NCBI RefSeq assembly: GCF_001422485.1
Contig: NZ_LMNF01000001.1
Location: 255,900 to 319,899 of the forward strand
DNA from: Agreia sp. Leaf283
GTDB lineage: Bacteria; Actinomycetota; Actinomycetes; Actinomycetales; Microbacteriaceae
Length of the DNA stretch: 64,000 nucleotides
Direction of reading: 5' to 3'
Shown: one piece after another, positions 1 to 64,000 of the stretch
Layout: every line of letters begins with the position of its first letter
Numbering within the stretch: position 1 is the stretch's first letter
The notes under the pieces: generated by a model
Told to the model about the DNA's origin: nothing
What the model saw: the letters and a program-made list of their open reading frames with translations, nothing else
The model's database searches: none
Made by a program: the position numbers and the translations under genes

Positions 1-660
1 CGCGAGGCGGGCCTCCGCGCGACGGCGGCCGGGCGGGCACCCGGCGACATCACGATCATCGCGCCCATCCTGCCCATCGTGGGCGAGACGCGACAGGCGG
101 CCTTCGCGATCTACGACGAGCTCGTAGCGCTCGTGCCCCTCGACGACGGCAGCCCCCGGGCGCAGTCGCTCGGACTGCCGGCGAACAGGTCGACGGCCGC
201 GCTCCTGCGCTCCGTGGGCCTGCCCCTGCTCGAACGCGGTCTCGACGAAGCAGTGTCGCTCGCGACCGCCGAACGCTTCAACGCGGTGGGGCAGCGCCTG
301 CTCGAGGTCGTCGAGTCGCGCTCCGGGCGCTCGGTCGGCGGCGCGCGGCCGATCACCTACCGGCACCTCGTGGTGGCGCAGGCCATCGCGGCTCCGCTCG
401 TCGTGGGGTCGGCCGTCGACATCGCCGATCACCTCGAGACCTGGTTCCGCGCCAGCGCCGCCGACGGCTTCGCCATCCAGAGCGCGTTCCTGCACGAGCA
501 GTTCGACGCGTTCGCGCATCAGGTGGTTCCCGAGCTGGTGCGCCGCGGCCTCGTGCACGAGGGCTACGACGCGAAGACCCTGCGAGGCCACCTGAACCTC
601 ACGAAGCCCGCTCGCGAGGCGCCGGTCGCCCCAACGGTCGGCCCGCACTGGGTGATCTGA
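1..660 (+). CDS. NtaA/SnaA/DszA-family FMN-dependent monooxygenase, C-terminal part (5' end outside window)
   Basis: The reading frame is open from base 1 and ends with TGA at 658-660, so only the last 219 residues of the protein are present. The visible part has the C-terminal signature of the NtaA/SnaA/DszA/SoxA branch of the luciferase-like superfamily: a GSAVDIADHLETWF helix, the stretch AADGFAIQSAFLH, then VVPELVRRGLVHEGYD and TLRGHLNLTKP close to the end. These enzymes oxygenate heterocycles, aminopolycarboxylates or sulfur compounds using FMNH2 supplied by a partner reductase. The substrate cannot be read from this part. It is followed after 111 bp by a DUF1684 gene and two further monooxygenases on the same strand, so it is probably the upstream gene of a catabolic operon. 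An internal ATG at 79 is not a plausible start because the family fold continues upstream of it. Confidence 0.88.
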   Translation, partial: REAGLRATAAGRAPGDITIIAPILPIVGETRQAAFAIYDELVALVPLDDGSPRAQSLGLPANRSTAALLRSVGLPLLERGLDEAVSLATAERFNAVGQRLLEVVESRSGRSVGGARPITYRHLVVAQAIAAPLVVGSAVDIADHLETWFRASAADGFAIQSAFLHEQFDAFAHQVVPELVRRGLVHEGYDAKTLRGHLNLTKPAREAPVAPTVGPHWVI

Positions 661-771
661 GACGGTCTGAACGGGCACTGCAGTCAAGCCGCGTTACGCC
701 CTGTTTCGTGCGTGACCTTCTATGTCGGACCCATCGCATCACGTCGCACACGCACTCGTAGCGTGACTGCC

Positions 772-1620
772 ATGAGTACAGCTGCAGACACAATCGATTT
801 CACCGCCGAGTGGCAGGCGTGGCACGACGCCCACGAGAAGAACCGCGCCGACCCGCACGGGTTTCTCGCTGTCACGAGCCTGAACTGGCTCGACGAGACG
901 CCTACGAGATACCCGGATGCGCCGGGCGAGTGGTCGACGTCGGCCGCCGGTCCCGTCGTGACACTCTCAGACGGAGAGCGGATCGTGGTCGACGGGCGGA
1001 CCATCGCCGGCAGCCCGGACCGCGTCACATACGAGTTCGGCGTCATCCCCGAGCGCGGCGGCGTCACGGTGATCTCCGGCGACGCCGAGTTGGAGGTGGC
1101 CCGCCGCGGCGGCGCCGACATCGTGCGCCCGCGGCATCCATCGCACCCGACCCGCGTCGAGTACGCGGGCACGCCGGTATACCCGGCGAACCGCAGCTGG
1201 GTGGCCGAGGGCACGTTCCGTGCGTTCGATGCACCGAAGCCGGTGACCGTGGGCTCGGTCGCCGAGGGGCTCGAGCACGTCTACGACTCCCCCGGCGTGA
1301 TCGAGTTCGAGCTGGGCGGCGAGAGCCTCTCGCTCACGGCCTTCAACGGCCCCACGCCCGGGGCGCTGTTCGTGCTCTTCACCGACGCCACCAGCGGGGT
1401 CACGACCTACGCCGCCAACCGCTCGCTGCAGATCGACGCACCGGATGCCTCGGGCCGCGTGACCGTCGACTTCAACAGGGCCACGAACCTGCCCTGCGCC
1501 TACACCGAGTTCGCGACCTGCCCGCTGCCTCCCGCCGAGAACCGGCTGCCCATCGGCATCGAGGCCGGCGAGAAGACGCCGCTGCGCCCGACCGCCGCAC
1601 CGCACGGCGACGCGCGATGA
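772..1620 (+). CDS. DUF1684 domain-containing protein
   Basis: A 282-residue cytoplasmic protein of the DUF1684 family. Recognisable features are HGFLAVTSLNWL near residue 30, the middle stretch GALFVLFTDATSG, the DFNRATNLPCAYTEFATC block near residue 240, and the closing ENRLPIGIEAGEK, all typical of the family. No catalytic function is established for DUF1684. The ATG at 772 is preferred over the GTG at 712 because the family alignment begins near FTAEWQAWHDAHE and the extra 20 residues look like translated upstream region. The stop overlaps the next start as ATGA at 1617-1620, which indicates translational coupling. Its place between flavin monooxygenases suggests a helper role in the same degradation route; this is inference. 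Confidence 0.88.
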   Translation: MSTAADTIDFTAEWQAWHDAHEKNRADPHGFLAVTSLNWLDETPTRYPDAPGEWSTSAAGPVVTLSDGERIVVDGRTIAGSPDRVTYEFGVIPERGGVTVISGDAELEVARRGGADIVRPRHPSHPTRVEYAGTPVYPANRSWVAEGTFRAFDAPKPVTVGSVAEGLEHVYDSPGVIEFELGGESLSLTAFNGPTPGALFVLFTDATSGVTTYAANRSLQIDAPDASGRVTVDFNRATNLPCAYTEFATCPLPPAENRLPIGIEAGEKTPLRPTAAPHGDAR

Positions 1621-2849
1621 GCCGCACCCCGTTCCACCTCGGCGTCGCGCTCGACGGGGCCGGCTGGCATCCCGCGGCCTGGCGCGACGCCACCGCCCGG
1701 CCTGAAGCGCTGTTCGACCACGACTACTGGGTCTCGCTCGTCGTCGAGGCGCAGGCCGCCGGCATCGACCTCGTCACCATCGAGGACTCCTTCGGCCTGC
1801 AGACCAGCGGGTACGGTCCCTTCGAGCTGCGCGGTGACGAGGTGCGCGGCCGGCTCGACGCGCTGCTCCTCGCCAACACCATCGCGGCGCAGGTGCCCGG
1901 CATCGGCATCGTGCCGACCGTGACCACCACGCACACCGAGCCGTTCCACACGGCCACGGGCATCCAGACCCTCGACCACGTCTCAGAGGGCTGGGCCGGA
2001 TGGCGGGTGCAGGTCTCCGGCCGCTCCCACGAGGCCGCCCACGTGGGCCGCCGCGAGATCCCGGTGCTCGACCCGGCACGCGCGGCGAGCGGCACCGACG
2101 AGCAGCAGACCGCGCTCATCCGCAGCCTGTTCGGCGAGGCCGCCGATGCCATCGAGGTGGCCCGCCGCCTCTGGGACAGCTGGGAGGACGACGCGGTGAT
2201 CCGCGACGTGCCGACGGGCCGCTTCATCGACCGCGACCGGCTGCACTACGTCGACTTCGAGGGTGAGAACTTCAGCGTGAAGGGGCCGTCGATCGTGCCT
2301 CGCTCGCCCCAGGGCCAGCCCGTCGTCTTCGTTCTGGCCCACCAGACGGTGCCCTATGAGCTCGCCGTCGCCCAGGCCGACATCGTGGGCATCACGCCGC
2401 ACTCCGACGAGCACCTCGAGCAGATCCTCGGCGAACTCGGCGACGCGGAGCTGACGGTCGAACGCCGTGCTCCCGAAGCCCTGCGCGTCTGGACCGAGGC
2501 CGTGGTGCTCATCGAGGAGACGCACGAGTCGGCCGTCGCCGCCCTCGCGGCGCTCGACGACCTGCACGGGTCGCCCTACGCATCCGACGCCGTGATTCTC
2601 GCCGACACCGCCGAGAACGTGGCCGCGCAGCTGCTGCGCTGGCAGCAGGCCGGCATCACCGGCGTGCGCCTACGCCCCGCCCGACTGCCGCTCGACCTCG
2701 AGCGCATCACGCGCGACGTCGTGCCCGTGCTCGCCGAGACGGGTGTGCTCGAGCGGCCGGCATCCGCGTCGTCGCTGCGCGAGCGCCTGGAGTTGGCGCG
2801 CCCGAGCAACCGCTACGCCGCAGAACTGATCGAAAGCGCACACCGATGA
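1617..2849 (+). CDS. LLM class flavin-dependent oxidoreductase
   Basis: A 410-residue luciferase-like monooxygenase. The N-terminus (FHLGVALDGAGWHP) is a first TIM-barrel strand. It is followed by AAGIDLVTIEDSFGLQ, GIGIVPTVTTTHTEPFH and LDHVSEGWAGWRVQVS, the usual sequence around the flavin pocket, and later by SPQGQPVVFVLAHQ. FMN or F420 cannot be told apart here. The start ATG overlaps the DUF1684 stop and its own stop overlaps the next ATG (2846), so the three genes are translationally coupled. A longer in-frame opening upstream of 1617 lies antiphase inside the DUF1684 gene and is not coding. The substrate is unknown; paired monooxygenases of this type commonly act on sulfonates, sulfones or xenobiotic esters. 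Confidence 0.88.
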   Translation: MSRTPFHLGVALDGAGWHPAAWRDATARPEALFDHDYWVSLVVEAQAAGIDLVTIEDSFGLQTSGYGPFELRGDEVRGRLDALLLANTIAAQVPGIGIVPTVTTTHTEPFHTATGIQTLDHVSEGWAGWRVQVSGRSHEAAHVGRREIPVLDPARAASGTDEQQTALIRSLFGEAADAIEVARRLWDSWEDDAVIRDVPTGRFIDRDRLHYVDFEGENFSVKGPSIVPRSPQGQPVVFVLAHQTVPYELAVAQADIVGITPHSDEHLEQILGELGDAELTVERRAPEALRVWTEAVVLIEETHESAVAALAALDDLHGSPYASDAVILADTAENVAAQLLRWQQAGITGVRLRPARLPLDLERITRDVVPVLAETGVLERPASASSLRERLELARPSNRYAAELIESAHR

Positions 2850-4225
2850 GCACCCAGAAGCCCGCCAAGCAGATCCATCTCGCCGCCCACTTTCCCGGCG
2901 TGAACAACACCACGGTGTGGAGCGACGAGAGAAGCCGGAGCCAGATCGCGTTCTCGTCGTTCCGCCACTTCGCCCAGAACGCCGAGCGAGGCAAGTTCGA
3001 CTTCCTGTTCCTGGCCGAGGGGCTGCGGCTGCGCGAGACGCGCGGCCTCATCCACGACCTCGACGTGGTCGGGCGCCCGAACACGCTCGCGATCCTGGCG
3101 GCCCTCGCCGGGGTCACGTCTCACATCGGGCTCGTCGGAACGCTGAGCTCGACCTTCAACGAGCCCTACGAACTGGCCCGCCAGCTCTCCACGCTCGACC
3201 ACCTGAGCCGGGGACGCGCGGGCTGGAACATCGTCACGACGTCGGATGCGTTCCACGGGGCGAACTTCCGCCGCGGACAGTTCCTCGACCTCGCCGACCG
3301 CTACAGCCGAGCGCAGGAGTTCTTCGACGTCTCGTCGCAGCTCTGGGACAGCTGGGCCGACGACGCGATCGTGGCCGACACGGAGTCGGGCGAGTTCGTG
3401 CGCACCTCCGGTCTCGGGCTCGTCGACCACCACGGGCCGCAGTTCGACGTGACCGGCTACGCCACCCTCCCGCCCAGCCCGCAGCGGCATCCGGTGATCG
3501 TGCAGGCCGGCGATTCGCCCGACGGCCGCGACTTCGCGACCAGTTCGGCCGATGTCATCTTCTCGAGGCACGCCGACTACGAGGCCGGTCGCGCGTTCTA
3601 CGACGACGTGAAAGGGCGATTGGATGCGGTGGGTCGCCCCCGCGATTCGCTCAAGATCCTGCCCGCCGCCACCTTCATTCTCGGCGACACGCACGCCGAG
3701 GCACGGGAGCGGTCGCGCGAGATCTCCCGCCTGCAGGTGAGCCCGCAGACGGCCATCTCGTTCCTGGAGCAGGTGTGGAACACCGATCTCTCGAGCTACG
3801 ACGTCGAGGGGCCGCTGCCGTCGATCGATCCCGTCGTCACGGCGGAGGGCGGGGCGAAGGGCCGGGCCCACGTGCACACTGACCCGATTGCCACGGCGAA
3901 CGCGTGGCGCGAACAGGCCGCGGCATCCGGCTGGTCGATCCGCGAGCTCGTGATCTCGTTCGCCGCGAAGCACACCTTCGTGGGCACGCCGGTCGAGGTC
4001 GCCGAGACGATCAACCGGCACGTGCAGGAGGACGCCTCGGACGGCTTCGTCATCGTGGGGAACACCAACCCGACCGGCCTCGACGAGTTCGTCGACCGGG
4101 TGATTCCCGAGCTGCAAGAGCGCGGCGTGTACCGCACCGACTACGACGAGAACGCCACCCTGCACGAGACGCTCGGACTGCCGCCGGTGCCTTCTCGTTC
4201 GACCGCGGCGCTGGCCTCGGCCTAG
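2846..4225 (+). CDS. NtaA/DmoA-family FMN-dependent monooxygenase
   Basis: A full-length 459-residue member of the NtaA/SnaA/DszA family. Diagnostic stretches are IHLAAHFPGVNNTTVW at the N-terminus, RGKFDFLFLAEG, LSTLDHLSRGRAGWNIVTT, the central VIVQAGDSPDGRDFA, and the C-terminal GTPVEVAETINRHV with DGFVIVGNTNPTGLDEF. It should need a separate flavin reductase, which is not present in the window. It overlaps the upstream gene by ATGA and its TAG stop shares its last base with the GTG start of the following flavoprotein. It is the intact counterpart of the truncated gene at the window start, so the operon carries at least two NtaA-type enzymes plus a third LLM protein. Confidence 0.92.
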   Translation: MSTQKPAKQIHLAAHFPGVNNTTVWSDERSRSQIAFSSFRHFAQNAERGKFDFLFLAEGLRLRETRGLIHDLDVVGRPNTLAILAALAGVTSHIGLVGTLSSTFNEPYELARQLSTLDHLSRGRAGWNIVTTSDAFHGANFRRGQFLDLADRYSRAQEFFDVSSQLWDSWADDAIVADTESGEFVRTSGLGLVDHHGPQFDVTGYATLPPSPQRHPVIVQAGDSPDGRDFATSSADVIFSRHADYEAGRAFYDDVKGRLDAVGRPRDSLKILPAATFILGDTHAEARERSREISRLQVSPQTAISFLEQVWNTDLSSYDVEGPLPSIDPVVTAEGGAKGRAHVHTDPIATANAWREQAAASGWSIRELVISFAAKHTFVGTPVEVAETINRHVQEDASDGFVIVGNTNPTGLDEFVDRVIPELQERGVYRTDYDENATLHETLGLPPVPSRSTAALASA

Positions 4226-5388
4226 TGGTCACGCGCGCCGACGTCGTCGTGGTGGGCGGCGGGGCCATGGGCTCCGCCGCCGCCTGGCAGCTCGCCCGCC
4301 GGGGACGCGAGGTGACGCTGCTCGAGCGCTTCGGCCCCGGGCACACCCAGGGCGCCTCGCACGGGGCGTCGCGCAACTTCAACCTCAGCTACGGCGAAGA
4401 CACCTACCTGTCGCTGCTGCACGAGGCGCTGCCGCTGTGGCGCGAGCTCGAGGCCGAGTCGGGCGTTACCGTTCTCGACCAGGTCGGGCTCGCGAACCAC
4501 GGCGCGAACCCGGCCTTCGATGCCGTGGCGTCGGCGTTGCCGACGTACGGTTTCGACGCGTCATTCCTCACACCGGAGGAGGCGGGCGAACGCTGGCCGG
4601 GCATCCGCTTCGATGGTCGAGTGCTCTTCACTCCGCAGGCCGGCAGGCTCGATGCGGATGCCGCGGTGTCGGCCCTGCAGCGGGCCGCGGCCGCCCGCGG
4701 CGCCGTGGTTCGGCACCACTCTCGGGTCGTCGCCATCCGGGTCGTGTCGGACGAATCGGTGCTCGTCGACGTGCAGCCTGTCGATCCCATTTCCGGCGAG
4801 CCGGCCGGCGCCGTCGAGACACTCGACGCGCGGCGGGTGGTCGTGACGCTCGGCGCCTGGACGTCGAAACTGCTCGGTTCGTCTGTGCCCTCCATCGCGC
4901 TGCCGCGGCTCGTCGTGACGCAGGAGCAGCCCGCGCACTTCGCCGTGCGCGACACGACGCTGACCTGGCCCGGCTTCAATCACGCTCCGAACCCTGTCGA
5001 CCCGTCATACGACTACTGGTACTCGGGCGTCTATGGCATGTTCACTCCGGGCCAGGGCGTGAAGGCCGGATGGCACGGCGTGGGCGCGGTGGTCGACCCG
5101 GATGCGCGCACGTTCGTCTCGGAGCCGGCCCAGCTGGCGGCGCTTCGGCGCTACGCGCGAGAGTGGCTTCCGGGCGCCGACCCGGATGACTTCGTCGAGA
5201 TCAGCTGCACGTACACGACGACCCCCGACTCGAATTTCGTCGTCGACAGCGTCGGACCCGTCTCCGTCGGCGCGGGCTTCTCGGGCCACGGGTTCAAGTT
5301 CACCCCGTCGATCGGACGCATCCTTGCCGACCTCGTCGATGGCACGGGCCCGGCGCCCGCCTTGTTCTCGCTCGCGGCGGCCCGGTGA
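4225..5388 (+). CDS. FAD-dependent oxidoreductase, monomeric sarcosine oxidase / N-methyltryptophan oxidase type
   Basis: A 387-residue DAO-family flavoenzyme. The N-terminus has the dinucleotide fold ADVVVVGGGAMGSAAAW followed by the acidic strand end LLERF, then GHTQGASHGASRNF, the Ser-His-Gly-x-Ser-Arg block typical of monomeric sarcosine oxidases. Near the C-terminus SCTYTTTPDSNFVVD matches the segment that carries the covalent flavin in MSOX, where Cys328 here would be the 8alpha-S-cysteinyl attachment point. GAGFSGHGFKFTPSIG closes the FAD site. It oxidises a secondary amine or N-methylated amino acid with H2O2 production; the exact substrate is not visible. The GTG at 4225 overlaps the TAG of the preceding gene, and no better start exists before the Rossmann strand. 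It is the last gene of the operon and is followed by an inverted-repeat element. Confidence 0.9.
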   Translation: MVTRADVVVVGGGAMGSAAAWQLARRGREVTLLERFGPGHTQGASHGASRNFNLSYGEDTYLSLLHEALPLWRELEAESGVTVLDQVGLANHGANPAFDAVASALPTYGFDASFLTPEEAGERWPGIRFDGRVLFTPQAGRLDADAAVSALQRAAAARGAVVRHHSRVVAIRVVSDESVLVDVQPVDPISGEPAGAVETLDARRVVVTLGAWTSKLLGSSVPSIALPRLVVTQEQPAHFAVRDTTLTWPGFNHAPNPVDPSYDYWYSGVYGMFTPGQGVKAGWHGVGAVVDPDARTFVSEPAQLAALRRYAREWLPGADPDDFVEISCTYTTTPDSNFVVDSVGPVSVGAGFSGHGFKFTPSIGRILADLVDGTGPAPALFSLAAAR

Positions 5389-5389
5389 T

Positions 5390-5481
5390 CTCGATACGCG
5401 GTGCTCGTTCCTCGCGACCGCTACTCGATCGGCGCAACATGGATGCGCCGGTCGAGTAGGTCGCCCCGCGACCGTATCGAG
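5390..5481. repeat. Inverted-repeat element of the CTCGATACG type between convergent genes
   Basis: The outer arms are CTCGATACG at 5390-5398 and CGTATCGAG at 5473-5481. Inner arms are TACTCGATCGGCGC at 5422-5435 and GCGCCGGTCGAGTA at 5445-5458 (one mismatch). The element starts inside the last codons of the upstream gene region and sits between two convergent stop codons. This fits a bidirectional transcription end or a REP-like repeat. A related copy lies at 20823-20949, and a hybrid with the other repeat family at 12611-12736. Confidence 0.75.
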
Positions 5482-5496
5482 ACCACCGCCCCCGAG

Positions 5497-8400
5497 CTAG
5501 GCCCTCGCCGACCGCCGACGCCGGGCCGGGATCAGGAGTGCCGCGCCCGCGAGAAGCGCGAGGAGGGCCGACCCCCAGAGATTCTGGTCGACGGAAAGCC
5601 CCGTCGCCGGAAGCATCGTGTCGTCCGTTCCGGCGCCGGCCGCGTCCGCCGGTGGAACGACGATCCAGGGCGATCCACCCGAGCCGGGCAGAGTCGGACC
5701 AGGGCCCGGGTCCGTGCCCGGATCGGGAACCGTCGGAGCCAGCACGGTGACGGCCGCCTCTCCGATGATGCCGGAGCGTTCACCCGTGGCGCGCAGGGTG
5801 TGCGCTCCCACCGGCTGCTCGGCAGGCACGATGAATGTTCCCGTGAACGCGCCCGCACCGTCGCTCTGCACCTCGGCCAACGTGACCGGCTCGGAGAACA
5901 ACTGCACGGTCACCTTCTCGTCGGGGTCGAAGCCGGTGCCGCTCAGGGTGAAACTGCCACCGGCCCGAAGCTCGGTCGAGTCGAGTTCCAGGACGGCGGC
6001 CTCGACGGGAGGTGCCGCATCTGCAGTGATGGTGATGTCGTAGGTCGACATCGTCACGTGGTCCTGCGCACTGGCACGCAGGGTCAGGGTGGTCGGTCCA
6101 TTCTCTGCGAGAGCCACGGTGCGAGGCAGCGAGTCGTCGATGAGCACGTCGCCCACGAAGACGAGGCCGCTCGGCACGGCGGGGTCGGCATCGAACGTCG
6201 CGGTCGTCGCGCCCTCGGGCACGCTCACCCTGTAGGAGTAGACGCCACCCGCCAGCTGCGGGGTCAGGCTGCCGCCCTCGAACGACAGGCCCGCCAGATC
6301 CGACTCGGTGGCGAATGAGGTATCGGATGCGGTGTAGACGCCGAATACGCCGCCCACGTAGCTCGATCCGTTTCCCTGGAATCGAACAGTCACGACGGGG
6401 ATCTTCTCGCCTTGCGCGTCGAGCACGTAGGCACCGCTCTGATCGCGCTTGTAGCTGTCCTCTGCCTCGATGGAAGCCAGCACGGAGGCCGGAATCTCGT
6501 CGTACTGGATGTACCACGAGCTGGATCCATTGGCATTCGTCACGCGCTCGTTCTTCAGCAGAACGTCGTTGAGGTAGATATCGAACGTGCGCCCATTGTC
6601 ACCTCCGAAGTAGCGGACCCCGAGGTAGTTCTTCGGCAGCGACGGATCGACGATCATCTCGTACTGGAAGAACGCGTCGGTGGCCCTCTGCCCGTCTCGG
6701 TAGCCCTGGCCGAGGTGCACCCCGACGCCGGACTTGGCGAAGCGGTAGTTCTTGTCGGCCTCGCTGTTGTTGTTGTCGAACGAAGTGAGCGAATCGATCG
6801 TCGTCTCGTCGACCCGCAGCTGCTCCTTGTTCTGGCGGATCAGAGCCTGGGCCTGCGCCGAGTCGGGCTCGATCAGGTTCATGTAGGTGGCGTAACGCGC
6901 GTTGTAGAGGCTGTAATACGGCTCGAAGACGAGTGCGGCCGATGCGGCGTCCGTTCCCTGCAGAGCGAAGCGCATCGTCGTAAGGCCGTTGTTGTTGGCA
7001 CCATCGTCAAGCCGCACGAGGTTGTGGGCGATGTCGTCTCTGAATGCCGTCGCATCCGGAACGACGATGTCGTTGCTCACCGACTTGTCGGCCTGGCTCA
7101 TGCGCACGAGCACGCCGGCCACATAGTCGGCGTCGACGTTGTTGCGGTTGAGCTCGGTCGCGAGAAGCACGGGGCCGTACTTGAACGCGACCCAGTCCTT
7201 GTTCTCGGTGTTGTTGTCGACGGTCACCGACGCGGGAATCACGTAGCTGACCTGATCACCGGCGGAGACAGGCAGAACGGCGTAACCATCTGACGTGATC
7301 GTCGCGACATCGACGGGCGATCCGTTGACCGTGAGGGTCGGGGTCGAAGCGACCCACGCAGGCACCCGGAGCTTCAGGGTCGTTCCGTCGCGAAGGGCGC
7401 CGCCATCGATGGACTCGACGGTCAGGGAGACCGTGTCACTCGAGGGCACGTCGGCCACCTGCCGGAGCCGGAGGTTCTGCGCGTCGGAGGTGAACACGGA
7501 CGACCGGAACTGGTTGACGTAGACGGTGGAGTCCTTCGTGAAGTAGATCGAGTCACCGAGCTTCGTGAAACTCTCGGTGGCGGTGCCATGGTCGCACCAG
7601 AACTCGTCGAGTTCGCGCCCGAACACCTTGGCGTAGCCCGCCGCCTGGGGCTGGAAGTAGGTCATCATTCCGGTCTCGGGGTTCTGCGAGGCGAGGATGG
7701 TGTTGATGTAGGTCGACTCGTAGAAGTCGGCGTACTTCACGTCGGGTTCGACCTGGAAGAGAGCCTTCGAGAGCTTGAGCATGTTGTACTCGTTGCAGCC
7801 CTCCGAGGTGCTGTTCTCGCCGTACCCGGTGGTCGATCCGCTCGTGCCGTACTGGTAGAGGGTGTCGGCTTCGTGGAAGTGCTCCGAGTAGCTGTTGCCG
7901 CCGTTGGCGTAAGTGTGGTCGTCGACGACCATCTGCCAGAAGTTCTCGGCCGCGGTGCGGTACATGCCGAGGTTCGCCTTCTCCGTCTCGGTCAGCGTGG
8001 CGTAGAGGTTCGGATTCTCGGTGAACACGGTGTAGCGCTTGAGCGCTCCGATGAGCTTGGGGATGGTGGTGTTCGCGTGCTTTCCGTTCAGCACGTCCTG
8101 ACCGGCGGCCAGCTGCTGGAAGAGCGTCACCTCGTCGAAGTACTCCGCCGCGCGCTTGTGGGTCGGATCCTCGGTGATGGCGTAGAGCGAGTAGAGCGCC
8201 TCGTTCATTCCGCCGTACTCGGTGTTCAGCAGAGCGCCGGGGTTCGACTGTCGGTCTGCCCAGTTCGTGACCCAGGTGCCGAATCCGCTCGCCACCGCCA
8301 GCGCATCCGCCGACACATCCGCGGGGGCGTACTTGTGGGCGTCGAGCAGCCCCGCCTCGATCTTGTGCAGGTTGTAGAAGGGAACGAGCAGTCCGTCGCC

Positions 8401-9882
8401 ACCGCCCGGAAGCAGGTTCACCGAGAAGGGAGCCACGTAGCCGGCGTTCGCGGGATCGACCTGGGCATAGGCATCCTGCGCCTTCTTGAGACCGCTGACC
8501 GCGGTCGTGAGTTTGGCGAGGAGCGCCGCCTTGGTTGTCGCGTCGGTGGTCGTCGAATACGACTGCGACAGGGCCGAGATGTAGTGCCCGAAGAAGTGGC
8601 CCTGGAAACGGACGCCGCTCGTGCGCTCCCATCCGCCGTAGGGATCGGCCGTCACGGGCAGGCCCGCCTGTGTGTAGAAACCGTTGAGGAACTTCTCGGG
8701 GTCGAGGCTCAGCAGGTAGTCGATCATCTTCTGGTTGCCGTTGACGAGGTAGGGATCTTCGAGCAGTACCTGATCGAGCCCCGTCGCGTCGAGGAACGGC
8801 GATTCGGCGGATGCGTCGGTCGGCACGACCACCTCGAACGTCTTCGACACGGGGGCGCCCGATCCGTAGGTGGCCGACGCGGTGAGAACAACGGTCGCCG
8901 CATCATCGCCACGCACGACGGTGGCTGTGGCTCCGTCGACCGAAATGCGCTCAGGGTTCGACGACGACCAGGCGAAGCGGGTTCCATCGGATGCTTCGAC
9001 CGGCAGTGTGAAGGATGTCGCCGACTGGGCGGGGACGGTCACCGCATCGAGCGCCGCCTGAGCGATCGTCTGGGGGTCGAATGCGGAGTCGTTCTTCTGC
9101 GTCAGCGTCACGACATCGTCGATCGTGGCGACCGCGCTGTAGAGCGAGTAGTCGTCGACCAGTCCCGCCACGTGTCCGCCGTTGTAGATCGGGCCGTTGA
9201 AGCCGAGGGTCTTGACCGAGGTGTTCTCGGAGCCGAGTACGCCCGATGCCGCCGACGACACGGGAGTGGAGATCGTTGCGACCTGCCGCACTCCGTTGCG
9301 GTAGAAATCGACCTTCTTCGTGGCGCTGTCGTAGCTTGCCACCACGTGCGTCCACGCCCCGGACGGGAAGAAGTCGGAGCGGGGAGACTGAACGACCACC
9401 TTGTACGGCTGCCCACCCGAGGGCCCGATCGAGAGAGCGAGCGGGGTGCCGGCACCCTCCGAGGTGAGGTACCAGCCATCCGAGTTGTACACGGTCTTGC
9501 TCCAGGCGAACACCTGCTCGCCCGACATCGCGCCGTTCGGCTTGAACCAGAACGAGACCGTGAGGTCCTTCGGCTGCAGTGCCGAGTCGGTTCCGAGGTT
9601 GATCGCATTCGACCCGTCGAACGAGAAGGCCTGCCCGTCGATTCCGGAGTCGTACTTCTCGGTGCCCTTCTGCATCGTGGCGTTGCCGGCGCGCGTGCTC
9701 GAGTCGGACAGCGAGCCGTCGAACGTCAGGTCGAGCACCTTGGCTGCGTCGAGGGCCCCGGAGGCGACGGGCTCGGCCGCGACGAGCTGGGGCGCTCCCG
9801 TCGACAGCCCGAGGGCCAGAACGGTGGAGAGTGCGAGGGCGAGAGGCGTGCGAAGACGAGTTCGCGAGATGACGCCGGTCAT
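5497..9882 (-). CDS. Secreted, LPXTG-anchored GH127/DUF1680-type beta-L-arabinofuranosidase with LamG and Ig-like domains
   Basis: A 1461-residue exported enzyme. Residues 1-35 form a signal peptide. Residues about 48-260 are a LamG/concanavalin-like fold (LDLTFDGSLSD, VSFWFKPNGAM, THVVASYDS). About 268-353 is an Ig-like domain. About 360-900 is the DUF1680/GH127 alpha-barrel, with GVRFQGHFFGHYISAL, VPFYNLHKIEAGLLDA and TSEGCNEYNMLKLSKALF (Glu694, Cys696). The nucleophile region reads EFWCDHGTATESFTKLGDS, with Cys763 followed by Asp764, where relatives have Cys-Cys. C-terminal beta-sandwich and Ig-like modules (about 1198-1380) precede a Pro/Gly linker, LPATG (1424-1428), a hydrophobic helix and RRRR, a sortase sorting signal. 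The family releases L-arabinofuranose from plant arabinans or glycoproteins. The ATG at 9882 follows a good AAAGGAAAG ribosome site. GH127 versus GH146 cannot be settled by eye. Confidence 0.9.
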   Translation of the reverse strand: MTGVISRTRLRTPLALALSTVLALGLSTGAPQLVAAEPVASGALDAAKVLDLTFDGSLSDSSTRAGNATMQKGTEKYDSGIDGQAFSFDGSNAINLGTDSALQPKDLTVSFWFKPNGAMSGEQVFAWSKTVYNSDGWYLTSEGAGTPLALSIGPSGGQPYKVVVQSPRSDFFPSGAWTHVVASYDSATKKVDFYRNGVRQVATISTPVSSAASGVLGSENTSVKTLGFNGPIYNGGHVAGLVDDYSLYSAVATIDDVVTLTQKNDSAFDPQTIAQAALDAVTVPAQSATSFTLPVEASDGTRFAWSSSNPERISVDGATATVVRGDDAATVVLTASATYGSGAPVSKTFEVVVPTDASAESPFLDATGLDQVLLEDPYLVNGNQKMIDYLLSLDPEKFLNGFYTQAGLPVTADPYGGWERTSGVRFQGHFFGHYISALSQSYSTTTDATTKAALLAKLTTAVSGLKKAQDAYAQVDPANAGYVAPFSVNLLPGGGDGLLVPFYNLHKIEAGLLDAHKYAPADVSADALAVASGFGTWVTNWADRQSNPGALLNTEYGGMNEALYSLYAITEDPTHKRAAEYFDEVTLFQQLAAGQDVLNGKHANTTIPKLIGALKRYTVFTENPNLYATLTETEKANLGMYRTAAENFWQMVVDDHTYANGGNSYSEHFHEADTLYQYGTSGSTTGYGENSTSEGCNEYNMLKLSKALFQVEPDVKYADFYESTYINTILASQNPETGMMTYFQPQAAGYAKVFGRELDEFWCDHGTATESFTKLGDSIYFTKDSTVYVNQFRSSVFTSDAQNLRLRQVADVPSSDTVSLTVESIDGGALRDGTTLKLRVPAWVASTPTLTVNGSPVDVATITSDGYAVLPVSAGDQVSYVIPASVTVDNNTENKDWVAFKYGPVLLATELNRNNVDADYVAGVLVRMSQADKSVSNDIVVPDATAFRDDIAHNLVRLDDGANNNGLTTMRFALQGTDAASAALVFEPYYSLYNARYATYMNLIEPDSAQAQALIRQNKEQLRVDETTIDSLTSFDNNNSEADKNYRFAKSGVGVHLGQGYRDGQRATDAFFQYEMIVDPSLPKNYLGVRYFGGDNGRTFDIYLNDVLLKNERVTNANGSSSWYIQYDEIPASVLASIEAEDSYKRDQSGAYVLDAQGEKIPVVTVRFQGNGSSYVGGVFGVYTASDTSFATESDLAGLSFEGGSLTPQLAGGVYSYRVSVPEGATTATFDADPAVPSGLVFVGDVLIDDSLPRTVALAENGPTTLTLRASAQDHVTMSTYDITITADAAPPVEAAVLELDSTELRAGGSFTLSGTGFDPDEKVTVQLFSEPVTLAEVQSDGAGAFTGTFIVPAEQPVGAHTLRATGERSGIIGEAAVTVLAPTVPDPGTDPGPGPTLPGSGGSPWIVVPPADAAGAGTDDTMLPATGLSVDQNLWGSALLALLAGAALLIPARRRRSARA

Positions 9883-9901
9883 AGTTCTTTCCTTTTGTCG
9901 A

Positions 9902-9915
9902 CAGCAACGTTGCTG
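9902..9915. promoter_or_regulatory. LacI/GalR-type operator candidate (perfect palindrome)
   Basis: CAGCAACGTTGCTG is a perfect 14-bp palindrome located 20 bp upstream of the start codon of the anchored arabinofuranosidase. The central CG with flanking AA/TT matches the general form of LacI-family operators in actinobacteria. No regulator gene adjoins it. Confidence 0.5.
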
Positions 9916-9954
9916 AGGTACCAGGTCAATTCAGAAGCGCTCGATGGTGCACGA

Positions 9955-9968
9955 TGTGAGCGGTAACA
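9955..9968. promoter_or_regulatory. LacI-type operator candidate (TGTGAGCGGTAACA)
   Basis: An imperfect dyad (10 of 14 positions symmetric) that closely resembles the classical lac O1 sequence with one base missing. It lies between the likely promoter and the start codon of the arabinofuranosidase gene. Confidence 0.5.
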
Positions 9969-10010
9969 ATGACCATAGGGTATGCGTTATGAGACAGCAA
10001 TGATCAAAAT

Positions 10011-10024
10011 TGTGAGCGCTCATA
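10011..10024. promoter_or_regulatory. LacI-type operator candidate (TGTGAGCGCTCATA)
   Basis: The core TGAGCGCTCA is a perfect 10-bp palindrome, flanked symmetrically apart from one position. It is 43 bp upstream of the second site. AT-rich sequence between the two, including TTGATC and CTATGG on the minus strand, could be the promoter, but the boxes are not clear enough to fix. Confidence 0.5.
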
Positions 10025-10122
10025 GTTGAACCGTTCCAACGTCTTGCAGACGTCGATCCGCTCTGGACTGCCCAGGCATCGCCGCGCGTCGGCACCCCGT
10101 GACCGTTCAATGCGAAGATCCG

Positions 10123-11067
10123 CTAAGGGATGAGCACGATCTTTCCGCGGGTGTGGCCCTCTTCGCTGAGGCGCTGCGCGTCGGCGGCGCGGGCCAGCGG
10201 AAAACGCTCCGAGACCTCGACGTCGAACTGTCCCTGCGACGCGAGCTCGATCGCCGCGGGAACTCCTTCGGAGCGCAGCCGCAGCTCCTCCTCGGTGAGC
10301 GGAACCGGGCTTCCACCCGACCAGGCGCGGATGCCCAGCTCGGCAGCACGTGCTCCGGCGACGATGGTGCCGATTTGAGAGCGATCGGTCACCAGGTCGA
10401 GGGAGGCCTGGAGCGCCTCGTCAGTGCCGGCCCCGTCGAGCACGACGTCGATTCCGTCGGGCGCCGCCTCCCGCACGCGCTCGACGAGACCGTCGCCGTA
10501 GCTCAGGGGCACGGCACCCAGCTCGACGAGCCGAGCGTGGTTCGACGGGCTCGCGGTGGCGAACACCGTAGCACCCCAGGCCACCGCGAACTGAACGGCG
10601 GCCTGACCGACGCCGCCCGTTCCGCCGTGGATGAGCAGGCGGGTTCCCTCGCCCACGCCGAGCGAGCGGAGCGCCTGGTACGCCGTCGACACGGGAATGC
10701 CGACGGCCGCGGCCTGCGACCACGTCCACACCGATGGCTTTCGCACGAGGGTGGAGGGCTCGAGCACAAGGTGGCTCGCGTAGGCGCCGGTGGCGCCCTG
10801 AACGATGACCTCGTCGCCGACGGCCCAGCCGTCGACCCCGGAACCGACCTCGAGAACCACGCCCGACGCATCCGACCCCACGCGCCGCGGCGCGTCGATC
10901 GGAGGCGTCGGCCGTTTGCCCGAGCGCAGCTTGGAGTCGATCGGGTTCACCCCGATGGCCTGCACCTCGACGAGCACCTGCCCCGGCGTCACAGTCGGAA
11001 TCGGAACTTCGACGACCTCCAGAACGTCTGGCCCTCCGAGACGTGAATACTGAACAATCGTCGCCAT
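10123..11067 (-). CDS. Zinc-independent quinone oxidoreductase (MDR superfamily)
   Basis: A 314-residue medium-chain dehydrogenase/reductase of the NADPH:quinone oxidoreductase type. It begins ATIVQYSRLGGPDVLEV and has VLVEVQAIGVNPIDSKLRSG, and a GroES-like catalytic half with VGSDASGVVLEVGSGV. The NADPH Rossmann motif is HGGTGGVGQAAVQFA. There are no structural or catalytic zinc cysteines. The ATG at 11067 follows GAGGGAG at suitable distance and matches the usual family N-terminus; more distal in-frame starts up to 11160 have no ribosome site. It reduces quinones or enones. No operon partner is evident: the gene upstream ends at 11183 on the same strand but is unrelated. Confidence 0.9.
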   Translation of the reverse strand: MATIVQYSRLGGPDVLEVVEVPIPTVTPGQVLVEVQAIGVNPIDSKLRSGKRPTPPIDAPRRVGSDASGVVLEVGSGVDGWAVGDEVIVQGATGAYASHLVLEPSTLVRKPSVWTWSQAAAVGIPVSTAYQALRSLGVGEGTRLLIHGGTGGVGQAAVQFAVAWGATVFATASPSNHARLVELGAVPLSYGDGLVERVREAAPDGIDVVLDGAGTDEALQASLDLVTDRSQIGTIVAGARAAELGIRAWSGGSPVPLTEEELRLRSEGVPAAIELASQGQFDVEVSERFPLARAADAQRLSEEGHTRGKIVLIP

Positions 11068-11182
11068 CGTTCGACTCCCTCTTCTGCTTCTGCTCATGCC
11101 CACGCGTTCTGCATGAGGCGGGTCGAGCGCGACGCTAGTTCGCGACGGCGCGCATTGCAAGTGTGCGCAGCCGAGAGAATTC

Positions 11183-12481
11183 TCAGAAGGGGCAGGGTTC
11201 TTCTGCGGTCACCTCCCTCGGTGTGGTCTTCGCGACCGCGTCGACGAGCGCCTTCGGCGCGGGCCGCATCACACCCTGGGGTTCGAAGACGTAGACGAGG
11301 CCGGCGGGTGAGGTCCAGATGAGGGTGTTGTCTTCTCCTTGTTCGATCTGCCATCGGGTGTGGTGCTTCACCCGGTGGTGGGTGGGCGAGAGCGGTGCGA
11401 GGTTCTCGTCTTCGGTGAGCCCGCCGCCCGCGAAGTCGCGGGTGTGGTCGATGTCTGCATCGACGGAGTCGTCGGCGCAGCCGCCGAACACGCAGTACGG
11501 ATGCACCAGCGTCGCGTGATCGCGCATCTCCTGGGTGGGCCGGTAGTCGGTGGGGCTCAGCTGCAGGATGCGACCCGTGATCGGGTCGGTCAGGATGCGG
11601 CGCCACGACGTGGCATCCGCCGTGAGCCTGGCCGCGGTCACCGGGTCGATCGGGCCGTAGCCGCGGAGGATCGCCGGCTCCTCGCCCACGCCGAGCAGTG
11701 TCATGGCCGGAACCATGACGTGCACCCGGCCCCGGATGCCCGTGGTTGCGCCCGGGATCGAGGTCTCACCGTTCAGCATCAGGTCGCAGAGCACGTCGAC
11801 TCGCAGCTGGGTGATGCTGCGCGGATCGCCCCCGACCTTCAGGCCCTTCGCCAGCGCCACCGCCCGGTTCGCGATCGCATACACCTCGGGAGCCGGGGCG
11901 AACAGGGTGAGATACGCCATGCCGTCTTTCGCGGGGTCGACCGTAACGCGGCGGGTCTTGACCGCCTTCTCGACCCGCTCGAGCACCGTCTCGGGCTGCG
12001 CGATCTGCGCGTGCGAGCGGGCGCGGTACTCGAGCTGCTTGTAGGTGAGCCCGGGAGCGAGCCGGGCCATGCGAGCGTCGTACTTCTCGAGCGCCTCCCC
12101 CTCCAACCCCTCGGAGTGCGTCGCGATCACTGAGGCGTGCTCCTCGGACATGTCGCCCGCCGCCAGCACCGCGAACGACGCCGGCAGTTTGGACACCAGT
12201 GCGATCGCCGTATCGGCGAGGGTGCGGGCCCGGTACTCGGTGCGGTGAGTGAGCATCGCGACCTCGGTGAAGAACTCCACCTCGGCAACACGCTGAGGAG
12301 ACCACTGCGGGCCTGCCGTGGACTGGTCGTGCGGCGCCTCGGCCAGCAACAGCTGCCAGGCGTCGTGCACATCGATGGCCCGCAACGCAGACAGCTCGGC
12401 TATCTGTTTGTCTCGGGCGGCTATTCGCTCGAGCGCCACCACATACGGTGACTGCTCGGGAGGGATGTCGGCTGGTGTCAT
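11183..12481 (-). CDS. DUF222 / HNH endonuclease domain protein (13E12-type)
   Basis: A 432-residue protein with an N-terminal DUF222 helical region (about 30-300) and a C-terminal HNH motif: DADIDHTRDFAGGG, ENLAPLSPTHHRVKHH, preceded by CVFGGC with two cysteines that probably help bind zinc. Such genes are multicopy in many actinobacteria and are linked historically to REP13E12 elements, but no element ends are visible here. The biological role is not known. The ATG at 12481 is favoured; an in-frame TTG four codons upstream is possible and neither has a strong ribosome site. Confidence 0.85.
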   Translation of the reverse strand: MTPADIPPEQSPYVVALERIAARDKQIAELSALRAIDVHDAWQLLLAEAPHDQSTAGPQWSPQRVAEVEFFTEVAMLTHRTEYRARTLADTAIALVSKLPASFAVLAAGDMSEEHASVIATHSEGLEGEALEKYDARMARLAPGLTYKQLEYRARSHAQIAQPETVLERVEKAVKTRRVTVDPAKDGMAYLTLFAPAPEVYAIANRAVALAKGLKVGGDPRSITQLRVDVLCDLMLNGETSIPGATTGIRGRVHVMVPAMTLLGVGEEPAILRGYGPIDPVTAARLTADATSWRRILTDPITGRILQLSPTDYRPTQEMRDHATLVHPYCVFGGCADDSVDADIDHTRDFAGGGLTEDENLAPLSPTHHRVKHHTRWQIEQGEDNTLIWTSPAGLVYVFEPQGVMRPAPKALVDAVAKTTPREVTAEEPCPF

Positions 12482-12802
12482 GGAAGAAGTCAAACAGCAA
12501 CCACCGACACCGGGTCGATCACAACAATCTAACGTTGATCAGGGGTTACACCTGTGGACAACCCGCCGAAAGGGCACCCTGTGGAGGAGCAGTCGCGGCT
12601 GAAAGGGCTGCCCTTCGACAGGCTCAGGGAACGGGTCTCGATACGGCCGTGGCCGGCCTACTCGACCGACGCAACCGTGGGTCTCTATACGGCCCGAGCG
12701 TTCCCTGAGCTCGTCGAAGGGCGGCGTAGCGAGACCACCGGCGACGACGAAATGGGCGCCGCCGGTGCGGCTGGCGTCGGCCGCATCTCGTAGTCTCGAC
12801 TG
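12482..12802. other. Intergenic region between divergent DUF222/HNH and double-GNAT genes
   Basis: About 320 bp without a gene. The first 130 bp would hold the promoter of the minus-strand DUF222 gene and contain an AT-richer patch near 12520-12550, without a clear -35/-10 pair. The rest is dominated by the composite repeat at 12611-12736. No RNA gene or operator is evident. Confidence 0.6.
12611..12736. repeat. Composite REP-like inverted repeat
   Basis: The outer arms are a CCCTTCGAC-N7-GGGAACG unit at 12611-12633 and its inverted copy at 12699-12721. Between them are GTCTCGATACGG and a GTCTCTATACGG variant, and the element ends with GTAGCGAGACC. It therefore joins the two small repeat types seen separately elsewhere in the window. 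Confidence 0.8.
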
Positions 12803-13852
12803 GTGTCAGAACCGCTCGAAACCCAGCCCGCCGCCACCCTCTCCTTCACCGTGCGTCAGGCGCGTGAAGACGAGTACGTGGCCACCGGCGAACTCACCTC
12901 GCTCGGTTTCGCCACCGGCCCCTACGCCCACCTGCCCCGCCGACCGGAGCGAGTCGCCCTCGAACGCGACGCGGGTGCCCGCGCCGTCGACGGCGGACTG
13001 CTCGTCGCCGTCGAAGACGACACGAACCGCCTCCTCGGCACCGCCACCGTGACCCGCGCCGAGAACCCCATCTCGAGGCAGGCGCGCGACGGCGAAGCCG
13101 AGCTGCGTCTGGTCGCGGTCGACCCGGCCGCCCGGGGTCGGGGCGTTGCACAGGCGCTGGTGCAGGCATCCATTGACCTGGCCCGCGGCTGGGGCGCAAC
13201 CGGGCTCGTCCTCGACACCGGACCCCTCAACCACACCGCGCAGCGCAACTACCTGCGCGCCGGATTCGAGCGCGTCGCCGCACGCGAGCTCGGCACCGAG
13301 ACCGGCATCGGAACCCCGCAGGTCTACCGCTACCCGTTCGACGCGGTCGCGCCCGTGCGCATCCGACTCGTGCGCCAGAACGAGCTCGATGCCGTGGCGC
13401 GGCTCACCGTCGAGGCCTACACGAACGACTACGACCTCTCCGCCGCATACCGCGCGTCGCTGGCCGACGTGCACGACCGCGCCCGCGCCGACGAGGTCTG
13501 GGTGGCCGAGGACACGGCGTCCGGTGCCATCCTCGGCACCGTCTGGACTCCTCGCGAGGGCGCGCGCCTCTCGCCCGTCGCGCGCGACAACGAGCTCGAT
13601 TTCCGGCTGCTGGCCGTGGCCCCGGATGCGCGGGGGCGCGGAATCGGGGCCGCGCTCACCGAGCACGTGGTCGGCCTGGGCCGCATCCGCGGCGTGAAGC
13701 GCGTCGTGATGAACAGCGGCGGTTCGATGGTTGCGGCCCACCGTCTCTACGAGCGGCTCGGTTTCGTGCGCCTGCTGGAGCGGGAGGAACGCATCGAGGT
13801 CGAGCCCGGACGATTCGTGGATATCGTCGCGTTCGGACTCGACCTCGGTTAG
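12803..13852 (+). CDS. Tandem GNAT N-acetyltransferase
   Basis: A 349-residue protein with two complete GNAT folds. The first (about 10-170) has the acetyl-CoA loop LVAVDPAARGRGVAQALVQ followed by GATGLVLDTG. The second (about 185-349) has LLAVAPDARGRGIGAALTEH and GVKRVVMNSGGSM with HRLYERLGF. Both Q/R-x-x-G-x-G/A loops are intact, so both halves could bind acetyl-CoA. The acceptor is unknown. The start is GTG at 12803. The gene is monocistronic, separated from its convergent neighbour by one repeat unit. Confidence 0.9.
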   Translation: MSEPLETQPAATLSFTVRQAREDEYVATGELTSLGFATGPYAHLPRRPERVALERDAGARAVDGGLLVAVEDDTNRLLGTATVTRAENPISRQARDGEAELRLVAVDPAARGRGVAQALVQASIDLARGWGATGLVLDTGPLNHTAQRNYLRAGFERVAARELGTETGIGTPQVYRYPFDAVAPVRIRLVRQNELDAVARLTVEAYTNDYDLSAAYRASLADVHDRARADEVWVAEDTASGAILGTVWTPREGARLSPVARDNELDFRLLAVAPDARGRGIGAALTEHVVGLGRIRGVKRVVMNSGGSMVAAHRLYERLGFVRLLEREERIEVEPGRFVDIVAFGLDLG

Positions 13853-13866
13853 ACGGAGAAGAGGCC

Positions 13867-13889
13867 CCCTTCGACAGGCTCAGGGAACG
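13867..13889. repeat. Single CCCTTCGAC-N7-GGGAACG repeat unit
   Basis: One copy without an inverted partner, in the 54-bp gap between the convergent GNAT and binding-protein genes. Confidence 0.8.
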
Positions 13890-13906
13890 AGGCATCTTCC
13901 CTTCAG

Positions 13907-14935
13907 CTAGTCGGTCTTCGGCAGTCCCGGAGGGTTGACCTCGCTCGTCGGCACGGACTCGCTGTCGAGGCCCCAGCGATCGAGCACCTCCTGGTACTCA
14001 CCGCCCTCGATGACGGAGTTCAGCACGATGCTGACGGCGTCGATCAGGCCGTTGCCCTTCTTGGTGGCCGCGGCGATGTCGGCCGTTTGGGGCCATCCGC
14101 CGCTGATGGTGCCGACGAGCTTCGTGTCGCCCGTCGAGGCCGCGGCATAGGCACCGGTCGCATTCGGCTCGAAGTACGCGTCTGCTCGACCCGACTGGAT
14201 AGCGAGGTTCGCCGCAGCGGTGTCGTTGTAGTACACGAGCTCGGCGGGCTTCTCGCCGGCGGCGGTCAACTCCTCGTTCCAGGCGAGCAGGATCTTCTCC
14301 TGGTTGGTGCCCGATCCCACGATGACAGTGAGCCCGGAGATGTCCTTGGCCTCCTCGATCGAGGTGATGTCGCTGTCGGCCTTCACGTAGAAGCCGAGCA
14401 GGTCGACCCGGTAGCTGGCGAAGTCGTACAGCTCCTTGCGCTCCTCGGTGACGGTCACGTTGTTGAGGATGATGTCGTACTTGCCCGACTGGATTCCCAG
14501 CGGCCAGTCGGCCCAGTCGACCGAGACCGGGTTGTACTCGAGGCCGAGTCCGTCGGCGACGAGGGCGGCGAAGTCGGCCTCGCTTCCCAGCGCGGTGGTG
14601 TTGTCATCGGATGCCGCGAAGACCAGGGGCGGGGCGCCGCTCGCGACGGTCTGGGCGACGGTGAGCTTGCCCGCCTCGATCGGCTGGAAGCCGCTCGCCT
14701 TGAGGGATGCGACCGCGTCGGCGACGGGATCGATGCTCGGCCGATCGTCGGCGGTCTTCGACGTGAGGTCGAACGAGGTGGCCGCAGCGACCTGGTCCTC
14801 TGTCGAACCGGTCGGCTTGACGTCGGCAGAGCTCGTGCCGTTTGCATTGGCGGCGAGGGCGATACCTCCGCCGGCCAAGGCCACGACGACGACTGCGCCG
14901 ACGATAGCCCCGATCTGCTTCTTGTTTATTGCCAT
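13907..14935 (-). CDS. Amino-acid-type ABC transporter substrate-binding protein
   Basis: A 342-residue extracytoplasmic binding protein of the SBP_bac_3 family. Residues about 8-30 are a strongly hydrophobic export/anchor segment (AIVGAVVVVALAGGGIALAAN) without a lipobox cysteine, so it is either cleaved or membrane-anchored rather than a lipoprotein. The mature part has FAALVADGLGLEYN, WPLGIQSGKYDIILNNVTVTEERKE and DISGLTVIVGSGTNQEK, standard for polar-amino-acid binders. It is the last gene of a minus-strand run: LLM monooxygenase, GNAT-permease, ATPase, binding protein. The monooxygenase suggests that the ligand is a sulfur compound such as an organosulfonate or cystine-like amino acid; this is inference. 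Confidence 0.9.
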   Translation of the reverse strand: MAINKKQIGAIVGAVVVVALAGGGIALAANANGTSSADVKPTGSTEDQVAAATSFDLTSKTADDRPSIDPVADAVASLKASGFQPIEAGKLTVAQTVASGAPPLVFAASDDNTTALGSEADFAALVADGLGLEYNPVSVDWADWPLGIQSGKYDIILNNVTVTEERKELYDFASYRVDLLGFYVKADSDITSIEEAKDISGLTVIVGSGTNQEKILLAWNEELTAAGEKPAELVYYNDTAAANLAIQSGRADAYFEPNATGAYAAASTGDTKLVGTISGGWPQTADIAAATKKGNGLIDAVSIVLNSVIEGGEYQEVLDRWGLDSESVPTSEVNPPGLPKTD

Positions 14936-14997
14936 GATCTGGTGATGCCTCTCTGGATTGCTGGAGTGATGCGTGATGCTCGGGCTGTGACGGGTCG

Positions 14998-15833
<836 letters not shown>

Positions 15834-15837
<4 letters not shown>

Positions 15838-17480
15838 GATCCACTCCCCAGAACGGTGTCGTGTCGTCGGTTCTTCTCGGCAGCGAGCGGGTCGTCACCG
15901 GTCTCGTCGCCGAGGCGCGCCCATTGCAGCTTTATCCAGGCCGTGGCCCGCTGGATGGGCGTGGGCGGCAGCTCGCGATGCGCGCCGCGGGCGTAGTGCC
16001 GCTCGACGTAGAACTGGATGATCGAGAGCACGGTCGTGATGATCGCGTACCAGACCACCGCCACGAGCAGCAGAGGAATGACCCGCTGGTTGCGGTTGTA
16101 GATGACCTGCACCGTGTAGAACAGCTCGGGCAGCGCCACGACGAACACCACCGAGGTGCCCTTCACGAGACCGATGACCTCGTTGAAGAAGTTGGGCAGG
16201 ATCGCCCGCGCGGCCTGGGGCAGGATGATGCGGAAGAATCGAACCCGGCGCGGCAGGCCGAGGGCGGCCGACGCTTCGAGCTGGCCCTGGTCGACAGACA
16301 GGATGCCGCCGCGAATGATCTCGGCGAAATACGCGGCCTGGTGCAGCGTGAGTCCGATGGTCGCCGCGGCGAACGCCGTGATGAGCGTGGTGGTCGAGAA
16401 CTCGACGAGCCAGAAGTCCGTGGTGAACGGGGTTCCCAGCCCCAGCGTCGGATAGAGGTAGCCGAGGTTGTACCAGACGAGGATCTGCACCAGCAGCGGA
16501 ACCGAGCGGAAGAACCAGATGTACGCGTAGGCCGCTCCGCTGAGCAGCGGCGACTTCGAGAGCCGGAAGTTCGCGAGCACCGCTCCGAGGACGAACCCTC
16601 CGATGACCGACACGACCGTGAGGCCCAGGGTCACGCCGAGGCTGTTCAGCACCGACTGCGAGAAGAAGTACTCGGCGAACACGTTCCACTCGTACTGCTG
16701 GTTCGTGACGAGCGACCACACGAACTGCAGCACGACGAACGCGACCAGTGCGCTGAGCACCCACCGCCACCAGTGCCGCGTGGGCACCACCTTCACGGCC
16801 CGTTCCCTGAGCTTGTCGAAGGGCTCATCCGAGCGTCGTTCCCCCTTCGACAGGCTCAGGGAACGGTCATCCCCCTTCGACGGGCTCAGGGAACGGTTCG
16901 ACGGGTTCAGGGAACGCACGGCGAGGCTCGCGTCATGGGCCGTCGTGATGCCGGCCACGTCGAGCGGCACGTCATCCAGGCTCTTGGCGAACCCGTGCAC
17001 GACCACCTCTTCGGGGTCGAGCGTGGTGTCGAAGAGCGGGGTGTAGCCCGTCTGGAAGTAGAGGTGCTTGGCCTCGGGCTGACGCGGACCGGTGGTCAGG
17101 TAGGCCCGCGTGTAGCCGCGGCGCACCGCCTCGGCCTCCAGCTCGGCGACCACCCGACGGGCGAGGCCCTGGCGGCGGTGCGCCGACGAGGTCCAGATGC
17201 GCTTCAGCTCGGCCGTGCGCTCGTCGAACCTCTTGTAGGCGCCGCCGGCGATCGGCACGCCGCCCCGCAGCAACAGCACGAACGCTCCACCCTGCTCGGG
17301 CGAGAACGCCTCGACCGGATAGCGTCGGATCTCGGCCGACGCCTTCTCGCCGAAGAACTCGCCGTAGCGCGCGTCGTACTCCTGCTCGAGCTCGCGCAGC
17401 AGGGGCTCGGCGAGCACGTCATCGGCCGCCACGTAGACGAAGCGGTCGATCACCTGCACGGTGTGCTCATGCAGCGTCAC
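15834..17480 (-). CDS. Fusion of GNAT acetyltransferase and HisM-type ABC permease, joined by a repeat-encoded linker
   Basis: A 548-residue two-part protein. Residues 1-180 are a GNAT domain (TAELKRIWTSSAHRRQGLARRVVAELE, in two pieces around the acetyl-CoA loop; HLYFQTGYTPLF). Residues about 232-548 are an amino-acid ABC permease with some five membrane segments, EFSTTTLITAFAAATIGL, and the EAA loop EASAALGLPRRVRFFRIILP. Residues 189-227 are encoded by four REP-like repeat units at 16801-16916 and read as low-complexity Ser/Arg/Lys/Leu sequence (RSLSLSKG, FDKLRERA). The GTG start at 17480 overlaps the end of the upstream monooxygenase by 14 bp. No stop, frameshift or credible internal start splits the two parts, although a separate start after the linker cannot be excluded. 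GNAT-permease fusions probably predate the repeats; the repeats now form the hinge. Confidence 0.88.
16801..16916. repeat. Four REP-like units inside a coding region
   Basis: Units lie at 16801-16823 (inverted), 16843-16865, 16873-16895 and a degenerate one at 16895-16916. All are read through in frame in the GNAT-permease gene. The first and second units can pair as a hairpin in the mRNA between the two domain-coding parts. Confidence 0.85.
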
Positions 17481-18609
17481 GGGATGCCTCCGGCCGGGCT
17501 GCAGAGGACACGCTCGCCGCGGCGGCGTCGCGCTTGACGACCTCGTCGCGCACCAGCGGAATGACGTAGCGGCCGAAGTCGATCGTGTCGTTCACGAAGT
17601 CGTAGCCGCGGGCCGAGATGATGTCGACTCCGAGGTCGATGTAGTCGAGCAGGGCGGCGGCCACCGTCTCGGGTGTGCCGACGAGGGCGTTCGAGTTGCC
17701 CCGACCGCCGGATGCCGCAGCGGGCCTCGTCCACAGCGCCCGGTCGAAGCGGTCGCCCTGGCTCGCGATCGAGAGCAGGCGCTGCGATCCGGCGTTCTCG
17801 GGATTCTTCAGGTCGCCGACGAACGAGTTCGGCGCCGCCTGCGCCTGCCGCGCCTCGATCTTTCCGAGAATCTCCTCGGCCTTCTTCCACGCCAGCTCCT
17901 CGGTGGCGCCGAGGATCGGACGGAACGCGACCTGGATGCGGGGCCGCTCGGTGCGTCCGGCCGCGAGCGCCTCGACCGTGATGCGCTCGATCTGCTCGGC
18001 GGTGTTCGCCAGCGGCTCGCCCCACAGCGCGTAGATGTCGGCGTCGGCCGCACCGATGCGGTACGCGGCATCGCTCGATCCGCCGAACGAGATCTGCGGC
18101 CGCGGCTGCTGCGCCGGCCAGATGTCGCTGACGAAGTTCTCGAAGCGGTAGTGCGCCCCGTCGAAGCTGAACGGCTCGCGGCTGGTCCACGCCTTCTTCA
18201 CGATCCGGATGTATTCGCCGGTGCGGGCGTAGCGCTCGTCTTTGGTGAGGAAGTCGCCCTCCGCCGCCTGGTCGGCCGTCGATCCGCCCGTGATGACGTG
18301 CACGTTGAGGCGTCCGTCGCTGATCTGGTCGAGCGTCGCGAAGACCTTCGCCGCGTAGGTGGGATACGACACGTTCGGCCGGTGCGCGAGCAGGATCTTG
18401 AGGTGGTCGAGCTTCGACGCGATGTAGGCCGCCGCGGTCGCCGGGTCGGGCGAGCCCGAGTGGTAGGCGAAGAGGATGCGGTCCCAGCCGTTGTCCTCAT
18501 GGGCTCGGGCGAACCGCAGCGTGTAGTCCTTGTCGAAACTGGCGCCGGAACGCGACTGGGTCTCGCCGCCGTCATTGAGCCCGGCGATGCCGAGGAATTC
18601 GATGGGCAT
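17467..18609 (-). CDS. LLM class flavin-dependent monooxygenase (alkanesulfonate monooxygenase-like)
   Basis: A 380-residue luciferase-like monooxygenase related to SsuD and its relatives. Evident blocks are PIEFLGIAGLNDGGE, EDNGWDRILFAYHSGSPDP, LDQISDGRLNVHVITGG, PQISFGGSSDAAYRIGA and ADIYALWGEPLAN, the last two being flavin/phosphate-binding parts of the barrel. FMNH2 would have to come from a reductase elsewhere. The ATG at 18609 has a strong AGAAGGAGG ribosome site; longer in-frame starts up to 18702 lack one. It leads the operon with the GNAT-permease, ATPase and binding protein, which fits uptake and desulfonation of an organosulfur nutrient (inference). Confidence 0.9.
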   Translation of the reverse strand: MPIEFLGIAGLNDGGETQSRSGASFDKDYTLRFARAHEDNGWDRILFAYHSGSPDPATAAAYIASKLDHLKILLAHRPNVSYPTYAAKVFATLDQISDGRLNVHVITGGSTADQAAEGDFLTKDERYARTGEYIRIVKKAWTSREPFSFDGAHYRFENFVSDIWPAQQPRPQISFGGSSDAAYRIGAADADIYALWGEPLANTAEQIERITVEALAAGRTERPRIQVAFRPILGATEELAWKKAEEILGKIEARQAQAAPNSFVGDLKNPENAGSQRLLSIASQGDRFDRALWTRPAAASGGRGNSNALVGTPETVAAALLDYIDLGVDIISARGYDFVNDTIDFGRYVIPLVRDEVVKRDAAAASVSSAARPEASRDAA

Positions 18610-18631
18610 GGCTGCCTCCTTCTTATGGTCT

Positions 18632-18648
18632 CGACACGGGCCGTGTCG
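18632..18648. promoter_or_regulatory. 17-bp palindrome in divergent intergenic region
   Basis: CGACACGG-G-CCGTGTCG is perfectly symmetric around a single central base. It lies about 10 bp upstream of the ribosome site of the LLM monooxygenase and about 120 bp upstream of the divergent FAD protein. It could be an operator for both operons or a leader hairpin. Outer GTCTC (18629-18633) and GAGAC (18656-18660) extend the symmetry loosely. Confidence 0.45.
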
Positions 18649-18770
18649 CGTTGGAGAGACGTTAGGTGTGCTCGCGCAAGCCGGCCAAGCGGTTTCGTTC
18701 ACAATTCGTCACGTCGTCACGCGGGGTCACAAACCTCGATTTCGGTGGACGAAACGTCGACGGTTGTGGG

Positions 18771-20891
18771 ATGTCGCACGCGCACCACTCCTCAGCCACC
18801 TCGCCCGAGCCAGCCACCTCGCCCGAGCTCCACGTCGCCCTCATCGGAGGCGGCCCCCGCGGAGCCGGAGTTCTCGAGCGGCTCGCCGCCAACCTGCCCG
18901 AGCTGTGGACCACCGACGCACGGATCGTCCTCCACGTGATCGACCCGCATCCGGCCGGCCCCGGCCGCATCTGGCGTTACGCGCAGTCCCCTCTTCTCAA
19001 GCTCAACTCGATGGCGGCCGACGTGACGATGTTCACCGACGAGTCGTCGACGATCGACGGACCGGTGCGGCCGGGCCCGTCGCTCATCGAGTGGGCGGGC
19101 CTCGTGAACGCGGGCGAGATCGCGATTCCGCGCGTCGATGCGCGTCTCCGTCAGGAGATCGAGAATCTGTCGCCCGCGAGCTTTCCCACGCGTCGGCTGC
19201 AGAGCCTCTACCTCAGCTGGTTCTTCGAGGATGCCGTGGGTCTCCTTCCCGAGACCGTCACGGTCGTCGTGCACCGGGCATCCGCCGTCGAGACCGTCGA
19301 CGAGGGGCCGACCCATCGCATCCGGCTCGACGATGGCGTCTCGATCGCGGCCGACGTGGTGTTGTACTCGCTCGGCCACACGGGTGCCGAGGCCGAGCCG
19401 GAGCACGCCGACCTCATCGACTTCGCGCGCCGCCGCGAGCTGTTCTACCTGCCGCCGGCGTTCACGGCGGATGCCGACACCCGCGCGATCGTGCCCGGCC
19501 AGCGTGTGATCGTGCGCGGCATGGGCCTCGCGGCCGTCGACCTCACGGTGCTGCTCACCGAGGGGCGCGGCGGCCGCTTCGGTCGCGGCGACGACGGGGT
19601 GCTGCGCTACACGGCGTCGGGCCTCGAGCCGCGGCTGTACTTCGGATCGCGCCGCGGGGTTCCGTACCACTCGAAGATCTCGTCGACGCTCGCGGGCGAG
19701 CGTCCGGAGGCCCGGTACTTCACACCCGCCGTGGCCCGCTCGCTCGAGCAGTCGCTGCCGTCGCTCGACCTCAGCGTCGACGTGTGGCCCCTCACCGCGA
19801 AGGACATGCTGTGGGGCTACTACCGCGAGCTGTTCACCGGACACCCCGAGCGGGTCGAGTCGAGCTGGGATGCCTTCGTTCACGTCTTCGACCGGCTCGA
19901 TCCGCGGGCGCTGCTGCTGGCCGCCCCGCACATCGATGTCGCCGACAGCACACCGCGCGGCCACGCGATCCCGTCGTTCGAGGGCGAAGACGAGCACATC
20001 GCCCGCGACGCGCAGACCTTCGTCGACCTGGTCGAGGGCACGGTCGCCTACGCGGAGGACAGGCTCTTCCTGCCGGAGCTCGACCGACCGCTCGGCGGCG
20101 CCCTCGTCGCCGACCCGGCCGAGCTGCAGGAGCTCGTGCGCGACTACATCCGCACAGACCTGCAGCTGCGCACCCGGCCGGAGCACAGCGCCACCCTCGG
20201 GCTGTTCATCGCCCTGCTCACGAGCCTCTTCACCCTGTCGGACATCGTGGACTCGCCCAAGTGGACCGCCCAGTCGAGGGTGCGTGACATCCACGGCTGG
20301 TGGCTCGGCTACTTCAGCTTCATCGCCAGCGGGCCGCCCGCGCACCGGCTCGAGGAGCTCGTGGCCCTGTCCGAGGCGGGCATCGTCGAGTTCCTCGGTG
20401 CTGGCATCTGGGTGGAGGCCGACGAGAACGAGGGCATCTTCCGGGCGGGCAGCGCCACGACGCCCACGACCGTCACCGCGAGCGCCCTGGTGGATGCGCG
20501 GCTGCCCGAGACCGCGATCTCGCGCAGCGACAACGAGCTGCTGAGGTCGCTGGTGACCAGTGGAGCCGGCCTCGAGGAGATCGTGAGCGACGGGGCGTAC
20601 TCGGCCAGCACGGGAAGGCTGTCGGTGCGGCAGCTCGACACGAGGCTGCTGGGCGCGGGCGGTTCGCACTCCTCACGCCAGTACGCGATCGGGCCGTACA
20701 CGAACTCTCCGTTCGTGGGGGCGTTCTCGCGCCCGCGCACCAATGCGATCTCGTTCCGGGAGAACGACAAGGTCGCCCGCGCCATTCTGGCCCGCCTCGC
20801 CGAGCTGGCCGAGGAGCGTGGTCTCGATACGCCCGCTCGTTCCTCGCGACCCACTCGACCGGCGCCGTCCTCCCCCGCGCTGATCGAGTAG
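18771..20891 (+). CDS. Large FAD/NAD(P)-binding protein
   Basis: A 706-residue protein of the FAD-NAD(P)-binding (NAD_binding_9-like) family. The N-terminus has VALIGGGPRGAGVLERLAA, then LHVIDPHPAGPGRIWRY, both typical of this group. A second region reads VIVRGMGLAAVDLTVLLTEGRGG. No specific reaction is established; relatives occur beside flavin monooxygenases and sulfur or siderophore genes. The last 23 residues (about 684-706, LDTPARSSRPTRPAPSSPAL and so on) are encoded by the inverted-repeat element at 20823-20949 and are not expected to belong to the fold. The ATG at 18771 is the first start near the Rossmann strand; its ribosome site is weak. It is divergent from the LLM monooxygenase operon. 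Confidence 0.85.
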   Translation: MSHAHHSSATSPEPATSPELHVALIGGGPRGAGVLERLAANLPELWTTDARIVLHVIDPHPAGPGRIWRYAQSPLLKLNSMAADVTMFTDESSTIDGPVRPGPSLIEWAGLVNAGEIAIPRVDARLRQEIENLSPASFPTRRLQSLYLSWFFEDAVGLLPETVTVVVHRASAVETVDEGPTHRIRLDDGVSIAADVVLYSLGHTGAEAEPEHADLIDFARRRELFYLPPAFTADADTRAIVPGQRVIVRGMGLAAVDLTVLLTEGRGGRFGRGDDGVLRYTASGLEPRLYFGSRRGVPYHSKISSTLAGERPEARYFTPAVARSLEQSLPSLDLSVDVWPLTAKDMLWGYYRELFTGHPERVESSWDAFVHVFDRLDPRALLLAAPHIDVADSTPRGHAIPSFEGEDEHIARDAQTFVDLVEGTVAYAEDRLFLPELDRPLGGALVADPAELQELVRDYIRTDLQLRTRPEHSATLGLFIALLTSLFTLSDIVDSPKWTAQSRVRDIHGWWLGYFSFIASGPPAHRLEELVALSEAGIVEFLGAGIWVEADENEGIFRAGSATTPTTVTASALVDARLPETAISRSDNELLRSLVTSGAGLEEIVSDGAYSASTGRLSVRQLDTRLLGAGGSHSSRQYAIGPYTNSPFVGAFSRPRTNAISFRENDKVARAILARLAELAEERGLDTPARSSRPTRPAPSSPALIE

Positions 20892-20949
20892 CTCGCGCAG
20901 CGACGCACTCCCGCGCTGATCGAGTAGGTTGCCCCGCGACCGTATCGAG
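20823..20949. repeat. Inverted-repeat element of the CTCGATACG type
   Basis: The outer arms are CTCGATACG at 20823-20831 and CGTATCGAG at 20941-20949. Inside is a duplicated GCGCTGATCGAGTAG unit near 20877 and 20914. It supplies the stop and last 23 codons of the FAD protein gene and ends just before the stop of the convergent metI gene. Confidence 0.75.
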
Positions 20950-20957
20950 ATCACCCG

Positions 20958-21617
20958 TCAGCGGCGGAGCGCCTTGCGGGCGAGGTAGTTGCCGAGAAAC
21001 TGCACCAGCTGCACGATCACGATGATCACCAGCACGGCTGCCCACGTGACCACCGGGTGGAACTGGCGGTAGCCGTACTGGATGGCGAATGTTCCGAGAC
21101 CGCCACCGCCGACGTACCCTGCGACGGCCGACATGTCCACGAGAGCGACCACGATGAAGGTGTACCCGAGGATCAGCGGCCCGAGCGCCTCCGGAATGAG
21201 CAGGGTCAGCATGATGCGGCTGCGACTCGCACCCACCGACCTCGCCGCCTCGATGACCCCGGGTTGCACGGTCAGCAGGTTCTGCTCGACGATGCGGCTG
21301 ATGCCGAACGCCGCGGCCAGCGAGAGCGTGAAGATGATGGCCGTGTTGCCGATTCCCGTGCCGGTGACGAAGCGAGCGAGCGGCTGCGCGGCGGCCAGGA
21401 AGATGATGAACGGAATCGGCCGGAAGACGTTGACGAGAACGTTGAGCACACCGAACACGGGCTTGTTGGCGAAGAGACTGTTCGACCGCGTCGTGTACAG
21501 ACCGAGGCCCAGGATGAGCCCGCCGATGCCTCCGAAGAGCAGGCTGAGGCCCACGATGTAGAGCGTCTCGTAACTGGCCTGCCACAGCTTGGGCAGAAGA
21601 GGAATCAGGTCATCCAT
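20958..21617 (-). CDS. metI: Methionine ABC transporter permease MetI
   Basis: A 219-residue inner-membrane permease with five hydrophobic segments and a BPD_transp_1 core. EAARSVGASRSRIMLTLLIP is the EAA loop that contacts MetN. The start DDLIPLLPKLWQASYETLYI and the VNVFRPIPFIIFLAA segment are typical of MetI. The ATG at 21617 overlaps the metN stop (21610) by 8 bp; a longer upstream frame to 21722 lies inside metN and is not real. It works with MetN and the MetQ lipoprotein encoded upstream. Confidence 0.94.
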   Translation of the reverse strand: MDDLIPLLPKLWQASYETLYIVGLSLLFGGIGGLILGLGLYTTRSNSLFANKPVFGVLNVLVNVFRPIPFIIFLAAAQPLARFVTGTGIGNTAIIFTLSLAAAFGISRIVEQNLLTVQPGVIEAARSVGASRSRIMLTLLIPEALGPLILGYTFIVVALVDMSAVAGYVGGGGLGTFAIQYGYRQFHPVVTWAAVLVIIVIVQLVQFLGNYLARKALRR

Positions 21618-22647
21618 GGTTCGGTGCCTCCGTGACGTCGACCTGCGTGGAGATCGTGGCGAGTGCTCGGTCGATGGCGGCGCCGTCGGCAGTGAGGGCG
21701 AGGGTGAGGTGGCCGAACACACGACCCTGGATGTCGTTGATGCCGCCGTAGATCAGCTCGAATGCGACGCCTGCCTCGGCGAGGGTCAAGAATACGGCGC
21801 CCTGCGAGGTGTTGCCGTCGCGGAAGGAGAGCGTCACGATGCGTCCCCGATGCCTTTGCCGCAGCGCAACGAGTTCTGCTTCGGAGGGCACCCCCCTCAC
21901 CACGGTCGAGACGAACCGCTGCGACGACGCCTCCGTCGGCTTCGAGAACACGTCGAACACGTCGCCCTGCTCGACGATGCGCCCGCCATTCATGACCGCG
22001 ACCTTCGTGGCCAGCGTCTGAATGACATCCATTTCGTGCGTGATGACCACGATCGTGACGCCGAACTCGGTGTTCACGCGCTTCAGCAGGTCGAGCACCT
22101 CGTGGGTGGTCTCGGGGTCGAGCGCGCTGGTCGCCTCGTCGGCGAGCAGGATGCGGGGGCTCGTCGCGAGGGCGCGTGCGATGCCGACGCGTTGCTTCTG
22201 GCCGCCCGACAGCTGTTCGGGATAGTTGCGCGCCTTGTCGGCGAGGCCGACGAAGTCGAGCAGCTCGGCCACGCGCGGCGCGATGTCGGCCCGCTTCGTC
22301 TTGGCCACCTCGAGGGGGTACGCGACGTTGCCGGCGACCGTTTTCGAGTTGAAGAGGTTGAACTGCTGGAAGATCATGCCGATGCCGAGACGCAGACGAC
22401 GCAGTTCGCTCTCCTTCATGCTCGTCACCTCGTCGCCGTCGACGAGGATGCTGCCGCTCGTGGCGTGCTCGAGGGCGTTGATGAGGCGCACGAGTGTGCT
22501 CTTGCCTGCACCCGAGTAGCCGATGATTCCGTAGATGTCGCCGGCGTCGATGTCGAGGTTCAGTCCTTCGACGGCGTTCACGACGGGACCGCCGCGTTGG
22601 GAGGGTGGATAGGACTTGGTGACGTCTCGCAGGCTGATGAGGGGCAT
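21610..22647 (-). CDS. metN: Methionine ABC transporter ATP-binding protein MetN
   Basis: A 345-residue ATPase. Walker A is GYSGAGKST, the tyrosine-containing form seen in MetN. The signature is LSGGQKQRVGIARAL, Walker B is ILLADEATSALDPE, and the switch region is VVITHEMDVIQTLA. Residues about 265-345 form the C-terminal NIL (ACT-like) domain, which in E. coli MetN binds methionine and inhibits transport. It lies downstream of metQ, separated by a strong inverted repeat, and overlaps metI. Confidence 0.95.
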   Translation of the reverse strand: MPLISLRDVTKSYPPSQRGGPVVNAVEGLNLDIDAGDIYGIIGYSGAGKSTLVRLINALEHATSGSILVDGDEVTSMKESELRRLRLGIGMIFQQFNLFNSKTVAGNVAYPLEVAKTKRADIAPRVAELLDFVGLADKARNYPEQLSGGQKQRVGIARALATSPRILLADEATSALDPETTHEVLDLLKRVNTEFGVTIVVITHEMDVIQTLATKVAVMNGGRIVEQGDVFDVFSKPTEASSQRFVSTVVRGVPSEAELVALRQRHRGRIVTLSFRDGNTSQGAVFLTLAEAGVAFELIYGGINDIQGRVFGHLTLALTADGAAIDRALATISTQVDVTEAPNHG

Positions 22648-22676
22648 CGGGTGAGTCTCTCTGTTAACGGCGGATG

Positions 22677-22726
22677 CCCTTCGACGGGCTCAGGGAACGG
22701 GTCCGTTCCCTGAGCCTGTCGAAGGG
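22677..22726. repeat. REP-like hairpin between metQ and metN
   Basis: A CCCTTCGAC-N7-GGGAACG unit at 22677-22699 is followed after 4 bp by its inverted copy at 22704-22726, giving an almost perfect 23-bp stem. It lies between the metQ stop and metN start inside one operon. Such a hairpin could protect or terminate the metQ message and raise binding-protein levels over the membrane components. Confidence 0.85.
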
Positions 22727-22743
22727 GTGGCGAGCAGCTGCGG

Positions 22744-23640
22744 CTAGCCCTTGGCCTTGATGTCGGACTGGACCTTCTCGAGCGAGGACTGCAGGTCTTC
22801 GACCGGCGTCTTGACGAACACGGCGGTTCCGCCCGAGTTCTCCTGCACGGCGTCGGTGACGGTCTTCGTGTCCTGGTAGATCTTCACGAGCTTTGCGTAC
22901 GTCTCGTTGTCCTTGTCTTCGGCGCGCGCGGCGAAGATGTTCACGTAGGGCAGCGCGTTGGGATCAGACGGATCGTCCTGGGCGATCGCGTCCTCGAACG
23001 TCAGGCCTGCGTCGGCGACGAAGTCGTTGTTGATGATCGCCGCGGCCACGTCGGGAAGCGATGTGGGGGTGAGCGATGCCTCGAGCGTGGTCACCTTGAC
23101 CGTGGACTTGTCGGTGTCGACGTCGTCGACGGTCGAGAAGATGCTTCCGCCGTCTTTCAGCTCGACCAGTCCGGCGGACTGCAGAACCAGCAGCGCGCGC
23201 GACAGATTCGACTCGTCGTTGGGGATGGCGACGGTGTCGCCCTCCTTGATGTCCTTCACCGAGTCGTACTTCGTGGAGTACAGGGCCAGCGGATAGATGG
23301 CGGTGGCGCCGACCGGCACCAGGTCTTCGCCGGACGCCTCGTTGTACTGGGCGAGGTAGACGATGTGCTGGAACTGATTGAGGTCGATCTCGCCCTCGGT
23401 GAGAGCCGGGTTCGGCTGCGGGTACTCGGTGAAGTCGACGATATCGACGGCGATCCCCTCGTCTGCCGCGGCCTTCTTGTAGACCTCCCAGTACGGGTCG
23501 CTGGCGCCGACCACGCCGATCTTCACGGGGTTGTCTTCCGTGCCCTTCTCCGCATCGGCTGCGGATCCGGCGCAACCGGCGAGAACGGCGATCAGGGGAA
23601 GAGTGGCTGCTGCGGCCAGGATCTTCTTGGTGAGGGACAT
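22744..23640 (-). CDS. metQ: Methionine-binding lipoprotein MetQ (NlpA family)
   Basis: A 298-residue lipoprotein. The signal peptide ends in a lipobox, VLAGC, with the lipidated Cys near residue 23. The mature domain has VKIGVVGASDPYWEVYKKAA, then PNPALTEGEIDLNQFQH and FAARAEDKDNETYAKLVKI, the standard NlpA/MetQ blocks. It delivers methionine to MetNI. Its upstream region (23641-23809) is shared with the divergent M1 peptidase gene. I could not recognise a SAM riboswitch or an obvious methionine regulator site there. Confidence 0.94.
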   Translation of the reverse strand: MSLTKKILAAAATLPLIAVLAGCAGSAADAEKGTEDNPVKIGVVGASDPYWEVYKKAAADEGIAVDIVDFTEYPQPNPALTEGEIDLNQFQHIVYLAQYNEASGEDLVPVGATAIYPLALYSTKYDSVKDIKEGDTVAIPNDESNLSRALLVLQSAGLVELKDGGSIFSTVDDVDTDKSTVKVTTLEASLTPTSLPDVAAAIINNDFVADAGLTFEDAIAQDDPSDPNALPYVNIFAARAEDKDNETYAKLVKIYQDTKTVTDAVQENSGGTAVFVKTPVEDLQSSLEKVQSDIKAKG

Positions 23641-23809
23641 GGGTGTTTCCTTTCGATGGAGCAGGTGCTGTCGTCAAGCAGCTGCCCACGCTACGGACGG
23701 GGCCCCACGGCGCGAAATGTACCTGTAACAAACTGACTTCGTTCGTGTCTGGTGCGCACCGACCGAATCTCGATAAGGTCGCCAGACTGCAACAAGATGG
23801 GAACCTTCT

Positions 23810-25582
23810 GTGACGACGTGTGTTCTTGCCGCGACCGGATTCGATTCGGGGCCGATGCTCCTGATCATCGCCGTACTTCTTCTCGCGACAGGAGGTGCCG
23901 CCTGGCTGCTGCTCGGCCGTCGCCAGCGCGGCGCGAAGGCCGCCGTGTTCGCGGCCGTCCCCCTCCTGCTGCTGGCCCTCGTCGCCACCGGCGGCATCGC
24001 ACCAGCCCCGGCCAGTGCCGCGGAACCGTGCCCGCCGGGGATGAGCGCTCCCGTGGCGACGCCCCCCGCGACGACCGACCCGGTCACGCCAGACCCTGTC
24101 ACGCCCGTCGACTTCGAGCCCGGGGCGGCCGGCATCGGCGACTCCTACTTCCCGCTCGACGGCAACGGCGGCTACGACGTGCAGCACTACGACCTCGACC
24201 TCGCCTACGCGCCCGACACCGACGTGCTCTCGGGCACGACCACGGTCACGGCGACCGCCACCCAGAACCTGTCGGCCTTCAACCTCGACTTCGACACCCG
24301 CGATGTGAACGGCGACGACGCGATCGTCATCTCGTCGATCACCGTCGACGGCGTGCCCGCCGCATGGAGCCTCGCGTCCACCCAGATCAGCGCATCCACC
24401 GGCCAGCCGCAGGTGGAAGGCTCGGGCGACGACGACGCCACGCCCCCGCGCACCGAGCTGACCATCGTGCCGCCCGCGGGCATCCCGCTCGGCGCCACGA
24501 TCACGACGGCCGTCACCTACAGCGGCGTGCCAATCGTGGTAGCGGATGCGTTCGGTCCGGCGGGCGTGTTCCCCACCCCGACCGGCGCGGTCGTCGTGGG
24601 ACAGCCGCGGGTCGCGGCCACGTGGTTCCCGTCGAACGACCACCCGAGCGACAAGGCCACCTTCTCGACGCGCATGACCGTTCCCACAGGCCTCGAGGTC
24701 ATCGGCAACGGCCGGCTCGCCTCGCAGACGACCGCCGCAGGCCTCGACACCTTCGACTGGGAGATGGAGAAGCCGATGGCCACCTACCTGGCCACGGCGA
24801 CGCTGGGCGACTTCGACGTCGAGACGAACACCGACCCGGCCACCGGCATCACCTATGTCGACGCGATCGACCCGACGCTGTTCGACCGCGACGTCGACGG
24901 CGCCCCCGGAGTCAAGGTGGGCGACATCGCTTCTCAGATCTTCGCGACCGAGCCCGAGGTCATCGACTTCCTGTCGACATACTTCGGCCCGTACCCGTTC
25001 TCAGAAGCCGGCGGCATCGCCATCGGCTACATCGACGAGGACACGGGAGACGACCTGCCCTACGCGCTCGAGAACCAGACGCGACCCATCTACCCGGCGT
25101 GGGCGTTCCCGGCCGACGTCGATGCCAGCGTCGTCGTGCACGAGCTCGCCCACCAGTGGTACGGAGACGACCTGTCGATGAACCGCTGGTCGGACATCTG
25201 GCTCAACGAGGGCTTCGCCACCTACGCCGAATGGCTGTGGGAGGAGGGACAGGGCGGTCGCACGACCCAGCAGAGCTTCGACGCGGCCTACGCGCGCTCC
25301 GGCACCTCGTCGTACTGGCAGACCGTCGTTGCGGACCCGGGCTCGGCAGGTATCTTCGCCGGCGCCGTCTACTCACGCGGCGCCATGACCCTGCAGGCGC
25401 TGCGCAACGAGGTCGGAGACGACGACTTCTTCGCCATCCTCAAGGGCTGGGCCACGGAGAACGCGGGCACCTCGGTGTCGACGACGCAGTTCGTCGACTA
25501 CGCCGAGAGCGTGTCGGGACAGGACCTCACGGAATTCTTCGACACCTGGATCTACACGGCGGGCAAGCCGGCGCTCGGCTGA
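23810..25582 (+). CDS. Exported M1-family zinc metallopeptidase
   Basis: A 590-residue gluzincin aminopeptidase. The zinc site HELAHQWYG lies at 444-452 with the third ligand Glu467 in WLNEGFATYAEW, the M1 spacing. YALENQTRPIY upstream corresponds to the exopeptidase GAMEN segment. A beta-rich N-domain covers about 105-290. The N-terminus is odd: residues 6-40 (LAATG, hydrophobic stretch, RRQR) look like a sortase sorting signal. A second hydrophobic stretch and an Ala-rich cleavage site follow at about 45-72, then a Pro/Thr-rich linker. The protein is therefore exported or membrane-tethered with two N-terminal helices. The start is GTG at 23810. It overlaps the convergent gene by 31 bp at the 3' end. 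Confidence 0.9.
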   Translation: MTTCVLAATGFDSGPMLLIIAVLLLATGGAAWLLLGRRQRGAKAAVFAAVPLLLLALVATGGIAPAPASAAEPCPPGMSAPVATPPATTDPVTPDPVTPVDFEPGAAGIGDSYFPLDGNGGYDVQHYDLDLAYAPDTDVLSGTTTVTATATQNLSAFNLDFDTRDVNGDDAIVISSITVDGVPAAWSLASTQISASTGQPQVEGSGDDDATPPRTELTIVPPAGIPLGATITTAVTYSGVPIVVADAFGPAGVFPTPTGAVVVGQPRVAATWFPSNDHPSDKATFSTRMTVPTGLEVIGNGRLASQTTAAGLDTFDWEMEKPMATYLATATLGDFDVETNTDPATGITYVDAIDPTLFDRDVDGAPGVKVGDIASQIFATEPEVIDFLSTYFGPYPFSEAGGIAIGYIDEDTGDDLPYALENQTRPIYPAWAFPADVDASVVVHELAHQWYGDDLSMNRWSDIWLNEGFATYAEWLWEEGQGGRTTQQSFDAAYARSGTSSYWQTVVADPGSAGIFAGAVYSRGAMTLQALRNEVGDDDFFAILKGWATENAGTSVSTTQFVDYAESVSGQDLTEFFDTWIYTAGKPALG

Positions 25583-26103
25583 GCGGACCGGCGGGCTCTC
25601 CAGCGCGCCAGACCCAGCAGCACCAGGCCGGTGACCAAGAATAGGATCGCCAGCGCACCGACCGCCACGGCCCCGACGATGGAGAAGAACGACACGACCG
25701 GGCCCACGGTGAAGCGGCCATCCGGCACAGGGCCGTCGCAGGAGATCTCGAGTACGCCTGATGTGGTGGTCCCGAAGCTTCCCTGAGCGTCCCACCGCTC
25801 CGGCAGCAGCAGCCCCTGCTGAGTCATGTCTGGCCTGAGCCCTATCTCCTGACCGTCGAGATCACCTGTGCAGGAGATGTCGCCCCACTGGTCGTTGGGC
25901 GTGACGTACACGGCGTGGTCTCCGCGCGACACCTCCACCGTCATGACCTCGCCGAACGGCACGGCCGGGGCCAGCTGGAACCCCGCGCCGAGCACCAGGA
26001 ATGCTCCTCCGAGCAGCCCGAGCACCCCGAGCGCGCTGAGGATCAGCCCGACGACGACCAACGCGCGCGACGGCGGCGCCTTCGACTCCGGCATGCGACT
26101 CAT
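25552..26103 (-). CDS. Hypothetical two-TM membrane protein
   Basis: A 183-residue protein I do not recognise. It has a hydrophobic segment at about 15-45, an extracellular region of about 95 residues with two cysteines (DISCTGD and EISCDGP) that could form a disulfide, and a second membrane segment at about 136-165 followed by RWRARR. The topology suggests a small envelope protein with an exterior beta-rich domain. Its 3' end overlaps the convergent M1 peptidase gene by 31 bp, which is unusual but both frames look coding up to the overlap. Starts at 26103 and 26094 are both ATG. Confidence 0.7.
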   Translation of the reverse strand: MSRMPESKAPPSRALVVVGLILSALGVLGLLGGAFLVLGAGFQLAPAVPFGEVMTVEVSRGDHAVYVTPNDQWGDISCTGDLDGQEIGLRPDMTQQGLLLPERWDAQGSFGTTTSGVLEISCDGPVPDGRFTVGPVVSFFSIVGAVAVGALAILFLVTGLVLLGLARWRARRSAQPSAGLPAV

Positions 26104-26176
26104 GCCGTGAGCCTACGGCCACCGTCCCCCGCAAGACGATGGGGAGTTGTCCCCCTCGACACGAGCAGTCGTCGGG

Positions 26177-27721
26177 CTAGTCGGTCGGCGCAGCGGCGTC
26201 CACAGGCCGGTAGCGACGCAGCACCGGCGAGAGCGGGGTCGTCGGGGTGCGCACCGCCACGTCGAAGCGCTGCAGCATCGCCGGCGTGGTCGGCGTCAGC
26301 TCGATGCGGCATTCCAGTTCGCCCGTGCGGCCGGGAATCGTCCAGGCGACGTGGGCCGGCGCGACCGACCAGGTGAGCCGGGCGTCGAGCGGCGGCGTGC
26401 CGTCGGCATCCAGAACCCCGCCGACCTCGGCGATCGCCGCCGCGATGCGCGCGTCGCGCACGTCGGCCGGCACGTCGCCGAGCAGGTTCGGGCTGAAGAT
26501 CGTGGGCGGCGTGGCCGCGTCGAGGATGCGCCCCGACCCGCGAACGGCCGTGTCGACGGCGCGGGCAGCCTCGACGGTCGAGGGCCAGAGCGGGATGCGC
26601 CGCGCGGGTTCGTCGCGCGAGCCCAGCACCAGGCGCAGCATGCCGGCCGCCGCGACCGACAGCTTCAGACCGTTGGTGTTGCCGAAGACCACGGCGCCGA
26701 CGCCCGACTCCAGGTGCCAGCGCATGTTCGACGACCAGCCGGGCAGACCGCCCGAGTGCTGGGCGAAGCGGCCGAAGCGCACGTCGTGCTCGACGTAGAG
26801 ACCGAGGCCGTAGCCCTGCGCCTCGAGGGTCTGATCGGCGGTTCGATCGGCGGCACCCGGCGCGACGGTGTGGATGCGCTGCATCTCGCGCCGCGATGCC
26901 CTGCTGAGAATGGCGTCGTCGGTGTTCGTCGGGTCGAAGGCGCTCGAGAGCCAGGCGCTCCAGCGGGCGATGTCGGGCGGGGTGCTGAACATGCTGGCGG
27001 CGCAGGCCCCGATGCCGCCACCGACGACGGGGCGCGAGACCCAGCTGGCTCCCTTGTCGTAGCTCGTGAAGCCGTGCGCGATGCCGCCGCCGCCCTCGCC
27101 GTCGCCCGCGAAATCGGCGGGCTTGTAGCCGGTGGAGGAGAGCCCGAGCGGCCCGAGGAACGTCTCGCGGGCGAACTGCTCGAAGCCCTGGCCGGTGAGG
27201 TCCTCGACGATCACGCCGAGCAGCCAGAAGCCCACGTTGGAGTACTGGAAGCCGACGCCGGGCAGGCCCGCGAAGCCCAGGCCCGCCTCGACGACGTCGA
27301 GGAAGTCGGCACGCGAGAGGGCCAGCTCGTGGTCGGCCCACCCGTTGTCCTCGGGCAGCCCCGAGGAGTTGCTCATGAGCATCCGCACCGTCACGGGCTG
27401 CACGACCCCGGCCTCGTCGACCGGGTCGCGGAACTGCGGCACGAGGTCGGAAACCCGATCGTCGAGCGAGAGCAGTCCGCGGTCGCGCAGCACGAGCACG
27501 GCGGCGATGCAGAAGCTCTTCGACATCGAGGCGATGCGGTAGATCGTGTTCTCGGCGGGCGCCCGGCCGTCGAGCTGGAACTCGCCGATGCCGTGGTGGA
27601 ACAGCACCCCGCTGCGATCGAAGACGGCGTAGCTGATCGACGGGCTCACCAGCTCGGTGTCGTCGAACCAGGAGCCAAGGCGCGCGACGACGTCGGCAGA
27701 CAGCTCGGATGCGGCGGTCAT
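26177..27721 (-). CDS. Serine hydrolase, class C beta-lactamase / penicillin-binding fold
   Basis: A 514-residue protein of the beta-lactamase-related (S12) family. The nucleophile motif is SMSK, Ser65-x-x-Lys68, within YRIASMSKSFC. The second motif is Tyr160-Ser161-Asn162 in GFQYSNVGFWLLG. The C-terminal HSGGLPGWSSNMRWH supplies the third-motif region (HSG-like). Residues beyond about 400 form an extra domain. No signal peptide is visible, so it is probably a cytoplasmic D-aminopeptidase- or esterase-like enzyme rather than a resistance lactamase. Its start lies 2 bp after the stop of the histidine phosphatase gene, so they form an operon. Confidence 0.88.
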   Translation of the reverse strand: MTAASELSADVVARLGSWFDDTELVSPSISYAVFDRSGVLFHHGIGEFQLDGRAPAENTIYRIASMSKSFCIAAVLVLRDRGLLSLDDRVSDLVPQFRDPVDEAGVVQPVTVRMLMSNSSGLPEDNGWADHELALSRADFLDVVEAGLGFAGLPGVGFQYSNVGFWLLGVIVEDLTGQGFEQFARETFLGPLGLSSTGYKPADFAGDGEGGGGIAHGFTSYDKGASWVSRPVVGGGIGACAASMFSTPPDIARWSAWLSSAFDPTNTDDAILSRASRREMQRIHTVAPGAADRTADQTLEAQGYGLGLYVEHDVRFGRFAQHSGGLPGWSSNMRWHLESGVGAVVFGNTNGLKLSVAAAGMLRLVLGSRDEPARRIPLWPSTVEAARAVDTAVRGSGRILDAATPPTIFSPNLLGDVPADVRDARIAAAIAEVGGVLDADGTPPLDARLTWSVAPAHVAWTIPGRTGELECRIELTPTTPAMLQRFDVAVRTPTTPLSPVLRRYRPVDAAAPTD

Positions 27722-27723
27722 GA

Positions 27724-28380
27724 TCAGCGGGTCTCGGATGCCGGGCCCGCGTGGGCGGCGTCGTCGACCGCGGCCCCACCGATGGCCTGGCCCATCCAGG
27801 TGAGCGCGCGCCAGCCCGACTCGGGGCTGCCCTCGAGAATGACGACGCCCGTGTTGCTCAACGAGTGCTCGGCCGAGAAGTCGGCGCTCACGTTCTCGGC
27901 GCGGGCTCCGACCCAGGACCGGATGATGGCTCCGTGCGACACGATCGCCACCGCGGAATGCCCCGTGGCGGCGGCCTCTGCGATCACCTCGTCGTAGCGG
28001 GCGTAGACCTCGGCGCCCGACTCGGCCCCGGGCATCCGCCGATCGACGTCGCCGTCGGCCCAGGCGATGACGGTCTCCATGTAGATGCGCACGGCCTCAT
28101 CGTCGTTGCGCATCTCGAGTTCTCCGGCATCCACCTCGCGAAGGCCCGAGCGGATCTCGACCGTGAGGCCGCGGGCCTCGGCAAGCGGCGCCGCCGTGAG
28201 CTGCGCGCGCAGTTGCGTCGAGGCGAAGATCGCGCCGATCGTCTCGTCGACGAGCGCGCCCGGAACAGCGGCGGCCTGCTCGACGCCGAGGTCGGTGAGG
28301 CCGGGTCCGGGAATCGCGGTGTCGAGGGCTCCGATGATGTTCGAGGGGGTCTGGCCGTGGCGGATCAGCAGTAAACGCAT
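27724..28380 (-). CDS. Histidine phosphatase family protein
   Basis: A 218-residue phosphoglycerate-mutase-like phosphatase. The catalytic LIRHGQT lies at residues 5-11, with a second histidine in AIVSHGAIIRSW and a glutamate in GLREVDAGELEMRN. This set fits a broad-specificity phosphatase of the CobC/GpmB type. The substrate is unknown. It is cotranscribed with the serine hydrolase downstream. The region upstream of its ATG is filled by repeat units that also end oleD. Confidence 0.92.
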   Translation of the reverse strand: MRLLLIRHGQTPSNIIGALDTAIPGPGLTDLGVEQAAAVPGALVDETIGAIFASTQLRAQLTAAPLAEARGLTVEIRSGLREVDAGELEMRNDDEAVRIYMETVIAWADGDVDRRMPGAESGAEVYARYDEVIAEAAATGHSAVAIVSHGAIIRSWVGARAENVSADFSAEHSLSNTGVVILEGSPESGWRALTWMGQAIGGAAVDDAAHAGPASETR

Positions 28381-28410
28381 CCTTCGACATTACCGGCCCG
28401 GTTCGTCGCG

Positions 28411-28526
28411 CCCCGTTCGTCGAGCCCCGTTCGTCGAGCCTGTCGAGACGGCCCCTTCGACAAGCTCAGGGAACGGGCCGTTCGTCGAGCCTGTCGAGAC
28501 GCGCCCTTCGACAAGCTCAGGGAACG
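28411..28526. repeat. Tandem REP-like units between oleD and the histidine phosphatase gene
   Basis: Direct CCCTTCGAC-N7-GGGAACG units lie at 28453-28475 and 28504-28526, alternating with GTTCGTCGAGCC and CCTGTCGAGAC stretches. The second unit provides the last codons and stop codon of oleD. Confidence 0.8.
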
Positions 28527-29503
28527 GAGCGCTCAGCCGTCGCGTAGTGCGCGGCAAGGCGGCGCAGCCCCTCGTCGAGGCTCACCGCGGGCTGCCATCG
28601 CAGCTCTGCGCGGGTGCGTCGCTGGTCGAACCAGTGCGCGGTCGAGAGCTGCTCCGCGAGAAAACGCGTCATCGGCGGCTCGTCGACCCCCGGCTTCACG
28701 CGCCAGACGGCCTCGATCAGGGAGCCCGCGACCCGGGCGACCCCGGCGGGAACGCTCCACGCCGGCGCCGGAACACCTGCCGCAGCGCAGATGCCCGCGA
28801 GCAGCTCGGCCACGGGGCGCGGCTCTCCATTGGTGATCACGTAGGCGTTGCCGTGCACCTCGTCGACGCGCTCGAGGGCGGCGGCGATCGCGGTCGCGGC
28901 GTTGTCGATGTACGTGGTGTCGATCAGCGCGGCGCCCCGGTCGAGCAGCGGCAGCCGCCCCGCCCGCGCGCGCTCCACGATGCGTTCGATGAGCTGCGTG
29001 TCGCCCGGCCCCCACACCAGGTGCGGCCGCACGGCCACGACCCGCAGCGACGCGGAGTCCGCACCAAGGGCCAGCAGCTCGGCGCGCGCCTTTGTACGGG
29101 CGTACTCGCCGCGTGCGTGCGCGGGGTCGGCCGGCTGCGCGTCGTCTCCGACGATGGATGCCCCGGCGTGCGCCACCGACGGCGACGACACGAAAACGAG
29201 ACGGCCGGCCCCGGCCTGGCGCATCGCCGCGATCAGGGTACGCGTGCCGCCGACGTTCACGGCCTCGAACTCGGCCGGGTCGCCGGCCAACGAGACCTTC
29301 GCGGCCAGGTGCACCACGGCATCCATGCCCTCGACGGCGCGTTCGACGTCGGCCTGCGACGTCAGGGAGCCGAGGACGTCGTCGACGCCGTCGACACCGG
29401 ATGGCCGCCGCTGGAACGTGCGCACCTCGTGCCCGGCGCCGGCGATCTCGCGGGCGACGGCGCCTCCGAGGAAGCCGCTGGCCCCCGTGACGAGAACCTT
29501 CAC
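28517..29503 (-). CDS. oleD: OleD, NAD(P)-dependent 2-alkyl-3-ketoacid reductase
   Basis: A 328-residue extended SDR. The N-terminal VLVTGASGFLGGAVARE gives the NAD(P) motif. The catalytic Tyr-x-x-x-Lys is in GEYARTKARAELLAL, with LVFVSSPSVAHAG supplying the upstream serine region. In olefin synthesis OleD reduces the 2-alkyl-3-ketoacid made by OleA to the beta-hydroxy acid used by OleC. The start is a GTG at 29503 overlapping the oleBC stop as GTGA. The final residues (AERSVP) and stop codon are encoded by a REP unit. Assignment rests on the complete, ordered cluster; alone it would be called an NAD-dependent epimerase. Confidence 0.9.
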   Translation of the reverse strand: MKVLVTGASGFLGGAVAREIAGAGHEVRTFQRRPSGVDGVDDVLGSLTSQADVERAVEGMDAVVHLAAKVSLAGDPAEFEAVNVGGTRTLIAAMRQAGAGRLVFVSSPSVAHAGASIVGDDAQPADPAHARGEYARTKARAELLALGADSASLRVVAVRPHLVWGPGDTQLIERIVERARAGRLPLLDRGAALIDTTYIDNAATAIAAALERVDEVHGNAYVITNGEPRPVAELLAGICAAAGVPAPAWSVPAGVARVAGSLIEAVWRVKPGVDEPPMTRFLAEQLSTAHWFDQRRTRAELRWQPAVSLDEGLRRLAAHYATAERSVP

Positions 29504-32262
29504 GGTGCGCTCAGCTTCGCACCCGAGAGCACTCCCTCGGCCCAGCGCGACAGGGCCGAGCGGTCGATCTTCGAGTTGTGCCGGATGTCGGTGGGCAGGG
29601 CGGCGACGACGAGCACTGCCGCGATGTCGAGTGCTGTCGCGTGGCGAACGGCGGCAACGAGGTCGCTGTCGCCGAGGGCTGCGGGGCGGCTCGCGGCCGG
29701 GTCGGTCTCGAGCACGGCGACGAGCTGCTGCGTTCCGCGAGGACCGATGCCGGCGAGGGCCGCCCTGTTCACGCCGAGCAGCGACTCGATCCTCTGCTCG
29801 GGGCCGACGGGTGTGATGACTCCCCCGGCCGTGATGATCACGTGGGGAAGGCGGCCCTCCACCCAAAGGCGTCCGGCGGCGTCGAGGTGCCCGACGTCTC
29901 CGGTGCGGTGCCACCGCTCGCCCTCCGCGGCCGGAACCGAGTCGGCGTCGGCGATGCGGTTGGTGGCCCAGAGCCTGTCATACGACTGCTTCAGGTGCGG
30001 AGCCGACAGAACGATCTCCCCCGTGACGCCGGGCCGATCGCTCGGCCCGCCCACGGGCATCCCGTTCTCGTCGAGGGCCGCGATGCGCACACGCACCGAC
30101 CCCGCGGGGCGTCCGACGCAGACGCCGCCCGCGTGCTCGCCGCCGGGCAGCGCGGCGGCATCGGCGGCGGCGGCGCGGATTCCGTCGAGCGTGATGTCGG
30201 TCATCAGCAGCCCCTCGGTCATGCCGTAGGGGGTGTGCGGGGTGGCGTTCGGCATCAGGCGACCGGCCGCGGCGAGCAGCGACTCGGGCACGGGGGCACC
30301 CGCCGAGAGGAAGGTGTGCACGCCCGCGAGCGCCGCCATGTCGGAGGCGTCGAGGGCATCCGCCGTCGCGACCACGTTGGCGAGCGCGGCCGGCGAGAGG
30401 AAGACGACCGAGGCATCCACCGCGGCCGCCGCCCGGGCGGTGGCCTTCGCCGTGAGCGTGCGCGGCGACGTCACGTTCATATCGGGAGTCACCGAGCGCG
30501 CACCGAGGGCGGGGCCGAGCAGCGCGAACGGGGCGAAGCCGGCGACGAGCCCGGTGCCGACGCCCACGTCGTACTGCGACGAGAGGGCGTCGCGCACGGC
30601 CTCGAGCTGTTCGTGCGTGTACACGACGCCCTTGGCCGGTCCGGTCGATCCCGACGTGAAGAGAACGGCGGCGACAGCGGATGCCGCGGGCGGCTCCGGC
30701 AGGGATTCGTCGGCGCCCAGCCGCGCGACCTCGCCGAGGGAGTGACGCACGCCGAGGGCGAGCGCGGTGGGCAGGGGAAGCGTGGTGGTGGAGATCTTCT
30801 GGCCGGGCCAGGAGAACGCGCGGGCCACGGTGAGTCCGGGCAGGGCGCCGATCACGTGGTCGGGGCGGGCACCGCGCACGGCGCGGGTCAGGCCGGGCAG
30901 GCCGAGGCCCGCGTCGGCGACGACCACGACCGCGCCGATGCGCAGGCAGGCGTAGAGCACGGCGGTGAGGTCTGCGCTCGGCGGGATGAGGAGGGAGACG
31001 CGGTCGCCGGGCTTCACTCCTGCGCGCACGAGTCCTGCGGCGAGCTGGCGCACGCGCTTGGAGAGGAGCTTCCACGAGACCGTGCGGTACGGCTTCATGT
31101 CGACGAGCGCCGTCTCGGAGCTGTCGCGCAGCTCGTCGAGCACGCTCCAGAGGGGTCGCTCCGACGCCTCCCGTTCCCTGAGCTTGTCGAAGGGGAGCTT
31201 GTCGAGCTCTCGTTCCCTGAGCTTGTCGAAGGGGAGCTTGTCGACGGGCTCGGTTCCCTTCGACAGGCTCAGGGAACGGGAACGGGACAGACCACCCAGC
31301 CAGTCGAGAACGACCGGCGCGTACTCCACGTCCTCCGCGATCATGTGCCCGGCGCCCTCGAACCTGTGGATGTCGGCCAGCGGCATCCGTTCGGCGAGGT
31401 CGTCGAGGTAGGTGTCGGAGAAGATCGGGTCTCGCGGGCCCCACAGCATGAGCGACGGAACGCCCAGCTCGCGCACACCGGCCGCGATGCGCTCGAGCTC
31501 ATTCCACGACTCGTGCTGCTCGTCGACCGGGATGTCGGCCACGAACGCGCCGATGCCGCCGCGCCGGTCGGCCGAGCGATACGGCGCGCGGTAGCCGTTC
31601 TTGACCTCGGCGGAGAGAGGCGGATGCGCCAGCGCCAGCGTCGTCTCGAGGAAGGCGGGCGTGGCCACGGTCGCGCGCCCCAGCACCCCGCGCTGCAGGG
31701 CGAGCCGCAGCGGCCAGGGGATGGCGCGGTCTTCGGGCTGGTGGATGGCGGTGTTCAGCAGCACGACGCCGGAGAGGAGCTCGGGGTGGTCGACCGCCCA
31801 GCCCATCGAGACGACGCCGCCCCAGTCGTGCCCGACCGTGACGACCGGGCCGGTGAGGTCGAGGGTGTCGGTGAGGGCGGCGAGGTCGGTGACCCGACGT
31901 TCGAGCGGCCGCTCCGTGCCTGTGCGCTCCGAGAAGCCCATCTCGAGCTGGTCGACGGCGATGACCCGCCACACGTCGTCCGAGCCGGAGCCCGTCGCTG
32001 CGGCCACGAGCCCGCGCCACAGGTACGACCAGGTGGGGTTGCCGTGAACGCAGAGCAGCGTGCCCACGGGGGTCACTCCGAGCTCGTCGAGCACAGGGCC
32101 GTTGTCGAGCAGATGCCAGGTGACCGGGCGACCGGAGCCGCTGTCTGCGACCTCGACGAGGCGGGAGAATCGCGCATCCATGCCCGGCAGGCCGGCGGGC
32201 GGGAGAGACGCGGCAGCGGTTCGACCCGCCGACCGGGGCAGGCGGGAGGAGCCGTGACTCAC
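29500..32262 (-). CDS. oleBC: OleBC fusion: beta-lactone decarboxylase and olefin beta-lactone synthetase
   Basis: A 920-residue fusion. The N-terminal part (about 28-325) is an alpha/beta hydrolase of the haloalkane-dehalogenase type: LLCVHGNPTWSYLWRG, nucleophile elbow VTVGHDWGG with the Asp, LMLWGPRDPIF, and the His in GAGHMI. The C-terminal part (about 366-920) is an AMP-forming ligase: VLFTSGSTGPAKGVVYTH, PHTPYGMTEG and HRTGDVGHLDAAG. OleC makes a beta-lactone from the OleD product and OleB decarboxylates it to a cis-olefin. Fused OleBC is known from actinobacteria such as Micrococcus luteus. Residues about 329-364 are encoded by three REP-like units (31172-31278). The GTG at 32262 overlaps the oleA stop; the open frame further upstream is antiphase inside oleA and spurious. 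Confidence 0.92.
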   Translation of the reverse strand: MSHGSSRLPRSAGRTAAASLPPAGLPGMDARFSRLVEVADSGSGRPVTWHLLDNGPVLDELGVTPVGTLLCVHGNPTWSYLWRGLVAAATGSGSDDVWRVIAVDQLEMGFSERTGTERPLERRVTDLAALTDTLDLTGPVVTVGHDWGGVVSMGWAVDHPELLSGVVLLNTAIHQPEDRAIPWPLRLALQRGVLGRATVATPAFLETTLALAHPPLSAEVKNGYRAPYRSADRRGGIGAFVADIPVDEQHESWNELERIAAGVRELGVPSLMLWGPRDPIFSDTYLDDLAERMPLADIHRFEGAGHMIAEDVEYAPVVLDWLGGLSRSRSLSLSKGTEPVDKLPFDKLRERELDKLPFDKLREREASERPLWSVLDELRDSSETALVDMKPYRTVSWKLLSKRVRQLAAGLVRAGVKPGDRVSLLIPPSADLTAVLYACLRIGAVVVVADAGLGLPGLTRAVRGARPDHVIGALPGLTVARAFSWPGQKISTTTLPLPTALALGVRHSLGEVARLGADESLPEPPAASAVAAVLFTSGSTGPAKGVVYTHEQLEAVRDALSSQYDVGVGTGLVAGFAPFALLGPALGARSVTPDMNVTSPRTLTAKATARAAAAVDASVVFLSPAALANVVATADALDASDMAALAGVHTFLSAGAPVPESLLAAAGRLMPNATPHTPYGMTEGLLMTDITLDGIRAAAADAAALPGGEHAGGVCVGRPAGSVRVRIAALDENGMPVGGPSDRPGVTGEIVLSAPHLKQSYDRLWATNRIADADSVPAAEGERWHRTGDVGHLDAAGRLWVEGRLPHVIITAGGVITPVGPEQRIESLLGVNRAALAGIGPRGTQQLVAVLETDPAASRPAALGDSDLVAAVRHATALDIAAVLVVAALPTDIRHNSKIDRSALSRWAEGVLSGAKLSAP
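31172..31278. repeat. Three REP-like units inside oleBC
   Basis: Inverted-orientation units lie at 31172-31194 and 31211-31233, and a forward unit at 31256-31278. All are read in frame as the linker between OleB and OleC. The second and third could pair in the mRNA. Confidence 0.85.
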
Positions 32263-33281
32263 CAGGCGATCTCCATCATGGAGGTGTTGAGGCCGGAGCC
32301 GACCCCCATCAGCAGAACGCGATTGCCGCGCACGAGCTTCGAGGCCTCCTGCGCGAGCGTGATCGGAATCGACGCGGGACCCACGTTGCCGAGCAGCGGG
32401 AAGGTGATGGGCACGCGGGTGGCGTCGAGGTTCGCGGCCTTGACGATGGCGTTCGTGTGCACCGACGAGACCTGGTGCATGATGTAGCGGTCCATGTGCG
32501 ACCAGCTCCACTGGCGCTTCGCGTCTTTCCAGGCGCTCACGACCAGCTCCATGCCGCCCTTGAGCAGGGCCTTCGCGTCGGTGAACATGCCGTCGACGCT
32601 GCCGACGCAGAGGTCGTTGAACTGGGTGGCCGCGCGGGTGATGCCGCCGAGCATGCGGTGGCCTTCCGGATGCAGGTCGGCCCGGCCGATCACGGCCGCT
32701 GCGGCGCCCGAACCCAGGGTCAGGCTCGCGAACTCGCTCATGAAGTCCTTGCGCTTGATGCCCTCGCGGCCCAGGCGCTCGATGGTGTTGACCTGGATCT
32801 CGTCGGCGTCTTCGCCGTCGATGATCACGGCGTAGTCGATCTGGCCGGCGTCGATGAGCTGGCCCGCGAGCGCCATGCCGTTCACGAAGCCGAGGCAGGC
32901 GTTGGCGATGTCGAAGTTCGTTGCCGAGCTCGGCAGGCCGAGCCCGTGGTGGATGCGCACGGCGACGGAGGGCTCGAGGTGCTTGCGGGTCACGGAGGTG
33001 TTGATGAGCAGGCCCACCTGGTCGGGCCGGATGCCCGCCTCGGCGAGGGCCTTCTTGCCCGCTTCGATGGCGGCGTCGTCGAAGGTCTGGCCCTCTCCCC
33101 AGTTGCGGCGCTCGTGCACTCCGGCGACGCGCTGCAGGAGCCCGGTGGGAAGCTTGAGGCGTTTGAGCGCGGGAGCGAGGCGACGATCGATCTCTTCGGA
33201 TGTCGTGATTCGGGTCGCCATGGTGGTTGCGACCGACAGAAGTGCGACATTGCGGTGAGTCGTCGTAGCGTTTCCGTCCAA
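32259..33281 (-). CDS. oleA: OleA, thiolase-type acyl-CoA condensing enzyme
   Basis: A 340-residue ketosynthase-III-like protein that condenses two fatty acyl-CoAs head to head into a 2-alkyl-3-ketoacid. The active-site Cys is in FDIANACLGFVNG, the His in YIMHQVSSVHT and the Asn in LLGNVGPASIP. The SVTRKHLEPSVA segment holds the conserved glutamate that acts across the dimer in Xanthomonas OleA. Start choice: the family N-terminus (GNATTTHRNVALLSV) is encoded only if a TTG at 33281 is used, and an AGGA sequence lies 7 bp before it. The alternative ATG at 33221 would delete the first strand. It leads the coupled run oleA-oleBC-oleD. Confidence 0.92.
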   Translation of the reverse strand: MDGNATTTHRNVALLSVATTMATRITTSEEIDRRLAPALKRLKLPTGLLQRVAGVHERRNWGEGQTFDDAAIEAGKKALAEAGIRPDQVGLLINTSVTRKHLEPSVAVRIHHGLGLPSSATNFDIANACLGFVNGMALAGQLIDAGQIDYAVIIDGEDADEIQVNTIERLGREGIKRKDFMSEFASLTLGSGAAAAVIGRADLHPEGHRMLGGITRAATQFNDLCVGSVDGMFTDAKALLKGGMELVVSAWKDAKRQWSWSHMDRYIMHQVSSVHTNAIVKAANLDATRVPITFPLLGNVGPASIPITLAQEASKLVRGNRVLLMGVGSGLNTSMMEIAW

Positions 33282-33398
33282 CGGAGGTTCCTATCGAGTT
33301 GTGTTCGTGGGGTGCGGCTCGCAAACTGAGCGATCGTCCACAGGAGAGTTTAGTTCCTCACAAGCTGGGGGTTGCCCCACTTGACTCCTCACCGCAGA

Positions 33399-33455
33399 GC
33401 GGGAGTTCCCGCCGGGCGCGGTGGCTGGGCCACGGCTCTCGGCGGGAACTCCCGC
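33399..33455. repeat. 57-bp double-hairpin repeat, copy 1
   Basis: Outer arms GCGGGAGTTCCCGCC (33399-33413) and GGCGGGAACTCCCGC (33441-33455) are fully complementary. An inner stem GTGGC/GCCAC (33421-33425, 33429-33433) has a 3-nt loop. The copy sits just downstream of the qorB stop. A second copy of equal length is at 40701-40757. Confidence 0.8.
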
Positions 33456-33477
33456 GCATCCACGTCTTCTCGGTGGG

Positions 33478-34338
33478 CTACTTGAGTGCAGCGGCGATCG
33501 CGTCGGCGAGCGGCGTGCTCTCGCGCCCGAGCAGGCGCTGCAGGTCGCCCGAGTCGGTGAAGAGGTCGCCGCGCTTCGTCGCCACGTCGAGCGCCGTCAC
33601 GAAGCCGGCCGTTCCCGAATCCAGACCGACGCCTTCGAGCGTGGCGACGAGCTCGTCGGGGGTCACGTCGCGGTAGACGATCGTCGTGCCCGTGGCCGTG
33701 GAGAGCGCGGCAGCGAGGTCGGTCATCGTGAAGGCCGGAGCGCCGCCCAGCTCGTAGACCGCGTTCTCGTGGCCGGACTGCACGAGCGCGGCGGCCGCGG
33801 CCTCGGCGAAGTCGGCGCGGGGTGCGCCCGAGACGAGTCCGTCGCCGGCTGCTCCGACGATCTCGCCCGTCGCGCGGTACTGCTCGACCTGGCCGAGGTA
33901 GTTCTCGATGTACCAGCCGTTGCGCAGAATGGTGAAGGCGATGCCGGATGCCCGAAGAGCCTCCTCTGTCGCCTTGTGCTCCGGGGCGAGAGCCAGCTCG
34001 GTCGTGTCGGCGCGCGGCGCGCTCGTGTAGGCGATGCGCGAGACGCCGGCCGCCTTCGCCGCATCGATCACGTTGGTGTGCTGAGGCACGCGCTGGCCGA
34101 CCTCGCTGCCCGAGACGAGCAGAAGGGTGTCGACTCCCGCGAGGGCGTCGGGCAGCGTGGCGGCGTCGGAGTAGTCGGCGGCGCGGACCTGAACGCCCTG
34201 ATCGGCGAGGTCCTGGACCTTCGAGGGCGTGCGCACGAGGGCGACGATGTCGCTCGCGAGCACCCCGGCCTCGATGAGCGAGGTGACGGCGTGGTGACCG
34301 AACGGTCCTGATGCTCCGGTGACGGCGTAGGTGGTCAT
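33478..34338 (-). CDS. qorB: NmrA/QorB-like NAD(P)H:quinone oxidoreductase
   Basis: A 286-residue atypical SDR, the same length as E. coli QorB (YtfG). The N-terminus TYAVTGASGPFGHHAVTSLI is the NADPH fold. IVALVRTPSKVQDL, LLLVSGSEVGQRVPQHTNVI and FTILRNGWYIENYLGQ follow, all typical of QorB. It reduces quinones and lacks an active Tyr-x-x-x-Lys. The ATG at 34338 has AAGGAG at good distance; the longer frame to 34377 runs into the regulator intergenic region. The divergent HxlR-type regulator gene makes this the same pair as qorB/qorR in E. coli and Corynebacterium. Confidence 0.88.
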   Translation of the reverse strand: MTTYAVTGASGPFGHHAVTSLIEAGVLASDIVALVRTPSKVQDLADQGVQVRAADYSDAATLPDALAGVDTLLLVSGSEVGQRVPQHTNVIDAAKAAGVSRIAYTSAPRADTTELALAPEHKATEEALRASGIAFTILRNGWYIENYLGQVEQYRATGEIVGAAGDGLVSGAPRADFAEAAAAALVQSGHENAVYELGGAPAFTMTDLAAALSTATGTTIVYRDVTPDELVATLEGVGLDSGTAGFVTALDVATKRGDLFTDSGDLQRLLGRESTPLADAIAAALK

Positions 34339-34368
34339 GATGTTGCTCCTTCTCGAGGGCTTTCGTTC

Positions 34369-34389
34369 GTGTAGCACTAACTATTACAC
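34369..34389. promoter_or_regulatory. Candidate QorR operator between qorB and its regulator
   Basis: GTGTA-N11-TACAC forms a perfect 5-bp-arm dyad in an AT-rich stretch midway between the two start codons, where an HxlR-family autoregulator would be expected to bind. On the plus strand a TACGAT hexamer at 34417-34422, just before GGAGACATG, may be the -10 or part of a short leader. Confidence 0.45.
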
Positions 34390-34427
34390 AGTACCCCCAA
34401 AAGCGCAGCACAGGCTACGATGGAGAC

Positions 34428-34823
34428 ATGACAGATCAGGAAACTCCGAGCAACGAGCTCGTGACCTCTGTCTTCGCGCGCGACTGCACGTCACGCGCAG
34501 CTCTCGAAGACGTGTCGACGAAGTGGTCGAGCCTTGCTCTGCTCGCCCTCGGCGAAGGCGACTTCCGCTTCAACGCGTTGCGGCGCAAGGTCGAGGGAGT
34601 CAGCGAGAAGATGCTCTCCCAGACGCTGCAGACCCTCGAACGCGACGGAATGGTCACGCGCGAGGTGCACTCCACTATTCCGCCGCGGGTCGAGTACTCC
34701 CTCACCGCACTCGGCACCCTGGTGGCCGAGAACCTGCGCACCCTCGCCGACCTGCTCGAGGCATCCGCTGACGGCATCGGGGCGTCGCGCGCCACCTACG
34801 ACGAGACGCGCGCGACCGCCTGA
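34428..34823 (+). CDS. qorR: HxlR/DUF24-family redox-responsive regulator, QorR-like
   Basis: A 131-residue winged-helix regulator. The family pattern is clear: ARDCTSRAALEDVSTKWSSLALLALGEG, FRFNALRRKVEGVSEKMLSQTLQTLERDGMV in pieces, and VEYSLTALGTLV. Cys20, two residues before the first HTH helix region, is at the position of the single redox-sensing cysteine of QorR/YodB proteins. It probably represses qorB and itself until quinone or disulfide stress modifies Cys20. It is divergent from qorB. Despite the family name, control of the hxlBA genes 5 kb away is not suggested by position. Confidence 0.86.
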   Translation: MTDQETPSNELVTSVFARDCTSRAALEDVSTKWSSLALLALGEGDFRFNALRRKVEGVSEKMLSQTLQTLERDGMVTREVHSTIPPRVEYSLTALGTLVAENLRTLADLLEASADGIGASRATYDETRATA

Positions 34824-34907
34824 GGCTGCCGAGGCATCCGCTCCTGTTCGGCACATCGGCGCCCGGTCGTCCGGTGGCGGATGCGCCGAACAGGCGCGGA
34901 TACGGCT

Positions 34908-36401
34908 TTAGTGACCCGTGTTCGTGCGGCGCGGCAGCGCGAACACGAGGATGAACGCCAGCACCGCGAAGCCGAGTGAGACGACCATCGCGGCGGCCGC
35001 CGCGTCCGTGAATCCGGTGGCCACGGCATCCGGCGTCTTGCCACCGATCACGAGGCTGCCGAAGAACACGCTGCCGATCACCGCGATGCCCACGGCGCTT
35101 CCGATGCGCTGGACGGCGCCGATCACGCCGCTGGCCGCGCCGGCCTCGCGGGGGTCGACCGTGGCCACGATGAACTGCGCGTTCGGCGCGATGAAGAGTC
35201 CGTTGCCGAGGCCCGCGATGAGCAGCGGGGCGATGAGCAGCCAGTTGGTAAGGTCCGCCGCGTCGGTCAGCAGCAGTACGAGCCAGAGCCAGGCCAGGCC
35301 GACGACGACCAGCAGCGTACCGAGGATCAGCACGGTGCGACCGAGGCGCTGCGTGAGGCGGTTGCTCTGCGAGCTGCCCACGATGCTTCCGATCGCGAAC
35401 GGAATCGACACGATGCCCGACTCGAGGGCGGTGTGGCCGAGGCCCGACTGCCAGAGGATCGAGATCGTGAAGAAGATGCTGGTGAAGGCGGCGAAGTAGA
35501 CGAGCGCGAGGATGACTCCACCGGTGAACGCCGGGTGCGAGAACAGCCGCGGCGGAACGAGGGGGCTGCGTCCGCGCTTCGTGTAGGCGACCTCCCACGC
35601 GCCGAAGGCGACCATGAGCAGCGCGCCCGCGACGAGGGAGAGGATCGTCCAGAGCGGCCAGCCGGTGTCCTGGCCCTCGATCAGCGGAACCAGCAGCGCG
35701 ATGAGGCTCGCCGAGACCAGCACGAGGCCGATCCAGTCGAGGCCCGAGCGGTCGGCGTGGCTCGCCTCCTCGTCGCTCTGCTTCGGCAGCAGGATGGCCG
35801 CCGCCACGAGCGTCGCGATGCCGATGGGCAGGTTCACCCAGAACACCAGCCGCCAGCCGTCGGTCTCGCCGAAGGCCTGGATGAGGAGACCGCCGATGAT
35901 CGGACCGAGCGCAGAGGAGACACCGATGACCGCGCCCATGATGGCGAAGGCCTTGCCGCGCACGCGGCCGGGGAACAGAAGCTGGATGAATGCGGTCACC
36001 GCGGGCACGAACATGCCGCCGGCCAGACCCTGCACGACGCGGGCGATCACGAGCTGCAGGTCGTTCTGGGCGAGGCCGCAGAAGAGGCTGGCCAGAGTGA
36101 AGAGCGCGAGCCCGGTGAAGAACACCCACTTGTGCCCGATGCGGTCGCCCACGCGACCGGCCGGAATCAGGGCGAGGCCGAACGCGAGAGCGTAGCCCGA
36201 GATGATCCATGAGAGCGTGCCCTCGCTGGCGTCGAGGGTCGTGCGGATCGTGGGCAGGGCCACGTTGACGATGGTGGTGTCGAGCAGTGCCATGAACATG
36301 CCGGCGAGCAGCACGATGAGCGCCTGCCACGCCCGGCGCGACACGACGGGAGGAGCGGAGGGAGAGGAAGTGGGGTTGTCGCCCCGGACAGTTTCAGCCA
36401 C
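34908..36401 (-). CDS. MFS drug exporter, DHA2 (14-TM) family
   Basis: A 497-residue transporter of the EmrB/QacA type. Motif D1/A are recognisable in GMFMALLDTTIVNVALPTI and FGLALIPAGRVGDRIGHKWV, and motif C in IMGAVIGVSSALGPIIGGLL. About 14 hydrophobic segments are visible. It exports hydrophobic drugs or dyes by proton antiport; the substrate is unknown. The GTG at 36401 follows GAAAGG at proper distance; further upstream starts lack a ribosome site. The gene is convergent with qorR and divergent from the disulfide oxidoreductase. Confidence 0.92.
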   Translation of the reverse strand: MAETVRGDNPTSSPSAPPVVSRRAWQALIVLLAGMFMALLDTTIVNVALPTIRTTLDASEGTLSWIISGYALAFGLALIPAGRVGDRIGHKWVFFTGLALFTLASLFCGLAQNDLQLVIARVVQGLAGGMFVPAVTAFIQLLFPGRVRGKAFAIMGAVIGVSSALGPIIGGLLIQAFGETDGWRLVFWVNLPIGIATLVAAAILLPKQSDEEASHADRSGLDWIGLVLVSASLIALLVPLIEGQDTGWPLWTILSLVAGALLMVAFGAWEVAYTKRGRSPLVPPRLFSHPAFTGGVILALVYFAAFTSIFFTISILWQSGLGHTALESGIVSIPFAIGSIVGSSQSNRLTQRLGRTVLILGTLLVVVGLAWLWLVLLLTDAADLTNWLLIAPLLIAGLGNGLFIAPNAQFIVATVDPREAGAASGVIGAVQRIGSAVGIAVIGSVFFGSLVIGGKTPDAVATGFTDAAAAAMVVSLGFAVLAFILVFALPRRTNTGH

Positions 36402-36585
36402 GAACGGGCCTTTCAGACTCAAAATCAGCCGAGCGAATCGATCGCCCGAACGAAGCCCGGGTGCGGACGACTTCAGAATCATACGCTCGCATCCGCCTCG
36501 CGATGCACCCATTGCGCTTTTGGTCAACCCGAATTTCGCGCGCCACCCCTGCCGTGTTCATGGTCGGCCGCGCTACTCTCCCACC

Positions 36586-38004
36586 ATGACTGACTACAGG
36601 GATCACTACGATGTGGCCGTGATCGGCGCCGGCCCCGCGGGAACTGCCGCCGCTCTCCGCGCGGCGGAACTCGGCGCGAGCGTCGTCGTTCTCGAGGCGG
36701 CGCGGGTCGGCGGCACCTGCGTGAACACGGGATGCGTTCCCACGCGCGTGCTGGCCAAGACCGCGCGACTCATTCGCGAGACGCGTCACGCCGACGTCTA
36801 CGGGGTCGAGGTCGCGGCTCCCACGATCGACTGGGCCACGACGGTCGCCCGCGTCAGGGAGCGCGTCGACCGCGTGCGCTCGATCAAACGCGAGGCCGAA
36901 CGATTCGCCGAGGCGGGCATCCACCTCATTCACGAGGGACGGGCGAGGTTCGCCGACGACAAGACCCTCGTTCTCGACAGCGGTCGCCGCATCACGGCCT
37001 CGTCGATCCTCGTGTGCGTCGGCGGTCACTCGCGGCGCCTGCCGATCCCCGGCGCCGAGCTTGCCACGGTGCCCGAACAGGTGCTCGACCTGCCGTCGCT
37101 GCCGGGCCGCGTCGCCGTGATCGGGGCGGGCAACACCGGAGCCCAGCTGGTCACCGTGTTCAGCTCCTTCGGATCGCAGGTCACCGTGCTCGACCTCGCG
37201 CCGCGGGTGCTCATGCCCTCCGATCCGTCGATCTCCGAGGCCGTGTCGGCCGCCTTCGTCGAGCAGGGAATCGAGGTGCGCACTGGCATCGACGGCGTCG
37301 ACGGTCTGGCGCGCGCAGACGACGGCGGCATCACCCTGTCGTGGAGAGACGACGGCGCCGCGCACTCGGCCGATTTCGACGCCGTCATCATGGCGACCGG
37401 ATGGCCGGCGGACGTCGAGGACCTGGGTCTCGAGAAGGCGGGCATCGAGGTCGTGCGCTCGGCCATTCCCGCCGACGCGTACTTCCGCACGGTCGTTCCG
37501 CACATCTTCGCCGTCGGCGACGCGAACGGGCGGGACATGCTCGTGCAGGCGGCACAGTTCGAGGGCGAGGCCGCGGCGGAGAACGCCGTGCTGGGCGCCA
37601 ACCGTCGAACTCCGCATCATCTGCTTCCGGCGGGCGGCTTCACCGACCCCGACTACGCGGGCGTCGGACTCACCGAGCAGCATGCCCGCGAGCGGGGTAT
37701 CGAGTGCGTCGTTGCGACCGTCGCCTTCGCCGCTGTCGACCGCGCGGTCATCGACGACCGGGAGACAGGCTTCCTGAAGCTCATCGCCGACCCACGACGC
37801 GAGCTGATCCTCGGAGCCCACGCCGTCGGGGAGAACGCGATCGAGGTCATCCAGTCGGTGACCACCGCGATGGCAGCGGGAGTCGACGTGTCGACCCTCG
37901 CGAACGTGCGCTTCGCCTACCCCACCTACAGCGCCGTGATCGGTATGGCGGCGAGGGCACTGCTGGCCGCTGCCCCCGCGGACGACGATGGCGAGCTGAG
38001 GTGA
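36586..38004 (+). CDS. Class I pyridine nucleotide-disulfide oxidoreductase
   Basis: A 472-residue FAD/NAD(P) enzyme related to mercuric, glutathione and dihydrolipoamide reductases. The FAD fold is YDVAVIGAGPAGTAAA. The redox-active disulfide is Cys45/Cys50 in GGTCVNTGCVPTR. The NAD(P) fold is RVAVIGAGNTGAQLV, and HIFAVGDANGRDMLV closes the FAD site. In the dimerisation domain the usual HPT proton-donor motif reads AYPTYSAVI, so the catalytic His is replaced by Tyr. This argues against normal glutathione or lipoamide reduction and for a soluble transhydrogenase- or quinone-type relative. The ATG at 36586 is preferred; no mercury-binding N-terminal domain is present. It is coupled by GTGA to the lipoprotein downstream. 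Confidence 0.9.
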   Translation: MTDYRDHYDVAVIGAGPAGTAAALRAAELGASVVVLEAARVGGTCVNTGCVPTRVLAKTARLIRETRHADVYGVEVAAPTIDWATTVARVRERVDRVRSIKREAERFAEAGIHLIHEGRARFADDKTLVLDSGRRITASSILVCVGGHSRRLPIPGAELATVPEQVLDLPSLPGRVAVIGAGNTGAQLVTVFSSFGSQVTVLDLAPRVLMPSDPSISEAVSAAFVEQGIEVRTGIDGVDGLARADDGGITLSWRDDGAAHSADFDAVIMATGWPADVEDLGLEKAGIEVVRSAIPADAYFRTVVPHIFAVGDANGRDMLVQAAQFEGEAAAENAVLGANRRTPHHLLPAGGFTDPDYAGVGLTEQHARERGIECVVATVAFAAVDRAVIDDRETGFLKLIADPRRELILGAHAVGENAIEVIQSVTTAMAAGVDVSTLANVRFAYPTYSAVIGMAARALLAAAPADDDGELR

Positions 38005-38426
38005 GACACGCCCCACGACGCCGACTCCGCCTTGTCGGGGCCGCATCCGCCTTCGCTGCATCGCTCCTTCTTTCCGCCTGCGCCATCGGCGGACCTGCCT
38101 CGACGCCCGCGTCGAACGTCATCCTCCTCCCCGGCGGGCTCGTCGGTACGTGGACAGAAGACGGGAGCGATTCCCTCCTGCAGCCGTACTTATCCCTTGA
38201 GAAAAACGGCACATTTCGAGGCAGCGACGGATGCAACACGCTCAGCGGAACGTGGACGTACGCGGAGAGTGACGGGGTGGTCTTGGGCGACATCGCGTCG
38301 ACGGAGATCGCCTGCGAGGGCATCGACACGTGGCTCTCTCAGGTCGCGACCGCCCAGGTGCAGGCCGGCGTCATGACTGTGAAGTCGGCCGACGGAACCG
38401 TCATCGGCCGGCTCGAGGGCTCTTAG
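38001..38426 (+). CDS. META/HslJ-like lipoprotein
   Basis: A 141-residue lipoprotein starting at GTG 38001, which overlaps the previous stop as GTGA. The signal peptide ends in LLLSAC, giving a lipidated Cys near residue 26. The mature part contains GTWTEDGS, then GTFRGSDGCNTLSGTWTY and ASTEIACEG, which match the META domain pattern (SDGCN-x-xxGxW). META proteins are linked to envelope stress and motility, but the function is loosely defined. Its frame is also open far upstream inside the oxidoreductase gene; that part is antiphase and not coding. Confidence 0.82.
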   Translation: MRHAPRRRLRLVGAASAFAASLLLSACAIGGPASTPASNVILLPGGLVGTWTEDGSDSLLQPYLSLEKNGTFRGSDGCNTLSGTWTYAESDGVVLGDIASTEIACEGIDTWLSQVATAQVQAGVMTVKSADGTVIGRLEGS

Positions 38427-38450
38427 AACCCTGCCGTGTCGGGGCGGCCG

Positions 38451-39308
38451 CTACGCCCCCGGGCGACTCAGCACGGCGAGCTCTCCACGGGTGCGGACGC
38501 CGGCCTTGCGCAGCACGTTCGACACGTGGAACTTCACCGTGTTGGCGCTGACTCCCAGCTGCTCCGCGATCGCGCGGTTCTGGGCGCCCGAGGCCACGAG
38601 CTTCAGCACCTCGCGCTCCCGCGGCGACAGCGACACCACGTCGGCGAGCGGCTCCGGAACGGCGGGCGGATCGAGGGGCAGCGTGATCGCGAGCGACGAT
38701 CCCCACCCGGGAGTCGCTGTGACGTCGAAGCCGCCGTTCAACGCGGTGACACGTTCGGCGATCGGCCGCAGCGAATCATCGTGGGGCGTGAGCTCGCCCG
38801 CCCCGTCGTCGCGGATTCCGATGAGCAGGTTCAGCCCGTCGCAGTCCCACTGGATGCGCACCTTGCGGCTCTCGCCCGCGTCGACGAGCGCGAGCACGGC
38901 GCTGCGAACGATGGCGCGGGCGGCGTGCGCGACCTCACCGGGAAGCGCCCGGCCGGTCGACGGCGGCTCGACGAACTGCACGTCGAGGTCGCCGAAGCGC
39001 ACAAGGGGGCGAAGGTCGCTGCGAAGGCGCGCGAACGCTCCGACCACCGGCTCGAGCTGAACACTCGAGCGTTCGTCGCTTGCCGTGCGCAGTCCCACGA
39101 GAGCCGACGCGGCCACGTCGATCGCCATGGCTCTGGATGCGCGATCGTCGAGCCGGGTCGATCTGAGCACGGCGAGCACAGACTCCAGCACCACGGCGTG
39201 CCTGTCGGTCTGCTCTGCGGAGAGGCGGGCCTGCTCGGCTCGCCACCGTCTGCTGGCGGCCGAGGCGGTGTCGTCGAAGGCGGTGTCGTCGAGGTCGGGG
39301 TCAGGCAT
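38451..39308 (-). CDS. One-component HATPase-like / LuxR-type HTH regulator
   Basis: A 285-residue protein. Residues 1-105 are helical with no known domain. Residues 110-212 resemble a NarX/DesK-type HATPase: LLIGIRDDGAGEL (G1-like box), LRPIAERVTALNGGFDV and GWGSSLAITLPL (G2-like). The N-box region (RAIVRSAVLAL) lacks the usual metal-binding Asn, and there is no phosphoacceptor His domain. Residues 222-285 are a LuxR/NarL HTH: SLSPREREVLKLVASG and SANTVKFHVSNVLRKAGV. No receiver domain is present, so a sensor-like nucleotide fold appears joined directly to the DNA-binding domain. It is divergent from hxlB-hxlA with about 100 bp between, so regulation of those genes is a reasonable inference. 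Confidence 0.84.
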   Translation of the reverse strand: MPDPDLDDTAFDDTASAASRRWRAEQARLSAEQTDRHAVVLESVLAVLRSTRLDDRASRAMAIDVAASALVGLRTASDERSSVQLEPVVGAFARLRSDLRPLVRFGDLDVQFVEPPSTGRALPGEVAHAARAIVRSAVLALVDAGESRKVRIQWDCDGLNLLIGIRDDGAGELTPHDDSLRPIAERVTALNGGFDVTATPGWGSSLAITLPLDPPAVPEPLADVVSLSPREREVLKLVASGAQNRAIAEQLGVSANTVKFHVSNVLRKAGVRTRGELAVLSRPGA

Positions 39309-39334
39309 CCGGCCACCCTACCCGCTGGAGCCGT

Positions 39335-39354
39335 ACCTACCCATCGGTATAGGT
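39335..39354. promoter_or_regulatory. Nested dyad between regulator and hxlBA
   Basis: ACCTACCCATCGGTATAGGT contains ACCTA-N10-TAGGT and, inside it, TACC-N4-GGTA (39338-39349). TACCCAT fits the NarL-type heptamer TACYYMT, which agrees with a LuxR/NarL HTH regulator encoded next to it. Confidence 0.4.
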
Positions 39355-39409
39355 GAAACCGGCCGTCCGGGCGGGGGCACCGGTCTGCCGACCCGCGAAG
39401 ACTGGAGAA

Positions 39410-40003
39410 ATGAGTTCAGATGCACCCGGGTTCGACCGTTCCCTCTCGCTGATCGCCGAAGAGCTCGGATCGGTCGTCGAGCGGCTCACCGCCGTCGATG
39501 ACGCCTCCTCGGATCACGACGGCGCCGAGGCGCTGGTCGACGAGATCGCGCGAGCCCGCAGGGTCTTCGTTCACGGCGCCGGCCGCTCGGGGCTCGCCCT
39601 GCGCATGACGGCGATGCGCCTGATGCACCTCGGCCTCGAGGTGCACGTCGTCGGAGAGACCACGACACCGGCGATCGCCGAGGGCGACGTGCTCCTCACC
39701 GCCAGCGGTTCCGGCACGACCGAGAGCATCGTGCGCGCCGCCCGCTCCGCGATCGAGGCAGGCGCCCGTGTCGCACTCATCACGACGGCGACGGAGTCTC
39801 CGCTCTCCGAACTCGCATCGGCGACCCTCGTCGTGCCCGCCGCGGCCAAACTCGACAGGTCGATGACGGCATCCGCCCAGTATGCCGGCGGCCTCTTCGA
39901 GCAGACGGTCGTGCTGGTCGGCGACGCCCTCTTCCACACCGTGTGGCAGCGCTCGGGCCGCACGGCCGACGAGCTCTGGCCGCGACACGCCAACCTCGAG
40001 TGA
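39410..40003 (+). CDS. hxlB: 6-phospho-3-hexuloisomerase
   Basis: A 197-residue SIS-domain isomerase of the ribulose monophosphate pathway that converts 3-hexulose 6-phosphate to fructose 6-phosphate. The blocks RVFVHGAGRSGLALRMTAMR, EVHVVGETTTPAIAEGDVLL and SGSGTTESIVRAA are the usual sugar-phosphate site. ASAQYAGGLFEQTVVLVGD near the C-terminus is typical of PHI. The ATG at 39410 has GGAGA close upstream. It is followed after 52 bp by hxlA, giving the order hxlB-hxlA. Together they fix or detoxify formaldehyde. Confidence 0.93.
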   Translation: MSSDAPGFDRSLSLIAEELGSVVERLTAVDDASSDHDGAEALVDEIARARRVFVHGAGRSGLALRMTAMRLMHLGLEVHVVGETTTPAIAEGDVLLTASGSGTTESIVRAARSAIEAGARVALITTATESPLSELASATLVVPAAAKLDRSMTASAQYAGGLFEQTVVLVGDALFHTVWQRSGRTADELWPRHANLE

Positions 40004-40055
40004 CGCCGATCGATTCGACTTTCCCCTCCCTCCACCCGCAACACGAAGGAACACA

Positions 40056-40679
40056 ATGAAACTGCAGTTCGCCATGGACACCCTCACCACCGAAGCCGCC
40101 CTCGAGCTGGCCGCGGCGGCCGCGCCGCACGTCGACATCCTCGAGCTCGGCACCCCGCTCATCAAGAGCGCCGGCCTCTCGGCCGTCACGGCCATCAAGG
40201 CCGCTCACCCCGACAAGATCGTCTTCGCCGACCTCAAGACGATGGATGCCGGAGAGCTCGAGGCCGACATCGCGTTCACCGCGGGAGCCGACCTCGTGAC
40301 CGTGCTCGGCACCGCCGGCGACAGCACGATCGTCGGCGCGGTCAAGGCCGCGAAGAAGCACGGCAAGGGCATCGTCGTCGACCTGATCGGCGTCGCGAAC
40401 AAGTCCGAGCGCGCCCAGCAGGTCGTCGCCCTGGGCGCCGAGTTCGTCGAGATGCACGCGGGCCTCGACGAGCAGGCCGAGGAGGGCTTCACGTTCTCGA
40501 CCCTGCTCGACGACGGCAAGGCATCCGGCGTGCCGTTCTCGGTGGCCGGTGGCATCAACGCCTCGACCATCGCCTCCGTTCAGCAGTCGGGCGCCCAGGT
40601 CGCCGTCGCCGGAGGCGCCATCTACGGAGCCCCCGACGTGGGAGCCGCCGCCGCAGAGCTGCGCGCCGCCATCGTCTGA
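40056..40679 (+). CDS. hxlA: 3-hexulose-6-phosphate synthase
   Basis: A 207-residue OMP-decarboxylase-superfamily aldolase that joins formaldehyde to ribulose 5-phosphate. It starts KLQFAMDTLTTEAALELA. Key blocks are VDILELGTPLIKSAG, IVFADLKTMDAGELEAD (the Asp-x-Lys-x-x-Asp catalytic motif) and FSVAGGINASTI with VAVAGGAIYGA for the phosphate. The length is normal for the family. The start at 40056 follows GAAGGA. It ends just before the second copy of the 57-bp hairpin repeat. Confidence 0.95.
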   Translation: MKLQFAMDTLTTEAALELAAAAAPHVDILELGTPLIKSAGLSAVTAIKAAHPDKIVFADLKTMDAGELEADIAFTAGADLVTVLGTAGDSTIVGAVKAAKKHGKGIVVDLIGVANKSERAQQVVALGAEFVEMHAGLDEQAEEGFTFSTLLDDGKASGVPFSVAGGINASTIASVQQSGAQVAVAGGAIYGAPDVGAAAAELRAAIV

Positions 40680-40700
40680 CGCACGGCAGCAACACGAAAC

Positions 40701-40757
40701 GCGGGTGTTCCCGCCTGCCGCGGTGGTTCAACCACTGCGCTGGGCGGGAACACCCGC
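40701..40757. repeat. 57-bp double-hairpin repeat, copy 2
   Basis: Outer arms GCGGGTGTTCCCGCC (40701-40715) and GGCGGGAACACCCGC (40743-40757) are fully complementary. The inner stem is GTGGT/ACCAC (40723-40727, 40731-40735) with a 3-nt loop. It lies between the convergent stops of hxlA and nrdF and could end transcription from both sides. Relative to copy 1 the stems differ by paired changes. Confidence 0.8.
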
Positions 40758-40780
40758 GTTCGTTGTGTGCAGGGCTGGGC

Positions 40781-41758
<978 letters not shown>

Positions 41759-41769
41759 CTATTTTCTTT

Positions 41770-41859
41770 CGTTCACTGAGCTTGTCGATGTGGAGCGTGG
41801 GTGTGGATGCCCGCAGGCAAGGCTCAGGGAACGACTCGTTCCTTGAGCCTGTCGAAAGG
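41770..41859. repeat. Degenerate REP-like units between nrdE and nrdF
   Basis: A decayed unit (CGTTCACTGAGCTTGTCGAT) lies at 41770-41789. A decayed inverted pair covers about 41818-41859, with GGCTCAGGGAACG facing CGTTCCTTGAGCC. It fills most of the gap between nrdE and nrdF and may give them different message stability. Confidence 0.65.
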
Positions 41860-41868
41860 CCGGGAGCG

Positions 41869-44034
41869 CTAGAGCGCGCAGCTCACGCATCCCTCGATCT
41901 CGGTGCCCTCGAGGGCCATCTGGCGGAGACGGATGTAGTAGATCGTCTTGATGCCCTTGCGCCATGCGTAGATCTGCGCCTTGTTGATGTCGCGGGTGGT
42001 CGCCGTGTCCTTGAAGAACAGCGTCAGCGAGAGACCCTGGTCGACGTGCTGCGTTGCCGCGGCGTAGGTGTCGATGATCTTCTCGGCGCCGATCTCGTAC
42101 GAGTCCTGGTAGTACTCCAGGTTGTCGTTCGTCATGAATGGGGCCGGGAAGTAGACGCGACCCAGCTTGCCTTCCTTGCGGATCTCGATCTTCGCCGCGA
42201 TCGGGTGGATCGATGCGGTGGAGTTGTTGATGTACGAGATCGATCCGGTGGGCGGCACGGCCTGCAGGTTCTGGTTGTAGATGCCGTGCTCCATGACGGA
42301 TGCCTTCAGCTGGTCCCAGTCGGCCTGTGTCGGGATGTGCACCCCGGCCGTGTCGAAGAGTTCGCGGACGCGGTCGGTGGCGGGCACCCACTCGGCGTCG
42401 GTGTACTTGTCGAAGAACGCGCCGGATGCGTAGGTCGAGTCCTCGAAACCCTCGAACTTGACGCCGCGCTCGATGGCGATGGCATTCGAGGCGCGCAGGG
42501 CGTGGAACAGCACCGTGTAGAAGTAGATGTTCGTGAAGTCGATGCCCTCTTCGGAGCCGTAGAAGATGCGCTCACGAGCGAGGTAGCCGTGCAGGTTCAT
42601 CTGGCCCAGGCCGATGGCGTGCGACTTGTCGTTGCCGTCTTCGATGGAGCGCACCGACGTGATGTGGCTCATGTCGGAGACTGCGGAGAGACCCCGGATC
42701 GCCGTCTCGACCGTGAGGCCGAAGTCGGGCGCATCCATCGCCAGGGCGATGTTCATCGAGCCCAGGTTGCACGAGATGTCTTTGCCGATCGTGTCGTATG
42801 ACAGGTCTTCGTTGTACGTGGTCGGGGTGTTGACCTGAAGGATCTCGGAGCACAGGTTCGACATGTTGATGCGGCCCTTGATGGGGTTCGCCGCATTCAC
42901 GGTGTCTTCGAACATGATGTACGGGTAGCCCGACTCGAACTGGATCTCGGCGATCGTCTGGAAGAAGTCGCGGGCCTTGATCTTGGTCTTCTTGATGCGC
43001 GAGTCGTCGACCATCTCGTGGTACTTCTCGCTGACCGAGATGTCGCCGAAGGGCACGCCGTAGACGCGCTCGACGTCGTACGGCGAGAAGAGGTACATGT
43101 CTTCTCCCTTCTTGGCGAGCTCGAACGTGATGTCGGGAACGACGACGCCGAGGGAGAGCGTCTTGATGCGGATCTTCTCGTCGGCGTTCTCGCGCTTGGT
43201 GTCGAGGAAGCGCATGATGTCGGGGTGGTGGGCGTGCAGGTACACGGCACCGGCACCCTGGCGCGCGCCCAGCTGGTTGGCGTAGCTGAAGGAGTCTTCG
43301 AGCAGCTTCATCACGGGGATGATTCCCGAGGACTGGTTCTCGATCTGCTTGATCGGCGCACCCGACTCGCGGATGTTCGACAGCAGCAGTGCCACCCCGC
43401 CGCCGCGCTTGGAGAGCTGGAGGCTGGAGTTGATTGCGCGGGAGATGGACTCCATGTTGTCTTCGATGCGGAGAAGGAAGCAGGAGACGAGCTCGCCTCG
43501 CTGGGCCTTGCCCGTGTTGAGGAACGTGGGGGTGGCCGGCTGGAAGCGGCCGCCGATGATCTCGTTGACGAGGTTGATCGCGAGCTGCTCGTTGCCGCCG
43601 GCGAGGCCGAGGGACGTCATCACGACGCGGTCTTCGAAGCGCTCGAGGTAGCGCTTTCCGTCGAACGTCTTCAGCGTGTACGAGGTGTAGTACTTGAACG
43701 CGCCGAGGAAGGTGTCGAAGCGGAACTTCTTCGAGTAGGCGAGGTCGTTGAGCTTGGTGATGAACTCGAACGAGTACTGCTCGATGGTCTCGGCCTCGTA
43801 GTACTCCTTCTCGACGAGGTAGTCGAGGCGCTCGCGCAGCGAGTGGAAGAAGACCGTGTTCTGGTTGACGTGCTGCAGGAAGAACTCGCGCGCCGCCTCT
43901 TTGTCTTTATCGAACTGGATCTCGCCGTTCGGGCCGTAGAGGTTCAGCATCGCGTTCAGCGAGTGGTAATCCATCTGCACCTGACCCGGGGTCTCGATGC
44001 GGGTGTTCTCTAGTGATGCTGTGGGGACGTCCAA
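41869..44034 (-). CDS. nrdE: Class Ib ribonucleotide reductase large subunit
   Basis: A 721-residue R1E protein if started at TTG 44034, the same length as Mycobacterium tuberculosis NrdE. It reduces ribonucleoside diphosphates. Visible blocks are [31 protein letters not shown] (first active-site Cys), [25 protein letters not shown] and [13 protein letters not shown]. The C-terminal GCVSCAL is the redox pair recharged by NrdH. The start is uncertain: TTG 44034 lies in the end of nrdI and is preceded by GAAGGA at a long spacing, while the first ATG is at 43974, next to [12 protein letters not shown] where the conserved region begins. The N-terminal ATP-cone seen in NrdA is absent, as expected for class Ib. 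Confidence 0.95.
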
Positions 44035-44456
44035 AACGCTTCCAATCCTTCGTGGACGGCGGTGACGTCGTCCGGGGTTCCGAATACTTCGAATTTGTAG
44101 AGGTGGGGAACTTTGCACTTGCGGGAGACGATGTCGCCGGCCTTGCAGAAGGCTTCCCCGAAGTTGGTATTGCCTGCAGAGATCACTCCGCGGATGAGGG
44201 ATCTGTTGTGCTCGTCGTTGAGGAACGAGATCACCTGTTTGGGAACCGCCCCGCCCTCGGTGCCCCCACCGTAGGTGGGAAGCACGAGAACGTAGGGTTC
44301 GGTGGCCATCAGTCTCGGCTGCCACTTGTGCAGTGGGATGCGATCGGCCGGCATCCCGAGCTTCTCGATGAAGCGATGGGTATTGCCCGACACCGACGAG
44401 AAGTAGACCAGGTTCGACAGGGTGGGGATCGTGTCGACCACCGCTGCGAGGGACAC
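44010..44456 (-). CDS. nrdI: Flavodoxin-like NrdI
   Basis: A 148-residue flavodoxin-like protein that activates the manganese cofactor of NrdF. The flavin loop is [19 protein letters not shown], followed by [12 protein letters not shown] and [19 protein letters not shown], all standard for NrdI. The GTG at 44456 starts 7 bp after the nrdH stop. Its end overlaps the likely nrdE start. Longer in-frame starts inside nrdH are not needed. Confidence 0.94.
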
Positions 44457-44463
44457 GGGGTGA

Positions 44464-44697
44464 CTAGCCGGCGAGACGGGCCAGCTCATCGATCTTGTCG
44501 GGGCGGAAACCCGACCAGTGGTCGTTGTCGGTGATGACGACGGGCGCCTGCAGGTAGCCCAGCTCCTTGACGGCGGCCAGGGCCTTCTCGTCGACCGACA
44601 CGTCGAAGATCTCGTACTCGAGGCCCTTGTTCTCGAGGGCGCGGTAGGTGGCCGTGCACTGCACGCAGGAGGGCTTCGTGTAAACCATGATTGCCAT
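44464..44697 (-). CDS. nrdH: NrdH glutaredoxin-like electron donor
   Basis: A 77-residue thioredoxin-reductase-dependent redoxin. The active site is CVQC in [30 protein letters not shown] is the C-terminal stretch that separates NrdH from glutaredoxins. It reduces the NrdE C-terminal disulfide. It is the first gene of nrdHIEF, with an approximately 110-nt leader below two NrdR boxes. Confidence 0.96.
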
Positions 44698-44808
44698 GGA
44701 AATGCGCCTTTCAGACGAAGGAGAAGGTGGGATGTTCTGTATTGGTTTGTGGTACTGGCGGGGTGTCTCGGGGGCCGTGAGGCCCCGTCACCGTGCCGGG
44801 AGTTCAAT

Positions 44809-44819
44809 ACTACATATAG
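44809..44819 (-). promoter_or_regulatory. NrdR box, proximal
   Basis: On the minus strand CTATATGTAGT matches 10 of 11 core positions of the NrdR consensus CwAtATaTwGw. An overlapping TAGTAT could be the -10 element, consistent with repression. Confidence 0.7.
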
Positions 44820-44840
44820 GGATGGGTCTCTTCGACTGCC

Positions 44841-44851
44841 ACTAGATGAAG
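44841..44851 (-). promoter_or_regulatory. NrdR box, distal
   Basis: On the minus strand CTTCATCTAGT matches the NrdR core at 8 of 11 positions and is flanked by ACA. It starts exactly 32 bp from the proximal box, the normal three-turn NrdR spacing. Confidence 0.65.
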
Positions 44852-44867
44852 TGTTACACCCGTGTAA

Positions 44868-44956
44868 TTCTCCACACGAAGTGCACACCCTTATCAACCA
44901 TTTCTCCACAAGAAAAATGCCTGAAATTCACGGTTGATCTCACCACTTGTGGATAA
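44868..44956. promoter_or_regulatory. Cluster of DnaA-box-like sites upstream of nrdHIEF
   Basis: TTCTCCACA occurs at 44868-44876 and 44902-44910, and a consensus TTATCCACA on the minus strand at 44948-44956. A weaker TTATCAACC is at 44891-44899. The sites lie upstream of both NrdR boxes. No origin-linked gene (dnaA, dnaN) is nearby, so this is more likely a DnaA control region than an origin. Confidence 0.5.
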
Positions 44957-44994
44957 CTCGGGCTGCGAAAAACTTTCCAAAAAAGATGCGGCGA

Positions 44995-46401
44995 TCATTC
45001 CGCTCGGCGTGTCGCAACGCGTCTTCCCACCAGACGCCCGACACCCCAGAGCACCACTCCGATACCGAGCAGCACACCCGCGATCTCGTACTGCTCCGCT
45101 GGCCTTCCCGACGACCAGGGCAGCACGAGGTAGACGCACACGATCACGCCCAGAACCGGAAGCGCCGTGGGAGTTCTGAAGTGCTTGTGCTCGACCTTGT
45201 CGCGCCTCAGCACGAGCACGCTCACGTTCACGAGAGCGAAGACGGCGAGCAGCAGAAGAGAGGTCGTTCCGCCGAGCAGGATGACGAGCGGGTTCTCGGG
45301 ATCGATCGACACGTAGGCGGTCAGGGCGAGAGCGATGGCCGTGGTGAACAGGATGGCGGCGAACGGCGTCTGGCGCTTTGTGTGCACCTTCGACAGGAAC
45401 GACGGCAGCACGCCCCTCTTGCTCATGCCGTAGAGCAGACGGCTCGCCATCATCATGTTGATGAGGGCGCTGTTGCCGACCGCGAAGAGGGAGATGAACG
45501 GGATCAGGGCCGAGATCGGGAAGTCGGGCGCCGCGGTCTGCACGACGGTCACGAGCGGGGTGTCGTTGCCCGCCAGCTCGCCCACGGGCACGACGGCCAC
45601 GGCGATGATCGCGACGACCACGTAGACGACGGCCGTGATGGTGAGGCCCGAGAGCAATGCACGGGGGAAGATGCGGGAGGGGTTCTTCACCTCTTCGACC
45701 ATGTTCACCGAGTCCTCGAAGCCGACCATGGCGAAGAACGCCAGCGACGTCGCCGTGCTGATGGCCAGGAAGAGACCCTTGTCTTCGGGCGTCTCGAACG
45801 CGACGACGCGCGAGAAGTCGGCGTTGCCGCCGAAGATGGCGAAGCTGCCGATGAGGATCACGAGCAGCAGGCCCGACAGCTCGACGAGGGTCAGCACCAC
45901 GTTGAGCCCCACACTCTCGGCGACCCCGCGCAGGTTGACCGCCATGACCAGCAGCATGAACAGCAGTGCCACGACCAGCAGGATGCCCGGATTGGAGCTG
46001 TCGAGGCCGAACCCGGTGGCGAAGTTGCTGGCGAACGCGCCCGATGCGGCCGAGGCCGAGGTGAGCCCCGAGCACATCACCGTGAAGCACACGATGAACG
46101 TCACGAAATGGATGCCGAAGGCCTTGTGCACATACAGCGCCGCTCCGGCGGCCTGCGGGTACTTGCCCACCAGCTCGAGATAGGAGCAAGCGGTGAGCAT
46201 GGCCACGCCGAAGGCCACGAGGAAGGGCAGCCACGCGGCTCCCCCGACCTCGGCCGCGACCTGGCCCGTGAGCGCGTAGATGCCCGTGCCGAGAATGTCG
46301 CCGACGATGAACAGCAGCAGCAGCTTGGGGCCCATCACCCGCTTGAGTTCGGGCTGCGCGGAGTCGCCGTCGCCGGCCTTCCTGTCATCGAGAACCGTCA
46401 T
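44995..46401 (-). CDS. APC-family amino acid permease
   Basis: A 468-residue transporter with about 12 hydrophobic segments. The first helix region LLLLFIVGDILGTGIYALTG contains the APC substrate-binding G-x-G bend. FFAMVGFEDSVNMVEEVKNP is the conserved TM6 and following loop of the family. The amino acid cannot be determined. ATG 46401 is chosen over GTG 46410 because GGGAG lies 8 bp before it. It follows the S9 peptidase by 71 bp on the same strand, which suggests linked peptide breakdown and amino-acid uptake, though the permease may also be independent. Confidence 0.92.
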   Translation of the reverse strand: MTVLDDRKAGDGDSAQPELKRVMGPKLLLLFIVGDILGTGIYALTGQVAAEVGGAAWLPFLVAFGVAMLTACSYLELVGKYPQAAGAALYVHKAFGIHFVTFIVCFTVMCSGLTSASAASGAFASNFATGFGLDSSNPGILLVVALLFMLLVMAVNLRGVAESVGLNVVLTLVELSGLLLVILIGSFAIFGGNADFSRVVAFETPEDKGLFLAISTATSLAFFAMVGFEDSVNMVEEVKNPSRIFPRALLSGLTITAVVYVVVAIIAVAVVPVGELAGNDTPLVTVVQTAAPDFPISALIPFISLFAVGNSALINMMMASRLLYGMSKRGVLPSFLSKVHTKRQTPFAAILFTTAIALALTAYVSIDPENPLVILLGGTTSLLLLAVFALVNVSVLVLRRDKVEHKHFRTPTALPVLGVIVCVYLVLPWSSGRPAEQYEIAGVLLGIGVVLWGVGRLVGRRVATRRAE

Positions 46402-46472
46402 CGCACTCACTCCCGTCCGTCACCACCGTCGTGCCCGTCTGCACCAAGACTGCATGGGGGCCGGTGTGCGGT

Positions 46473-48434
46473 CTACCCCTTGAGTTCGAGCACCGGCACG
46501 TCGACCGGGGTGAAGCCCATGACCTGTCCGTAGAACGAGAGTTCGGCCTCGGTGGCCGAGATGATGGTGGATGCGCGCCTGAACCCGTGCGACTCGCCCT
46601 CGTAGGCCAGGTAGGCATGCTTCAGACCCTTGGCCTCGAGCGCGTCTCTGAAGCGCTCGGCCTGCGACGGCGGAACGATCTCGTCGTCGAGCCCCTGCAG
46701 CAGCAGCACCGGGCACGACAGCCCGTCGACGTTGTTCAACGGGGCCCTCTCCTCGTAGAGGGCTGCGGCCTCGGGCAGCGGGCCGACCAGGCCGTCGATG
46801 TAGCGCGACTCGAAGTCGTGGGTCTCCTGGGCGAAGAGGGTGAGCTCGGCGACGCCGAAGTACGAGGCCCCGCAGGCGAACACGTCGGACTGCGTCAGCG
46901 AGGCCAGAACGGTCCACCCGCCTGCGGAGCCGCCGCGGATGGCCAACCGCGAACCATCGGCGAGGCCCGCCTCTGCGAGCCCGCGTACGGCGGCGACCGT
47001 GTCGTCGACATCCACGATGCCCCACTGACCGCGCAGCCGGTCGCGGTACTCGCGACCGTAGCCGGTCGAGCCGCCGTAGTTGATGTCGACGACGCCAATG
47101 CCCCGCGACGTGAAATACGCGATCGCAGGATTGACCGCGGGCACGGTGCGGCTCGTGGGGCCGCCGTGCACGAAGGCCACGAACGGCGGCAGCTCGCCCT
47201 CGGGCGCTGCGAAGTCGGGATTGGCGGGTTCGTAGACGAAGGTGTGCACGGGCCTGTCGGCCGTGCCGAAGGTGCGCGCGGCCGCGGTGGGCAGATACGC
47301 GTCGTCGGGCAGGTCATCGACAGAAAGCCGGATGTCTGTCAGCACGCCGGTTTGCAGGTCGAGTTCGCGAAGCCCCGACGCCAGAACGGCGCTGCCGCCC
47401 GTGACGAGGATGCGATCGCCTCGGCGCGCCCCGAAGGAGACGGAGTCGACGGGCAGCTCGATGTCGCTCAGTTGACCCGTGTTCACGTCGAGGACGGCGG
47501 CCTGGTCGGTGCCGAAGGTGCTCACGGTCAGCAGCGTGTCTGAATCGAGCACCGAGTACCAGGTGGTGCCGAGCATCCACAGGGCGCCGCCGAAGTCTCT
47601 CGGCGCGGTGTGCAGCGCCCGCGCTTCGGGGCTCTGCGACCCGAGATCGAGCAGGTAGAGGTTCCACCAGCCGGTGCGATCGCTGATCACGAAGAGGCTC
47701 TGCTCGTCGCGCCACTCGGGCTGCAGAACAGACTCGGTGGTGCTGCCGGCCAGGGTGCGCCAGTCGAGAACCCGGCCGTCGTCGCCCAGAGACCCGACCC
47801 GCAACTCCGTGCCGTCCCACGGCATCTGCGGGTGCTCCCACGCGATCCACGCGATCATCGTGCCGTCGGGCGAGAGGCGCGGCGACGCCAGAAAGCGCGA
47901 CCCCGCCACGATCGAACGGATGCGCCCCGCGTCGGCCGCGGCGCTGCCGTCGAGCGGAATGGCGACGATGTCGCGCTCGAGGTCGCCGCCCGAATGGGTC
48001 TCGCGAACCGCGATGATCTCGGCTCCGCGGTACTGCAGCTCGGCGAAGCGCATGCCGAGCCCGTCGGGAGTGAGAGGCGTCGGGGCAGCGCCCACGGTGT
48101 CGACGTCGAGGCGGTAGACCCGCTGGTCGTCGAAGTTCGCGAAGACGAGCACCGGCGGGCCGTCGGCGAGGCCCGCCACGGTCCACGCTCCCCCGCCGTA
48201 TTCGTGCACGCGGGTTCGCGCGTTCCACGGCTGCGGCAGCACGTCGACCGGTTCGCCGGCCTGCCCCGCGCGGCGGATGGAGATGCGGCCGCCCTCGGTG
48301 GGCCGGAGCTCTTGCCACCACACCTCGTCGCCCGCGTAGGCGCCCCCGCCGACGGGGTGACCCGAGCTCGCGAGGGACTCCGCGCTGATGGGCGAGGTCC
48401 AGGTTCCGTACGGGGCGATGCGGGGCTCGGTCAT
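46473..48434 (-). CDS. S9-family prolyl-oligopeptidase-like peptidase
   Basis: A 653-residue serine peptidase with an N-terminal beta-propeller (about 30-400) and a C-terminal alpha/beta hydrolase domain. The nucleophile elbow is RGGSAGGWTVLASL. The acid is the Asp in LLLQGLDDEIVPPSQ and the base is the His in YEGESHGFR. FVHGGPTSRTVP forms the oxyanion region. No signal peptide is seen, so it should act on short peptides in the cytoplasm. Its start lies 9 bp after the DedA gene stop, and it precedes the amino-acid permease. Confidence 0.93.
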   Translation of the reverse strand: MTEPRIAPYGTWTSPISAESLASSGHPVGGGAYAGDEVWWQELRPTEGGRISIRRAGQAGEPVDVLPQPWNARTRVHEYGGGAWTVAGLADGPPVLVFANFDDQRVYRLDVDTVGAAPTPLTPDGLGMRFAELQYRGAEIIAVRETHSGGDLERDIVAIPLDGSAAADAGRIRSIVAGSRFLASPRLSPDGTMIAWIAWEHPQMPWDGTELRVGSLGDDGRVLDWRTLAGSTTESVLQPEWRDEQSLFVISDRTGWWNLYLLDLGSQSPEARALHTAPRDFGGALWMLGTTWYSVLDSDTLLTVSTFGTDQAAVLDVNTGQLSDIELPVDSVSFGARRGDRILVTGGSAVLASGLRELDLQTGVLTDIRLSVDDLPDDAYLPTAAARTFGTADRPVHTFVYEPANPDFAAPEGELPPFVAFVHGGPTSRTVPAVNPAIAYFTSRGIGVVDINYGGSTGYGREYRDRLRGQWGIVDVDDTVAAVRGLAEAGLADGSRLAIRGGSAGGWTVLASLTQSDVFACGASYFGVAELTLFAQETHDFESRYIDGLVGPLPEAAALYEERAPLNNVDGLSCPVLLLQGLDDEIVPPSQAERFRDALEAKGLKHAYLAYEGESHGFRRASTIISATEAELSFYGQVMGFTPVDVPVLELKG

Positions 48435-48443
48435 GCGTTCACG

Positions 48444-49109
48444 CTACAACGGCGCACCGACAGCCACGATGTCGGGGGTCGCGACGGGCCCGGCGGCCTC
48501 GCCCGACGCATCCCTCTTCGCCCGGGCCGCGCGAGACATCACGCGATCGACCAGCAGGCCGAGGAGTACGGCCGACGCGGCTGCGATGAGGGCCGACAGC
48601 AGCGGGTTGTCCTGGATCCAGGCCGAGGCGATGAGGGCGACGGCGAACATGTAGAGCGACCAGGATGCGCCCGCCACGATGCTGAGCGGCACGAAGGTGC
48701 GGCGCGGCAGCCCCACGCTGCCCGCCGTGAGGTTCACGGCGATCCGACCCACCGGTATGTAGCGGCCCGTGATGATCAGGCTCGCGGGGCGGGCGAGCAG
48801 CTGGTGCTCCGCACTCGCGATCGCAGCCCGCATGGGACGACTGCGCATCCAGCGGTATCTCGTCGTGCCGATCCGGCGGCCCAGCGTGAAGACGATGTTG
48901 TCGCCGATCATCGCGCCGAGCGCGGCGACCACGATGAGCGGCACGAGCAGAGCGGGACTGCTGCCGACCGCGACGGCGACGGCCGCGACGAGAACGATGT
49001 CGCTCGGCACGGGAGGAAAGAAGGCGTCGAGCATGCAGACCGCGAAAACCACCAGCAGGGCGAAAGGCGACGACACCGCACCGACGAGAAGGTCTGTGAC
49101 GAATTCCAT
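48444..49109 (-). CDS. DedA-family membrane protein
   Basis: A 221-residue integral membrane protein of the DedA (SNARE-associated/VTT) family, whose members act in membrane lipid flipping and envelope homeostasis. The signature glycine/arginine stretch GRYIPVGRIAVNLTAGSVG is present, along with FFPPVPSDIVLVAA and ALGAMIGDNIVFTLGRRIG. The C-terminal 35 residues are a cytoplasmic tail. The ATG at 49109 follows GGAGG. It probably shares a transcript with the S9 peptidase. Confidence 0.92.
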   Translation of the reverse strand: MEFVTDLLVGAVSSPFALLVVFAVCMLDAFFPPVPSDIVLVAAVAVAVGSSPALLVPLIVVAALGAMIGDNIVFTLGRRIGTTRYRWMRSRPMRAAIASAEHQLLARPASLIITGRYIPVGRIAVNLTAGSVGLPRRTFVPLSIVAGASWSLYMFAVALIASAWIQDNPLLSALIAAASAVLLGLLVDRVMSRAARAKRDASGEAAGPVATPDIVAVGAPL

Positions 49110-49228
49110 GGAGCCTCCGGGGGTGAGAGACGAACGACGTACTTCCCACCGTAGGAATCAACGGCCGTCGGCACCTCCACCCGAGGGACCATCCGTGCGG
49201 CACCCCGGTCGTACCCTCACGCTAGGCG

Positions 49229-50395
49229 TCACTGCACCGGCGTATAGGGGTATTCCGTTGAACGTTTCTGGAATTCCAGGATCGCCGGGTTGCGTACCTC
49301 GCCGCCCTCGATCTCGATCGCCCGCCTGATGGTGTCGGACTCCGCCCACGACGCGGCGCCCTCCATGACGATGCGGAGGAACGGCATCAGCGCCTCGCTG
49401 ATCTCCCAGGTCGTGGAGTTCCACAGCAGCGAGGGGCTGTGGTCGACCGCGTAGTAGTTGGTCGACTCGCCGACGGTGAACATCGGGTCGGCGAACGTGG
49501 TCGCCCTGGCCCATTCGAACCCCATGCCCTCGTCGACCGAGACGTCGACGATGAGGCTTCCGGGCCGGAACGCTCCAAGGTCCTCGGTGCGCAGGTAGGT
49601 GAGCGGCGCGTTCGGGTCCTGCAGCGTGCAGTTCACCACGATGTCGTTCTCGGCGAGGAAGGGAGCGAGCAGCACAGGCCCGTCGTCGGTGTTCACGGTG
49701 CTCTCGAAGGGCGCGGAGTCGTTGTGCTCGAACTGGATGATGTCGACCGACGGAATGGGCGACCCCACCGCAGCGATCCCGCGGTTGGTGAGCACCCGCA
49801 CATCGTGGATGCCGTGGGCGTTGAGGGCGGTGACGGCCCCGCGGGCGGTCGCACCGAATCCGATGACGACGGCGGTCAGGCGACGCCCGTAGTCGCCCGT
49901 CGATCCGCAGAGCTGCAGCGAGTGGATGACCGAGCAGTAGCCGGCGAGCTCGTTGTTCTTATGGAAGACGTGCAACCCGAATCCGCCGTCGGACTGCCAG
50001 TGGTTCATCGCCTCCCAGGCGATGAGAGTGAGCCGCTTGTCGATCGCGAGCTGGGTGATCTCCCTGTCTTGCACGCAGTGCGGCCAGCCCCACAGGACCT
50101 GGCCGTCGCGCAGGTCTTGGAGGTCGGATGCTTGGGGCTTGGGCAGCAGCACCACGTCGGCTGTCGCGATGATCTCGTCGCGCGTCCCCATGGCCGCGAC
50201 CAGAGGCTCCAGCTCGGAGTCGTGGATGCCGAACCGCAGCCCGTAGCCGCGCTCGAGGATCATGTTCGCGCGCAGATCCTCGTCGATGCGCTCGAGGTGC
50301 GCCGGGTGGATCGGCAGCCGACGCTCATCGGCTTTGCGCGAGGTCGCCAACACGCCGAGGCGCAGAAGGGCGGACGCTGAAGTGGTTTCGCTCAT
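49229..50395 (-). CDS. N5-(carboxyethyl)ornithine synthase-like dehydrogenase
   Basis: A 388-residue member of the alanine dehydrogenase/transhydrogenase N-terminal superfamily. LRLGVLATSRKADERRLPIHP, then NMILERGYGLRFGI and VLLPKPQASDLQDL, match the CEO synthase branch known from Lactococcus. It reductively joins pyruvate to the side-chain amine of ornithine (or lysine) using NADPH. The nucleotide fold is AVVIGFGATARGAVTAL. An alternative is an opine- or saccharopine-type dehydrogenase of unknown substrate. It lies in the same direction as the transsulfuration genes, with no coupling to its neighbours. Confidence 0.82.
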   Translation of the reverse strand: MSETTSASALLRLGVLATSRKADERRLPIHPAHLERIDEDLRANMILERGYGLRFGIHDSELEPLVAAMGTRDEIIATADVVLLPKPQASDLQDLRDGQVLWGWPHCVQDREITQLAIDKRLTLIAWEAMNHWQSDGGFGLHVFHKNNELAGYCSVIHSLQLCGSTGDYGRRLTAVVIGFGATARGAVTALNAHGIHDVRVLTNRGIAAVGSPIPSVDIIQFEHNDSAPFESTVNTDDGPVLLAPFLAENDIVVNCTLQDPNAPLTYLRTEDLGAFRPGSLIVDVSVDEGMGFEWARATTFADPMFTVGESTNYYAVDHSPSLLWNSTTWEISEALMPFLRIVMEGAASWAESDTIRRAIEIEGGEVRNPAILEFQKRSTEYPYTPVQ

Positions 50396-50437
50396 ACCTG
50401 ACCCTAGGCCACGGGCCGCCGACCCCGGGGCCGGGCG

Positions 50438-50674
50438 CTACTCGGCGATGTCGCCCGCCACGATGGCATCCGCGTACTTGCGGATGTCCGGCCCCGGCTC
50501 GAAGTCGATGAAACGGTCTTTCAGACGCGCGAACAGCTGCTCATAGGCCTCGTCGGACTCGTGTCCTTCGAGGGTCTTCGACAGCTCGAGCACCGCCTCG
50601 CGCAGCACCCGGTCGCTGTCGTCGAGGATCTTGGCGCGGGCTTCGTCGTTCCATACGATGTCGGTGGAGTTCAT
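50438..50674 (-). CDS. Small conserved-looking hypothetical protein
   Basis: A 78-residue acidic protein, predicted mainly helical, that I do not recognise. It has no membrane segment or cysteines. The ATG at 50674 has GGAGA close upstream, and the codon pattern matches neighbouring genes, which supports it as real. It lies 50 bp downstream of metB and 42 bp upstream of the dehydrogenase gene on the same strand. Confidence 0.65.
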   Translation of the reverse strand: MNSTDIVWNDEARAKILDDSDRVLREAVLELSKTLEGHESDEAYEQLFARLKDRFIDFEPGPDIRKYADAIVAGDIAE

Positions 50675-50724
50675 GTCTCCACGCTAAGCGTGGCCGCCCC
50701 GCTGAACGAGGGGGTTGCGTGACC

Positions 50725-51882
50725 CTACTTCTTGGGCAGGGCCTGCTCGATGTCGGCGAGCAGGTCGTCGGCGCCCTCGATGCCGACCGAGAGGCGGATG
50801 AGGTTCTCGGGCACCTCGAGCGCCGTTCCCTTGACCGAAGCGTGGGTCATCTCTGTCGGGTAGCCCACGAGCGACTCGACGCCTCCGAGGGACTCGGCGA
50901 GCGAGAACAGCTTCGTCGACTCGGCGAACCTGCGCGCAGCCTTCGGTCCGCCCTTGAAGGCGAGCGACAGCATGCCGCCCGGCCGACGCATCTGCCGCTT
51001 GGCGAGCTCGTGGCCGGGGTGCGACTCGAGACCCGGGTAGAAGACGGTCTCGATGGCCGAGTGTCCGACGAGGTACTCGGCGATCTTCTGCGCGTTGTCG
51101 CTGTGGCGCTCCATGCGCACCGCGAGGGTCTTGATTCCTCGAACGGTGAGCCAGGCATCCATCGGGCCCGAGACGGCGCCGGCGGCGAACTGCTGGAAGC
51201 GCACCTTCTCGTGCAGTTCGTCGTCGTCGAGCACGAGCGCGCCGCCGAGAACGTCGGAGTGGCCGCCCAGGTACTTGGTGGTGGAGTGCACGACCACGTC
51301 GGCGCCCAGCACGAGGGGCTGCTGCAGATAGGGAGACGCGAAGGTGTTGTCGACGACGACGAGCGCGCCCGCCGCATGGCCGATCTCGGCGAGCTCGGCC
51401 ACGTCGCTGACCTTCATCAGCGGGTTCGAGGGCGTCTCGAGCCACAGCACCTTGGTCTTGCCGGGGATGACGGCCTTGGCCACCGCCTGCAGGTTCATCA
51501 TCTCGACGGTGTCGTTCTCGACGCCCCACCGACCGAAGACGCGGTTGATGAGCCGGTGCGTTCCGCCGTAGACGTCGTTGCCCAGCACCACGTGGTCACC
51601 GGGCTCGAGCACGGCGCGCAGCAGTGCGTCCTCCGCCGCGAGCCCCGAGGAGAACGACAGCCCGTGCTTCGCGCCCTCGAGTGCCGCGACGAGCGTCTCG
51701 AGCGAGGAGCGGGTGGGGTTGCCGCCCCTGGCGTACTCGTAGCCGCCGCGGAAGCCGCCGATGCCGTCTTGAACGAAGGTCGACGTCTGGTAGATCGGCG
51801 GGATGATCGCGCCGGTCGTCGGGTCGAACTCCTGTCCGGCGTGAACGGCGACGGTCTCGAACTGCTGCTTTTTCTGGGGCAT
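50725..51882 (-). CDS. metB: Cystathionine gamma-synthase/lyase family enzyme (MetB-like)
   Basis: A 385-residue PLP enzyme of the Cys/Met metabolism family. The N-terminus is FETVAVHAGQEFDPTTGAII. The PLP lysine is in VVHSTTKYLGGHSDVLGG. FQQFAAGAVSGPMDAWL and ESLVGYPTEMTHAS are family blocks. With the cystathionine beta-synthase gene just upstream it may run reverse transsulfuration (gamma-lyase) rather than synthesis; sequence alone cannot separate these well. ATG 51882 is chosen; an in-frame TTG lies four codons upstream. Confidence 0.9.
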   Translation of the reverse strand: MPQKKQQFETVAVHAGQEFDPTTGAIIPPIYQTSTFVQDGIGGFRGGYEYARGGNPTRSSLETLVAALEGAKHGLSFSSGLAAEDALLRAVLEPGDHVVLGNDVYGGTHRLINRVFGRWGVENDTVEMMNLQAVAKAVIPGKTKVLWLETPSNPLMKVSDVAELAEIGHAAGALVVVDNTFASPYLQQPLVLGADVVVHSTTKYLGGHSDVLGGALVLDDDELHEKVRFQQFAAGAVSGPMDAWLTVRGIKTLAVRMERHSDNAQKIAEYLVGHSAIETVFYPGLESHPGHELAKRQMRRPGGMLSLAFKGGPKAARRFAESTKLFSLAESLGGVESLVGYPTEMTHASVKGTALEVPENLIRLSVGIEGADDLLADIEQALPKK

Positions 51883-51926
51883 GTTTACTTTCAAGTCTCT
51901 TCGGAGGCGTTTTATTCGGCCGCGCG

Positions 51927-53291
51927 CTATTCGCTCAGGAACGTGAGCAGGTCGTGCCGGGTGATCACGGCAACGGGCTTGCCGTCATCGGTCACCAGCA
52001 GGGCCCCGGCCTTGCCGAGGAAGCGTCGCGCCGAGGCGACCGATTCATGGATGCCGATGAGCGGCAGAGGATCGCTGGCGAAGGCCCCGACATGGTCGGT
52101 CATCGCGGCGCGTCCTGAGAAGACCTCTTCGAGCAGGCTCTGCTCGTTGAGCGAGCCGGTGACCTCGCCCATGACGACGGGCGGCTCGGCCGAGAGCATC
52201 GGCAGCTGCGAGACGCCGTAGCTCGTCATGATCTGGATGGCGTCGCGCACCGTGTCGCTGGGGTGCGCGTGCACGAGCGCCGGCAGCGCCCCCGTCTTGG
52301 CCTTGAGGATGTCGCCGACCGTCGCCTCGTCGGTGGCGTCTGCGAAACCGTAGCTGCGCATCCATTTGTCGTTGAAGATCTTGCCCAGGTAGCCGCGACC
52401 GCCGTCGGGAAGGAGCACGACGACCACGTCGTCGGGGCCGAGCTTCGCGGCCGCCTTGAGCGCGGCGGCGACGGCGAGCCCGGAGGACCCGCCCACGAGG
52501 AGGCCCTCCTCGCGCGCCAGCCTGCGGGTGAGGGCGAACGACTCGGCGTCGCTCGCGGCGATGATCTCGTCGACCACGCTGGCGTCGTAGGCCTCGGGCC
52601 AGAAGTCCTCGCCGACTCCCTCGACCAGGTAGGGACGACCGGTGCCGCCGGAGTAGACCGACCCCTCGGGGTCGGCGCCGATGATCGTGACCTGGCCGTC
52701 GGAGACCTCTTTGAGGTAGCGGCCGACGCCCGAGATGGTGCCGCCCGTGCCGACGCCGGCGACGAAGTGCGTGATCCTGCCCTCGGTGTCCGCCCAGATC
52801 TCCGGGCCGGTGGTCTCGTAGTGGCTGAGCGGACCGTTCGGGTTGGAGTACTGGTTCGGCTTGAAGGCGCCGGGGATCTCGCGGGCGAGCCGGTCGGAGA
52901 CCGAGTAGTAGGAGTTGGGGTCTTCGGGCGCCACCGACGTGGGGGTGACCACGATCTCGGCGCCGTAGGCGGTGAGCACGTTGCGCTTGTCTTCGCCCAC
53001 CTTGTCGGGGAGCACGAACACGCAGCGGTAGCCGCGCTGCTGGGCCACGAGCGCCAGACCGATGCCCGTGTTGCCCGAGGTGGGCTCGACGATGGTGCCG
53101 CCCGGCTTCAGCTTGCCCTCGCGCTCGGCCGCATCGATGATGCGGGTGGCGATGCGGTCCTTCGACGATCCGCCCGGGTTCAGGTACTCGATCTTCGCGA
53201 GCACCGTGGCCTGGATGCCCTCGGTGACGCTGTTGAGCTTGACGAGGGGGGTGTTGCCGACGAGGTCGATGACGGTGTTCGCGTATTTCAC
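51927..53291 (-). CDS. cbs: Cystathionine beta-synthase with C-terminal CBS pair
   Basis: A 454-residue PLP enzyme. The catalytic part (1-325) has the lysine motif PGGSSKDRIATRIID, EPTSGNTGIGLALVAQQRG for the PLP phosphate and VAGVGTGGTISGVGRYL. Residues about 340-454 are two CBS motifs (SDTVRDAIQIMTSYGVSQLP, then ESVASARRFLGKAGALLVTD in part), which in other organisms regulate activity. It condenses serine and homocysteine to cystathionine. GTG start at 53291. The metB-like gene follows after 44 bp, giving a transsulfuration operon. No haem-binding N-terminal extension is present. Confidence 0.94.
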   Translation of the reverse strand: MKYANTVIDLVGNTPLVKLNSVTEGIQATVLAKIEYLNPGGSSKDRIATRIIDAAEREGKLKPGGTIVEPTSGNTGIGLALVAQQRGYRCVFVLPDKVGEDKRNVLTAYGAEIVVTPTSVAPEDPNSYYSVSDRLAREIPGAFKPNQYSNPNGPLSHYETTGPEIWADTEGRITHFVAGVGTGGTISGVGRYLKEVSDGQVTIIGADPEGSVYSGGTGRPYLVEGVGEDFWPEAYDASVVDEIIAASDAESFALTRRLAREEGLLVGGSSGLAVAAALKAAAKLGPDDVVVVLLPDGGRGYLGKIFNDKWMRSYGFADATDEATVGDILKAKTGALPALVHAHPSDTVRDAIQIMTSYGVSQLPMLSAEPPVVMGEVTGSLNEQSLLEEVFSGRAAMTDHVGAFASDPLPLIGIHESVASARRFLGKAGALLVTDDGKPVAVITRHDLLTFLSE

Positions 53292-53333
53292 CTCACGAAA
53301 CTATCACCGACGCCTGTCGGGCAGCCCCGGGAA

Positions 53334-54110
53334 TCAGGTGGCGGCGAGCTTTCGCACGCCGTCGAACAGGTAGCGGTAGCTGAGGCCCGCGATCAGGCCG
53401 CCGACGATCGGGAAGACGATGAACACCCAGACCTGCGCGAGCCAGTCGCCTCCGCCGAACACGGCCGTCGCGATGGAGCGGGCCGGGTTGATCGACGCGT
53501 TGTCGACGGGGATGGCGATGAGCAGCAGCAGGGTGAGCGTGAAGCCGATCGCGATCGGGGCGAAGCCCTGGTGAGCGCGCGAGTGGGTCACGCCGAGGAT
53601 CACGAACAGGAACAGGCAGGTGATGACGATCTCGATCGCGATGGCCGAGCCGAGCCCGAAACCGCCTGGCGAGTGCTCGCCGAAGCCGTTCGACACGAAT
53701 CCGCCCGCGACGGCCTTGTCGAGGAAGCCCTCGGGGCCGCCCGACGCGATCGCGAACACCGCGAGCGCCCCGAGCACCGCGCCGACCAGCTGGGACACGA
53801 TGTAGATCGGCACGTCCTTCCAGGCGAAGCGGCCGGCCGCGGCGAGTCCGATGCTCACGGCGGGGTTGAAGTGGCCTCCGGAGATGGGGCCGAACGCGTA
53901 CGCGCCGATCATCACCGTGAGGCCGAGGGCGATGGCCACGCCGAGAAAGCCCACGCCGAGCGGGTTCGTGCCGTCGGCGTCGCCGAAGAAGGCGGAGAAG
54001 GTGGCGGTGCCGACGAGGCCGAAGACCAGAAGGAACGTTCCGGCGATCTCGGCGATGATCTTGGCCGCGAGCGACGGCTCGGCGGGTGCGGGGGCATCGG
54101 GAAAGGACAT
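53334..54110 (-). CDS. MIP-family aquaporin (AqpZ-like)
   Basis: A 258-residue channel with six membrane segments and the two half-helix motifs: HFNPAVS and SINPARS. GVAIALGLTVMIGAYAFGPISGG leads to the first motif. The arginine after the second NPA is the selectivity-filter Arg. The short loops suggest a water channel rather than a glycerol facilitator. The ATG at 54110 follows GGAGGAA. It starts 28 bp after the stop of the MscS/CNBD channel gene, which follows the cyclase-like gene, so a water channel is encoded together with a tension-type channel and a putative nucleotide signal source. Confidence 0.93.
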   Translation of the reverse strand: MSFPDAPAPAEPSLAAKIIAEIAGTFLLVFGLVGTATFSAFFGDADGTNPLGVGFLGVAIALGLTVMIGAYAFGPISGGHFNPAVSIGLAAAGRFAWKDVPIYIVSQLVGAVLGALAVFAIASGGPEGFLDKAVAGGFVSNGFGEHSPGGFGLGSAIAIEIVITCLFLFVILGVTHSRAHQGFAPIAIGFTLTLLLLIAIPVDNASINPARSIATAVFGGGDWLAQVWVFIVFPIVGGLIAGLSYRYLFDGVRKLAAT

Positions 54111-54138
54111 GGGTTCCTCCAGGGCTGCGGGACGGGCG

Positions 54139-55560
54139 TCAGAGTGCGATGGTTCCCGACGAGGCCTGCGCGGCAGCGAGTGCGGCCGCGGCGAGTGAAC
54201 GCCGGTTGTCGAGCGTCTCGCCGATGCGGCGAGCGAGCGACGGGTGCTTGTGCACCATGTCGTCGACGACCGAACTGGGCACACGCAGAACGGTCACCGG
54301 GCGACTGGCGACCACCACGGTGGTGGTCTTCTGCCTCGTGAGCGCGGCTTGTCCGATGAACTCGCCTCGCTCGACGACGCCGATGCGCAGCCTCCCCGCC
54401 TCGTACGGTACCGACAGCTCGAGCACGCCACTAAGAACGACACGCACACAGTCCGGAACAATTCCCGCTTTCTGAAGTATTTCTCCCGCACCGTACTGCT
54501 CGATGCGACACGAATCGGCGACCGCGTCGAGATCCTCCTGCGGGAGGTTGAGCCCGGGGCCGACGAATCCCAGTGCCTCGATCACGTTCTCTCGCGTGTT
54601 CACCGGATCTGTCGTTTCGCCGTCGAGGCCGAGATCGTGCCGGCGCGCGGCGTACCAGAGCCAGGCGAGGAAGAGCGAGACGGTCTCGCCCTCGACCGCG
54701 GGACTGGTCACCGGCAGGCTCACCGTGTACGAGGCCTTGCCCTCGTAGCTGACACTCGGCCTGCTGCGGCTGTCGAGCTGCGGCAGCGCCGACGCGGTCT
54801 CGGAGAGCATGGTCAGAACGACATGCGGGGCATCATCCGTGGTGAACGTGACCGGCACCGTGGCCACATAGCCGTCGACCGGCTGGCTCAGGTTGGTGAA
54901 CGACCCGCCCGCCAGCGACGAGTTGGGCATGATCTGGATTCCGTTGCCCGTGTCGATGTGCACCGAGCGCCAGTTGACCTCGACGACCCGGCCCCTGACA
55001 TCCCCCACGTCGAGGTAGTCGCCGAGCTTGAACGGCTGCTCGAAGAGCAGCAGCAGGCCCGAGATGATCGACCCCACGGCGTTCTGCAACGCCAGGCCGA
55101 TGACGATGGATGTGACACCCAGCGCCGCGAAGAGACCCCCGACATCCGCGCCCCACACCCACGAGAACAGGATGGCGAGACCCACCAGAATGAGCGCGAG
55201 CCGCGCGAGGGTGACGAAGATGGAGGGCAGGCGTTCCCGCCAGCTGCCTTCGCGCGCGTTGCCGAAGATGGCCACGTTGAAGGCGGAGAGCACGAGCAGG
55301 ATGAGCAGGAAGCCGAGCACCGTGCCGACGACGCGCACCCAGGTGAGATCGAAGCTCTGCTGCGATGCGAAGGTGAGCAGCGCGAAGATCGCGGCGACGG
55401 GAACCACGAAGTTGCGCAGGAGTCGAACGGGCTTGGCGGCGGGTGATTCGCGTCGCTGCAGCACCCCGTAGATCTCGGTGAGCACGACGAGCAGAACGGG
55501 CAGGGCGATGACCACGCCCAGGGCCCAGCCGAACCACGGTTCGCTCCAGAGATCGATCAC
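54139..55560 (-). CDS. MscS-family channel with C-terminal cyclic-nucleotide-binding domain
   Basis: A 473-residue protein. Four hydrophobic segments cover about 10-155. The pore helix region is GLFAALGVTSIVIGLALQNAVGSIISG, followed by the MscS beta domain (PFKLGDYLDVGDVRGRVVEV, IQIMPNSSLAGGSFTN). Residues about 335-445 are a CNBD-type jelly roll: RIEQYGAGEILQKAG, VRVVLSGVLELSV, and the phosphate-binding cassette GEFIGQAALTRQKTTTVVVA. In this cassette the usual Arg of the PRTAT pattern is Lys411. The family corresponds to bacterial cyclic-nucleotide-gated (bCNG) MscS channels. The start is GTG at 55560, 7 bp after the stop of the cyclase-like gene, with GAGGGG upstream. Confidence 0.92.
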   Translation of the reverse strand: MIDLWSEPWFGWALGVVIALPVLLVVLTEIYGVLQRRESPAAKPVRLLRNFVVPVAAIFALLTFASQQSFDLTWVRVVGTVLGFLLILLVLSAFNVAIFGNAREGSWRERLPSIFVTLARLALILVGLAILFSWVWGADVGGLFAALGVTSIVIGLALQNAVGSIISGLLLLFEQPFKLGDYLDVGDVRGRVVEVNWRSVHIDTGNGIQIMPNSSLAGGSFTNLSQPVDGYVATVPVTFTTDDAPHVVLTMLSETASALPQLDSRSRPSVSYEGKASYTVSLPVTSPAVEGETVSLFLAWLWYAARRHDLGLDGETTDPVNTRENVIEALGFVGPGLNLPQEDLDAVADSCRIEQYGAGEILQKAGIVPDCVRVVLSGVLELSVPYEAGRLRIGVVERGEFIGQAALTRQKTTTVVVASRPVTVLRVPSSVVDDMVHKHPSLARRIGETLDNRRSLAAAALAAAQASSGTIAL

Positions 55561-55567
55561 GGCGTCG

Positions 55568-57745
55568 TCATCCCCTCTGCTGCGAGATCTGCCAGACCGA
55601 CTGCGGGCCGGACTTCGTCTCGATCGTGCCCACCTCGGTCATGTTCGGCAGCTCGCCCACCTTGTCGCGCACCCGCTGGCTGATGAACACGCCGGGCTTG
55701 CCGGCCAGCGCCTGCACCCTGTTGGCGATACTCACCGCGTCGCCCCACATGTCGTACGCGATCGACGAGCGGCCGACCAGTCCGCTGGTGACCGTGCCCG
55801 TGTCGATTCCCGCGCGCAGCGAGAGGGTCGCCCCGTGCTGGGCGTTGAACCGCTCCACGATGCGGATCATCTCGAGGGCGAAGTCCACCGTGCGGCGAGC
55901 GCTGTCGACCCGGGGAACGATCAGTCCGCAGCTGGCGAGGTATCCCTCGCGCAGGGTGCGCACCTTCTCGATGCCCTTCTCCTGTGCGGCCTCGTCGAAC
56001 TGGCGCACGAGGTCGTTGAGCAGGGCGAGCTCCTTCTCCGCTCCCCGCCCGGCCGCGAAGTCGTCGAAGCCCACGAGGTCGGCGAACAGCACCGACACGT
56101 CTTGATGGTCCTCTGCGATCGTCTCGTCGCCGTCGCGATAGCGTCGCGCGACGGACTCGGGCATGAGCGTGTGCAGGATCTTGTCGTTCTCGGCCTGCTG
56201 CTCGTCGATGAGCGCCTGCTTCACCTGGAGGCTCCGACTCATGTCGTTGAACGCCGACGCGAGGTCGCCGAACTCGTCGCGGGTGTTCGCCGCCACCTCC
56301 ACGCCGAGATCTCCCCCGGCCACCTGTCGGACGGCACCCACGAGTCGGCGCACCGGGCGGGTGAAGACCTGCGCGAGGAGAAGGGAGAGCAGGGCCACGA
56401 CCACGAGCAGCGCCGCGATCGACAGCACGAGGTTGCGCGTGAAGTCGGCCACCGGCGCGAAGGCCTCCGCCGCGGTGATGCTCGCCACGATGACCCACTG
56501 CTGGCCCTTGATGTCGAGGGGGCCGTAGGCGGCGAGGGTCTCCCTGTCGAGGTAGCTCTGCGCCACCATCACACCGGTCTTGCCCTGCTGCGCCTCGCGC
56601 ACCGGGGCCGTGTCGACCGTCTGCAGCTCGACCGTTCCCTTCACGTCGACGGCGCGCTGAGCGAGCTCGGGCGACAGGCCGCCCGAGATGGCACGTTCGC
56701 GATACTGCTCGGGGTCGTCGATCAGCAGACGGGACACCGACCGCATGGTGTCGTCGGGGCCCACGATGTACGCCTCACCGGTGTCGCCGAGTCCGTCCTC
56801 CTTCCACTGCTGATCGCCGGTCATCACGTCGTTGATCGCGTTGATCGGCAGTTGCACGGCCAGCACGCCGACGACGTTTCCGTCCTGTCCGATCGGGGAG
56901 ACTCCCCACGCCGTCGGCACACCAAGGCTCGGCTGATAGCGCTCGAAGTCGGTGACCTTCACGAAGTCGACGACGTTCGAGTTCAGCGCCTCGGTGTAGG
57001 CCTCGGCGAGATTCGTGCCCTTATAGGGCCCCGTGTTCACATTCGAGCCGAGGTCGACGCCCTTGTAGACCGAATAGACGATGTTGCCCTGGGTGTCGAG
57101 AATGAGCGCGTCCTCGTACTGGTACAGCTGCGCCATTTCGCGGAAGTACGGGTTGTACTTCTCGTTGACGGCCGACCAGGCGCTGCCGTCGCCCGCATTC
57201 TCGACCTCTGCGGCCGCATCGAAGTCACCCGCCGGCGGAACGGTGTAGTAGTTCTGGAGATACGTCTCGGCGCTCGTCTGCGGCAGGAAGGCGTCGGAGA
57301 CACTCGTGGCGCCGGTGCGTTCGTTGAGCTGGGGGATGAAGCTGTCGTCGTAGTACGTCGCGACGGCGGCCGTCTGGGCGGGGTCGGTGGGCTGGTTCTG
57401 CAGCTCCTGGAAGGCCGAGGCGAACTCCGCGGCCGCCTGGTTGCCCGTCGCGCCCTGCGAGTCGAGATTCAACCCGATCTCGATGTTGGTGAACAGCGAC
57501 TCGATCGCATCCGATTTCGCCTCGCGCAGGTTCGTCATGCGGTCGAACTCGGCCTGCCGCAGGCTGTCGGTGCCGGAGGTGTAGCCGATGTAGCCGACGA
57601 TCAGGGTCGACCCGATGCTCACGCCGAGCAGCATGATCAGCAGCTTCGACTGGATGCTCAGCCCGCGTCGTACCAGCGTTCCCGCCGACGAGCCGAGTCG
57701 TGCGGCTCGCCTCCGGCTGTTCGAGAGAGAGTTATCCCCTGACAT
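55568..57745 (-). CDS. Membrane sensor with extracellular domain, HAMP and class III nucleotide-cyclase-like domain
   Basis: A 725-residue receptor. Transmembrane helix 1 is at about 33-55, a large extracellular sensor (dCACHE-like) at about 56-435, helix 2 at about 438-460, HAMP at 460-512 and a short coiled coil to about 540. Residues 545-725 are a class III cyclase domain (VSVLFADLVGFDDFAAG, GIDTGTVTSGLVGRSS, YDMWGDAVSIANR). Compared with mycobacterial Rv1625c, Asp556, Asp665 and Arg676 are kept. The substrate Lys is Arg596, the second metal Asp is Glu600 (RTLRE instead of KTIGD), and the transition-state Asn is Ser672. Activity or substrate may therefore be altered. It is the first gene of the row with the MscS-CNBD channel and aquaporin. 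Confidence 0.9.
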   Translation of the reverse strand: MSGDNSLSNSRRRAARLGSSAGTLVRRGLSIQSKLLIMLLGVSIGSTLIVGYIGYTSGTDSLRQAEFDRMTNLREAKSDAIESLFTNIEIGLNLDSQGATGNQAAAEFASAFQELQNQPTDPAQTAAVATYYDDSFIPQLNERTGATSVSDAFLPQTSAETYLQNYYTVPPAGDFDAAAEVENAGDGSAWSAVNEKYNPYFREMAQLYQYEDALILDTQGNIVYSVYKGVDLGSNVNTGPYKGTNLAEAYTEALNSNVVDFVKVTDFERYQPSLGVPTAWGVSPIGQDGNVVGVLAVQLPINAINDVMTGDQQWKEDGLGDTGEAYIVGPDDTMRSVSRLLIDDPEQYRERAISGGLSPELAQRAVDVKGTVELQTVDTAPVREAQQGKTGVMVAQSYLDRETLAAYGPLDIKGQQWVIVASITAAEAFAPVADFTRNLVLSIAALLVVVALLSLLLAQVFTRPVRRLVGAVRQVAGGDLGVEVAANTRDEFGDLASAFNDMSRSLQVKQALIDEQQAENDKILHTLMPESVARRYRDGDETIAEDHQDVSVLFADLVGFDDFAAGRGAEKELALLNDLVRQFDEAAQEKGIEKVRTLREGYLASCGLIVPRVDSARRTVDFALEMIRIVERFNAQHGATLSLRAGIDTGTVTSGLVGRSSIAYDMWGDAVSIANRVQALAGKPGVFISQRVRDKVGELPNMTEVGTIETKSGPQSVWQISQQRG

Positions 57746-57822
57746 CGCGCCCCGATTCGATTCCCCGAGCCGCCTCCGAACCGCCGCCCCCTGGGTGCAA
57801 CCTTAGTCACACCCGTCACTTT

Positions 57823-59736
57823 TCACGACGAATTTTCTCGCTGCTGCGAGTACAGCGTCGAGTAGACCCCGCCGGCGTCGATGAGCTCCTGGTGCGTTCC
57901 GCGCTCGACGACCTCGCCGTTGTCGATGACGAAGATCACATCCGCCGACAGCACGGTCGACAGACGATGGGCGATCGCGATGGTGGTGCGGCCCCGGGAT
58001 GCCGTGTCGAGCGCTGCCTGCACCACCCGTTCGGAGATGGTGTCGAGCGCGCTGGTGGCCTCGTCGAGGATGAGCACCGCCGGGTCCTTCAGAAGCACTC
58101 GCGCGATCGCGATGCGCTGCTTCTCGCCACCCGACAAGCGGTAGCCCCGCTCCCCCACCACCGTGTCGTATCCCGCGGGAAAGCTCATGACGCGATCGTG
58201 GATGTTCGCCTGCCGCGCCGCATCCTCGATCTCGGCCTGCGTCGCATCCGGCTTGGCGTAGCGCAGGTTCTCGCCGATCGTGGCGTGAAAGAGGTACGTC
58301 TCCTGGCTGACGATTCCGAGGTTCGCCACGAGCGAGTCCTGGCTGAGCTCGCGCACGTCGGTGCCGGCGAAGCGCACCGTGCCGTCTGTCGCCTCGTAGA
58401 AGCGCGGCACCAGGTACGACACCGTCGTCTTGCCCGCCCCCGACGGCCCGACGAATGCGGCGAACTGGCCGGGCTCGATCACGAACGAGACCCCGTTGAG
58501 GGTCGGCCGCGAGTCGGCCTCGGCATCCGGGTAGCGGAAGACGACCTCGTCGAATTCGACCCGGCCGAGGGATGCCGTCTCGACCGACCGCGCATCGGGT
58601 GCGTCGGCGATGGCCGGCTTCAGATCGAGGTACTCGAAGATGCGCGCGAAGAGGGCGCTCGAGGTCTGCAGGTCGAGCGCGACGCGCATGAGCCCGAGCA
58701 GGGGGAACAACAGCCTGGCCTGCACGGTCGTGAAGGCGACGATCGTGCCCGCCGTGATGTCTGGCGCCCCGCCGACAAGCAGCCAGCCGGCGACGAGGTA
58801 CACGATGGCGGGAATGGCCGACAGGAAGATGTTGACCATGGCGAAGAACCACTGGCCGCTCATCTGCTGGCTGACCTGCAGCCGAACCTGCGTGGCGTTC
58901 TCGTCGGCGTAGCGGCGGATCTCGGTCTGCTGGCGGTTGAAGCTCTTCGACAGCAGGATGCCCGAGACGCTCAGCGTCTCCTGGGTGATCGCCGTCATGT
59001 CCGACAGCGACTCCTGCGTCTTCGTGGCGATCCGGGCCCGCACCTGGCCGACCCGGCGCTGCGCGAGAACCAGGATGGGCATGAGCACCAGGGCCACGAT
59101 CGTGAGCTGCCAGTTCAGCAGGATCATGGCGACGACGGCGGCGATGAGCGTGACCGTGTTGCCGAGGATCGACGAGATCGTGTTCGTGAGAACGTTGGCC
59201 ACGCCGCCCACGTCGTTCTGCAGGCGTGACTGGATGACGCCGGTCTTCGTCTTGGTGAAGAAGCTCAGCTCCATCGCCTCGAGGTGGGTGAACAGGCGAA
59301 CGCGGAGCGCGCCCATCACACTGTTGCCGACCTTCGCGGTGAGATACGTCTGCCAGACGCTCAGCAGGCTCGACACGACGTAGATCACGATCATCAGCAC
59401 GACGATCTCGATCAGCACCGGCAGGTTGGGGCCCTGGATGATCGAGCCGGCGTCTCCCGTATCGCTCCCTGCGCCTGCCGAAGGGTCGGCCGAGGGGAAG
59501 AGCCCGTCGTCGAACGCTCGCTGCGTGAGCAGCGGCGGAATCACCGTGAGACCGGCGCCGAGCAGCACGAGAACGATCGTGCCGATGATCGGTCGGCGAT
59601 AGGGAGAGAACAGCGAGAGGATGCGACTCAGCAGGTGGTCGATCTTCGGGGCGTCCTTGTTGAGCTCCTTCTGGAGGTCTGCGTCGCCGGCGCTGACCCC
59701 GCCTCGGCGGCCGCCGCCGCCCCCTCGCATACTCAT
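57823..59736 (-). CDS. ABC exporter, fused permease and ATPase
   Basis: A 637-residue half-transporter of the MsbA/LmrA type. The first 15 residues are Gly/Arg-rich. Six membrane segments lie between about 55 and 350. The ATPase has Walker A GPSGAGKTTV, a Q-loop in GIVSQETYLFHATIGENL, signature LSGGEKQRIAIARVL, Walker B AVLILDEATSALD and switch His in IAIAHRLSTVLSAD. It should act as a homodimer. The substrate is unknown. A repeat hairpin lies upstream at 59770-59818, and the cyclase-like gene starts 77 bp downstream. Confidence 0.94.
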   Translation of the reverse strand: MSMRGGGGGRRGGVSAGDADLQKELNKDAPKIDHLLSRILSLFSPYRRPIIGTIVLVLLGAGLTVIPPLLTQRAFDDGLFPSADPSAGAGSDTGDAGSIIQGPNLPVLIEIVVLMIVIYVVSSLLSVWQTYLTAKVGNSVMGALRVRLFTHLEAMELSFFTKTKTGVIQSRLQNDVGGVANVLTNTISSILGNTVTLIAAVVAMILLNWQLTIVALVLMPILVLAQRRVGQVRARIATKTQESLSDMTAITQETLSVSGILLSKSFNRQQTEIRRYADENATQVRLQVSQQMSGQWFFAMVNIFLSAIPAIVYLVAGWLLVGGAPDITAGTIVAFTTVQARLLFPLLGLMRVALDLQTSSALFARIFEYLDLKPAIADAPDARSVETASLGRVEFDEVVFRYPDAEADSRPTLNGVSFVIEPGQFAAFVGPSGAGKTTVSYLVPRFYEATDGTVRFAGTDVRELSQDSLVANLGIVSQETYLFHATIGENLRYAKPDATQAEIEDAARQANIHDRVMSFPAGYDTVVGERGYRLSGGEKQRIAIARVLLKDPAVLILDEATSALDTISERVVQAALDTASRGRTTIAIAHRLSTVLSADVIFVIDNGEVVERGTHQELIDAGGVYSTLYSQQRENSS

Positions 59737-59769
59737 CTCTTCAACTTACCCGCCGCACAACGAACAAAG

Positions 59770-59818
59770 CCCTTCGACGGGCTCAGGGAACGATGCGTTC
59801 CCTGAGCCTGTCGAAGGG
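59770..59818. repeat. REP-like hairpin between ABC exporter and sugar transporter genes
   Basis: A forward unit at 59770-59792 and its inverted copy at 59796-59818 form a nearly perfect 23-bp stem with a 3-nt loop. It follows the stop of the sugar permease gene and may mark the 3' end of that operon. Confidence 0.85.
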
Positions 59819-59849
59819 CGACTCAGTGCCTGAGCTTGCCTGAGGTGAG

Positions 59850-60812
59850 CTAGCCCTTCGTGGCTCCCGCGAGCAGGCCTCGAACGAAGAAGCGCTGCAG
59901 CGAGAAGAACACGATGAGCGGAACGATAATCGAGATGAACGCACCGGCCGACTGCAGGAACCACTGGTTGCCCCAGGTGCCCGACAGCGAGTTGAGCGTC
60001 TGCGTGAGCGGCAGCGAGGTCGACGGCGCGAAGATCGTCGCGACCAGCAGGTCGTTCCACACCCAGAGGAACTGGAAGATGGCGAACGACGCGATGGCCG
60101 GCGTGGCCAGGGGAAGCACGATACGGAAGAAGATCTGTCCGTGTCCGGCTCCGTCGACGCGAGCGGCCTCGATGACCTCACCCGGAATCTCCGAGATGAA
60201 GTTGTGCAGCATGAAGATGGCCAGCGGCAGGGCGAAGATCGCGTGGGCGATCCAGACCGTTGCGAAGCTGTGCTCCGCGTCACGCAGCTCGAACCCCGGG
60301 AAGATGCCGACGCCGTTGACGGTGAGACCCTTCGAGAAGAGGCTCAGCAGCGGAACAAGTGCCATCTGGATGGGCACGATCTGCAAGGCGAAGACACCCA
60401 CGAACACGATGTTCTTGAACTTGAAGTCGATCCAGGCGAAGGCATAGGCCGCCAGCGAGGCGATGACGAGCGGGAACACGGTTGCGGGAATCGTGATGCC
60501 GAGCGAGTTGATGAACGACTGCCCCAGGGTCAACGCGGTTCCACCCGAGTTCAGCGCCTGCGAATAGTTGTCGAGCGTGAACGACGGGTTGACGAAGACG
60601 GTCCACCAGCCGCTCGACTGGGTGTCGGCACCGGGTCGGAACGAGGTGACGAAGAGGCCGAAGGTCGGGATGGTCCAGACGACCGCGATGATGATCGCGG
60701 CGATCGTCGCGCCCTTCGAGGTGAGGCGCTTCTGCGCCATCTTCTCGCTCTTCTGAGTCTGCCGGGCGACCTGACGCTTGGTGCGTGTGTCGACGAGAGT
60801 GTCGGCGGTCAT
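59850..60812 (-). CDS. Carbohydrate ABC transporter permease, MalG-type
   Basis: A 320-residue inner-membrane permease with six hydrophobic segments after a basic N-terminus. The EAA loop is VIEAARVDGAGHGQIFFRIVLP. FVTSFRPGADTQSSGWW near the start and WNDLLVATIFAPS near the end are typical of MalG-type partners in sugar systems. Its ATG at 60812 overlaps the stop of the MalF-type gene (60809), so the two are translationally coupled. No ATPase gene is in the operon; a shared MsiK-type ATPase encoded elsewhere is the usual solution in actinobacteria. Confidence 0.94.
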   Translation of the reverse strand: MTADTLVDTRTKRQVARQTQKSEKMAQKRLTSKGATIAAIIIAVVWTIPTFGLFVTSFRPGADTQSSGWWTVFVNPSFTLDNYSQALNSGGTALTLGQSFINSLGITIPATVFPLVIASLAAYAFAWIDFKFKNIVFVGVFALQIVPIQMALVPLLSLFSKGLTVNGVGIFPGFELRDAEHSFATVWIAHAIFALPLAIFMLHNFISEIPGEVIEAARVDGAGHGQIFFRIVLPLATPAIASFAIFQFLWVWNDLLVATIFAPSTSLPLTQTLNSLSGTWGNQWFLQSAGAFISIIVPLIVFFSLQRFFVRGLLAGATKG

Positions 60813-62152
60813 CGGATCTCCCTCTGCTTCCTCATCTGGTTTGCGTTGTAGATGATCAGCGGCAGCACGAACAGGAACAGCACCACGGCGAGGGCCGCCG
60901 AGTGTCCGTAGCTCTGGAAACGCTGCTGCTGGTTGACCATCTCGAAGCCGAGAACGGTCGTGTTGGCGCGACCACCGGTCATCACGGCGACGATGTCGTA
61001 CACCTTGAGGGAACCGATGGCGATCGTTGTCAGAACGACGATCAGGGAGGAACGGATGCCGGGAACGGTGACGTTGCGGAAGCGCTGCCAGGCGTTGGTG
61101 CCGTCGAGTTCGGCGGCCTCCATCTGCTCGGTCGGAACTCCCTTGATGGCGGCCGACAGGATCACCATGGCGAAACCGGTCTGCGTCCAGATGAAGACGA
61201 CGAGGAGAAGGAGCGTGTTGATCAACGGCTGCGCGTCGAGCCACGAGACGGGCTGGCCGCCGAACGCGGTGACGATGGCGTTGAGCAGACCGACCTGCTC
61301 GCCCTGCCTGTTGTCGTAGATGAACTTCCAGATGATTCCGGCGCCCACGAACGAGATGGCCATCGGCATGAACACGAGCGACTTGAGGTACTTCTCGCCG
61401 CGGGCCTTGTCGATGAACACGGCGTAGGCGAGGCCGATGATCGTAGAGAACACCGGAGCGACGAGCACCCAGATGAGGGTGTTGACGACCGACCAGAATC
61501 CCTCGGGGTTGGTGAAGACCCAGAAGTAGTTCTCGAGTCCCACGAACGTGGTCGTCGTCTTGTCGAAGAACGACTGGTAGATCGTCGCGACGGTCGGGTA
61601 GATGAGTCCGATGGCGAGCAGCAGCACTGCCGGCGCCATGAACGTCACCAGCTGGAAGAGGTAGCCCGCTCCCTGCCTCGACCGGTAGTCGGCGAAGAAG
61701 AGCAGGGCGCCGACGACGAGCGCTATGACGAGGACCCAGATCAGGGCGTTCTGGTACGGGCGCAGCAGCATGAACGCGAGAACGGGAATCACGAAGCACG
61801 CGGCGAGACGCAGCCAGAAGTAGAAGTTGCCTGAGCGAGGCGCGTACTCGATGAGAACGAGGATCAACGCGATCACGAGGCCGAAGATCACGATGATGAT
61901 CGGGATCTGAACCAGGGGGTTCAGGTTGCCCATCCATCGGAAGAGGCTGTTCAGCGAGAAGCCGAGCGAGACGGGCTTGGCGTCATCGTTCGGAGGCGAG
62001 GTGATCAGCAGGATGAAGACGACGGCCAGGATGACCGCGGCCCCGGCGACGACCAGCCTGGTCGTTCGTGCCGACGGCGGCCGCTTCGGGGAGTCGTGCG
62101 GCTCCGGAGGTACTTGCGACACCGGAGGCGTCTTCGTTCGTGTGTCGGACAT
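60809..62152 (-). CDS. Carbohydrate ABC transporter permease, MalF-type
   Basis: A 447-residue permease, long for the family because of an N-terminal extension with extra membrane segments (about 28-160). The core has TTTFVGLENYFWVFTNPEGFW, the EAA loop QMEAAELDGTNAWQRFRNVTVP and TQTGFAMVILSAAIKGVP. The first 28 residues are Pro/Thr-rich and cytoplasmic. It pairs with the MalG-type protein encoded by the overlapping downstream gene and with the lipoprotein encoded upstream. A GC-rich hairpin separates it from the lipoprotein gene. Confidence 0.93.
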   Translation of the reverse strand: MSDTRTKTPPVSQVPPEPHDSPKRPPSARTTRLVVAGAAVILAVVFILLITSPPNDDAKPVSLGFSLNSLFRWMGNLNPLVQIPIIIVIFGLVIALILVLIEYAPRSGNFYFWLRLAACFVIPVLAFMLLRPYQNALIWVLVIALVVGALLFFADYRSRQGAGYLFQLVTFMAPAVLLLAIGLIYPTVATIYQSFFDKTTTTFVGLENYFWVFTNPEGFWSVVNTLIWVLVAPVFSTIIGLAYAVFIDKARGEKYLKSLVFMPMAISFVGAGIIWKFIYDNRQGEQVGLLNAIVTAFGGQPVSWLDAQPLINTLLLLVVFIWTQTGFAMVILSAAIKGVPTEQMEAAELDGTNAWQRFRNVTVPGIRSSLIVVLTTIAIGSLKVYDIVAVMTGGRANTTVLGFEMVNQQQRFQSYGHSAALAVVLFLFVLPLIIYNANQMRKQREIR

Positions 62153-62246
62153 GGATACCCTTTCGAGTACAACGGTGGACTCTTGGATTGGCCAACAGTA
62201 GCGCTTAATTAACCAGCGCGTTGATCATGAGATCTGCGGGGCCGAG

Positions 62247-62282
62247 AGTGGGGGCCGCCCCGTTGCAAGAGCGGCCCCCACT
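62247..62282. terminator. GC-rich hairpin between sugar-binding lipoprotein and permease genes
   Basis: AGTGGGGGCCGC (62247-62258) and GCGGCCCCCACT (62271-62282) form a perfect 12-bp stem with a 12-nt loop. No T-tract follows on the minus strand, so it is a partial terminator or a message stabiliser that lets the binding protein be made in excess. Confidence 0.65.
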
Positions 62283-62319
62283 GGGCGCCGGGCACGTGTG
62301 CCCGACAGGTGGTTATGCG

Positions 62320-63645
62320 TTAGTTGTCGTATCCGGCCTGGATGTCACTGAGCACCGTGTCGGTGTCCTTGCCATCGATCCAGCTGACCATGCCCTTCCA
62401 GAACGAACCGGCACCGACGGTCGACGGCATCAGGTCTGAGCCATCGAAACGAACGGTGGTGTTCGGGTCCTGGAGGAGCTTCATGGCGTCCTGCAGAAGC
62501 GGGCTGGATGCCTTGGACGGGTCGGCGTTCAGGTTGGCCGAGATGCTTCCGCCGAGTCCGACGCGAATGTCGGCCCACTCGGGAGTCGCCATGTAGGCCG
62601 TGACCTTCTGGACTGCCTCGGAGTCGGTGAACGGGGTGACGAACTCGCCGCCGACCTCGATGTTGGCCGCGTCGGCCTCGATGCCGGGGAGGACGAAGCC
62701 GTAGACGTCTCCGTCGGGACCGACGGTGGGCGTCTCACCGGCAGCGGTCTTCACGTCGAGGAAGTTCGCCGAGAGGAACGATGCCTGGTGGGTCAGGGCG
62801 CAGCTGCCGTCGGCGACCTTCGCCGCGACGTCACCGAATGCGGTGGAGTTGATGCTCTTCACGTCGCCGTAGCCCGCGTTCACGTAGTCCGGGTTCAGCA
62901 GGATCTTTCCGACGGCGTCGAACGCGTCCTTGATCTCGGGGTCGGTGAACTTGACGTCTCCTGCGACCCAGTTGTCATAGACCTCGGGGCCGGACTGGCG
63001 AAGGACGAGGTCCTCGATCCAGTCGGTTCCGGGCCAGCCCGACGCGGCGTCGGAGGCGAAGCCTGCACACCAGGGGGCGGCACCCGTCTTGTCGCGGATG
63101 GTCTGCGTCATGGTGAGGACTTCGTCGTACGTCGTGGGAACCGTGATGCCCCACTCCTTGAACTTGGCCGGCGAGTACCAGACGTAGCCCTTGATGCTGG
63201 CGAGCATGGGAGCAGCGTAGAACTTGTCGTCGAAGGTGCCGTACTTCTTCCAGTCGGGCGACCAGTTCTTGTCGACGTTGGCCTCGGTCTCTTCTCCGGC
63301 CTCCTTCACCTCGCCGGTGTCGACGAGGGTCTTGAGCAGACCCGGCTGGGGAACGATGGCGATGTCGGGGGCGGAACCACCGGTGACCTTCGTCACGATG
63401 TTGCCCTCGAAGCTCTTGTCACCCGTGTACTCGACCTTGATGCCGGTGTCTTTGGTGAACGCGTCGAACGACTTGTTCAGGGCGTCGGCCTCGGTGCCGG
63501 TGATGCCACCGGAGATCTTGACGGTCTGACCCTCGGTCGAACCGGAGTCGGTGCCGCTCTCTTCGGCGCAGCCGACGAGTGCGAGTCCGACGATTGTGGC
63601 GATGGCGATGGGTGCTGTGATACGGCGATGCAGGGAAACCCGCAT
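62320..63645 (-). CDS. Carbohydrate ABC transporter substrate-binding lipoprotein
   Basis: A 441-residue SBP_bac_1-type lipoprotein. The signal peptide ends with the lipobox LVGC (lipidated Cys near residue 26), followed by an acidic/Ser linker. The mature part has VKISGGITGTEADALNKSF, GGSAPDIAIVPQPGLL, and GFVLPGIEADAANIEVGGEF. This fits the alpha-glucoside/trehalose-like sugar binders of actinobacteria, but the sugar cannot be read. Its start faces the LacI-family regulator gene across 305 bp. Confidence 0.93.
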   Translation of the reverse strand: MRVSLHRRITAPIAIATIVGLALVGCAEESGTDSGSTEGQTVKISGGITGTEADALNKSFDAFTKDTGIKVEYTGDKSFEGNIVTKVTGGSAPDIAIVPQPGLLKTLVDTGEVKEAGEETEANVDKNWSPDWKKYGTFDDKFYAAPMLASIKGYVWYSPAKFKEWGITVPTTYDEVLTMTQTIRDKTGAAPWCAGFASDAASGWPGTDWIEDLVLRQSGPEVYDNWVAGDVKFTDPEIKDAFDAVGKILLNPDYVNAGYGDVKSINSTAFGDVAAKVADGSCALTHQASFLSANFLDVKTAAGETPTVGPDGDVYGFVLPGIEADAANIEVGGEFVTPFTDSEAVQKVTAYMATPEWADIRVGLGGSISANLNADPSKASSPLLQDAMKLLQDPNTTVRFDGSDLMPSTVGAGSFWKGMVSWIDGKDTDTVLSDIQAGYDN

Positions 63646-63835
63646 TTCTCCTCCTCATTGAGTCGAGAACAGATCGTCAGGACTGCCGATCTGCCTGCCG
63701 GTTGAGTGACCGGACTAGGGCGCCCCAACCGCGCGAACAGGCCGCGAGGAGGGCAGGTAGGAAAACCTTTCCATAAGTCCTAATAAATCACAAGCTCTCT
63801 CTCGGCAGTCGAAAATTCCGTAACGATTCGATACC

Positions 63836-63847
63836 GAGAGCGCTCTC
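63836..63847. promoter_or_regulatory. LacI-type operator candidate (GAGAGCGCTCTC)
   Basis: A perfect 12-bp palindrome with the GCGC centre common in LacI-family sites, lying in the divergent promoter region. Confidence 0.5.
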
Positions 63848-63916
63848 AGAGTTCCGCGCGTTTCCAGGGACGACACTATGGTGGGCAGCGGAATTGTGAC
63901 GGAGACGTTACGATTC

Positions 63917-63930
63917 TGGAAGCGGTTGCA
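63917..63930. promoter_or_regulatory. LacI-type operator candidate (TGGAAGCGGTTGCA)
   Basis: An imperfect dyad (10 of 14 positions symmetric) 20 bp upstream of the regulator start, suited to autoregulation. Confidence 0.45.
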
Positions 63931-63950
63931 GACGAGGAGGTCGGCCAGGA

Positions 63951-64000
63951 ATGTCGGGCATCGAAGACGTCGCGCTTCGAGCGGGGGTATCGAAAGCCAC
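63951..64000 (+). CDS. LacI-family transcriptional regulator, N-terminal fragment (cut by window end)
   Basis: The ATG at 63951, 10 bp after AGGAGG, opens a frame reading MSGIEDVALRAGVSKAT before the window ends. IEDVALRAGVSKAT is the first helix and turn of the LacI/GalR DNA-binding domain. Only 16 complete codons are present. Its position, divergent from a sugar ABC operon with LacI-type dyads between, makes it the likely regulator of that operon. Confidence 0.9.
   Translation, partial: MSGIEDVALRAGVSKA

Follow-up and report, generated by a model that had tools for sequence, protein, structure and literature searches.

Do three neighboring genes of Agreia sp. Leaf283 make up one signaling module? 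In the stretch of 64,000 nucleotides analyzed here (the window), a receptor gene with a class III cyclase domain is followed by a gene for an MscS-family channel with a C-terminal cyclic-nucleotide-binding domain (CNBD) and then by one for an AqpZ-like aquaporin, and the first-pass annotation read the three as an osmotic module in which the product of the receptor gates the channel and the aquaporin is a working third component. The three genes were confirmed on the same strand, in this order and with these domains (table 1). The receptor has two transmembrane (TM) stretches, its AlphaFold2 model has a mean pLDDT of 79.5, and its cyclase fold is predicted to be intact by this model and by fold matches; the Guanylate_cyc match scores 120 bits against a cut-off of 21.9. 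Domain and fold matches give the channel the composition expected of a bCNG protein, that is, an MscS pore/beta domain with a C-terminal CNBD. A promoter and terminator scan of the locus predicted no terminator and a single promoter-like site, which lies inside the channel gene. Elsewhere in the window, positions 40001–46000 and 6001–10000 have a G+C content of 0.62–0.65, below that of the remainder.

Table 1. Features of the locus (positions in the window).
Feature	Position	Strand	Basis
Receptor with degenerate class III cyclase domain (pseudo-cyclase)	55568..57745	-	Domain search, AlphaFold2, active-site residues, TM scan
Receptor architecture: extracellular double-Cache-like sensor, HAMP, coiled coil, cyclase domain	55568..57745	-	
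Cyclase domain (receptor residues 544-720)	55586..56116	-	Alignment, including with AC9
Extracellular sensor (receptor residues about 54-437)	56435..57586	-	Domain search, AlphaFold2, TM scan
MscS-family channel with C-terminal CNBD	54139..55560	-	Domain and fold matches
Channel CNBD (channel residues 338-450)	54211..54549	-	Alignments, fold match
AqpZ-like aquaporin, same-strand neighbor judged to be outside the unit	53334..54110	-	Domain search, neighborhood, genome searches

Genomic Distribution of the Receptor and Channel Genes

Loci encoding a relative of the channel were collected from a scan of named genomes, which gave 26, and from wider genome searches, which gave the others, and their flanking regions were fetched. 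Each of the 64 fetched loci (61 distinct, the window included) has a receptor homolog directly upstream of the channel gene and in the same orientation, which rules out a chance adjacency; the genes for receptor and MscS/CNBD channel are a genuine unit of two. In a set of 36 loci, the channel start codon falls from 16 bases before to 40 bases after the receptor stop codon. The idea of the first-pass annotation that receptor and channel are a functional pair is thus supported by an adjacency that is conserved beyond close strains. Pairwise distances among the receptors correlate with those among the channels (r = 0.93 for 1,431 pairs from 54 rows), a value for which common descent alone could suffice.

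Named genera that carry the pair include Agreia, Herbiconiux, Plantibacter, Subtercola, Agromyces, Microbacterium, Frigoribacterium, Schumannella, Occultella, Micropruina, and Humibacillus. Homologs within the main clade span several families with a lowest identity of about 41%, and three genomes of another class encode pair homologs at 27–34% identity. When 100 genomes of the family were searched, the channel and the receptor queries retrieved the same ten genomes, and none of the 100 had one gene of the pair alone at the thresholds used. Among 396 genomes of the phylum, the channel profile matched 16 and the receptor profile 17; in the 17th receptor genome the layout is the same, with the channel beside the receptor cut by a contig end. 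An order-level search with the channel profile matched 16 of 297 genomes. The pair is nonetheless patchy, because neither gene occurs in the other genome that was sampled from the genus of the window.

Several loci depart from the simple arrangement. Two genomes (G751 and G483) have two copies of the pair each (L108 and L109; L094 and L095). In a group of distant relatives (L099, L100, L101, L240, and L241) the order is cyclase–channel–cyclase, and the two flanking receptor genes differ from each other. In a Herbiconiux metagenome bin the reading frame is broken within the CNBD of the channel (L043:3809-5205). On plasmid p1 of Sinorhizobium sp. B11, a gene annotated as an adenylate/guanylate cyclase diverges from an MscS-CNBD gene (L228:2019-5155; the cyclase was read but not scored).

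The Aquaporin Gene as a Neighbor

The adjacency that holds for receptor and channel does not extend to the aquaporin, which was found within the fetched flanks, some of them short, of only 6 of the 61 distinct loci. It lies downstream and on the same strand in five, namely the window, Agreia sp. PsM10, and three Plantibacter (there at a distance of about 830 bp), and in one Humibacillus an aquaporin with 40% identity lies upstream of the pair. In Agreia bicolorata, the pair is 89–90% identical to that of the window, a CBS-like gene immediately follows the channel gene, and no close copy of the aquaporin was found in the genome, where the best match has 38% identity. Herbiconiux ginsengi does encode a copy with 79% identity, located away from the pair, and some aquaporin match was present in 14 of the 16 genomes searched.

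An osmotic module of three genes, one of them a functional aquaporin, would draw on the 28 bp gap, the shared strand, and the downstream copies in Agreia and Plantibacter. We give it almost no credence, and these comparisons appear to have largely refuted it already, with 55 of the 61 distinct loci lacking an aquaporin in their flanks and with Agreia bicolorata lacking a close copy; for the same reasons the aquaporin was rejected as the third part of the unit. To judge from the neighborhoods, it looks like a bystander beside the pair. Clustering of the neighboring ORFs was also considered as a source of a third conserved partner, and it yielded only an ABC-transporter and CBS/gamma-lyase neighborhood of Microbacteriaceae, plus ORFs antisense to the pair genes themselves. 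Any osmotic role for the pair itself would have the MscS fold as its sole basis.

Active-Site Residues of the Pair Cyclases

Active-site positions were assigned by alignment to the window and agree with an alignment to AC9, in which the Asp of C1 stands opposite E600. The tally covers 57 distinct main-clade domains, after removal of L037, in which a contig end cuts the cyclase, and of the duplicates L106, L116, and L117; six distant ORFs from L099–L101 were tallied separately. Set against the two metal-binding Asp residues of catalytic class III cyclases, the window has D556 at the first site (D1) and E600 at the second (D2); set against the transition-state Asn and Arg, it has S672 and R676. 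Arg (R596) replaces the base-recognizing Lys, and the base-recognizing Asp is kept (D665).

Across the 57 pair cyclases, D1 is D in 42, E in 13, T in one, and V in one. D2 is never Asp, being occupied by nine other residues (E 13, G 13, N 11, S 6, Q 5, A 3, K 3, T 2, and R 1), and is non-acidic in 44. The Lys site is R in 56 and H in one, the base Asp is kept in all 57, the Asn site varies (N 32, S 20, D 3, T 1, and E 1), and so does the Arg site (R 39, Q 15, A 1, L 1, and K 1). Both metal sites are acidic in 13 of the 57 domains, and just three combine Asp at D1, Asp or Glu at D2, and the transition-state Asn and Arg. The active site is incomplete in the cyclases of the distant relatives too, through different losses; in L100 and L101 the first cyclase retains a GD motif without D1, and the losses in the second are greater.

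As a control we used the other cyclases encoded in 28 genomes that carry the pair. These genomes gave 138 Guanylate_cyc matches, 32 from pairs and 106 others, and the latter correspond to 102 loci (four loci hold two matches, and one alignment was used per locus). The loci were taken in two lots, the first 40 picked mainly among the stronger matches and the other 62 added to them. Asp occupies D2 in all 40 loci of the first lot and 61 of the 62 in the second (101 of 102 in total), it occupies D1 in all 40 and 59 of the 62 (two gaps and one H), and the transition-state Arg is present in all 40 and 61 of the 62 (one gap). Because 101 of the 102 other cyclase loci in the same genomes keep the Asp at D2, its loss belongs to the pair. 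The transition-state Asn varies in the controls (present in 24 of 40 and 48 of 62), as does the base-site Lys, and therefore the metal site alone is decisive.

From these residues we infer that the pair receptor makes no cyclic nucleotide, and the claim that its product gates the channel is not supported. In the window copy itself, Glu at D2 is an acidic substitute, so that this one copy might still be active. Between the window and two Agreia relatives, dN/dS values of 0.055 and 0.075 show, by this measure, that purifying selection retains the cyclase domain between close strains. Against Herbiconiux the value is 0.43, above the 0.24 of the channel body, and the constraint seems to be weaker there.

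The reading in which the receptor is a working though unusual cyclase and its cyclic nucleotide gates the adjoining channel, with no part for the aquaporin, accordingly has to explain 57 domains without Asp at D2, few of them acidic at both metal sites, and variation at the Asn and Arg sites as well. It can point to the domain order and the strict pairing, to the Asp and Glu at the metal sites of the window, to the invariant base Asp, and to the content of the genomes; in 7 of the 15 pair genomes searched, the CNBD of the channel is the sole cNMP_binding match and no class III cyclase domain was found other than that of the receptor, as a private messenger circuit predicts. We regard this reading as distinctly unlikely. 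A search of the 15 pair genomes that was limited to class I cyclases found none.

Another way to rescue catalysis would be for the pseudo-cyclase to form a heterodimer, as in mammalian C1/C2, in which a different class III cyclase from the same cell supplies the other half. The distant relatives with two different cyclase-like genes around the channel would fit such an arrangement, as would the window's genome, which encodes a second cyclase that retains D1, D2, Asn, and Arg (G000:C1:1179866-1180348, L126) and, about 2 kb from it, a CRP-like protein with the cassette Arg (G000:C1:1182302-1182562, L197). Cyclic nucleotide may therefore exist in this cell. However, the domain of the pair is the only Guanylate_cyc match in 14 of the 28 pair genomes, so that no other class III cyclase is there to complement the receptor, and the flanking cyclases of the distant relatives, as read here, do not jointly make up a full active site. 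We consider the heterodimer highly improbable.

The CNBD of the Channel

In place of the usual phosphate-binding cassette, the CNBD of the window has the motif G403-x-x-x-L407-T-R409-Q. An alignment of 54 rows, which omits L116, L117, L106, L099–L101, L043, L037, L094, and L085, gives the corresponding pattern as G-[QLHV...]-x-x-L-[TS]-R-[EQ], with G403 conserved in 53, L407 in 52, R409 in 51, and A418 in all 54 rows. The phosphate-binding Arg is absent throughout a 36-locus alignment of pair CNBDs. The controls do not set the pair apart in this respect, since the Arg is present in just 3 of 15 other CNBDs of 15 pair genomes and in none of four proteobacterial MscS-CNBDs, leaving 12 of 15 and 4 of 4 without it. 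We therefore dropped its loss as main evidence; because most of the compared CNBDs lack the Arg, its absence is by itself no argument against cyclic nucleotide binding. The CNBD is also the least conserved part of the channel, with a mean pairwise identity of 37% compared with 69% for the pore helix and beta domain.

These features bear on the possibility that the pair works as a ligand switch, in which the cyclase domain binds a purine nucleotide without turnover or the CNBD accommodates a nucleoside or another non-cyclic ligand. Metabolic state and an external cue would then be sensed together. The base pocket of the cyclase domain retains R596 and D665 almost throughout, and the CNBD has near-invariant residues of its own in L407 and R409. 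The CNBs of a trypanosome PKA likewise have the CNB fold without the phosphate Arg and bind purine nucleosides (PMC10959531), though they belong to a kinase regulatory subunit. A structure of such a nucleoside-binding CNB is among the fold matches of the channel. As a complete account, we find the ligand switch rather unlikely.

Variability of the Sensor Domain

Among the receptor domains, the extracellular sensor varies most, with a mean pairwise identity of 46% compared with 53% for the cyclase domain, and this variability fits cues that may differ between strains. Between the window and Agreia sp. PsM10 (L033), the sensor at 56601–57600 is 80–87% identical and its flanks 92–98%, and dS is 0.46 in the sensor and 0.17 in the cyclase domain. 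This pattern points to an exchange of the sensor module between these close strains.

Relation to Known Systems

Rv2434c of Mycobacterium tuberculosis is probably an MscS-CNBD protein, and Rv2435c/Rv2434c, candidate orthologs of the window pair, are probably the same pair; their consecutive locus numbers match the adjacency in the window. Nine genomes of one genus (g92), presumably Mycobacterium, carry the pair at 41–51% identity, and the five that were searched have 14–19 PF00211 cyclase matches each. Rv2435c has a double Cache domain (PMC4822843), comparable to the double-Cache-like sensor of the window receptor, is listed as a mammalian-type cyclase (PMC3961136), and has had its expression measured (PMC3938503); Rv2434c is given as a membrane protein that possibly binds cyclic nucleotide or is involved in cAMP signaling (PMC11205783), and both are mentioned in a 2004 cyclase survey (PMC2447327). 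Dead class III cyclases as such are already known, because the mycobacterial cyclase Rv1359 has been thought inactive for want of a metal Asp (PMC3961136). A limited literature search found no description of a cyclase–MscS/CNBD pair, and we make no claim to be the first to describe one.

The window channel resembles bCNG channels, papers on which are cited in PMC4560390, in having a CNBD after its MscS pore and beta domain. It differs in the dedicated receptor gene alongside and probably also in its lack of a canonical phosphate-binding cassette. The receptor shares its fold and family score with class III receptor cyclases such as mycobacterial Cya/Rv1625c and AC9 but differs from them in the replacement of the second metal Asp and the base-site Lys. 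Pycsar defense systems likewise pair a cyclase fold with a CNBD-membrane protein; unlike these, the window pair has an extracellular sensor, an MscS effector, and a degenerate cyclase. PADLOC matches of the pair to Pycsar are weak (E values of 1e-3 to 2e-7), and phage defense was set aside as a first-choice reading.

A Proposed Mechanism and Its Implications

Starting from the pairing, its breadth, and the loss of the metal Asp, we think it about an even chance that the pseudo-cyclase receptor sets its partner channel by contact or through a ligand other than a cyclic nucleotide, the two forming a dedicated sensor–channel unit. A cue would bind the extracellular double-Cache-like domain, and the HAMP domain and coiled coil would relay the change inward. 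The cyclase-fold domain, its metal site lost, would then serve as the signal-bearing domain and might alter the channel by way of the CNBD; direct contact is the likeliest route, perhaps with a nucleotide that is bound but left uncleaved. In response, the tension threshold of the channel or its flow of ions or solutes might shift, and the aquaporin would be a local neighbor.

Several points weigh against this contact or ligand model. The low conservation of the CNBD is the opposite of what a tight docking surface would predict, and the residues of the cyclase domain could be read as less than fully dead, with Glu at D2 in the window (13 of the 57 domains have it) and with D1, the base Asp, and the Arg often kept. 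The higher dN/dS of the cyclase domain against Herbiconiux, the absence of the CNBD Arg from most control CNBDs, and the second cyclase of the window's genome count against the model as well. Somewhat short of even is the chance we give to the more general proposal that a family of non-catalytic cyclase-fold receptors docks on an equally altered CNBD and gates an MscS-type channel without a second messenger, across Actinomycetota and with a distant branch that has two flanking pseudo-cyclases.

Overall, the locus holds a widespread receptor–channel pair with a dead-looking cyclase rather than a module of messenger and water flow. Because nearly half of the genomes tested for both have no class III cyclase domain and no CNBD outside the pair, it offers an unusually closed test system. 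If the proposal is true, annotations of these genes as adenylate cyclase and cAMP-gated channel mislead, possibly in mycobacteria too, and the pair of a harmless member of the Microbacteriaceae would allow one to test the direct setting of a tension-type channel by an extracellular cue.
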